Shown here in pieces: positions 1-35,833 of a stretch of 35,833 nt of DNA (position 1 is the first letter of the stretch; the number at the start of each line of letters is the position of its first letter). The notes under the pieces were generated by a model. That model ran no database searches, was not told where the DNA came from, and saw nothing but the letters and a program-made list of their open reading frames with translations. The stretch is taken from assembly GCA_009379735.1 (NCBI GenBank), contig WHTB01000009.1, forward strand, positions 1 to 35,833, read 5' to 3'. The position numbers and the translations under genes are program-made. The DNA is from Propionibacteriales bacterium (GTDB lineage Bacteria; Actinomycetota; Actinomycetes; Propionibacteriales; Nocardioidaceae).

Positions 1-565
1 CCAGCACGGTCGGTTGTTCGAGCAGGGCGCGGAGCCGCTCGTCCTTGAACGTCCGCCGGGCCCGCTTGCGCAGCGAGGTGCGCTGGTCGAGCTGCGACCG
101 CTCGCCCGGCTCCAGGGAGTCACAGCCGGCGAACGCGGTCTCGAGCGCCCGCCGCCGCAGCACCGCCCACACGTCGTCGAGGCCGTCGAGATGCGCCGTC
201 CACGACTCGGCCGCACGTGCGCCGACGAGCCCGGTGAGCGCGGCGTCCTGTCCGGCGCGGTCGGTCGGCAGGTCGACCTCCGAGCCGTCGTCGAACCGGT
301 GGCGCCGCGGCGACGTCACCGGCAACAGGTCGAGCTCGCGCTCCAGCGGGCGGCCGGTCTTGCGGAACAGGTCACGGAGTACGGCGGGCAGCGTCGTGGT
401 CGCCGCGCCGCCGTCCCAGCGGAATCCATCGGACTCGACCGGGCGCAGCGCTCCGCCGAGCGTCGCACCCCGCTCGCAGAGGGTCACGTCGTGCCGTTGC
501 TTGGCCAGCCGCGCGGCCGCCGCCATCCCCGCCAGGCCACCGCCGACCACCACGACTCTCGCCAT
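1..565 (-). CDS. FAD-dependent oxidoreductase, N-terminal part (protoporphyrinogen oxidase / phytoene desaturase-like), partial
   Basis: The reading frame starts at ATG 565-563 and stays open to the window edge, so only the first 188 residues are present. Residues 2-30 form a dinucleotide-binding Rossmann fold (MARVVVVGGGLAGMAAAARL, then LCERG ending the second strand). A GGALRP turn follows, as in amine oxidase, phytoene desaturase and protoporphyrinogen oxidase-type flavoproteins that oxidise hydrophobic substrates. The stop of the upstream ATP-grasp gene is only 11 nt away, so the two may be co-transcribed. No good Shine-Dalgarno is visible. Instead TAGGCT (579-574) ends 8 nt before the ATG, compatible with a leaderless transcript. 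The substrate cannot be inferred because the C-terminal part is missing. Confidence 0.85.
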   Translation of the reverse strand, partial: MARVVVVGGGLAGMAAAARLAKQRHDVTLCERGATLGGALRPVESDGFRWDGGAATTTLPAVLRDLFRKTGRPLERELDLLPVTSPRRHRFDDGSEVDLPTDRAGQDAALTGLVGARAAESWTAHLDGLDDVWAVLRRRALETAFAGCDSLEPGERSQLDQRTSLRKRARRTFKDERLRALLEQPTVL

Positions 566-573
566 GGTCGGCG

Positions 574-579
574 AGCCTA
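574..579 (-). promoter_or_regulatory. possible -10 element of a leaderless promoter for the oxidoreductase
   Basis: TAGGCT fits the actinomycete TANNNT -10 pattern and lies 8 nt before the ATG at 565. Its first three bases are also the TAG stop codon of the ATP-grasp gene. No convincing -35 is seen, so this is tentative. Confidence 0.3.
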
Positions 580-1980
580 ACGACGCACCTCGGCTGCGGC
601 CTCGACCGGGCCGAACCCCGCGTCCCACAGCTCGTCGGCGCACCGCAGCACGGCCGCGTTCAGTGGTGCCATCCGTTCACCGGCCCGGAGGAGGCCGTCG
701 CGATGCTCGAACGAGCAGAACGAGCCCGACGGCGTCCCGCCCAGGCTGAGCGTCCCGGCGGGCCGCCCACCGTCGTGCTCCGGGGTCAGCCGGTCTCCGT
801 CCCCGTACAGCTCGGCGACCTGCGTCTCGGCTGCGGCCGGCCGGGCCGACATCCCGATCAGCTTGCCGCCGCGGTTCTGGTCGGCTGCCTCCACCACCAT
901 CCGCTCGAGGGCGGCGGTGGGCACCATCGGGTCACGGCCGGCGAGGACGTTCACCTGCAGCAGCTCCAGCGGCACCTCCGCCACGGTCCGCGCCAGCGTG
1001 GTCAGCCCCGCGGTGAAGCGCGGGTTCACCTCGGTCGGGAGGAAGCCGTCACGGGTGAGTACGCCGTCGACACCGAACCCGCCGCGATAGCCGACCTCCG
1101 CGCCGAGCCAGGCACCGATCCGGTGGGCCACGTCGCGCATCGCCTCACGGTCCGCGGGACGCGGATCCCACCAGGTGCCCATGCCGCCGAACACGAAGGA
1201 CCGACGGCTCGGCGTACGGAGCACGACCAGCTCGAGCGGACGGAACGCCGCGACACCGTCGGGCAGTACGAATCCGTGGATGCTGCACGGAACTCCTTCG
1301 AGGAACGGCAGCACCCGCACCCGGTCGCAGTGTGCGGCGAAGAAGTCGCGCGCGTCGCGGGCGTCGTCCGGGCCGTCGACCCAGCGCACATAGTCTGCCC
1401 CGCCGTTCATCCCGTCGCGGGCGTCGCCGGACCAGACGGTGCCGTGGCCGAGGTCGATGTCCTGACCGACCACCATCAGGTCGGGGTGGTCGACCGGCAG
1501 GATACGGCTTCGTGCCCGCGGGACGCCGGCGGCGTCGAAGATCTCCTCGGCGCGCATCTTGTCCTCGAGGGTCTCCCACGCCGCGGGCCGTCCGCCGTAC
1601 ACGGTGCGGCCGAGCAGCGGCTCGTTCCGGGCGAACGGCGGGAGCCACCAGACCGCGGTACGTCCGGGATCCTCCGCCTCGACGATCTCGGCGAGCCGAC
1701 GGGACGGCTCGGCACTCTCCCGGATCACCTCGCGCACCTCTTCGGTCATGGTCGTCACCGGTGCCAGGTCGAGCTCGCAGACGATGGCCGCGCCCGGCTC
1801 CGGTATCGGCCCGACGCCACGTCCGCGCGTGATGAGCAACGGCTGCTGAGCGCCGTACGTCCGGAGTGCCGTCACCTTGGGCGTCAGACTGGCCAGCACC
1901 TGGAAGGCGAGGATGACCTTGCGGCCGCTGAACGGTTCGGCGAGGTACGTCTGCCACGCCGCGAGCTCGGCTGGCTCCAT
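577..1980 (-). CDS. ATP-grasp domain protein of unknown substrate (467 aa)
   Basis: The C-terminal half carries ATP-grasp signatures: a GYRGGFGVDGVLTRDG strand pair, then PTEVNPRFTAG around residue 320, whose Glu and Asn match the Mg-ATP ligands of the fold. ATP-grasp enzymes ligate a carboxylate to an amine or thiol through an acyl phosphate. The partner here is unknown. The start is ATG 1980-1978, whose A is the last base of the TGA of the DUF4126 gene (TGATG), indicating translational coupling. The open frame extends 43 codons further upstream through the DUF4126 coding region, but that extension is arginine-rich antisense-like sequence and is not used. Neighbours are a membrane protein and a flavoprotein. 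A small biosynthetic set is possible but not demonstrated. Confidence 0.8.
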   Translation of the reverse strand: MEPAELAAWQTYLAEPFSGRKVILAFQVLASLTPKVTALRTYGAQQPLLITRGRGVGPIPEPGAAIVCELDLAPVTTMTEEVREVIRESAEPSRRLAEIVEAEDPGRTAVWWLPPFARNEPLLGRTVYGGRPAAWETLEDKMRAEEIFDAAGVPRARSRILPVDHPDLMVVGQDIDLGHGTVWSGDARDGMNGGADYVRWVDGPDDARDARDFFAAHCDRVRVLPFLEGVPCSIHGFVLPDGVAAFRPLELVVLRTPSRRSFVFGGMGTWWDPRPADREAMRDVAHRIGAWLGAEVGYRGGFGVDGVLTRDGFLPTEVNPRFTAGLTTLARTVAEVPLELLQVNVLAGRDPMVPTAALERMVVEAADQNRGGKLIGMSARPAAAETQVAELYGDGDRLTPEHDGGRPAGTLSLGGTPSGSFCSFEHRDGLLRAGERMAPLNAAVLRCADELWDAGFGPVEAAAEVRR

Positions 1981-2570
1981 CAGTGCGCGACGGGGCGCGG
2001 CTCGCGGCCCTTCCACCGTCGCCACCCGCGGCGGACCCGACGGCCGACGTAGAACAGCAGCACCAGCCCGGCCACCAGGAGGACGGCGGCGACCGCGGCG
2101 GCGACCCACGGGTAGCTGACCGCCAGCAGCACGACCCCGGCGACGCTGACGTCCTCGCCGACACTGACGGCGACGTTGCTGGCCGGCTCGGGCGAGCCGT
2201 TGACGGCGAGCCGGAGGCCGCCCTTGACGAGATGGCTCACCAGCGCCGTGCCACCGCCGACTGCGGCCAGCGTGGCCTGCTCGACACTCGACGCGTCACC
2301 CGCGATGAGCAGCCCGAGCGCGGCGCCGACGGTCGGCCGGATGGTGGTCGAGATCGCGTCCCATCCGCTGTCCACGTAGGGAATCTTGTCGGCGACGAAC
2401 TCCACGCCGAACATCACCGCCGCGACGACCATCACGTCGACGCGGGTCAGTGCCTCGGGCACCGAGTCGACGTCGGCGAACCGGCCCAGCAGGCCCATCA
2501 GCAGGACCACGGCGTACGCGTTGATGCCGCTCGCCCACCCGCTGGAGAACACCATCGGCAGCAGTTCCAC
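1980..2570 (-). CDS. DUF4126 family membrane protein
   Basis: The 196-residue product begins VELLPMVFSSGWASGINAYAVVLLMGLLGRF, the characteristic N-terminus of DUF4126 proteins. Several hydrophobic segments follow (about residues 10-28, 47-62, 80-95, 100-120 and 148-175). A basic tail (YVGRRVRRGWRRWKGREPR) closes the protein, probably on the cytoplasmic side. The function of the family is unknown. I chose GTG 2570-2568 because the family similarity starts there and GAGGG lies just upstream, although the spacing is short. An ATG five codons later (2555) is the alternative. The stop overlaps the ATP-grasp start by one base, so the two genes form an operon. Confidence 0.75.
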   Translation of the reverse strand: MELLPMVFSSGWASGINAYAVVLLMGLLGRFADVDSVPEALTRVDVMVVAAVMFGVEFVADKIPYVDSGWDAISTTIRPTVGAALGLLIAGDASSVEQATLAAVGGGTALVSHLVKGGLRLAVNGSPEPASNVAVSVGEDVSVAGVVLLAVSYPWVAAAVAAVLLVAGLVLLFYVGRRVRRGWRRWKGREPRPVAH

Positions 2571-2720
2571 GCCCTCAGAGTAGGGACTCAGCGAGGATCT
2601 GAGTACTTCTACGGATACGAGTCGTTCGCGCAGACGAGAAAGTGGTGGCCACCAGGTTCCGCCGGTAGGGGGATAACGGGGGCGGCGGGGCCTGGTGGGT
2701 GGGATGCCGGAGGGTGGGTG

Positions 2721-2761
2721 CCGCCAGGTGCTGCGAGCGGGGGCTATGCAGCACCTGGCGG
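2721..2761. terminator. strong stem-loop, probable terminator
   Basis: A perfect 14-bp inverted repeat, CCGCCAGGTGCTGC at 2721-2734 and its complement at 2748-2761, encloses a 13-nt loop. It lies in the 287-nt gap between the regulator gene and the downstream DUF4126 gene, both on the minus strand. There is no T-run, which is common for high-GC actinomycete terminators. It could also be an operator or attenuator for the DUF4126 operon. Confidence 0.55.
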
Positions 2762-2772
2762 TTCTCAGTTCT

Positions 2773-2855
2773 CCGCCCCTCCCGTTGACCGTGACGTTTT
2801 CGACAGACACGCCGGCGTGTCGCGTCGGAAACGTCACACTCAGCGGGGAAGGCGG
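2773..2855. repeat. long imperfect palindrome immediately after the regulator gene
   Basis: The core at 2791-2837 is two arms meeting head to head. GTGACGTTT, CGAC and GACACGCC are matched in both arms (21 pairs), with small mismatches between them. The outer flanks 2773-2790 and 2838-2855 still pair at 12 of 18 positions. The palindrome begins 3 bp from the TAG stop of the regulator gene, so it can act as its terminator. Its length is unusual for a simple terminator and suggests a palindromic repeat element. Confidence 0.6.
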
Positions 2856-2857
2856 GA

Positions 2858-3523
2858 CTACTTGGTGCGGAGTGCGCGGACGCAGCAACGGCCGTCGGTC
2901 GGCTCCAGCACCATCGTGTGTCGCCGGTCGCCGGTGCCTTCGGCGACTCCCCGCAGCAGCTCGAGGTTCAGCCCGCAGACGATCTCGGTGTGCTGCTCGG
3001 CGAGCCGGTGGAACGGGCAGTTGCCGAGTACGAGCCCGCCCGCACCGTCCGGTCGGGGCTCGAAGCCGTGCTGCTCCAGCGCCCTCCGCAGGGACCGGGC
3101 GCTCGTACCCATGCGGTGCCCGGTCTCCGCGGCGACGCGTCGCAGGGAGTCCTGCGCAGGTTTGCCGGTGGCGGTCGACTCCTCGAACGCCTTGAGCAGG
3201 AGCTCGGCGGCGAACCGGTAGAGCCGCGCCGGCAGGCTGACCGCCACTTCGTCGGCGGCGCGTCGGTAGAGCTTCGCGGGTCGGCCGGATCCCGGCCCGG
3301 TGCGGCCCGTGAGCCGCTGGAACTCGACGGTCAGCAGCCCTTCGTCGGCAAGCCGGTCGAGATGGAACGCCGCCGTGCTGCGGCTGAGGTCGAGGGCCTC
3401 GGCGGCGGCGTCGCGCCCGACGGCGGCGTCGCTGCGGGACACATAGTCGTACAGCGCGCGGCGCACGGGCTCGTCGAGCGCGCTGATCGCAGCGACTCGC
3501 TCGGCCCACGGTCTCTCGTCCAT
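2858..3523 (-). CDS. DeoR/ArsR-like winged-helix regulator with C-terminal cysteines (SufR-type family)
   Basis: The 221-residue protein has an N-terminal winged helix. The recognition region is about residues 36-65 (AAAEALDLSRSTAAFHLDRLADEGL), followed by a GRPAKLYRR wing at 80-88 typical of this family. The C-terminal half carries Cys169, Cys183, Cys213 and Cys214. From memory, SufR-type repressors place four cysteines with about 12, 13 and 14 residues between them for an Fe-S cluster. Here the outer spacings fit but the third cysteine is missing, so cluster binding is inference. The gene diverges from the doxX-flavoprotein operon and the dyad between them is the obvious operator. Translation starts at ATG 3523 with no clear ribosome site. 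TACACT (3535-3530) ends 6 nt upstream, so the message is probably leaderless. Confidence 0.8.
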   Translation of the reverse strand: MDERPWAERVAAISALDEPVRRALYDYVSRSDAAVGRDAAAEALDLSRSTAAFHLDRLADEGLLTVEFQRLTGRTGPGSGRPAKLYRRAADEVAVSLPARLYRFAAELLLKAFEESTATGKPAQDSLRRVAAETGHRMGTSARSLRRALEQHGFEPRPDGAGGLVLGNCPFHRLAEQHTEIVCGLNLELLRGVAEGTGDRRHTMVLEPTDGRCCVRALRTK

Positions 3524-3529
3524 ACCAGC

Positions 3530-3535
3530 AGTGTA
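3530..3535 (-). promoter_or_regulatory. -10 element of probable leaderless promoter for the regulator gene
   Basis: TACACT (TANNNT) on the minus strand is followed by 6 nt and then the ATG at 3523, so transcription would begin at or next to the start codon. No Shine-Dalgarno is present in the 20 nt upstream. Confidence 0.45.
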
Positions 3536-3548
3536 AAACAGAATTTCC

Positions 3549-3578
3549 TTGACGGAAGAGATCCGGCGGGTTTCTAAT
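3549..3578 (+). promoter_or_regulatory. promoter of the doxX-flavoprotein operon
   Basis: TTGACG at 3549-3554 and TCTAAT at 3573-3578, 18 bp apart, match the -35 and -10 consensus well. The -10 is inside the left arm of the dyad at 3571-3602, so a bound protein would block polymerase. Confidence 0.55.
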
Positions 3579-3602
3579 AAAGGTTAACCATATTTTTAGA
3601 AA
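3571..3602. promoter_or_regulatory. dyad operator between regulator and doxX
   Basis: TTTCTAA (3571-3577) and TTAGAAA (3596-3602) are inverted arms around a central GGTTAACC palindrome (3582-3589). The site is strikingly AT-rich for this genome. It covers the -10 and likely start site of the doxX promoter and ends just before its AAAGGTGG ribosome site. The natural candidate ligand is the divergent winged-helix regulator; that link is inferred from position. Confidence 0.6.
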
Positions 3603-3613
3603 GGTGGCAGCTC

Positions 3614-4045
3614 ATGTCCACGACCCACTCGCGCGCCGGGCTCGACGGGATCCGCTCGTCGACGCCGCAGCACCAGGCGTTCCTGCTCCTCCGTACCGTC
3701 TTCACGGTCGCTCCGATCCTCTTCGGCCTCGACAAGTTCGCGAACGTCCTGGTCGACTGGCCGACCTACCTTGCGCCGTTCGTCAACGACATCGTGCCGG
3801 GCACCGGCCAGGAAGCGATGTACCTCGTGGGCGTCATCGAGATCGTTGCCGGCATCGTCGTCGCCGTCGCGCCGAGGTTCGGCGGCCCCCTGGTCGCGGT
3901 GTGGCTCGCGGGGATCATCGTCAACCTGCTGCTCATCCCGGACTTCTACGACGTGGCACTGCGCGACTTCGGTCTGCTGGTGGGCGCGCTGGCGCTCTGG
4001 CGGCTCGCGGTCGGCGAGCATGGCTCCGGCCCGGCCCACCAGTGA
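3614..4045 (+). CDS. DoxX-like membrane protein
   Basis: The 143-residue product has four predicted membrane segments (about 24-42, 67-86, 90-108 and 117-134), including LLLRTVFTVAPILFGLDKFANVLVDW near the N-terminus, as in small DoxX/DoxD-type proteins. AAAGGTGG lies about 7 nt upstream of the ATG. The family has been linked to quinone-coupled or thiol/redox membrane reactions, but the substrate here is unknown. The gene is followed after 26 nt by a ferredoxin-reductase-like flavoprotein and preceded by a divergent regulator, which points to a small redox operon. Confidence 0.75.
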   Translation: MSTTHSRAGLDGIRSSTPQHQAFLLLRTVFTVAPILFGLDKFANVLVDWPTYLAPFVNDIVPGTGQEAMYLVGVIEIVAGIVVAVAPRFGGPLVAVWLAGIIVNLLLIPDFYDVALRDFGLLVGALALWRLAVGEHGSGPAHQ

Positions 4046-4071
4046 CCTCGGGTACGAGAGGAAGCGGTGAG

Positions 4072-5307
4072 ATGGTGTCCCAGCAGACCTTCGTCATCGT
4101 CGGTGCGAGCCTCGCCGGCGCCAAGGCGGCCGAGACGCTCCGCGACGAGGGCTTCGGCGGCCGTGTCGTCCTGGTCGGCGAGGAGCCCGAGCGCCCGTAC
4201 GAGCGTCCCTCGCTGTCCAAGGACCTGCTCGTCGGCGACGTCGCGACCGACAAGGTCTACGTCCACGAGCCCGGATGGTACGACGACCACTCGATCGAGC
4301 TGTGGCTCGGCCGGCGGGCGATCGACCTCGACCCGGCGGCCCACCAGCTGCGGCTGAACGGGGGAGAGCGGCTGGGTTACGACCGGCTGCTGCTGGCGAC
4401 CGGGGCGACCCCGCGCGCTCTGCGGGTCCCGGGTGCCGAGCTCGCGGGTACGCACCGGCTGCGCACACTTGGCGATGCACAGGAGCTGCGTGCCGGCCTG
4501 TCCGGCGGCGGGCGGCGGGTCGTGGTCGTCGGCGGTGGCTGGATCGGCCTCGAGGTGGCCGCAGCCGCACGCAGCCACGGCAACGACGTCACCGTCGTCG
4601 AGCCGCAGCCGACCCCGCTCCGGTCGGCGCTCGGCGACGCGATGGGCACCATGTTCGCCGACCTGCATCGCGACCACGGCGTACACCTGCGGCTGAACAC
4701 CGGTGTCGTCGAGGTGACCGGTGCCGGCGACCGGGTCTCGGGCGTGGTCACCAGCGACGGTGCGCGGCTGCCGGCCGACCTCGTCGTGGTCGGGGTCGGA
4801 GCACGTCCGAACGTCGAGCTCGCCGAGGCCGCCGGGCTCACCGTCGAGAACGGTGTCGTCGTCGACCAGTCCCTGCGAACGTTCGACCCGGACATCTTCG
4901 CCGCCGGCGACGTCGCCAACATCTACAGCACGCGGCGCGGACAGCACGTGCGGGTCGAGCACTGGGACAACGCGTTGCACACCGGGCCGGCGGCGGCGCG
5001 CTCGATGCTCGGCCAGCCGGTCGACTACGACCGGACGCCGTACTTCTTCACCGACCAGTACGACCTCGGCATGGAGTACACCGGCTTCGCCGACACCGAG
5101 CGGTGCGACCTGGTCGTCCGCGGTGACCTCGACGGCCGGGAGCTGGTCGCGTTCTGGGTGTCGGGTGGTGTGGTGCGCGCCGGCATGAACGTCAACGTGT
5201 GGGACGTGAGCGCCGACATCGAGGCGCTGGTCCGGACGCCGCAGCCGGTCGACCTCGACCGACTGGCCGATCCGGACGTGCCGTTGAGCGAGCTGCTGCC
5301 TCGGTGA
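4072..5307 (+). CDS. FAD/NAD(P)-dependent ferredoxin or rubredoxin reductase-like oxidoreductase
   Basis: The 411-residue protein has the full pyridine-nucleotide disulfide oxidoreductase layout. The FAD-binding motif is GASLAG at residues 11-16, LLLATGATPR is at 106-115, and the NAD(P)-binding VVVVGGGWIGLE is at 150-161. The second FAD motif FAAGDVA is at 276-282. A reductase C-terminal domain follows with the usual QYDLGMEYTGFA stretch. Such enzymes pass electrons from NAD(P)H to a ferredoxin, rubredoxin or oxygenase component. No ferredoxin gene is adjacent. I start at ATG 4072, which has GAGAGGAAG upstream and fits the family N-terminus; the open frame runs back into doxX. It is probably co-transcribed with doxX. 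Confidence 0.88.
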   Translation: MVSQQTFVIVGASLAGAKAAETLRDEGFGGRVVLVGEEPERPYERPSLSKDLLVGDVATDKVYVHEPGWYDDHSIELWLGRRAIDLDPAAHQLRLNGGERLGYDRLLLATGATPRALRVPGAELAGTHRLRTLGDAQELRAGLSGGGRRVVVVGGGWIGLEVAAAARSHGNDVTVVEPQPTPLRSALGDAMGTMFADLHRDHGVHLRLNTGVVEVTGAGDRVSGVVTSDGARLPADLVVVGVGARPNVELAEAAGLTVENGVVVDQSLRTFDPDIFAAGDVANIYSTRRGQHVRVEHWDNALHTGPAAARSMLGQPVDYDRTPYFFTDQYDLGMEYTGFADTERCDLVVRGDLDGRELVAFWVSGGVVRAGMNVNVWDVSADIEALVRTPQPVDLDRLADPDVPLSELLPR

Positions 5308-5322
5308 CCCGGGCTTGGTGGA

Positions 5323-5412
5323 TAAGCGCAACCTCGGCGCGGGTGCTGTCTCTTTCGCGTCGAGGTTGCGCGTTTGTCCGCGGCACCTGGACGTAAGCGC
5401 AACCTCGGCGCG
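5323..5412. repeat. three copies of a 16-bp GC-rich repeat in alternating orientation
   Basis: GCGCAACCTCG(G/A)CGCG occurs at 5326-5341 (+), 5356-5371 (-) and 5397-5412 (+). The two forward copies share 19 bp (TAAGCGCAACCTCGGCGCG at 5323-5341 and 5394-5412). Copies one and two can form a hairpin, as can two and three, so the unit may be a terminator for the flavoprotein gene or a dispersed intergenic repeat. Confidence 0.65.
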
Positions 5413-5432
5413 AGGGGTGGCCCACGCGAGGG

Positions 5433-5465
5433 GGGCCTGTCCGGCGGATCTTGCCGGACAGGCCC
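5433..5465. terminator. bidirectional stem-loop terminator
   Basis: Perfect 13-bp arms, GGGCCTGTCCGGC at 5433-5445 and its complement at 5453-5465, enclose a 7-nt loop. It sits between the convergent flavoprotein and DUF1062 genes, the right place to terminate both. The left arm plus loop (20 bp) recurs exactly at 6307-6326, and its first 18 bp match the IS end at 7352-7369. Confidence 0.6.
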
Positions 5466-5480
5466 TGCCCCCGGGAGGAC

Positions 5481-6029
5481 TCAGCGCTTGAGCGTGAAGG
5501 TGAAGTCGCCGGAGAGCTTGCCGCTCAGGCGGACTGCCGATACGAGGTTCCGCTCGGTGATCATTCTCACGACCTCGACTCGCGAAGGGCCGAAACCTTC
5601 AGCGATCAGTCGCGCCGGCCGGACAGGGATCCGCGCCGCAAAGTTGACCGAGACCTCGATCGCCTCGTCCTCCAGCTGATCCGACCCGCGGGTGTCGAGG
5701 CGCCAGGCGTTGTCCCAGTCGAGGGCGATGCGATTGCGGCGCCGCACGACCGGATCCTGGAGCAGCTCGGCTGTCAGGCCAGGGTCGTTGTTGTACAGCT
5801 GGTCCAGGAGCTCAGGTCGTACGGAGCGCACGTTCATCCGTTCCAGGACAGTGAGCTTGGTGGTCTCCCCGCAAACGGTGCACAGCGCGAGGAGCCAGGC
5901 GTCGATGAGCTTGTGGTTTGCGTTGACGCGGAAGTTACCGCTTGCCCGGAAGCGCTCGGAGGCGCACCCGCGGCAACGGCGGAGAACGAGCGGCAGGCAG
6001 GTGGGAACGACCACCCAATCTTTGGACAC
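5481..6029 (-). CDS. DUF1062 family zinc-ribbon protein
   Basis: The 182-residue product starts at GTG 6029 with KDWVVVPTCLPLVLRRC. Two Cys-x2-Cys pairs, Cys19/Cys22 and Cys50/Cys53, probably bind one zinc. Between them lies SGNFRVNANHKLIDAWLL, the hallmark of DUF1062. Family function is unknown. There is no obvious ribosome site before the GTG. Base composition around the gene is lower in G+C than the rest of the window; for example 6001-6060 has 32 of 60 G+C by count. Together with the nearby IS remnant, this suggests acquisition by transfer. It is convergent with the flavoprotein gene. Confidence 0.8.
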   Translation of the reverse strand: MSKDWVVVPTCLPLVLRRCRGCASERFRASGNFRVNANHKLIDAWLLALCTVCGETTKLTVLERMNVRSVRPELLDQLYNNDPGLTAELLQDPVVRRRNRIALDWDNAWRLDTRGSDQLEDEAIEVSVNFAARIPVRPARLIAEGFGPSRVEVVRMITERNLVSAVRLSGKLSGDFTFTLKR

Positions 6030-6421
6030 AGAAATACACCGGTTCCAGTGAGAAGTCCGCAGCGAAAAGGGGCGCGGCGCACATGCACGACGCGCGACGA
6101 ATCAGCGCTCGCGAGGTCTCACTGGGTGTACAACGGCACGTCCTCAACAAGGCGGCAAGGGGGCGGGAGCACGGTAACGGTGCACGGAAGTGCGGCTCCA
6201 CTGGTTTTCGGGCCGGTGGCGATGCCTCGCCACTGCTGAGGCGGTTGTCGCCCTGCTCGACGGTGATGCGCTGCTTGTTCGTCTCGCGGTCGAAGGCCGA
6301 GGCCGAGGGCCTGTCCGGCGGATCTTCTCGGGCCCGCGACGCGTCCCCAGGCTCTGGGAGGAATCGATGCAGTTGCCATATTGGATTGCCGTCGCCGAGC
6401 CCGGTCGGATAGGAAGCTTGC
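6030..6421. other. lower-GC intergenic stretch, no supported gene
   Basis: No family-like reading frame is visible on either strand. The stretch holds the 20-bp copy of the terminator/IS-end sequence at 6307-6326. It also holds a well-placed ribosome site (GGGAGGAATCG) before an ATG at 6367 that opens only 40 codons and overlaps the GNAT start in another frame. It may be remnant DNA of an insertion. Confidence 0.4.
6307..6326 (+). repeat. 20-bp copy of the 5433 terminator arm / IS-end-like sequence
   Basis: GGGCCTGTCCGGCGGATCTT is identical to 5433-5452. Its first 18 bp equal the right terminal inverted repeat of the IS element at 7352-7369, read on the minus strand. It may be an orphan IS end. 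Confidence 0.6.
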
Positions 6422-6964
6422 ATGCTAAGGGGCAGCAAGGTCGGGCTCAGGGCCCGGCACGAGGACGACATCCCAATCCTGCGGGCTGAGCTCTACGACG
6501 ACGTGGTCAACTCCTCGCGGGCCGAAAGCCGACCGTGGCGGCCGATCACGCCCGGCTCGAAGGACTCGCGGCTCGTGGTGGACGACAAGGAGCAAGGGCG
6601 CGTCCCGTTCTCTGTGGTGGAGCTGGGCGGCGGCACGCTGGTCGGCACCGCGGTGCTGTGGGGCATCGACAACCACAACCGGTCCGCGCACATCGGCCTT
6701 GGACTGCTGTCGTCCTCCCGCGGCAAGGGCTACGGCACCGACGTGGTCGCGACGCTGTGCCACTACGGTTTCGTCGTGCGCGGCCTGCAGCGGCTGCAGA
6801 TCGAGTCGCTGTCGGACAACGCCGCGATGCTGCGCTCCGCCGAGCGCAACGGCTTCGTCCGTGAGGGGGTGCTGCGCTCATCGGCCTGGGTGATGGGCGA
6901 GTTCCTGGACGAGGTACTGCTCGGTCTCCTGGTCCAGGACTGGAAGCCGGACTCGCAGGGCTAG
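6422..6964 (+). CDS. GNAT family N-acetyltransferase (RimJ/RimL-like)
   Basis: The 180-residue protein begins MLRGSKVGLRARHEDDIPILRAEL, the usual start of RimJ/RimL-type GNAT enzymes. The acetyl-CoA pyrophosphate loop is RGKGYG at residues 100-105, and the SDNAAMLRSAERNGFVREGVLR segment follows. It transfers acetyl from acetyl-CoA to an amine; the substrate is not predictable. AGGAAG (6411-6416) is the ribosome site, 5 nt before ATG 6422. The TAG stop spans the left border of the IS element: T and A are the target duplication and G is the first base of the IS. Confidence 0.85.
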   Translation: MLRGSKVGLRARHEDDIPILRAELYDDVVNSSRAESRPWRPITPGSKDSRLVVDDKEQGRVPFSVVELGGGTLVGTAVLWGIDNHNRSAHIGLGLLSSSRGKGYGTDVVATLCHYGFVVRGLQRLQIESLSDNAAMLRSAERNGFVREGVLRSSAWVMGEFLDEVLLGLLVQDWKPDSQG

Positions 6965-7369
6965 GGTGTGCCCGGAGGATCATGGTCGGAGCCATAAGAG
7001 GATCGCTGCGACGGTGAATGTTCCGTGGAAGACGTAGGCCCGCTTGTCGAACCTCGTGGCCACGGCCCGGGAGTTCTTCAACGCGTTGATCGTTCGCTCG
7101 ACTTCGTTCCTTCGCTTGTAGATCGTCTTGTCGAAGCCTGCGGGTCGACCGCCCTCGCTGCCCCTTCGTCGTCGGTTGGCCCGCTGGTTCTTCGGTTCCG
7201 GGATGCCGTTGATGACCTTCCGGTGGTTGACCCAGCGGCCGCCACGCTGCCCAGACTTCGGCAGATGCGGCTTCAGCCGGGCCCACCCCTCATGAGTTAA
7301 ATCTCCCCGCCCCATGCTCATGTCAACGACTCGAAGCTTCGACAGTCACATGATCCGCCGGACAGGCCC
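6964..7369 (-). mobile_element. internally deleted IS5-family element (406 bp) with terminal inverted repeats and TA duplication
   Basis: The ends are 21-bp inverted repeats at 6964-6984 and 7349-7369 (17 of 21 matching; both begin GGG and end GGATCATG when read inward). TA occurs at 6962-6963 and again at 7370-7371, within what was a CTAG target, the usual target of IS427-type IS5 elements. The only gene inside is a deleted transposase. Length is about half that of an intact family member, so the copy is non-autonomous. Confidence 0.8.
6980..7321 (-). pseudogene. IS5-family transposase with large internal deletion
   Basis: The 113-codon frame joins the transposase N-terminus (MGRGDLTHEGWARLKPHLP ... 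VNHRKVINGI, residues 3-40) directly to the C-terminal region PEPKNQRANRRRRGSEGGRP. The latter is followed by KRRNEVERTINALKNSRAVATRFDK. Intact relatives have roughly 250-290 residues. The central part with the two catalytic aspartates is missing, while the last catalytic Glu in NEVER remains. The join is in frame. The product cannot catalyse transposition but still has the DNA-binding N-terminus. Confidence 0.85.
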
Positions 7370-7731
7370 TAGAGCACCTGGCGCAGCGTCTCGGCGTCGC
7401 GGGCCACCACGGTCGTGCCGTCGTCGGTCGTGATGATCGGCCGCTGAATGAGGATCGGATGCGCGACCATCGCCGCGATCCAGTCGCCGCGATGGGCCGC
7501 ATCCTTCGGCAGCGTGTCGAGGCCGGCCTCGGTGGCGGCCGCCTCGCCGCTGCGGACGACGTCCCACGGCTCGAGGCCGAGCCGGTCGATGACCGCGGTG
7601 AGCTCGTCGACCGTCGGCGGGTCGTCGAGATAGCGGCGTACGACGTACTCGACGCCGGCCTCGTCGAGCGCGGCGGTGGCCGTGCGGCACTTGGAACAGC
7701 GTGGGTTGACCCAGATCTCCATCGCGCTCAC
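7369..7731 (-). CDS. ArsC/Spx-family reductase-like protein
   Basis: The 120-residue protein has a thioredoxin-like start, EIWVNPRCSKCR, with Cys12 as the usual catalytic cysteine and Cys15 making a CxxC. AHPILIQRPIIT at about residues 90-101 contains the conserved Arg of glutaredoxin-coupled arsenate reductases. It may reduce arsenate or act as a YffB-type thiol reductase; no ars operon is nearby. Start GTG 7731 overlaps the TGA of the YbaK-like gene (GTGA), so the two are translationally coupled. The TAG stop uses IS base 7369 and the duplicated TA at 7370-7371. Confidence 0.85.
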   Translation of the reverse strand: MSAMEIWVNPRCSKCRTATAALDEAGVEYVVRRYLDDPPTVDELTAVIDRLGLEPWDVVRSGEAAATEAGLDTLPKDAAHRGDWIAAMVAHPILIQRPIITTDDGTTVVARDAETLRQVL

Positions 7732-8204
7732 TCAACCTCGATGGCGGCGCCGTCGGTCATCCGCAGCAGCTCGTCGTAGGTGGTGTTGAAGACGGCGTGA
7801 GGATGTCCCGCCGCGGCCCACACGTCGTCGTACTTCTGCAGCCATCGGTCGACCAGCGTACGGATGGGTGCGGGATGCCCGATCGGGGCGACTCCGCCGA
7901 TCGCCTGGCCGGTGTGCGTCCGGACGAACTCCGGCGTGGCGCGGCGGAGGGCGGTGACGCCGAGGTCGGTCGCGCACTTGTCCGTGTCGACACGGTGCGC
8001 GCCCGAGGTGAGGATCAGCACGGGCGCGCCGTCGGCGGCGAAGACCAAGCTGTTGGCGATCGCTCCGACCTCGCAGCCGAGCGCAGCCGCCGCGGCGGCC
8101 GCGGTGCGTGCGGAGTCGGGGAGTACGCGGACGTCGCCGGTGGCCCCGCGGGCGGCGAGCTCGGTCGTGACGCGCTGGATCGACGGGTGTTCGGCGTGAG
8201 TCAT
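7728..8204 (-). CDS. YbaK/EbsC-type aminoacyl-tRNA deacylase
   Basis: The 158-residue product matches the YbaK/ProX editing domain. PDSARTAAAAAAALGCEVGAIANSLVF is at about 29-55, RVDTDKCATDLG at about 71-82, and GHPHAVFNTTYDELLRMT at the C-terminus. Such proteins hydrolyse mischarged tRNA (Cys- or Ala-tRNAPro). The usual catalytic Lys of YbaK in the NSLVF segment is Asn here, which occurs in some subfamilies, so the exact substrate is open. ATG 8204 has TAAAGT (8216-8211) ending 6 nt upstream and no ribosome site, suggesting a leaderless transcript. It overlaps the downstream arsC-like gene. Confidence 0.87.
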   Translation of the reverse strand: MTHAEHPSIQRVTTELAARGATGDVRVLPDSARTAAAAAAALGCEVGAIANSLVFAADGAPVLILTSGAHRVDTDKCATDLGVTALRRATPEFVRTHTGQAIGGVAPIGHPAPIRTLVDRWLQKYDDVWAAAGHPHAVFNTTYDELLRMTDGAAIEVE

Positions 8205-8210
8205 GCGGCG

Positions 8211-8216
8211 ACTTTA
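8211..8216 (-). promoter_or_regulatory. -10 element of probable leaderless promoter for the YbaK-like gene
   Basis: TAAAGT on the minus strand is followed by 6 nt and the ATG at 8204. A weak TTTCGC lies 17 bp further upstream as -35. Confidence 0.4.
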
Positions 8217-8246
8217 GCCAGCATTCAGCGGCGGCGAAATTCGGCC

Positions 8247-8307
8247 TTGACGGACTGTCGGGGGTGGGGGTTATCGTAGGGGTGTTCGAACAGACGTTCG
8301 AACACCC
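8247..8307 (+). promoter_or_regulatory. SOS promoter with perfect LexA box
   Basis: TTGACG (8247-8252) and TATCGT (8272-8277) form a promoter with a 19-bp spacer. Directly downstream is TCGAAC-AGAC-GTTCGA at 8286-8301, an exact match to the actinobacterial LexA site. Its symmetry extends to 12-bp arms at 8280-8291 and 8296-8307. LexA would cover the transcription start. The transcript would have a leader of about 195 nt before the DUF6504 gene, with GC-rich complementary segments such as CGAGGAC/GTCCTCG. Confidence 0.85.
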
Positions 8308-8482
8308 TCGGAGCGGTGTTCGCGGCCCCGCACCCCGAGGACGCGGCACCGCTTCGGCGGGGACGGACCTCGACCCCCGTCCTCGCCGGAGCGGGTCGCT
8401 GACTTCCCCGAAGCAGCTGAGCTGTGTGCTGCTTGCCCGGCGCTCGACCCGAGTGCCTCCGTCGACGGCCCTAGGAGGGGTG

Positions 8483-8812
8483 ATGGCGAACGTGACGAAC
8501 GACGACGCGATCGAGGTCCGTCGAGGGGTGGTGGACGGAGTCGAGGCGCCCGAGCAGTTCTTGTGGCAGGGGCGGCTGTGGCTCGTGCATGAGGTGGTCG
8601 GGCACTGGATCGAGACCGGCAGCTGGTGGGAGTCGCCGACCCAGGACGTTGCGGTGATCGACCCGCCGGCCGAGCGTGAGGTGTGGCGAGTCGACGCCGC
8701 GAACGGCCGCACCGGATCCGCGAGTGGTGCCGTGTCGGGTCAGCGCGGCGTGTTCGACCTGGTCTTCGATTGGGGTCTGGGTGCCTGGCGGCTCCAGGCC
8801 ACGACTGGCTGA
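8483..8812 (+). CDS. DUF6504 family protein, SOS-regulated
   Basis: The 109-residue protein has the DUF6504 pattern: PEQFLWQGRLWLVHEVVGHWIETGSWW, then EREVWRVDAANG and GVFDLVFDWGLGAWRL. Function is unknown, but the family recurs beside translesion polymerase genes in actinobacteria, and here it is first in the operon led by the SOS box. AGGAGGGG (8473-8480) is a strong ribosome site before ATG 8483. The frame extends further upstream into the leader, but that part is low-complexity and lacks support. It is followed after 12 nt by the HEPN gene. Confidence 0.75.
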   Translation: MANVTNDDAIEVRRGVVDGVEAPEQFLWQGRLWLVHEVVGHWIETGSWWESPTQDVAVIDPPAEREVWRVDAANGRTGSASGAVSGQRGVFDLVFDWGLGAWRLQATTG

Positions 8813-8824
8813 GGGGGCGGCGAG

Positions 8825-9301
8825 ATGGCTGCTGCCGCTCGTGCGCTGCGACCGGTCTCCACCGCACCGCTGCCGGAGGCTGCCCTGACCGCGCTGACCC
8901 GAGCCCGGGAGGCGCTGACCGAGGCGGCGATGAGCGCCGAGCCGACCCGGCGCTATGCCGCGGCTCATGTCGCCGCCCTGCGGGCAACGGCTGCCCTGCT
9001 CTCGGTCCGCACTCGGCCGAGTCGACGTGGCGCCCAGCGCAACGCCTGGACGTTGCTGGCCCAGGTGGCGCCCGAGATGGGGGAGTGGGCGAGCTTCTTC
9101 TCTGCCGGTGCCGGCAAGCGCGCGGCCGCCGAGGCCGGTCTGGACCGGCAGGTGTCGACCCGCGACGCCGACGACCTGGTGCGCGACGTCGAGCGATACC
9201 TCTTCCTGGTGCAGCGCGCGCTGGGCGTCCCGTACCAGCCGTCGCTGCCGACGTCGGCGCCGCTGCGCGAGCCTGGCGGCGCCGGCGCGGAGGCGAGCTG
9301 A
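8825..9301 (+). CDS. SAV_6107-type HEPN domain protein
   Basis: The 158-residue, largely helical protein resembles the SAV_6107 HEPN family. Helices include ALTALTRAREALTEAAMSAEPTRRYAAAHVAALRATAALL and later ARDADDLV-type segments ending in RDVERYLFLVQRALG. HEPN proteins are often nucleases or nucleotide-binding partners. The common RxxxxH catalytic motif is not evident, so activity is uncertain. GAGGGGGCGGCG precedes ATG 8825. The gene shares the SOS-controlled transcript with DUF6504, and the downstream methyltransferase starts after an 88-nt gap. Confidence 0.7.
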   Translation: MAAAARALRPVSTAPLPEAALTALTRAREALTEAAMSAEPTRRYAAAHVAALRATAALLSVRTRPSRRGAQRNAWTLLAQVAPEMGEWASFFSAGAGKRAAAEAGLDRQVSTRDADDLVRDVERYLFLVQRALGVPYQPSLPTSAPLREPGGAGAEAS

Positions 9302-9376
9302 GCCGGTCGGGGCGGGTGAGGTCAGCGCGCCAGGGGCCAGGTCGTGAGGCGCTCCGGATGAACGTTCGCACCCCAC

Positions 9377-9382
9377 TAGGGT
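9377..9382 (+). promoter_or_regulatory. -10 element of probable leaderless promoter for the methyltransferase
   Basis: TAGGGT is followed by exactly 7 nt (GGAGGCC) and GTG 9390, the classical arrangement for leaderless actinobacterial transcripts. If real, it argues against the more upstream GTG at 9381, which overlaps the -10 itself. Confidence 0.5.
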
Positions 9383-9389
9383 GGAGGCC

Positions 9390-10181
9390 GTGGATGCCCG
9401 CCCAGACACCCGTGCCGAGCACCGGCTTGAGCATCGGCGCAGCGCCGTACGTACTGCCGTGGTCTGGGATGCGTTGCAGTCCAGCCTCGACACGCAGTCC
9501 GCCACCCTCGCCGACGCGCGACCACTGGACGTGCTCGACCTCGGCGGCGGCACCGGCGGGTTCGCCGTCCGGGTCGCGACGTCCGGTCATCAGGTCACCG
9601 TCGTCGACCCCAGTCCGGACGCGCTGGCGTCGCTGGCCCGTCGGGCCTCCGAGTCGGGCGTGCAAAATCGGGTGCGCGGCGTGCAGGGCGACGCGACCGA
9701 CCTGCTCGACGTCGTCGGGGAGGCGAGCGCCGACATCGTGCTCTGCCACGGCGTCCTCGAGGTCGTCGACGACCCCGACCAGGCGCTCCGCGTGCTGGCC
9801 GCCGCCCTTCGACCCGGCGGCCGGATCAGCCTGCTGGTGGCGCAACACACGGCCGCGGTGTTCTCGCGAGCGCTGGCCGGCCATCTCGCCGACGCGCAGC
9901 GCCTGCTCGCCGCGGCCGACGACGCAGCCGGCGGCGGGGCGGTGTCCCCCGCGCCGAGGCGCTTCACCGAGCCCGGGGTGGTCGCGGCCCTCGACGCGAC
10001 CGGCTATGACGTCGAGACCGTGCACGGTGTCCGGGTCTTCGCCGACCTGGTGCCCAGCGCCCTGGTCGACGGCGAGCCGGGGGCGGCTGACGCGCTGCTC
10101 CGGCTCGAGGCCGAGGCGGCCAACCGGCCGGAGCTTCGCGCCGTGGCGACCCAGCTGCACGTGCTCGCCGTCCGCCGCTGA
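9390..10181 (+). CDS. class I SAM-dependent methyltransferase
   Basis: The 263-residue product contains SAM motif I, VLDLGGGTGGFAVRVA at about residues 46-61, then VTVVDPSPDAL, GDATDLLDV and a LRPGGRISLLV strand in the usual order for a Rossmann methyltransferase. The substrate is not identifiable. The start is chosen at GTG 9390 because of the TAGGGT-N7 leaderless arrangement; GTG 9381 would add three residues. The gene lies between the SAV_6107 gene and dinB and may be read from its own promoter as well as the SOS transcript. It is co-oriented with dinB, 99 nt upstream. Confidence 0.85.
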   Translation: MDARPDTRAEHRLEHRRSAVRTAVVWDALQSSLDTQSATLADARPLDVLDLGGGTGGFAVRVATSGHQVTVVDPSPDALASLARRASESGVQNRVRGVQGDATDLLDVVGEASADIVLCHGVLEVVDDPDQALRVLAAALRPGGRISLLVAQHTAAVFSRALAGHLADAQRLLAAADDAAGGGAVSPAPRRFTEPGVVAALDATGYDVETVHGVRVFADLVPSALVDGEPGAADALLRLEAEAANRPELRAVATQLHVLAVRR

Positions 10182-10202
10182 CCCCGACCCCGCGGGCTGC
10201 CG

Positions 10203-10262
10203 CACCGGCTGCCTCACGGGCCGCCTCACTGGCCGCCTCACTGGCGGCCCCACGGGCGGCCC
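10203..10262 (+). repeat. 12-bp tandem repeat, five units
   Basis: Five consecutive imperfect 12-mers of the type CAC(T/G)GGC(C/G)GCC(T/C) fill 10203-10262 between the methyltransferase stop and dinB. They could vary in number and may affect dinB expression. No coding frame with support crosses them. Confidence 0.7.
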
Positions 10263-10280
10263 AGTCCGCCGGCGGGTGCG

Positions 10281-11462
10281 ATGACCGACACCCCCATCCT
10301 GCACATCGACATGGACGCGTTCTTCGCATCGGTGTCGATCCGGCACCGACCCGAGCTGCGCGACGTCCCGGTGGTCGTCGGTGCCGGCGGCCGAGGGGTG
10401 GTGCTGTCCGCGACCTACCCGGCACGCGCCTGCGGGGTGCGCTCGGGGATGCCGATGCGCCGGGCGCTCCGGCTGTGCCCTCGGGCCGTTGTGGTTTCGC
10501 CCGACTCCCTCGGCGTGCAGAGCGTGTCTTCGGCGGTGATGGAGACGTTCCGCAGCGTCACTCCGCTGGTGCGGGCGCTGTCCATCGACGAGGCGTTCCT
10601 GGACGTGTCCGGCGCCGCTCGGCGGTTCGGCAGTCCGGAGCAGATCGGTGAGCAGCTGCGGGCCCGGATCGCCGACGAGCAAGGCATCACCTGCTCGGTC
10701 GGCGTCGCGCCGATCACGACGGTCGCGAAGATCGCCTCGGAGCTGGCCAAGCCCGACGGGTTGCTGGTCGTCCGCCCCGACGAGGTCCTTGGTTTCCTGC
10801 ACCCGTTGCCGATCGAGACGTTGTGGGGCGTGGGCAAGAAGACGGCAGCGCGACTGCATCGGCTCGAGCTGGTCACGGTCGCCGACCTCGCACACACTCC
10901 GGTCAGCACGCTGCAGCATGCGCTCGGTCCGGTGGCCGGCGCCCACCTGCACCGGCTGGCCTGGGGCGCTGGCAGCCACACGGTGACGCCACGCGCGAGC
11001 ATTCAGGAGCCCGAGCGCACCATGGGGCACCAGGAGACGTTCGGCCGCGACACCGACGACCCGATCCTGATCCGCCGCGAGCTGCTGCGGCTGTCGACCC
11101 GGGTCGCCGCTCGGATGCGGCGAGGTGGTGTCGTCGGCCGGGTCGTCGTCATCACGGTGCGGTTCTCCGACTTCCGCACGATCACCCGGTCCCGGACACT
11201 GCGCGAAACCACTGACCTCGCCGCCGACATCTATGCCGCCGCCGCCGAGCTGTTCTCCGTGCTGCGGCCCCGTGCGCGCATCCGGCTGGTCGGGGTACGG
11301 GTATCCGGTCTGGTCGCGGCGGCCCGCGCACCCCGGCAGCTGGTGCTCGGGGCGCGCGACCCCGGCTGGTTCGAGGCCGAGCGGGCCGTTGACCAGGCGA
11401 CCCTGCGGTTCGGTTCGACAGTCGTACGTCCGGCGGCGCTGATCGGGTCCCGCCGACCCTGA
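10281..11462 (+). CDS. dinB: DNA polymerase IV (Y family)
   Basis: The 393-residue protein is a complete Y-family polymerase. HIDMDAFFASV at residues 8-18 holds catalytic Asp10 and probable steric-gate Phe15. SIDEAFLDVSG at 101-111 holds Asp103 and Glu104. The thumb has LWGVGKKTAARL (helix-hairpin-helix). The little-finger domain follows and ends with WFEAERAVDQATLRFG. It extends damaged or mismatched templates with low fidelity. ATG 10281 follows a poor ribosome site. It is last in the set that begins at the SOS box, though two intervening gaps leave room for separate promoters. Confidence 0.95.
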   Translation: MTDTPILHIDMDAFFASVSIRHRPELRDVPVVVGAGGRGVVLSATYPARACGVRSGMPMRRALRLCPRAVVVSPDSLGVQSVSSAVMETFRSVTPLVRALSIDEAFLDVSGAARRFGSPEQIGEQLRARIADEQGITCSVGVAPITTVAKIASELAKPDGLLVVRPDEVLGFLHPLPIETLWGVGKKTAARLHRLELVTVADLAHTPVSTLQHALGPVAGAHLHRLAWGAGSHTVTPRASIQEPERTMGHQETFGRDTDDPILIRRELLRLSTRVAARMRRGGVVGRVVVITVRFSDFRTITRSRTLRETTDLAADIYAAAAELFSVLRPRARIRLVGVRVSGLVAAARAPRQLVLGARDPGWFEAERAVDQATLRFGSTVVRPAALIGSRRP

Positions 11463-11563
11463 GGCGTGTCGTGGTCGGGTGAGCACGACGGCTCGGTGAC
11501 AGAGATCCCCTGAAATGCTGAATAACCGCGCCCCGTTGGGGTAGGTCTTGCCCGTAATGCCCG

Positions 11564-11587
11564 GTCCGGGTTTCGGAAGGCCCGGAC
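11564..11587. terminator. stem-loop between dinB and the DUF3040 gene
   Basis: GTCCGGG (11564-11570) and CCCGGAC (11581-11587) form a perfect 7-bp stem with a 10-nt loop. It can end the dinB transcript, but it also overlaps the -35 region of the next promoter. Confidence 0.35.
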
Positions 11588-11593
11588 GCTGCC

Positions 11594-11599
11594 TAGACT
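11594..11599 (+). promoter_or_regulatory. -10 element for the DUF3040 gene
   Basis: TAGACT matches TANNNT and would start transcription near 11606, about 46 nt before the GTG at 11652. The -35 is weak (TTTCGG at 11571-11576). Confidence 0.4.
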
Positions 11600-11651
11600 G
11601 GTCGCATGGCCGCGCATAGTGGCCGTCGGGTGAGGCGAAGTGGAGGACACG

Positions 11652-12092
11652 GTGCCGCTCTCCGAGGAGGAGCAGCGACTGCTCGCAGAGCTGGAGCAGG
11701 CGCTCGCAGCGGAGGACCCGAAGTTCGCGTCCGCGCTGCGCGGGTCGAGCATGCGTTCACGTCAGCGCCGGATCGCGATCGCTGCCGGCGGCGCGTTCTT
11801 GCTGGGCATCGCCTTGCTGATGACCGGCGTCATCTTGCCGGTGACCGTCGTGAGCGTCGTGGGCTTCGTGATGATGCTGGCCAGCGCGTACATCGCCCTC
11901 ACCGCCTGGCGCAAGAGCAACCAGCCCGAGCCGCTCCGGCTGGTCGGGTCCGACCCGCAGGCTCAGCCGGTCAGCAGCCGGGGGCGTGACCGGTCCCGGT
12001 CACGAGAGCGCGCGTCCCGGTCGGCGAGCTCGTCGTCGTTCATGGAGCGGATGGAAGAGCGCTGGCGTCGTCGTCGCCAGTCTGGCTTCTGA
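11652..12092 (+). CDS. DUF3040 family membrane protein
   Basis: The product begins VPLSEEEQRLLAELEQAL, the conserved N-terminal helix of DUF3040 proteins. Two membrane segments follow (about residues 40-58 and 62-80) and then a Ser/Arg-rich cytoplasmic tail. Function is unknown. GTG 11652 is chosen because GGAGG (11642-11646) is 5 nt upstream and family members start with PLSE; GTG 11640 would add four residues. Length is 146 residues. The gene is convergent with the moxR operon. If the transglutaminase frame is read through its amber stop, the two genes overlap by 53 nt. Confidence 0.85.
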   Translation: MPLSEEEQRLLAELEQALAAEDPKFASALRGSSMRSRQRRIAIAAGGAFLLGIALLMTGVILPVTVVSVVGFVMMLASAYIALTAWRKSNQPEPLRLVGSDPQAQPVSSRGRDRSRSRERASRSASSSSFMERMEERWRRRRQSGF

Positions 12093-12306
12093 TCGGCCGC
12101 TGCGCGTTCCACCGTCGGTAGGCCGCGGGCAAGGACCGGGGCAGCAGTGCGGCCCGCACCCTGTCCGCCCGCACCTCGCGCCGATGCAGGGTGTCGGTGA
12201 CCGTCTCCGTGTCGGCCCGCAGCTGGGAGATGTCACCCGGCGCCCGCGCGAAGCGCGCCCGTTCCACCATGATCGCCACCCGCTGCAGCGCGTTGCCGGC
12301 CGGCTA
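12040..12306 (-). pseudogene. C-terminal continuation of the transglutaminase frame beyond an in-frame TAG
   Basis: The frame of the transglutaminase gene has TAG at 12306-12304 and then stays open for 88 codons to the stop at 12042-12040. The downstream part reads PAGNALQRVAIMVERARF, later ADRVRAALLPRSLPAAYRRW. This looks like the end of TgpA-type proteins (an ERARY/F helix and an ALLPRSL segment) rather than noncoding sequence. Either the gene carries a nonsense mutation that removes this tail, or the amber codon is read through. Confidence 0.65.
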
Positions 12307-14367
12307 GTCGTGCGCCAGGATCGGCTGGAGGGCGGCGGCCGTTCGACGCGGTGTGTCGTCCGGCCAGGAGTGCCGGAGGTCGATGACGGTGTCACGCAGC
12401 TCTGCCCACGCAGCCTCGGCCAGCTCACGGGCGTCGCCGGCACGTGCCCAGCGGCGCCGCCGCAGGCCGACCCGCGACAGGCCCGGGATCGCGGCGAGCA
12501 CCAGGATCACCCCGCCGGCGAGGAGCAGTCCGCGTCCCCATTGCCCACCCGAGTCGGACGCGGCGGCCGCTCCGGGGTCGGCCTCGCGCTCGGGCAGCGT
12601 CGGCGACGTCGTCGGTGACGCGCTGGCGGACGGGCCGGCCGTCGCGTCGGGGTCGTCGGCACCGATGTCACCGGTGCTGTAGGAGGGGGCGACGGCGCCG
12701 TCACGGGCGCCCGGCGTGGGCTCGAAGCGCACCCAGCCCGCGCCCTCGAAGTACAGCTCGGGCCAGGCGTGCAATGCCGCCTGGGTGTAGGTGAAGCGGC
12801 CGCCTCCGGCGGACTCGGCGCGTAGGAAGCCGACCGCGACGCGGGCAGGGATCCCGGCATGTCGAGCCATCACGGCCATCGCGGCCGAGAACTGCTCGCA
12901 GTACCCACGCCGATCCTCGATCAGGAACGCCACCAGGTCGTCGTCGCTGTGCCCGGTGGGCGCGTCCAGGGTGTACTCGAAGTCGCCGCCCTCGCGGAAC
13001 CACATCTGCAGCCTGACCGCCTTGTCGTACCGGGTGCCGGTGCCGGTGATCTGGTCGGTGAGGTCCTCCACCTCGGGCGGGAGGTCGTCGGGCAGATCCG
13101 TGTAGGCGTTGGTGATTCTGGCCGGTGCGCCGGTCGACTCCAGCAGGTCGCGGGCGTTCGGCTGGGCCAGCACCGACGTGACGCTGTAGGACAGGCCCTC
13201 GGTGTCCAGGTCCTCGTCGCCGACGACGATGTCCATCGTCTCGGGGTTGTACCGCCAGTCGCTGCCGACGTCGACCTCGCTCGGAGCGTACGGCGCCGGC
13301 AGCCAGTCGGTCCGGAAGCCGGAGGCGAGATGGACCTCGAAGTCCTGGGTACGGCGGTCGACCTCGTCGTCGAGACCCGGCGGCGGCACCAGCGGCTGGT
13401 CGACGCTGAACTGCGTGCCGAGCCGTCGTGCCGACGCCGACCAGCGTCGACCGTCGAACTTGTCGAGGGCGACCATCCGGAAGTACTGCGGCGGGGGGCC
13501 GTCGGTCGTCACGGTCATCGCCGGACGGGTCGACTGCTCGGTCAGGTCGCGTTTCAGGTCGATCATCGGGTTGCTGACGTTGACCCGTCCGCCCCCACCG
13601 GGACCGGTGCCGGTGCCCTGGCCGAACAACCCGTCGGGGAACTGCGGCAGCAGCAGCGGCACGGCGGCGGCCGCCACGATCGAGATGACGCCGACCCGTT
13701 GCGCCGCCGCGTTGAAGGTGCTGCTGGTGATCCGGCGCTGCGCCTGCTCGGATCGAATGCCGTCGGAGACGAGCTGGCGGCCCCAGTGGCCGAGCCGGCT
13801 GCGCTCGTCGGAGGCCAGCAGCAGCACGAACCCTGCGGCGCCGACCACGAACGCCATCGTCGGGACGCCGTCGGGCGCCACGGCGGCCGGGACGGTGTAG
13901 AGGGCGAGCAAGGGGAGGCCGGTCAGCGGCACCCGGTGCAAGGTGGCGGCGAACAGGTCGACCAACAGGTGGCACCCGGCGATCCCGAGCACGACCAGCA
14001 CCAGCAGGCCGCCGGTCGCCGGTGCCGGTGGTGGCTCGGACCTGGCCGACTCGAGGCCGGCCTCGAGCAGCAGCCGGATCGACTCGGCCGACTCGCGGGT
14101 CGGGATCAGGCCGAGGATGGCGCCGTCGCCGTACACCGCGGTCAGCCAGACCACCAGCGCGACCACCTGCCCGGTGAGCACGGCCCAGGGCGGCAGCCGC
14201 GAGGACCGGAGGGCGATCCCGACGCCCACCGGCATGGCGGTGATGACCAGTGCCGCCATGACGTACCCGAAACCCTGGAGCAGGGGCGCGAACGCCAGGG
14301 CGCAGGCCAGCGTGGTCGCCCACGCCAGCAGGGCCAGCCTGGCCTCGCCGCTGAGGCGGCCCGTCAT
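12304..14367 (-). CDS. TgpA-like transglutaminase-domain membrane protein, ended by an in-frame amber
   Basis: As annotated to the first stop the protein has 687 residues. An N-terminal block of about six membrane segments (14-240) is followed by an extracytoplasmic domain. The transglutaminase core has Cys490 in RRGYCEQFSA, His533 in ALHAWPELYF and Glu549 in GWVRFEPTPG. A further membrane segment is at about 610-630, with a cytoplasmic tail after it. Related proteins pair with MoxR and DUF58 genes and probably act on cell-envelope proteins. ATG 14367 overlaps the DUF58 TGA (ATGA). The tail of the family continues in frame past the TAG at 12306-12304; the full frame would give 775 residues. 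Confidence 0.88.
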   Translation of the reverse strand: MTGRLSGEARLALLAWATTLACALAFAPLLQGFGYVMAALVITAMPVGVGIALRSSRLPPWAVLTGQVVALVVWLTAVYGDGAILGLIPTRESAESIRLLLEAGLESARSEPPPAPATGGLLVLVVLGIAGCHLLVDLFAATLHRVPLTGLPLLALYTVPAAVAPDGVPTMAFVVGAAGFVLLLASDERSRLGHWGRQLVSDGIRSEQAQRRITSSTFNAAAQRVGVISIVAAAAVPLLLPQFPDGLFGQGTGTGPGGGGRVNVSNPMIDLKRDLTEQSTRPAMTVTTDGPPPQYFRMVALDKFDGRRWSASARRLGTQFSVDQPLVPPPGLDDEVDRRTQDFEVHLASGFRTDWLPAPYAPSEVDVGSDWRYNPETMDIVVGDEDLDTEGLSYSVTSVLAQPNARDLLESTGAPARITNAYTDLPDDLPPEVEDLTDQITGTGTRYDKAVRLQMWFREGGDFEYTLDAPTGHSDDDLVAFLIEDRRGYCEQFSAAMAVMARHAGIPARVAVGFLRAESAGGGRFTYTQAALHAWPELYFEGAGWVRFEPTPGARDGAVAPSYSTGDIGADDPDATAGPSASASPTTSPTLPEREADPGAAAASDSGGQWGRGLLLAGGVILVLAAIPGLSRVGLRRRRWARAGDARELAEAAWAELRDTVIDLRHSWPDDTPRRTAAALQPILAHD

Positions 14368-15692
14368 GACCCACCTCGCGCGACCCGGGCGCCCTGGGCG
14401 CGCACCTGGTCGGCCGGCAGGTTGATCAGCCCACCGCGCAACGGCCGGAGCAGCTGCGCCCACAGCGTCGCGACGCGGTCCTGCGGCTCGGCCAGCGTGA
14501 CCCGCCAGCCGTTGGCGCGCAGCTCGCCGACGGTGCGTTCCATCCGTTCCTCGATGTCGGCCCGCTCGGGCGAGCCGGGCCGCAGCCAGCCGGTGATGTC
14601 GACGACGATCGCATAGCCGGCGACCGATCCCTGGGCCAACCGGCGGACGGCGGCGAGGTCGCGCTGCTGGAGCAGGCCGACGATCGCGACGATGACGCCG
14701 CTGCGGTCCTCGCGGTTGCGCGGGAGCTCGAGGGACTCGCGGTCACTGGCCTCGATCACGGCCAGATGGTCGAGCAGGTCCTCGGTGTCGCCGACGGATC
14801 CCGACCCGCGGTCGTGCCACTGGCCGACCGGGTCGTCGCCGGACTCGCTGACCAGCCGCAGGGCGTACCCGTTGCGGGCGAGATGGACGCCGATGGACGC
14901 GGCGGCGGTGATCATCCACTCGAACGACGAGGCCGGTCCGCTCCCTCGGTGCGCGTTCTCGCGGGTGTCGATGATCAGCGTCGCGCGGCTCTGGAACGGC
15001 TGCTCCTCACGGCGCACCATCAGCTCGCCCATCCGTGCCGACGACGGCCAGTGCACCCGCCGCAGGTCGTCGCCGTCGCGGTACTCGCGGACCGTGACGT
15101 CCTCGGCGCCGGCGGCGGCGAAGGCCCGCGGCCGGTTGTCGCCGGTGCCGGACCACTCGCCGCTGAGCTGGCCGTCCGGCAGCGGCTGCACCTCCGGCGT
15201 CACGGTCAGGGTGTTGCGGGCCTGGAAGGCCCGGGTCAGCTCGATCAGCCCGAACGGGTCGCTGATCCGGATCCGCAACGGCCCGATCGTGAAGCGCCCG
15301 CGCACGTCGGACCGGACGGTGTAGCTGATCTCGCGCCGCCAGCGCGGCCCGACCTCGTCGAGCACGAACCGCGGCCTGGTGCCGAGCACGTACGGCACCT
15401 GGTCCTCGACCAGCACCAGGTTCGACGGCATCCGGCCACGGTTGTCCAGCGAGAGGGTGACCCGGGTCGGTTTGCCGACCGGGATGCGCGACGGGTTGAT
15501 GGTGCGGAAGCAGGACAGCCGGTAGCGCGCGCGGCTGATCATCAGCACGGTGACCATCGGCAGCAGCAAGACGAGGATGCCGATCCGCAGCAGGTCCTTC
15601 TGCCCGAGCACCATCGAGCAGAACAGGCAGGTCAGCCCGGCGGCGACGAAGGCGCGACCTCGGGTCGTCAGGGCGGACAGCGAGTCACGCAC
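14364..15692 (-). CDS. DUF58 domain protein
   Basis: The 442-residue product has two N-terminal membrane segments (about 13-30 and 36-52). A beta-rich region follows, then the DUF58 signature YRDGDDLRRVHWPSSAR at 204-220, the start of a von Willebrand-like fold. MoxR ATPases and DUF58 proteins work together, perhaps as a chaperone system for envelope or metal-dependent proteins. GTG 15692 lies 6 nt after the moxR stop. The 3' end overlaps the transglutaminase start by 4 nt, so the three genes form one translationally linked operon. Confidence 0.9.
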   Translation of the reverse strand: MRDSLSALTTRGRAFVAAGLTCLFCSMVLGQKDLLRIGILVLLLPMVTVLMISRARYRLSCFRTINPSRIPVGKPTRVTLSLDNRGRMPSNLVLVEDQVPYVLGTRPRFVLDEVGPRWRREISYTVRSDVRGRFTIGPLRIRISDPFGLIELTRAFQARNTLTVTPEVQPLPDGQLSGEWSGTGDNRPRAFAAAGAEDVTVREYRDGDDLRRVHWPSSARMGELMVRREEQPFQSRATLIIDTRENAHRGSGPASSFEWMITAAASIGVHLARNGYALRLVSESGDDPVGQWHDRGSGSVGDTEDLLDHLAVIEASDRESLELPRNREDRSGVIVAIVGLLQQRDLAAVRRLAQGSVAGYAIVVDITGWLRPGSPERADIEERMERTVGELRANGWRVTLAEPQDRVATLWAQLLRPLRGGLINLPADQVRAQGARVARGGS

Positions 15693-15698
15693 CGTGGG

Positions 15699-16730
<1,032 letters not shown>

Positions 16731-17051
16731 TGAATGCCTCCCGCTCGTCGTACCGATGCCGCGTCGATCCTAAGAAACGATCGTCGTCGCGGTGGTCGGG
16801 TTCGCCGTAACGATGTGGTCTCTTTCGACGCTGTTAGTACGGGGCAGCCGCGGCAATGGATCAGGCGCCGCGGGCAAACCCCATGACCACCACTCTCCAC
16901 CACTGAGCCAAATCTGTCCGCCCCGTTGGCGATATGGCCGGCGCGCAGGCGCTGCTCCGGGTCCAGGCATCACCTCCGGCCCGGTGGTAAGCGGCCGCGG
17001 TCGTTCCCACCACAGGGTGGCGGTTACAGCGTAAAACGCCCCTTTTGGAGA
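16731..17051. other. divergent intergenic region between moxR and mraZ
   Basis: On the minus strand TAGGAT (16772-16767) is a plausible -10 for moxR, giving a leader of about 30 nt; no strong -35 is seen. The middle (about 16800-17040) has no supported gene. A 66-codon minus frame ending at 16770 has odd composition and no family resemblance. The mraZ promoter starts right after this region. Confidence 0.4.
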
Positions 17052-17087
17052 TTGCGTGTGGGGGAAAGTGGGGTATGGTGGGGCGCG
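17052..17087 (+). promoter_or_regulatory. mraZ promoter with three-box MraZ operator
   Basis: TTGCGT (17052-17057) and TATGGT (17074-17079) form a promoter with a 16-bp spacer. GTGGGG occurs at 17058, 17068 and 17078, an exact 10-bp period, covering the spacer and -10. MraZ is known to bind direct TGGG-type repeats spaced about one helical turn and to repress its own operon, so the site should mediate autorepression of the dcw cluster. Confidence 0.8.
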
Positions 17088-17112
17088 CTGGAGGAAGAGG
17101 AGGTGGTTGGGG

Positions 17113-17544
17113 ATGTTCTTCGGTACCCACACGCCTCGCCTGGACGACAAGGGCCGGCTCTTCCTCCCCGCCAAGTTTCGCGACCAGCTGGAGGAGGGCC
17201 TCGTGATCACGAGAGGGCAGGACCGCTGCCTCTACGTGTGGCCCAACGCGGAGTTCGCCACGCTGACCGAGCAGATGCGGCAGGCGCCCGTCACCAACAA
17301 GCGCGCTCGCGACTACATGCGCATGCTGTTCGCCGGTGCCTCGGACGAGACGCCAGACCGGCAGGGCCGGATCACCATCCCGCCGATGCTGCGTGAGTAC
17401 GCGACGCTCAGTCGCGACTGCGTGGTCATCGGCGCCATGAACCGAGTCGAGATCTGGGACGCCGAGGCGTGGCAGACCTACTCGGGCGAGCAGGAGCAGG
17501 CGTTCTCCGACCTCTCGGAGGAGGTGCTGCCCGGCCTGGTCTGA
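17113..17544 (+). CDS. mraZ: transcriptional regulator MraZ
   Basis: The 143-residue product has two SpoVT/AbrB-like swapped-hairpin motifs. The first is [23 protein letters not shown] at 1-23 and the second is [22 protein letters not shown] at about 77-98. MraZ forms a ring and represses the dcw operon from upstream repeats. AGGAGGTGG about 8 nt before ATG 17113 fixes the start; the open frame begins earlier but lacks support. It is the first gene of the dcw cluster and is separated from rsmH by a 400-nt leader-like region. Confidence 0.96.
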
Positions 17545-17794
17545 CCTCCAGCACGCGACCTCAGACCGTCGTACGACGAGGTCTCCCGCCCGCTCCCGAC
17601 AGGTCATCTGACACACCTTCCCCGGTGGCAGAGGGCCACTCCCCGAACCGAGCGGGCGGAGACCTGGCCGTACGAAGGCCAGCAGGTCGCCCCCACCCGC
17701 AGCAGCGCGACAACGCACGAGCAGCACCCATGACCGGGCCCGCGAAGCCCGGTCCCGCAGTTTCCACACCGCAGCACCGTTCGAGGGGGTCGAG
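17545..17794 (+). ncRNA. structured leader upstream of rsmH, candidate mraW RNA motif
   Basis: The gap between mraZ and the small ORF is dense in hairpins. GACCTC/GAGGTC is at 17558-17583 and GTGGC/GCCAC at 17625-17639. GACCTGGCC/GGCCAGCAGGTC is at 17661-17688, and a perfect 8-bp GACCGGGC/GCCCGGTC stem with loop CCGCGAA is at 17732-17754. A conserved cis-acting mraW RNA motif has been described upstream of mraW (rsmH) in actinobacteria. Position and structure fit, but I cannot check the consensus here. Confidence 0.45.
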
Positions 17795-17941
17795 ATGCAG
17801 GTAGAGGGCACCGTGGACGACCGGCCGCAGCGCCGGGTCCGCGAAGAGGTCAAGGACGGCCTCGCCGTGATCGCCTTCACCGCGGCCGCCTCGAGCGCGC
17901 TCGCCGTCGTCCTCGTCGTCCTCACGGCGCTGGCGAACTGA
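17795..17941 (+). CDS. small single-pass membrane protein (48 aa) between mraZ and rsmH
   Basis: ATG 17795 is preceded by GAGGGGG (17783-17789) at good spacing. The frame encodes a charged N-terminus ([19 protein letters not shown]) and then one hydrophobic segment at about residues 24-46 ([20 protein letters not shown]). It stops at TGA 17941, 5 nt before the rsmH start, which is operon-like spacing. I recognise no family. The strong ribosome site, coding-like GC at third positions and tight spacing argue that it is translated. It might act as a small division-associated membrane protein or as a leader peptide controlling rsmH. Confidence 0.6.
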
Positions 17942-17946
17942 CGCCG

Positions 17947-18900
17947 ATGACCGCCTCACGCCACGTCCCCGTACTCCTGGACCGGATCCTCGCGCTGGTG
18001 TCCCCGGTGCTGACGCAGCCAGGCTCGGTGCTCGTCGATGCCACGCTCGGCCTCGGCGGCCACGCGGAGGCGGTCCTCGACCGGTGCCCGCAGGCCCGCG
18101 TCGTCGGCATCGACCGCGACCCGCGGGCACTCGAGCTGGCGACCACCAGGCTCGCGCCGTTCGGTGACCGGTTCAGCCCGGCGCACGCGGTGTACGACGA
18201 GATCCCTGAGGTGCTCGCCGGGCTCGGCATCGCACGGGTGCAGGCGGTGCTGTTCGACCTCGGGGTGTCGTCGATGCAGCTGGACGAGACCGAGCGTGGT
18301 TTCGCCTACCGTGCCGACGCCCCGCTGGACATGCGGATGGACCCCACCCGTGGGCCGACCGCCGCCGACGTGCTGAACACCTACTCGGCCGACCAGCTGG
18401 TGAAGGTGCTGCGGCAGTACGGCGAGGAGCGGTTCGCTCCCCGGATCGTCCGGGCCATCGTCGCGGCGAGGGAGCAGCAGTCGCTGACGTCGAGCGCCGC
18501 GCTGGTGGAGCTGATTCGGGCATCGATCCCGGCCGCGGCACGACGCACTGGCGGGCATCCCGCCAAGCGCACCTTCCAGGCGCTGCGGATCGAGGTCAAC
18601 GACGAGCTCGGCGCGCTCCGCCGGGCCCTGCCCGCGGCCATCGACGCTCTCGCCGTGGGTGGCCGGATCGTCGTCATGTCGTACCAGTCCCTGGAGGACC
18701 GCATCGCCAAGCAGGTGCTGGTCACCCGCTCCCGCACCGACGTACCCGAGGACCTGCCGGTCGTGCCGGCCGGCCACGAGCCGGAGCTGCGCCTGCTGAC
18801 CCGCGGCGCCGAGCTCGCCGACGACGCAGAGATCACCGCCAACCCGCGGGCCGCCTCGGTACGGGTGCGGGCCGCCGAACGACTGCGGGAGGCAGCGTGA
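17947..18900 (+). CDS. rsmH: 16S rRNA (cytosine(1402)-N(4))-methyltransferase
   Basis: The 317-residue protein (MraW) starts [15 protein letters not shown]. It carries the SAM motif [15 protein letters not shown] at 30-44, then [20 protein letters not shown] at about 103-122, and [20 protein letters not shown], all diagnostic of RsmH. It methylates C1402 in the ribosomal P site. It is the first large gene after the structured leader. Its TGA overlaps the GTG of the FtsL-like gene by 4 nt. Confidence 0.97.
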
Positions 18901-19331
18901 GCTCGTTCCTGGCCCAGACCCGCGCCCGGGTACCGCGGCTGGCCGACGCCGTCGCCCAGCAGCGGGCCCGGCTCTCGGTGGTCCGCCGGCCCGAGCAGCG
19001 GGCGCCGCGGGTTCCGTTCGCGGCGCTGGTGCTGGCGGTGCTCGGCATCGGCCTGGTCGGCCTGCTCGTCCTCAACACGACGCTGCAGCACCAGGCGTTC
19101 TACGCCAACTCGCTGGAGCAGCGAGCCGACGGGCTGGCCGAGCGGAAGCAGTCGCTGGAGATCGGCGTCGACGCGCTGCGGGCTCCCGGTCGGGTGGCGC
19201 GGGAGGCGGACCGCCTCGGCATGGTGCCGAACTCCAGCCCAGCCTTCCTGTTCCTGGCCGACGGCACCGTGCGCGGCACACCGGCGCCGGCCGACCCGCA
19301 GCACGCACTGCCACTGGACACGAGCGACTGA
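18897..19331 (+). CDS. ftsL: FtsL-like septum protein
   Basis: The 144-residue bitopic protein has a basic cytoplasmic N-terminus and one membrane segment at about residues 41-61 ([21 protein letters not shown]). A coiled-coil-like stretch follows ([27 protein letters not shown]). This layout and its position between rsmH and ftsI are those of actinobacterial FtsL, partner of FtsQ/DivIB and FtsB in activating septal synthesis. Sequence conservation in the family is low, so identity rests on topology and place. GTG 18897 overlaps the rsmH stop (GTGA). Confidence 0.85.
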
Positions 19332-19350
19332 GACAGCGGGGAGGAGTCCG

Positions 19351-21132
19351 GTGACGCACCGATCGCGGAACAGGAGCCGTAGCCGGCGCCGGGTCCGGAT
19401 GGGCCGTCCCACCTTCCGGCTTCGCGCCGGGCTGCTGCTGATGGTCTTCGTGTTCTCCCTGTTCGCCGGCCGGCTGGTGCAGATCCAGGGGATCGACGCG
19501 CACGCGTACTCCGAGCTCTCGGACAAGTACGAGGGCGCGACCGAGGTCACGCTGACCGCGTCGCGCGGGGCCGTCGTCGACCGAGACGGTGCCCCGCTGG
19601 CGCAGACCGTGGACGCCGAGCTGCTGTTCGCCGACCCGACCCGGACCAGCGCGAAGGCGCCGCAGATCGCCAAAATCATCGCCGACCGGATCGACGTCAG
19701 CTACCTCACGCTGGTGAAGGCGCTGCGCAAGCCGGGCACCCAGTACTCGTACCTCGCCCGCCGTGTGATGCCGAAGGACGCCGACGCGATCATGGCCGAG
19801 CTCGAGGCGAAGGACCTGGCCGGTGTCTACACCGAGCGCGACCCGCTGCGCACGTACCCCGCCGGCGACATCGCGTCCAACCTGGTCGGCTTCGTCGGCA
19901 GCGACGGCCACGGCCTCGCCGGGATCGAGCTCGCGATGGAGCAGATGCTGAAGGGAAAGGACGGGCACGCCACCTACGTCACCGATGCCCAGGGCACCCG
20001 GATCCCGTTGGCCGACTCCTCGGTCGTGGAGCCGAAGCCGGGCAAGGGTGTGGCCCTGACCATCGACGAGGACCTGCAGTTCTACGCCCAGCGACGGCTG
20101 CGGCAGGCGGTCGACGACACCGGCTCGATCTCCGGCGCGGTGGTGGTGATGGACCCGCGCACCTCGCAGGTGCTCGCACTGGCTGACTACCCGAGCTTCG
20201 ACGCCAACAAGCCGGGCAAGGCGCCGAAGGCGGACCGCGGCAGCCGAGCTGTGCAGGACGTGTACGAGCCGGGCAGCGTGCAGAAGGTGTTGACGACCGC
20301 GGCGCTGATCGACGCCGGCAAGGTGACGTCGCGGACCAAGGTCAGCGTCCCCGGGCTGCTCCGCCGCGGCCCCGACACGATCAAGGACTGGTGGCCGCAC
20401 GAGACCCTGCACATGACGCTCGCCGGGGTGATCGCCCGGTCGTCGAACATCGGCACGGCCGTCGCCGCCGAGCAGATCGAGCCCGAGGACCTCTACGACT
20501 ACCTGCGCGCGTTCGGGCTCGGACAGCGCACCGACCTCGGCCTCGCCGGGGAGACGAAGGGTCTGCTGCCGCCGCCCGAGAGCTGGCAGCCGATCAGCCG
20601 CGACACCATCGCATTCGGCCAGGGGCTCTCGGTCAACGCGGTGCAGATGACGGCGGCCGTCTCGGCCATCGCCAACGGCGGGGAGTACGTGCGGCCCAGC
20701 CTGGTGAAGGGGTACGTCGGCGCCGGCGGCGAGGTCGAGCCCGCCGGGCCCGCAAAGTCACGCCGGGTGGTCAGCAAAAACGCGGCCGATCAGGTGACCG
20801 AGATGATGGAGATGGTCACGGCCGACAACGGGACGGCGCCGTCGGCTGCCATCGACGGCTACCGGGTGGCCGGCAAGACCGGCACGGCGCAGCGGGTTAA
20901 CCCCGACGGCGGCGGCTACGAGGGCGGCGGCTACACCTTGTCCTTCGCCGGCTTCGCCCCGGCCGACGACCCGCGCGTCGTGACGTACATCGTGCTGCAG
21001 AAGCCGTCCACGTCCGATGGCGGCGGCACGGCCGGCGGGCCGGTCTTCCACGACATCACCAGCTACGCACTGCAGAAGTACGGAGTGCCGCCGACCGGCT
21101 CACGCTCACCCGAACTGCCGCTCGGTTACTGA
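19351..21132 (+). CDS. ftsI: septal peptidoglycan transpeptidase (PBP3/PbpB)
   Basis: The 593-residue class B penicillin-binding protein has an Arg-rich N-terminus and one membrane anchor at about 24-42. A dimerisation region starts at SRGAVVDRDG (71-80). The transpeptidase motifs are SVQK (309-312, nucleophile Ser309), SSN (364-366) and KTG (509-511). It crosslinks septal peptidoglycan together with FtsW. GGGGAGGAG precedes GTG 19351. The gene follows ftsL by 19 nt and sits in the main dcw transcript. Confidence 0.96.
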   Translation: MTHRSRNRSRSRRRVRMGRPTFRLRAGLLLMVFVFSLFAGRLVQIQGIDAHAYSELSDKYEGATEVTLTASRGAVVDRDGAPLAQTVDAELLFADPTRTSAKAPQIAKIIADRIDVSYLTLVKALRKPGTQYSYLARRVMPKDADAIMAELEAKDLAGVYTERDPLRTYPAGDIASNLVGFVGSDGHGLAGIELAMEQMLKGKDGHATYVTDAQGTRIPLADSSVVEPKPGKGVALTIDEDLQFYAQRRLRQAVDDTGSISGAVVVMDPRTSQVLALADYPSFDANKPGKAPKADRGSRAVQDVYEPGSVQKVLTTAALIDAGKVTSRTKVSVPGLLRRGPDTIKDWWPHETLHMTLAGVIARSSNIGTAVAAEQIEPEDLYDYLRAFGLGQRTDLGLAGETKGLLPPPESWQPISRDTIAFGQGLSVNAVQMTAAVSAIANGGEYVRPSLVKGYVGAGGEVEPAGPAKSRRVVSKNAADQVTEMMEMVTADNGTAPSAAIDGYRVAGKTGTAQRVNPDGGGYEGGGYTLSFAGFAPADDPRVVTYIVLQKPSTSDGGGTAGGPVFHDITSYALQKYGVPPTGSRSPELPLGY

Positions 21133-21139
21133 CCGCCGG

Positions 21140-21145
21140 TAGCCT
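21140..21145 (+). promoter_or_regulatory. possible -10 of a leaderless murE promoter
   Basis: TAGCCT is followed by 6 nt and GTG 21152, with no ribosome site in between. It would supply a second promoter inside the dcw operon. No good -35 is seen. Confidence 0.35.
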
Positions 21146-21151
21146 CTCGCC

Positions 21152-22720
21152 GTGCCCCCAGACCTCAGCGACCGGCCGCTCTCGAGCCGACCGCGTCGAC
21201 CACCCCGGCTCAGCCTCGGCTCCCTGGTCGACGTTGTCGGCGGGGCCCTGGTCGGCGGCCCCGGCCGCGCGGACGCCGCGGCGGTGCAGGTCAGCGGCGT
21301 GACGCTCGACTCCCGCCGGGTCGAGCCGGGAGACCTCTACGCGGCGCTGCCGGGCGCCTCGGTGCACGGAGCCGACTTCGCCACGGCGGCCGTGGCTGTC
21401 GGTGCGGCGGCGGTGCTGACCGATGCCAACGGCCGGGCGCGGGTCACGGCCGACGTCCCGGTATGGGTCGTGGACACGCCCCGCGGCGTGCTCGGGGTCG
21501 TCGCGGCCGAGGTCTACGGCCGGCCCGCCGAGCGGCTCCGCACGATCGGTGTCACGGGCACGCATGGCAAGACGACGTCCTGCTTCATGATCGAGGCCGG
21601 CCTGGTCGGCGCCGGTCAGACGCCGGCCGTCGTCGGCACGGTCGGCACCCGGGTTGCGGGCGAGTACGTCAAGACCGCGCTCACCACGCCGGAGGCGCCC
21701 GACCTACACGCGCTGTTCGCCGTGATGGAGGAACGTGGGGTCGACGCCTGCGCGATGGAGGTGTCCAGCCACGCGCTGGTGATGGGCCGGGTCGACGGCG
21801 TGGTGTTCGACGTCGCCGTGTTCACCAACCTGGGCCGGGACCACCTGGACTTCCACACCGACGAGGAGGACTACTTCGCGGCGAAGGCCGCCCTGTTCAC
21901 GCCGGCCCGGGCGGCGCGTGGCCTGGTCAACGTCGACGACCCGTACGGCCGGCGGCTGCTCGAGCAGGCCGACATCTCGATGGCGACGTTCTCCCCGTCG
22001 GGCGCGCCGGCCGACTGGCGGGCCGAGGACATCGTCGCGACGGCCGACGGCTCCACCTTCGTCGTGGTCGCTCCGGACGGCTCACGGCACCTGGTGCGGC
22101 TCGCCGTGCCGGGCCGGTTCAACGTGGCCAACGCGCTCGCGTCGGTCGCCGCGCTCGGTGAGTGCGGGGTGCCGATCTCCCTGGTGGCGCAGGGGATGTC
22201 CAGCCTCACTGGCGTACCCGGGCGGATGGAGCGGATCGCCAGCGACCTGGGCTTCACCGTCGTCGTCGACTACGCCCACAAGCCGGACGCCGTGCAGGCC
22301 GTGCTGGCCGCCCTGCGGCCGGTCACCGCGGGGCGGCTGATCACGGTGATCGGGGCCGGCGGTGACCGGGACCGTGGCAAGCGACCGATGATGGGACAGG
22401 TCGCGGCCCGGCTCAGCGACCTGCTGGTCGTGACCGACGACAACCCGCGCACCGAGGACCCGACGGCGATCCGGGCCGCCGTCGTCGAGGGCACGACCAC
22501 AGTGCCGGAGGCCGAGCGGGCCGAGGTGGTCGAGGTGGGCGACCGGCGGACGGCGATCGAGACCGCACTGACCAAGGCGGCGCCGGGCGACTGCGTACTC
22601 GTCGCCGGCAAGGGACACGAGCAGGGGCAGGAAGTGGCCGGTGTGGTGCATCCGTTCGACGACCGCGAGGTGGTCCGCGCGGTGCTGAGCGGTCTGGCCG
22701 GTGCCGGGAGCGACCGATGA
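21152..22720 (+). CDS. murE: UDP-MurNAc-tripeptide synthetase (diaminopimelate-adding)
   Basis: The 522-residue Mur ligase has the ATP loop GVTGTHGKTT at 133-142. The Lys expected to be carbamylated is Lys245 in YFAAKAALF. DNPR at 430-433 is the motif of enzymes that add diaminopimelate rather than lysine. LL- or meso-DAP cannot be told from sequence alone. GTG 21152 lacks a Shine-Dalgarno but has TAGCCT 6 nt upstream. The end overlaps murF by 4 nt (ATGA). It is a cytoplasmic step of lipid II synthesis. Confidence 0.96.
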   Translation: MPPDLSDRPLSSRPRRPPRLSLGSLVDVVGGALVGGPGRADAAAVQVSGVTLDSRRVEPGDLYAALPGASVHGADFATAAVAVGAAAVLTDANGRARVTADVPVWVVDTPRGVLGVVAAEVYGRPAERLRTIGVTGTHGKTTSCFMIEAGLVGAGQTPAVVGTVGTRVAGEYVKTALTTPEAPDLHALFAVMEERGVDACAMEVSSHALVMGRVDGVVFDVAVFTNLGRDHLDFHTDEEDYFAAKAALFTPARAARGLVNVDDPYGRRLLEQADISMATFSPSGAPADWRAEDIVATADGSTFVVVAPDGSRHLVRLAVPGRFNVANALASVAALGECGVPISLVAQGMSSLTGVPGRMERIASDLGFTVVVDYAHKPDAVQAVLAALRPVTAGRLITVIGAGGDRDRGKRPMMGQVAARLSDLLVVTDDNPRTEDPTAIRAAVVEGTTTVPEAERAEVVEVGDRRTAIETALTKAAPGDCVLVAGKGHEQGQEVAGVVHPFDDREVVRAVLSGLAGAGSDR

Positions 22721-24138
22721 TCCCGCTGACGCTCGGCGAGGTCGCCGACCTGGTGGACGGCGCGGTCGCCGGCCCGGACCTCGAGGCGGCCAGGGAGACC
22801 GTGGTCACCGCGCCGCCGTCGGTCGACTCCCGTGACATCGACGCCGGCGGGCTGTTCGTGGCCGTCCTCGGCGAGCACGTCGACGGCCACGACTACGCCG
22901 AAGCGGCGGTGGCGGCCGGCGCTGCGGGAGTGCTGGCCGCGCGACCGGTGGAGGTGCCGTGCGTCGTGACGGCCGACCCGGTGGTGGCGCTCGGCAGGCT
23001 CGCCCGGGCCGTGCTGTCGCGGCTACCCGGGTGCACGGTGATCGGCGTGACGGGCTCGCAGGGCAAGACCAGCGCCAAGGACATGCTGGCCCAGATCCTC
23101 GAGCGGGTCGGCCCGACGGTCGCCCCGAGAGGCTCGTTCAACAACGAGATCGGCGCACCGCTGACGGCCCTGCGGTGCGACTCCGACACCCGGTTCCTGG
23201 TGGTGGAGATGGGTGCGCGCGGGCGTGGCCACATCCGGGACCTCGCCGCGATGGCCGGACCGACGATCGGGCTGGTGCTCAACGTCGGCGTCGCACATCT
23301 CGGCGAGTTCGGCACCCGCGAGGACATCGCGGCGGCGAAGGGCGAGCTGGTCGAGGCGCTGCCGGTTGACGGCACAACCGTGCTCAACATCGACGACGAC
23401 CTGGTGCGCGGCATGGCCGGCCGCACCGACGCGCCGGTGCGGTGGTACGGGACGGCGGAGGCGGCCGACGTACGCCTGGGCGAGGTCGAGCTGGACGCGC
23501 ACGGTCGGCCCCGCTTCACGCTGACCACGTCCGACGGTTCCGCCGACCTGACCCTCCAGCTGGTCGGGGAGCACCAGGCGCACAACGCCGCTGCCGCCGC
23601 CGCGACCGCGCTCGCCGCCGGGGTGCCGTGGCCGGTCGTCGTCGAAGCACTCGGCGAGCTGACGTCGCGGTCCCGCTGGCGGATGGAGGTGCACGAGCGC
23701 GCCGACGGGGTGACGGTCGTCAACGACGCCTACAACGCCAACCCGGACTCGATGCGGGCCGCGCTCAAGTCGCTGGCGGTGCTCGGGTCCGGCGGGCGGC
23801 GCACGGTCGCCGTGCTCGGCGAGATGCTCGAGCTCGGCGCGGCGTCCCATGACGAGCATGACGCGGTCGGCAGACTTGTCGTGCGGCTGAACGTGTCACG
23901 GCTGGTCGTGGTGGGTGAGGGTGCCCGCCCGATGCATCTCGGCGCCGAGCTCGAGGGTTCGTGGAACGGCGAGTCCGTCTTCGTCCCAGACGCGGACGCC
24001 GCCGTAGAGTTCCTCCGCGATGACGTGGGCGCCGGCGACGTCGTACTCGTCAAAGCGTCGCGGGCGACCGGTCTCGAGCGGGTCGCCGAAGCACTGCTGG
24101 CCGGCACGACCAACGACGAGGAAGAGGTACGCGGATGA
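22717..24138 (+). CDS. murF: UDP-MurNAc-tripeptide:D-alanyl-D-alanine ligase
   Basis: The 473-residue Mur ligase has its ATP loop [12 protein letters not shown] at 111-122. [12 protein letters not shown] and [17 protein letters not shown] follow, the latter specific to MurF. It adds D-Ala-D-Ala to the UDP-MurNAc tripeptide. ATG 22717 overlaps the murE TGA and its own stop overlaps the mraY ATG, so translation is coupled on both sides. No ddl gene lies in this cluster, so the dipeptide must be made from elsewhere in the genome. Confidence 0.96.
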
Positions 24139-25199
24139 GGGCGATCCTGCTCGCCGGTGGGCTCAGCTTGCTGGGCACCCTGCTGGGCACCCGACTCGCC
24201 ATCAGCTTCTTGATCGCCAAGGGTTACGGTCAGCTGATCCGTGACGACGGCCCGACCTCGCACCACACCAAGCGCGGCACGCCGACCATGGGCGGTCTGG
24301 TCATCATCTGCGCCGTGGTCTTCGGCTACCTGGTGGCCAAGGTGTTCACCGGGCAGTGGCCGACGGCGTCCGGCTGGCTGCTGCTGTTCCTGTTCGTCGG
24401 GCTCGGGCTGGTCGGGTTCCTCGACGACTTCATCAAGATCTCCAAGCAGCGCAGCCTCGGCCTGCGCAGCAAGGCGAAGATCGCCGGTCAGACGCTGATC
24501 GCGGTGACGTTCGCCGTGCTGGCGCTGCAGTTCCCGGACGAGAACGGCCGCGAGCCGGCCGGCAGGTTCATCTCGTTCATCCGCGACATGCACCAGTGGG
24601 AGCTGTGGAGCCCGCTGATCGTGATCTTCGTCCTGCTCATGATCGCCGGCACGAGCAACGGCGTGAACCTCACCGACGGGCTCGACGGCCTCGCCACGGG
24701 TGCCTCGGTGATGGTGTTCGGCGCGTACACGCTGGTGTGCATCTGGCAGTTCAACCAGAGCTGTGCGACGACCGGTGGTGGGGGCTGCTACGAGGTGCGC
24801 GACCCGTACGACCTGGCCGTCGTCGCGGCGGCGCTGACCGGAGCCTGCTTCGGCTTCCTGTGGTGGAACGCCGCGCCCGCGAAGATCTTCATGGGCGACA
24901 CCGGGTCGCTGTCGCTCGGCGGGGCGCTGGCCGGCCTCGCCGTGCTGACCCGCACCGAGGTCCTGCTCCTGGTGCTCGGCGGGCTGTTCGTGATCATCAC
25001 CTTGTCGGTGATCATGCAGGTCGGGTACTTCAAGGCCACCAAGGGCAAGCGGCTGTTTCGGATGGCACCTCTCCAGCACCATTTCGAGCTCAAGGGCTGG
25101 GCCGAGGTCACCATCGTGATCCGGTTCTGGATCATCTGCGGCATCTGCGTGGCGGCCGGTCTCGGCATCTTCTACGCCGAGTGGGTCGCGGGCGCGTGA
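24135..25199 (+). CDS. mraY: phospho-MurNAc-pentapeptide transferase
   Basis: The 354-residue polytopic protein has about ten membrane segments. Cytoplasmic loops carry [18 protein letters not shown] near residue 36, FLDDFIKI near 95, [13 protein letters not shown] near 175 and [14 protein letters not shown] near 312, the catalytic signature set of MraY. It moves phospho-MurNAc-pentapeptide onto undecaprenyl phosphate to make lipid I. ATG 24135 overlaps murF and the stop overlaps GTG of murD. Confidence 0.97.
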
Positions 25200-26647
25200 C
25201 CGCAGTCGGCTGGATCAACGAGGCGCACCGGCACTCGCCGTGGGGCGACGTTCGCGTCGCGGTGGCCGGCCTCGGGGTGTCGGGCTTCGCCGCGGCCGAC
25301 AGCCTGGTGCACCTCGGCGCCCGGGTGACGGTGGTCGACGACCGCGACGGCGAGACCGAACGCGACAAGGCCACCCTGCTGGGGATTCTCGGCGCCGACG
25401 TACGCCTCGGCCCCGGCTCGACCAGCGCCCTGCCCGAGCCGGTCGACCTCGTCGTCACGTCACCGGGCTGGCGCCCCGACGCACCGCTGCTCGCCGCCGC
25501 GGCCGCGTCCGGCGTACCCGTGTGGGGCGAGGTCGAGCTGGCCTGGCGGCTGCGCGACCCCGAGCACCCGGCGCCGTGGCTCGCGGTCACCGGCACCAAC
25601 GGCAAGACCACCGCGGTTGGCATGCTCGACGCCATGCTCCGGGCCGGTGGCCTGCGCAGCGCCGCGGTCGGCAACGTCGGCACCCCGATCCTCGAGGCCG
25701 TCATGGACCCCGAGCCGTACGACGTGCTCGCGGTCGAGCTGTCCAGCTTCCAGCTGCACTGGACGTACTCGATGTCCGCGCAGGGCGCCGCCGTCCTCAA
25801 CATCGCCGAGGACCACGTGGACTGGCACGGCTCGATGGCCGCCTACACCGGCGACAAGGCGCGCATCTACGAGCGGGCCCGGGCGGTGTGCGTCTACAAC
25901 GCCGACCAGCCGGTCACCGAGCAGCTGGTCCGCGACGCCGATGTGGTCGAGGGGTGCCGCGCGGTCGGCTTCACGCTCGGTATCCCGGCCGTCGGCATGC
26001 TCGGCGTGGTGGACGGCTTCCTCGCCGACCGGGCGTTCGTCGACGAACGGCAGAGCGCCGCCGCCGAGCTCGGCGCCGTCGACGACGTCAGCCCGCCCGG
26101 GCCGCACAACGTCGCCAACGCCCTCGCCGCTGCTGCCTTGGCTCGTGCCCACGGCCTGAGCCAGCGGGCGGTGCTGGAAGGGTTGCGCGGCTTCGAGCCG
26201 GCCGCGCATCGGATCACCACTGTCGGCGTGGTCGACGACGTCACGTACGTCGACGACTCGAAGGCCACCAACCCGCACGCCGCGGCGGCGTCGCTGCGGT
26301 CGTTCGACTCGGTGGTGTGGGTGGCCGGCGGGCTGGCGAAGGGCGGACGGTTCGACGACCTGGTGGGCGAGGTGCGTGACCGGCTGCGCGGAGCGGTGCT
26401 GATCGGCGCCGACCGCGGTGTGATCGCGGACGCGCTGGCGCGACACGCACCCGACGTCCCGGTGATCGAGGTCGCGGACACCGAAGATGACGTCATGGAC
26501 CGCGTTGTCGGGCGCGCGGCCGAGGTCGCCCAGCCGGGCGACACGGTGCTGCTCGCCCCCGGGTGCGCGTCCATGGACCTGTTCGCCGACTACAACGCAC
26601 GGGGCGACGCGTTCGCCGCGGCCGTACGCAAGCTGGGGCACTCGTGA
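25196..26647 (+). CDS. murD: UDP-MurNAc-L-alanine:D-glutamate ligase
   Basis: The 483-residue protein has a Rossmann-like N-terminus ([21 protein letters not shown], 21-41). The ATP loop VTGTNGKTT is at 131-139, the [11 protein letters not shown] motif follows, and the C-terminal domain contains [12 protein letters not shown]. It adds D-Glu in the cytoplasm. GTG 25196 forms a GTGA overlap with mraY; the open frame upstream is antisense-like shadow inside mraY. It is followed after 24 nt by ftsW. Confidence 0.96.
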
Positions 26648-26671
26648 GGAGCCGCCGCGGGAAGGTGTGAT

Positions 26672-27937
26672 GTGACGACCGGCTCGCAGGTTGGTGCTGT
26701 TGCCGGCAACAGCCGTGCCGGTGTCCTGCACGAGCTGCTCGACCGGCCCCTGACCAGCTTCCACCTGGTGCGCGGCGTCAGCGCCTTGTTGCTCGCGCTC
26801 GGCCTGTTCATGGTGCTGAGTGCGTCGAGCGTCGAGTCCTACTACGACACCGGCAGCTCGTACGCGGTGTTCCTCCGGCAGGCCCAGTGGGTGCTGATCG
26901 GCCTACCGGCGGCTTGGGTCGCGTCGCGCATCCCGCTCCGGGTCGTCCGCCGGCTGTCCACGCTCGGCCTGTTCGCGAGTGTGGTCCTGCTGGTGCTGAC
27001 GTACGTGCCCGGCCTCGGCATCGAGGTCAACGGCAACCGCAATTGGCTGTCCGCGGGCCCGATCCGGCTGCAGCCGTCCGAGCTCGCCAAGCTGACCCTC
27101 GCGCTGTGGCTGGCGCACGTCTACGCGACGAAGGGCGCGGCGGTGCGCCGCTGGCGGCACCTGCTGCTGCCGATGGCTCCGGTCGCGGTCGTCGTGACCG
27201 GGCTGGTCGTCGGCCAGAACGACCTCGGCACCGCGCTGGTGCTGTTCGCGATCGTGCTGGGCATGGTGTGGGTGATCGGCGCGCCGGCCCGGGTCTTCGG
27301 CGCCGGGCTCGTCACCGTCGGCGGCCTGGCGATCTTCCTCGCCTCGTTGAACGAGAGCCGGGTCAGCCGGCTGACCAACTTCACCGACCCGTTCAGCGCG
27401 TACGACACGACGGGTTGGCAGGCCGCGCACGGCTTCTTCGCGCTGGCCAACGGCGGCTGGTGGGGCGTCGGCCTCGGCGCGAGCACGCAGAAGTGGGAGG
27501 GCAAGCTGCCCGAGGCGCACAACGACTTCATCTACGCGATCATCGGCGAAGAGCTCGGGCTGTTCGGCACCCTGGTCGTGCTGGTCCTGTTCGGCCTGCT
27601 GGCCTACGTCGGGTTCCGCATCGCCGGCCGCGCGACCGACCGGTTCTCGACGTTCGCGGCGGCCGGTATCACGATCTGGCTGACCACCCAGGCGTTGATC
27701 AACATCGGCATGGTGCTCGGCATGCTCCCGGTCATCGGGATCCCGCTGCCGCTGGTGTCCTACGGCGGGTCGGCCCTGCTCCCGGCGCTGATCGCGCTGG
27801 GGCTGCTGGTTAACATCGCCAAGACCGAGCCCGGCGCGAAGGCGGCCTGGCGGGCCCAGCACCAGCAGGGCTTCGCCAAGCGGTGGGGACTGACCCGCAG
27901 CCCGGCGCCCACCCGAGGACGCCCGAGAGGACGCTGA
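26672..27937 (+). CDS. ftsW: peptidoglycan glycosyltransferase FtsW
   Basis: The 421-residue SEDS protein has about ten membrane segments from residue 30 on. The conserved loops are NGNRNWLSAGPIRLQPSELAKL near 118-139, the AHNDFIYAIIGEELGL region, and VIGIPLPLVSYGGSALL near 355, where the SYGGSAL stretch is diagnostic. It polymerises lipid II at the septum with FtsI. GGAAGG precedes GTG 26672. The basic C-terminal tail (RGRPRGR) lies in the cytoplasm. Confidence 0.96.
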   Translation: MTTGSQVGAVAGNSRAGVLHELLDRPLTSFHLVRGVSALLLALGLFMVLSASSVESYYDTGSSYAVFLRQAQWVLIGLPAAWVASRIPLRVVRRLSTLGLFASVVLLVLTYVPGLGIEVNGNRNWLSAGPIRLQPSELAKLTLALWLAHVYATKGAAVRRWRHLLLPMAPVAVVVTGLVVGQNDLGTALVLFAIVLGMVWVIGAPARVFGAGLVTVGGLAIFLASLNESRVSRLTNFTDPFSAYDTTGWQAAHGFFALANGGWWGVGLGASTQKWEGKLPEAHNDFIYAIIGEELGLFGTLVVLVLFGLLAYVGFRIAGRATDRFSTFAAAGITIWLTTQALINIGMVLGMLPVIGIPLPLVSYGGSALLPALIALGLLVNIAKTEPGAKAAWRAQHQQGFAKRWGLTRSPAPTRGRPRGR

Positions 27938-27940
27938 GCT

Positions 27941-29047
27941 GTGACCGCATCCGGAACCTTGCGTGTCTTGATGGCGGGCGGCGGATCGGCGGGCCACACC
28001 TCGCCGCTGATCGCCACGGCCGACGCGTTGTCCCGGGTCCACCCCGATGTCGTGGTGACGGCGCTGGGCACCCCCCGCGGCCTGGAGGTGCGGGTCATCC
28101 CCGAGGCGGGCCTGCCGCTCGAGCTGATCCCGCCCGTGCCCCTGCCACGCAGACCGTCGGTCGACCTGCTGCGGGTGCCCGGGCGGCTCAAGGCCGCGGT
28201 CGACGCCACGTACGCCGTCCTCGACCGCGTACGCCCGGACGTCGTCGTGGGCTTCGGTGGCTACGTGTCGATGCCTGCGTACGTCGCCGCCCGCCGCCGC
28301 CGGATCCCGCTGGTCGTGCACGAGGGCAACGCCCTGCCCGGTGTCGCCAACCGGTTCGCCGCCCGGTTGTGCACCACCCACGTCGCGACGTCCTTCCCGG
28401 ACACGAAGATCCCGCACGGGCAGTACGTCGGCCTGCCGATCCGCCGGATGGTTTCCGAGCTCGACCGGGCCGCGCTGCGCGCAGAAGCCCGCACCACGTT
28501 CGGCCTCGACGCCGACCGCCCGACGCTGCTGGTGACCGGTGGTTCGCAGGGGGCGCGGCGCATCAACGACGCCGTCTCCGGCGCGCAGCGGGCCCTCGCC
28601 GACGCTGGCATCCAGGTGCTGCACGTCATGGGGCCGAACGGCGAGGTGACCGTCCAGCCCGCGATCGGCGACCCCGCCTACGTCGTCGTGCCGTACGTCG
28701 ACCGGATGGACCTCGCCTACGCCGCGGCCGACGCGATGGTCGGCCGCTGCGGCAGCAACACGGTGACGGAGGTGTCGTCGCTCGGCATCCCGGCCGTCTA
28801 CGTGCCGCTGCCGATCGGCAACGGCGAGCAGGCCCTGAACGCCAAGGCCGTCGTCGACGCGGGTGGCGGCGTCCTGGTCGACGACGCGGCACTCACCTCG
28901 GCCTGGGTGGCCGAGCACGTCCCCGCGCTGGTGGGCGACCCGGCGCGGCTGGAGCGGATGGGCAACGCCGCGCGCGGGCTGATGCGGCGCGACGCCGACG
29001 TCCGGCTGGCCCGGATGATCGTCGACGTCGCGGAGGGGCGCCGATGA
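27941..29047 (+). CDS. murG: UDP-GlcNAc:lipid I N-acetylglucosaminyltransferase
   Basis: The 368-residue GT-B protein starts with the glycine-rich acceptor loop MAGGGSAGHTSPLIATADAL. It carries VGFGGYVSMPAYVAA and HEGNALPGVANRFAA near residues 125-132. The donor-site motif GRCGSNTVTEVSSLGIPAVYVPLPIGNGEQALNA is in the C-terminal half. It converts lipid I to lipid II on the inner face of the membrane. GTG 27941 follows the ftsW stop by 3 nt, and the stop overlaps ATG of murC. Confidence 0.96.
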   Translation: MTASGTLRVLMAGGGSAGHTSPLIATADALSRVHPDVVVTALGTPRGLEVRVIPEAGLPLELIPPVPLPRRPSVDLLRVPGRLKAAVDATYAVLDRVRPDVVVGFGGYVSMPAYVAARRRRIPLVVHEGNALPGVANRFAARLCTTHVATSFPDTKIPHGQYVGLPIRRMVSELDRAALRAEARTTFGLDADRPTLLVTGGSQGARRINDAVSGAQRALADAGIQVLHVMGPNGEVTVQPAIGDPAYVVVPYVDRMDLAYAAADAMVGRCGSNTVTEVSSLGIPAVYVPLPIGNGEQALNAKAVVDAGGGVLVDDAALTSAWVAEHVPALVGDPARLERMGNAARGLMRRDADVRLARMIVDVAEGRR

Positions 29048-30468
29048 GGATCCCGGTGCCCGAGCAGCGACTCCCGGCCGAGCGGCTCGGCCGGGTGCAC
29101 TTCGTCGGCATCGGCGGCGCCGGCCTGTCCGCGATCGCGCGCATCATGCTGGCCCGCGGCGTGACGGTGTCCGGCAGCGACGGCGCCGACACCCCGACGC
29201 TCGCCGCCCTGCGCGGGCTCGGCGCCACCTGTTACGTCGGCCACGCCGCCGCGCAGGTCGGCGGCGCCGACACCCTCGTCGTGTCGACCGCGATCCGGGC
29301 GGACAACCCGGAGGTGGTCGAGGCGCAGCGCCGCGGGCTGAGGCTGCTGCCACGGTCGGCTGCCCTCGACTCGGTGATGCTCGACCGCCGGGTCCTCGCG
29401 GTCGCGGGCACGCATGGGAAGACCACGACCACGTCGCTGCTGACGGTGGCGCTGATCGCCTGCGCCGCCGACCCGTCGTACGCGATCGGCGGCGACCTCA
29501 CCGCGTCGGGCAGCAACGCGCACGACGGGCGCGGCGACCTGTTCGTGGCCGAGGCCGACGAGAGCGACGGCGCGTTCTTGGTCTACACCCCGCATGCGGC
29601 GATCGTCACCAACGTCGAGGCCGACCACCTCGACAACTACGGCACCGAGGAGGCCTACCGCGCGGCCTTCGAGCAGTTCCTCGGCCGGATCGACCCAGCC
29701 GGTTTCGTCGTCTGCTGCGTCGACGACCCGGGTGCGGCCGCGCTGGCCGACGTCGCCGTGGCCCGCGGACTCGCGGTGGTGCGGGTGGGCGTGGGCGACG
29801 ATGCGGACGTACGGGTGTCCCGCGCCGCGTTCGCCGGCTCCACCTCGACGTTCACCGTGTCGACGGAAGCCGGCGAGCTGGGTCGCGTGCAGCTGCAGAT
29901 CCCGGGCCAGCACTACGTGCTCGACGCCGCGTGCGCACTGGCGGTGTGCCTGCAGCTCGGGTTCCCGTTCGAGGCCGTGCGCTCGGGGCTCGAGCAGTTC
30001 GCGGGCACGCGCCGGAGGATGGAGCTCAAGGGCGAGGCGGGCGGAGTCCGCGTGTACGACAGCTACGCCCACCACCCCACCGAGATCGCCGGCGACCTGC
30101 GGGCGGCCCGGGCACTGGCCGGCGACGGCCGGGTCGTCACCTGCTTCCAGCCCCACATGTTCAGCCGTACCCGGATCTTCGCGGCCGCGATGGGCGAGGC
30201 GCTCGGCCTGGCCGACCGGGTCGTGGTGATGGACGTCTACCCAGCCAGGGAGGAGCCCGAGCCGGGTGTCGACGGTGGCCTGGTGGCGTCGCACGTGCCG
30301 CTGACCGCGGTCGCCTTCGAGCCCGACGCGTCGGCGGTGCCGGCGCGGCTGGTGGCGCTGGCCGAGCCGGGCGACGTGGTGCTGACCCTCGGCGCCGGTG
30401 ACGTCACCAGGATCGGGCCACAGGTGCTTGCCCTGCTGGCCCGCGAAGCCGACGGAGTCAGTCGATGA
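29044..30468 (+). CDS. murC: UDP-N-acetylmuramate:L-alanine ligase
   Basis: The 474-residue Mur ligase has the N-terminal HFVGIGGAGLSAIARIML motif at 19-36 and the ATP loop VAGTHGKTTTT at 120-130. EADESDGAFL and DSYAHHPTEIAGDLRAAR, both typical of MurC, follow. It attaches L-Ala to UDP-MurNAc, the first Mur ligase step. ATG 29044 overlaps the murG TGA. The longer open frame upstream is a shadow within murG. ftsQ starts 10 nt after the stop. Confidence 0.96.
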   Translation: MRIPVPEQRLPAERLGRVHFVGIGGAGLSAIARIMLARGVTVSGSDGADTPTLAALRGLGATCYVGHAAAQVGGADTLVVSTAIRADNPEVVEAQRRGLRLLPRSAALDSVMLDRRVLAVAGTHGKTTTTSLLTVALIACAADPSYAIGGDLTASGSNAHDGRGDLFVAEADESDGAFLVYTPHAAIVTNVEADHLDNYGTEEAYRAAFEQFLGRIDPAGFVVCCVDDPGAAALADVAVARGLAVVRVGVGDDADVRVSRAAFAGSTSTFTVSTEAGELGRVQLQIPGQHYVLDAACALAVCLQLGFPFEAVRSGLEQFAGTRRRMELKGEAGGVRVYDSYAHHPTEIAGDLRAARALAGDGRVVTCFQPHMFSRTRIFAAAMGEALGLADRVVVMDVYPAREEPEPGVDGGLVASHVPLTAVAFEPDASAVPARLVALAEPGDVVLTLGAGDVTRIGPQVLALLAREADGVSR

Positions 30469-30478
30469 GCGAGGTCTC

Positions 30479-31189
30479 GTGAACAGGCCGACCGAGCGCG
30501 CCTTCTCGCGTCGGCAGTGGTCGCGCCGGTGGGCCGTCTGGCGGCGCGCGTTGGCCGGCCTCGTGGTGGTCGGCCTGGTCGGCGCCGCCGGCTGGCTGGT
30601 GTTCCTGTCCGACGTGCTCGCGGTCGAGACGGTCGAGGTCGAGGGCGAGCGGGCTCTGACGGCCGAACGGATCACCGCGGTGGCCGAGGTGCCCATCGGC
30701 GAGCCGCTGGCGCGCACCGACCTCGACCAGATCGCGGCCCGGATCGAGCGCATTCGCGAGGTGCATCACGCCGACGTCGGCCGGTCCTGGCCGCACACCG
30801 TGGTGGTCACCGTGACCGAGCGGGCGCCGGTGGCGGTGGTCGAGCGCGACGGTGTGTACCGCCTGGTCGACGCGGAGGGCGTCCAGTTCCGGGTGGTGAA
30901 GGGTCGGCAGAAGGGCCTGCCGACGATCGTGGCCGGTGGCGAGCGCGCGGCTGAGGAGGCGGCCAAGGTGGTTGCCGTACTCCCCGAGGACGTGGCCCGG
31001 CGGGTGACCCGGCTCGACGCGACGACGATGGACTCGATCACGCTGCGGCTGACCGGTGGCCGCGAGGTCGTGTGGGGGAGTGCGGAGGAGTCCGAGCGCA
31101 AGGCCGAGGTGCTGGCGGTGCTGGTCGAGCGCAAGGGCAAGGTGCTCGACGTGAGTGTGCCGTCCGCGCCCACGGTCTCCCTCGGCTGA
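30479..31189 (+). CDS. ftsQ: cell division protein FtsQ/DivIB
   Basis: The 236-residue protein has a basic cytoplasmic N-terminus and one membrane segment at about 23-42 (LAGLVVVGLVGAAGWLVFL). A POTRA domain follows (VETVEVEGERALTAERITAVAEV at about 46-68) and then the FtsQ domain with VTERAPVAVVERDGVYRLVDAEGV. It recruits the septal complex. Start GTG 30479 has GAGG 4 nt upstream. An ATG at 30465 gives only a five-codon frame and is not used. Confidence 0.93.
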   Translation: MNRPTERAFSRRQWSRRWAVWRRALAGLVVVGLVGAAGWLVFLSDVLAVETVEVEGERALTAERITAVAEVPIGEPLARTDLDQIAARIERIREVHHADVGRSWPHTVVVTVTERAPVAVVERDGVYRLVDAEGVQFRVVKGRQKGLPTIVAGGERAAEEAAKVVAVLPEDVARRVTRLDATTMDSITLRLTGGREVVWGSAEESERKAEVLAVLVERKGKVLDVSVPSAPTVSLG

Positions 31190-31198
31190 GCCCTCGCC

Positions 31199-31223
31199 AC
31201 CCGGCCTCGTCCCACCACCGGGT
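31199..31223. terminator. weak stem-loop after ftsQ
   Basis: ACCCGG (31199-31204) pairs with CCGGGT (31218-31223) around a 13-nt loop. It lies 10 nt after the ftsQ stop and might partly terminate or attenuate the long upstream transcript before ftsZ. The stem is short. Confidence 0.25.
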
Positions 31224-31326
31224 CGGGGCGGCAGCTGGGCCAGAAATTGCGAAGTTCGTGGGCGCGTACGGCGTGTTGCTTTGGGCGCATCTGTGTGCTG
31301 CCGTACTTTCCTCTGCAAGGCCTAGG

Positions 31327-31357
31327 TTGACATAACTATAACCCTCTACTTGAGGGT
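31327..31357 (+). promoter_or_regulatory. ftsZ promoter region with dyad
   Basis: A consensus -35 TTGACA (31327-31332) lies in an AT-rich stretch 66 nt before ftsZ. Downstream is ACCCTC-TACTT-GAGGGT (31341-31357), a perfect 6-bp dyad. No ideal -10 occurs at the standard distance, so the exact promoter is unsettled. The dyad could be an operator or an RNA hairpin at the 5' end of the ftsZ message. Confidence 0.5.
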
Positions 31358-31397
31358 GAGAGTTGTTCACACACACGCGAAACGAGAGGCGATCGAC

Positions 31398-32612
31398 GTG
31401 GCAGCACCGCAGAACTACCTCGCGGTCATCAAGGTCGTCGGTATCGGCGGCGGCGGAGTAAACGCGGTCAACCGGATGATCGAGGTTGGCCTCAAGGGCG
31501 TGGAGTTCATCGCGATCAACACCGACGCGCAGGCGTTGCTGATGAGCGACGCCGACGTCAAGCTCGACATCGGTCGCGAGCTCACCCGAGGCCTCGGGGC
31601 AGGCGCCAACCCCGACGTGGGTGGCAAGGCGGCCGAGGACCATGCCGAGGAGATCGAGGAGGTCATCAAGGGCGCCGACATGGTGTTCGTCACCGCTGGG
31701 GAAGGCGGTGGCACGGGCACCGGAGGCGCTCCCGTGGTCGCGCGGATCGCGCGCTCCCTCGGCGCGCTGACGATCGGTGTCGTGACCCGGCCGTTCGCGT
31801 TCGAGGGCAGGCGCCGGGCCAACCAGGCCGAGGAGGGCATCGCGGCGCTGCGCGAGGAGGTCGACACGCTCATCGTGATCCCCAACGACCGGCTGCTGTC
31901 GATCAGCGACCGGCACGTCAGCGTGCTCGACGCCTTCAAGCAGGCCGACCAGGTGCTGCTGCAAGGTGTCTCGGGGATTACCGACCTGATCACCACCCCC
32001 GGCCTGATCAACCTCGACTTCGCCGACGTCAAGTCGGTGATGTCCAACGCCGGCTCGGCGCTGATGGGCATCGGCTCGGCTCGCGGCGAGGACCGCGCGG
32101 TCGCGGCGTCCGAGATGGCCGTCTCCAGCCCGCTGCTCGAGGCGTCCATCGACGGTGCGCACGGCGTGCTGCTGTCGATCGCCGGCGGCTCCGACCTCGG
32201 TCTGTTCGAGATCAACGAGGCCGCCGCGCTGGTGTCGCAGGCCGCGCACGCCGAGGCCAACATCATCTTTGGCGCCGTGATCGACGACGCGCTCGGCGAC
32301 GAGGTGCGGGTGACGGTGATCGCCGCCGGCTTCGACGGAGGCAGTCCGAAGCGTCGTGACCAGGCCCAGCCGGCGTTTCGTCGCGAGCCGCCGCCTCAGC
32401 CGGCGCACCCCCAGCCGACTCAGAACAGCGCCCACGCGCTGCCGTCCCTGCCGCCGTCCGAGCCGAGCGTGCCGGCAACGGCACCAGCGGCGCCGGCGCC
32501 CAGCGACCCGGCACCGCCGGAGCCGAGGGAGCGCCCGGCGCCACGTCGCCAGCCACGACCGGTGCAGTTCGACGACCCCAACGAGCTCGACATCCCCGAC
32601 TTCCTGAAGTAG
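31398..32612 (+). CDS. ftsZ: cell division GTPase FtsZ
   Basis: The 404-residue tubulin homologue starts [27 protein letters not shown]. The GTP-binding loop GGGTGTGG is at 103-110 and the synergy-loop region contains [12 protein letters not shown] Pro/Ala-rich linker covers about 320-390 and the conserved C-terminal peptide LDIPDFLK closes the protein. It forms the Z ring. GTG 31398 is chosen because GAGAGG lies 8 nt upstream and the family begins with [14 protein letters not shown]; earlier in-frame codons add 16 unrelated residues. Confidence 0.97.
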
Positions 32613-32627
32613 GGCAGTCGGGCCGCT

Positions 32628-33365
32628 GTGTTCATCTACCGCGACCAGCGCGACCGCGCCGCCGTGGCGTTCACCGACCGCCACGGCGGCGTGAGCGCGT
32701 CACCGTTCGACTCGCTCAACCTCGGCGCCGCTGCGGGTGACCGGACGGCCGACGTCGAGCGCAACCTGGTCCTCGCCGTCGAGGCATTCGGCGCCGACCC
32801 GGCCCAGGTTGCCCGGATGAACCAGGTGCACGGCCGTGACGTCGCCGTGGTGCGAGCGGCGCCGGCGGCCCCCGACCGGCCGCGGGCCGACGGCATGGTC
32901 ACCGACCAGCCTGGTCTGACGCTGGTGGTGCGGGTGGCCGACTGCGTACCCGTGCTCCTCGCCGACCCGCGTGCCGGGCTGGTCGGCTGTGCACACGCCG
33001 GCCGGCCCGGGCTGGCGGCGGGCGTCGTGCCCCGCACCGTCGAGGCGCTGCGCGAGCTCGGCGCGCAGCAGCTCACCGCCTGGGTGGGGCCGCACGTCTG
33101 CGGCACGTGCTACGAGGTCCCCGAGCAGATGCAGGCCGACGTGGGAGCGTTCGTCCCCGAGGCCGTGGCCACCACCGCGTGGGGGACCCCGTCACTCGAC
33201 CTCGGCGCCGGGGTCCGGGCGCAGCTGCTGGCGGCCGGCTGCGAGGTCGTCGACGCCGCCTGCTGCACGCGTGAGTCTCCCGACCTCTACTCCTACCGCC
33301 GCGACGGCGAGAAGTCCGGCCGGTCCGCCGGCCTCGTGCGGCTGCTGCCGGAGGCGAGCCGATGA
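32628..33365 (+). CDS. pgeF: PgeF/YfiH family (polyphenol oxidase domain) protein
   Basis: The 245-residue protein has the three metal-ligand segments of the family: MNQVHGRDV near residue 64, VADCVPVLLADP near 103, and GCAHAGRPGLAAGVV near 120, followed by GPHVCGTCYEVP. E. coli YfiH (PgeF) edits misincorporated amino acids in UDP-MurNAc peptides, and other relatives hydrolyse purine nucleosides. Either role would suit its place after ftsZ. GTG 32628 follows ftsZ by 15 nt, and the stop overlaps the yggS ATG (ATGA). Confidence 0.9.
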   Translation: MFIYRDQRDRAAVAFTDRHGGVSASPFDSLNLGAAAGDRTADVERNLVLAVEAFGADPAQVARMNQVHGRDVAVVRAAPAAPDRPRADGMVTDQPGLTLVVRVADCVPVLLADPRAGLVGCAHAGRPGLAAGVVPRTVEALRELGAQQLTAWVGPHVCGTCYEVPEQMQADVGAFVPEAVATTAWGTPSLDLGAGVRAQLLAAGCEVVDAACCTRESPDLYSYRRDGEKSGRSAGLVRLLPEASR

Positions 33366-34066
33366 CGCGCCGCGCCGAGGTCGCGGCAAACCTCGCGCGG
33401 CTGCGAGAGCGGATCGAGCGGGCCTGCGCCGCAGTCGACCGACCCGCCGACGACGTACGCACGATCGTGGTCACCAAGACATTCCCGGCCAGCGACGTGC
33501 GGCTGCTCGCGGAGCTCGGCGTGCGCGACGTGGGGGAGAACCGCCACCAGGAGGCTGTCGCGAAGCACCAGGAGTGCCGCGACCTCGACCTGCGCTGGCA
33601 CTTCGTCGGCGCGGTCCAGTCCAACAAGGCGGCTGCCGTGGCGTCGTACGCCGACGTCGTGCACTCGATCGACCGCCCCAAGCTCGTCGCCGCGCTGGAC
33701 AAGGGCGCGCACGCGGCCGACCGGCGCGTCGGTTGCCTGGTCCAGGTCAGCCTGGACCAGGCAACCGGCACTCAGCAGGGACGGAGCGGGGCGGACCCCG
33801 ACCGGGTGGGCGCGCTGGCCGAGCTCGTCAGCCGGGCCGGACGGCTCGACCTGCTGGGCGTGATGGGGGTGGCACCGCTCGACGGTGACCCCGACAAGGC
33901 GTTCGCCCGACTGGCCGACGTGGCGGCTCAGGTGCGGGCCAGGTTCCCCGCCGCGACCGCGATCTCGGCGGGCATGAGTGGCGACCTCGAAGCCGCTCTC
34001 GGACGTGGCGCGACACACGTGCGTGTCGGCACCGCGGTCCTCGGTGCGAGGGGTGCAAAAGGGTAA
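33362..34066 (+). CDS. YggS family pyridoxal phosphate homeostasis protein
   Basis: The 234-residue TIM-barrel protein has the PLP-binding Lys in IVVTKTFPASDVRLLAELGV near residue 39. VGENRHQEAVAKHQ and WHFVGAVQSNK follow, with GMSGDLEAALGRGATHVRVGTAVLGAR at the end, a PLP phosphate-binding site. It binds PLP without catalysis and affects amino-acid and vitamin B6 balance. It is commonly located between pgeF and sepF in Gram-positive genomes. ATG 33362 overlaps the pgeF stop, so the two are coupled. Confidence 0.94.
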   Translation: MTRRAEVAANLARLRERIERACAAVDRPADDVRTIVVTKTFPASDVRLLAELGVRDVGENRHQEAVAKHQECRDLDLRWHFVGAVQSNKAAAVASYADVVHSIDRPKLVAALDKGAHAADRRVGCLVQVSLDQATGTQQGRSGADPDRVGALAELVSRAGRLDLLGVMGVAPLDGDPDKAFARLADVAAQVRARFPAATAISAGMSGDLEAALGRGATHVRVGTAVLGARGAKG

Positions 34067-34107
34067 TGTCAACGACGGCGGATCCAGCTACCGGAGGTCA
34101 TTGAGTC

Positions 34108-34593
34108 ATGGCGGGCGCGATGCGCAAGGTGGGTGTCTACCTCGGCCTGGTCGAGGACACCGATCGCTACGAGGACGACTTCGAGGACTACGACACGTAC
34201 GACGACGCGGAGCGGCAGCGCGACCCGCGCCCGGTCAAGGCGGTCCGCACCGAGCCCGACACCGTGGCGCAACTGTCCGAGCGTCGCCGGCCGACCGCCG
34301 TGGCGACCGCGGAGTTCTCCAGGATCACCACGCTCCATCCGCGCACGTACAACGAGGCGCGCACAATCGGCGAGAACTTCCGGTCCGGTGTCCCCGTGAT
34401 CATGAACCTCACCGAGATGGACGACAGCGACGCCAAGCGGCTGGTCGACTTCGCGGCCGGCCTGGTGTTCTCGGTGCACGGAAGCATCGAGCGGGTCACC
34501 AGCAAGGTGTTCCTGTTGTCACCGCCGAACGTCACCGTGGCGGCCGAGGACAAGCAGCGCATCGCCGAGGGCGGCTTCTTCAACCAGTCCTGA
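34108..34593 (+). CDS. sepF: cell division protein SepF
   Basis: The 161-residue protein has an N-terminal amphipathic membrane-targeting helix ([19 protein letters not shown]) and an acidic variable linker (20-45). The SepF fold runs from [32 protein letters not shown] (about 74-105) to [22 protein letters not shown]. It tethers FtsZ to the membrane, which explains the absence of ftsA. GGAGGTC (34093-34099) precedes ATG 34108. Confidence 0.95.
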
Positions 34594-34656
34594 AGCCCGG
34601 TACCGTGGTGGCAGGGCAGTTGACGCTGCTTTCCGTTCTCTTCCCCAGGAGCATGC

Positions 34657-34956
34657 GTGGCTCAGACGGTCGGCGGTGTAATCGAGTTGCTGCTGTGGCT
34701 GGCCCTTGGCCTGCTGCTGGTGCGGTTCGTGGTCGACTGGGTGCAGGTGTTCGCCCGTTCGTGGCAGCCCAGGGGTCCACTGCTCGTGGTCCTCGAAGGC
34801 GTCTACAGTGCCACCGATCCGCCGCTGCATGCTCTGCGTCGAGTGATTCCACCGCTACGATTTGGGGGGATCGCGCTCGATCTGTCCTTCATGGTCCTGC
34901 TGCTGATCGTCTGGTTGCTGCTGAGCATCAACCGGACGGTTTTCAATTTGAACTGA
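34657..34956 (+). CDS. YggT family membrane protein
   Basis: The 99-residue product has two membrane segments (about 5-25 and 74-95, SFMVLLLIVWLLLSI), separated by a loop with ARSWQPRGPLLVVLEGVYSATDPPLHALRRVIPP. This is the conserved DPPL/LR core of YggT proteins. Function is unknown, but the gene usually sits between sepF and divIVA. AGGA lies 5 nt before GTG 34657; an ATG at 34653 is in a different frame. TACCGT at 34601-34606 may be a -10, though the spacing evidence is weak. Confidence 0.9.
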   Translation: MAQTVGGVIELLLWLALGLLLVRFVVDWVQVFARSWQPRGPLLVVLEGVYSATDPPLHALRRVIPPLRFGGIALDLSFMVLLLIVWLLLSINRTVFNLN

Positions 34957-34978
34957 AAGGCTCATGGTCCGGTCCCAA

Positions 34979-35009
34979 TTGTCCGCAAGCGGCGCCAACG
35001 GGGTACGGT
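34979..35009 (+). promoter_or_regulatory. probable divIVA promoter
   Basis: TTGTCC (34979-34984) and TACGGT (35004-35009) form a plausible promoter with a 19-bp spacer in the 90-nt gap before divIVA. The start would be near 35016, with the GAGGTGAG ribosome site in the leader. Confidence 0.4.
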
Positions 35010-35046
35010 GGCGCTTGATGTTCCAACGAGACGTTGAGGTGAGCTC

Positions 35047-35799
35047 ATGCCGCTGACTCCTGACGACGTGCGCAACAAGCGTTTCACGCCCGTCCGGCTC
35101 CGCGAGGGCTACGACATGGGCGAGGTCGACCAGTTCCTGGACGAGGTCGAGGCGACGCTCGAGGCGATGCAGAAGGAGAACGACGAGCTGCGGGCCAAGC
35201 TCGAGGCCGCCCAGTCGGGTTCCCGTGCGCCGGCGCTCGAGACCAAGCCAGCTCCCGTCGTTGCTCCCGTGATTCCTACCCCGGCGCCCGAGCCGCCGAA
35301 GCCGGCCGCGCCGGTCGCACCTGCCGCCGCCCCGGTCCGTCAGCCAGGCACCGTGGCGGAGGCGTCCACGGCCGCCGCTCGCCTGCTGGAAATCGCGACC
35401 AAGAACGCAGACGAGCTGGTCGACGACGCCAAGAACCAGGCCGACCGCATCATCGGCGAGGCTCGCACCAAGGCCGAGCGGCTCGAGTCAGAGGCCCGTA
35501 CCAAGGCCGAGCGGGTCGAGGCCGACGCACGCACCCGGTCGCAGAAGCTCGACCACGAGACCGCCGAGCGGCGCAACCAGCTGTTCGGCAACCTCGAGAA
35601 GGAGCGCGACCAGCTGGCCCGTGAGGTCGACGAGCTGCGCGGCTTCGAGCGGGAGTACCGCTCGCGGCTGAAGTCCTACTTCGAGAGCCAGCTCGCGACG
35701 CTGAACGGCGAGGAGGGTCCTGCGAACGAGCCGACCCTGTCTCGTTCCGGCGGCGAGCAGCCCGGCCGGCTGCGCTCGCTGCTCGGCGAAGAGGGCTGA
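35047..35799 (+). CDS. divIVA: polar growth protein DivIVA (Wag31-like)
   Basis: The 250-residue protein starts MPLTPDDVRNKRFTPVRLREGYD, the membrane-curvature-binding N-terminus. A first coiled coil covers about 25-55, a Pro/Ala-rich linker about 60-102, and a long second coiled coil about 105-230. Within it three 11-residue repeats run in tandem at 138-170 (EARTKAERLES, EARTKAERVEA, DARTRSQKLDH). In actinomycetes DivIVA marks the pole and directs peptidoglycan synthesis there. GAGGTGAGCTC precedes ATG 35047. The last 34 bases of the window hold nothing recognisable. Confidence 0.95.
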   Translation: MPLTPDDVRNKRFTPVRLREGYDMGEVDQFLDEVEATLEAMQKENDELRAKLEAAQSGSRAPALETKPAPVVAPVIPTPAPEPPKPAAPVAPAAAPVRQPGTVAEASTAAARLLEIATKNADELVDDAKNQADRIIGEARTKAERLESEARTKAERVEADARTRSQKLDHETAERRNQLFGNLEKERDQLAREVDELRGFEREYRSRLKSYFESQLATLNGEEGPANEPTLSRSGGEQPGRLRSLLGEEG

Positions 35800-35833
35800 G
35801 CCTCACACCGCACGTACGACGAGAGCCGCTCCC

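Follow-up and report, generated by a model that had tools for sequence, protein, structure and literature searches.

An in-frame TAG ahead of the conserved C-terminal tail of a TgpA-like transglutaminase gene in a Propionibacteriales genome

TgpA of Pseudomonas aeruginosa is a membrane protein with an extracytoplasmic transglutaminase domain, for which a triad of Cys, His and Asp is given; its cytoplasmic tail lay outside that study (PMC3507681). The TgpA-like proteins of actinobacterial MoxR-DUF58-TGM operons combine PF11992 with PF01841 and often carry PF13559 (DUF4129) as well. In-frame stops inside prokaryotic genes are widespread and mostly short-lived, and the cases supported by Belinky et al. 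were common to two or more species (Belinky et al. 2021, PMC7918605).

The gene described here lies in a window of 35,833 nt, the whole stretch of DNA analyzed, from contig WHTB01000009.1 of the Propionibacteriales bacterium GCA_009379735.1, a draft assembly of 483 contigs. In domain order, operon, catalytic Cys/His/Glu motifs and tail, it is like the actinobacterial operon genes, and its product resembles P. aeruginosa TgpA as a membrane protein with an extracytoplasmic transglutaminase domain, although the window family has Glu, within an FEPTP motif, where the Pseudomonas triad has Asp. In contrast to the other actinobacterial proteins, its tail is cut off by an in-frame TAG, whereas the tail is continuous in 29 of 30 aligned relatives. 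As in the cases collected by Belinky et al. (PMC7918605), the stop sits inside an otherwise conserved gene and is likely to be short-lived; unlike their supported cases, it is found in a single genome, and it fits the short-lived, single-genome class of in-frame stops.

The interrupted gene and its tail

The TgpA-like gene (12040-14367, minus strand) is the third of an operon in the order MoxR, DUF58, TgpA. It follows a MoxR-type AAA ATPase gene (15699-16730, minus strand; PF07726, 1.4e-63) and a DUF58 gene (14364-15692, minus strand; PF01882, 5.3e-13), the latter overlapping it in an ATGA. The gene is single copy and has homologues in all 58 relatives. Its assignment to the family rests on TgpA_N (PF11992, 9.3e-58) followed, in order, by Transglut_core (PF01841, 1.8e-24), and on the catalytic motifs: GYCEQ from residue 488, HAWPE from 533 and FEPTP from 548, in which the catalytic Cys and His and the acidic residue of FEPTP are invariant columns in 27 relatives. 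A continuous cytoplasmic DUF4129-like tail is lacking in the window gene, where the tail is there and cut by the TAG; this tail is an accessory part of the family, with DUF4129 recognized in 12 of the 27 relatives.

From the ATG at 14367-14365, the frame runs to a TAG at 12306-12304 (codon 688), and a product terminated there would have 687 residues. The frame then stays open for 87 sense codons, up to the natural TGA at 12042-12040, so that tail and TGA together span 12040-12303. An earlier note on this DNA had reported an in-frame TAG in the TgpA-like gene of the MoxR operon, followed by 88 open codons, with Cys490, His533 and Glu549 all ahead of the stop and a continuation resembling the normal C-terminal tail of the family. 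The sequence bears out the TAG and the open frame, the count being one codon too many; the three catalytic motifs do precede codon 688, and the continuation does align with the tails of relatives and keeps their conserved residues.

Taken alone, the open frame behind the TAG is within chance: 25% of base shuffles are as open, and 27% of the stops in the window (as stop-to-stop intervals) have at least 87 open codons behind them. The homology of the tail is beyond chance. With the TAG entered as X, the C-terminal 136 residues find matches in 50 of 58 related genomes, and the nearest relative (G003) is 57% identical across the TAG. When the gene is aligned with 30 homologues, the TAG falls at a variable position of a linker, where the relatives have various sense codons; all 29 continuous homologues have a sense codon there, and a single-base codon change would account for the TAG. 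Downstream of it, the invariant or near-invariant Arg, Pro, Ala and Ser of the tail are all kept, and the first 70 tail codons have a GC3 of 0.93, like the gene body. For the final 17 codons, the conservation seen between the window and the nearest relative is probably due to their overlap with a convergent DUF3040 gene (11640-12092, plus strand; PF11239, 3.2e-25) that is placed likewise in that relative. The 3' ends of the two genes overlap by 53 bases (window 12040-12092), as they also do in the nearest relative.

Compared with outgroups, the tail has a mean identity of 0.344 in the window and 0.380 in the nearest relative, with the upstream regions equal or higher in the window; this lower tail identity could reflect a slight relaxation, one that amounts to two or three residues measured against outgroups that are not independent. 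At a dS of 0.7-1.1, the window and its nearest relative are too far apart for the TAG to be dated in this way. Since the tail has not decayed, either the event is recent, or the base is wrong, or the tail is still made.

Relatives and the reading of TAG

Homologues ending at the same place, which the earlier note had asked to be looked for, were sought among the 30 aligned sequences, the relatives flagged by a wider profile search and one order-level case; none was found. The profile search covered 295 genomes of the same family and found the gene in 287. Among the matches listed, 17 relatives were flagged as having a stop inside the match, and all 17 sequences were inspected. None has a stop before the tail: each ends naturally, after the conserved Pro-x-Ser near the tail end, and was flagged because the profile match overshot the natural gene end. 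The order-level case is likewise a natural end. A naturally short version of the gene was thus rejected, since the flagged stops all proved to be natural and the position of the TAG ends none of the homologues examined. Of all the sequences examined, only the window has a stop before the tail. The window genome is the sole representative of its genus in the comparison, and neither an allele nor an error is shown in a second genome. Searches of viral contigs and plasmids for a further copy of the locus gave nothing useful.

One relative departs from the continuous pattern in a different way. In the single-contig genome G032 (L036, about 3590-3600), a one-base deletion lies in the same linker and leaves the conserved tail in another frame; this would be another truncation, independent of the first, or else an error beside a G run, a homopolymer.

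TAG is an ordinary stop codon in the window genome. It ends 53 of 315 long, high-GC3 open reading frames in 730 kb of the genome (TGA ends 249 and TAA 13), and three proteins with an RF-1 domain are encoded. A CTA anticodon is absent from the 32 tRNAs named by ARAGORN; there are 33 tRNA matches, the 33rd being weak and not recognized by ARAGORN as a tRNA gene. Reassignment of TAG is ruled out by its use as a stop, by the RF-1-domain proteins and by the failure to find an amber suppressor tRNA. Within the window, ARAGORN also names a tRNA-Thr (cgt) at 17631-17708, between mraZ and mraW, which has no Rfam tRNA match above the cut-off and is probably false.

Two scans covered other split genes. 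The homology scan compared open reading frames from 565 kb of the nearest relative with 730 kb of the window genome, about a sixth of it and genes with a relative in the sample, and gave 132 non-overlapping alignments of 43,861 residues. Besides the window TAG, no gene-splitting stop was found in these residues, where the remaining stops mark the ends of genes or belong to upstream extensions or antisense frames; nor is there an interrupting stop in 130 ABC-transporter domain matches. The genome is therefore not full of pseudogenes or substitution errors, which leaves room for a single base error. A codon-usage scan, less sensitive than the homology scan since it missed the TAG in the window, returned 26 frame pairs separated by a stop. 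Fifteen of these were inspected and turned out to be separate neighboring genes or antisense frames. Another TAG candidate, on contig C61 near 13617, proved to be where a dcd-like gene begins, with an antisense frame ahead of it.

Nonsense allele, base error and other readings

We consider it very probable that the TAG stands alone as a nonsense codon and that the TgpA-like gene is normal in other respects. Either a one-codon nonsense allele would have arisen recently in the strain, or the consensus base would be wrong in the draft. We lean towards a genuine allele, through which the strain or population makes a tail-less, still anchored protein that retains the catalytic residues. The deletion in the same linker of G032 suggests that loss of the tail may be tolerated, although that deletion may itself be an error beside the G run; the slightly lower tail identity to outgroups points the same way, with the limits given above; and in-frame stops are common in bacteria. 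Against this, the invariant residues of the tail indicate that it is normally under constraint. A sequencing or assembly error, with a true sense codon and a normal full-length protein, is a serious contender, if somewhat short of an even chance. It is consistent with the fragmented draft, with a stop confined to one genome among those compared and with the intact frame and conserved residues of the tail, but the background is low, with no other gene-splitting stop in the homology scan and none in the ABC-transporter domains. Of the two explanations that the earlier note offered, the recent nonsense allele is thus well supported, with base error as a near-equal rival, and programmed readthrough giving two forms of the protein has no positive evidence in its favor.

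Such readthrough, with a short and a long form, would require an intact homologous tail behind the stop, and that tail is present; it is, however, equally expected from a recent event. The stop is conserved in none of the homologues examined, no suppressor tRNA was found, and the stretches of 60, 90 and 150 bases that follow the TAG are no more stably folded than shuffled sequence (z of +0.8, +1.7 and +0.9), all of which makes readthrough very unlikely. A lineage-specific leaky amber codon that tunes the share of TgpA-like protein carrying the cytoplasmic helical domain is more doubtful still; if true, one form would be the enzyme alone, and the other could interact with the MoxR and DUF58 partners. 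Separate production of the tail by reinitiation, from the GTG at 12279 or the ATG at 12270, is just as improbable: the TAG is followed by these start codons at a distance of 24-33 bases, but the fragment would have neither the membrane anchor nor the initial helix turns, and the arrangement occurs in no relative of the alignment. That TAG stands for an amino acid in this genome is next to inconceivable, given its stop usage, the release-factor genes and the missing CTA tRNA; moreover, no other gene-internal TAG was found, and the inspected cases of a stop followed by an open frame are separate neighbors or antisense frames.

Predicted consequences and meaning

If the TAG of the preferred nonsense allele is real, we infer that translation ends there and that the change is recent. 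The resulting protein of 687 residues would keep the membrane helices and the extracytoplasmic transglutaminase-like domain, and would lack the later helices of the cytoplasmic DUF4129-like domain. The extent of this loss can be gauged from an AlphaFold2 model of the intact cytoplasmic region of the homologue in the nearest relative, built from a 29-sequence alignment (mean pLDDT 89.5). The model has seven predicted helices (residues 3-18, 22-39, 49-60, 64-82, 89-105, 109-117 and 120-135), and the TAG column corresponds to residue 64, between helices 3 and 4 and the first residue of the fourth helix. A product ending at the TAG would, according to this model, lose four of the seven helices, and with them the invariant Arg81 and Pro119 (cytoplasmic-region numbering).

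By sequence, the tail has no match among solved structures. The predicted DUF4129-like domain (model of L033:3388-3840, the homologue of window 12040-12490) resembles helical bundles of the HEPN fold. VIA-align ranks HEPN or HEPN-like entries highest (2hsb, Z 7.5, rmsd 3.8, 106 aligned; 2q00, Z 6.6; 3o10, Z 6.4), at a Foldseek E of 0.6 and with Z values below about 13, which can mean mere helical-bundle similarity. Elsewhere in the window, a SAV_6107-like HEPN gene (8825-9301; PF18726, 3.6e-34) adjoins a methyltransferase gene and a DinB-type polymerase gene.

If the case is an ordinary one, it is a further example of a bacterial gene with a premature stop close to its 3' end. It also carries a caution, in that, where the genome is GC-rich, a frame that stays open behind a stop is poor ground for inferring readthrough. 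If the allele is real, the strain would be a natural tail-less mutant, and could help to show the role of the cytoplasmic DUF4129-like domain of TgpA-like proteins.
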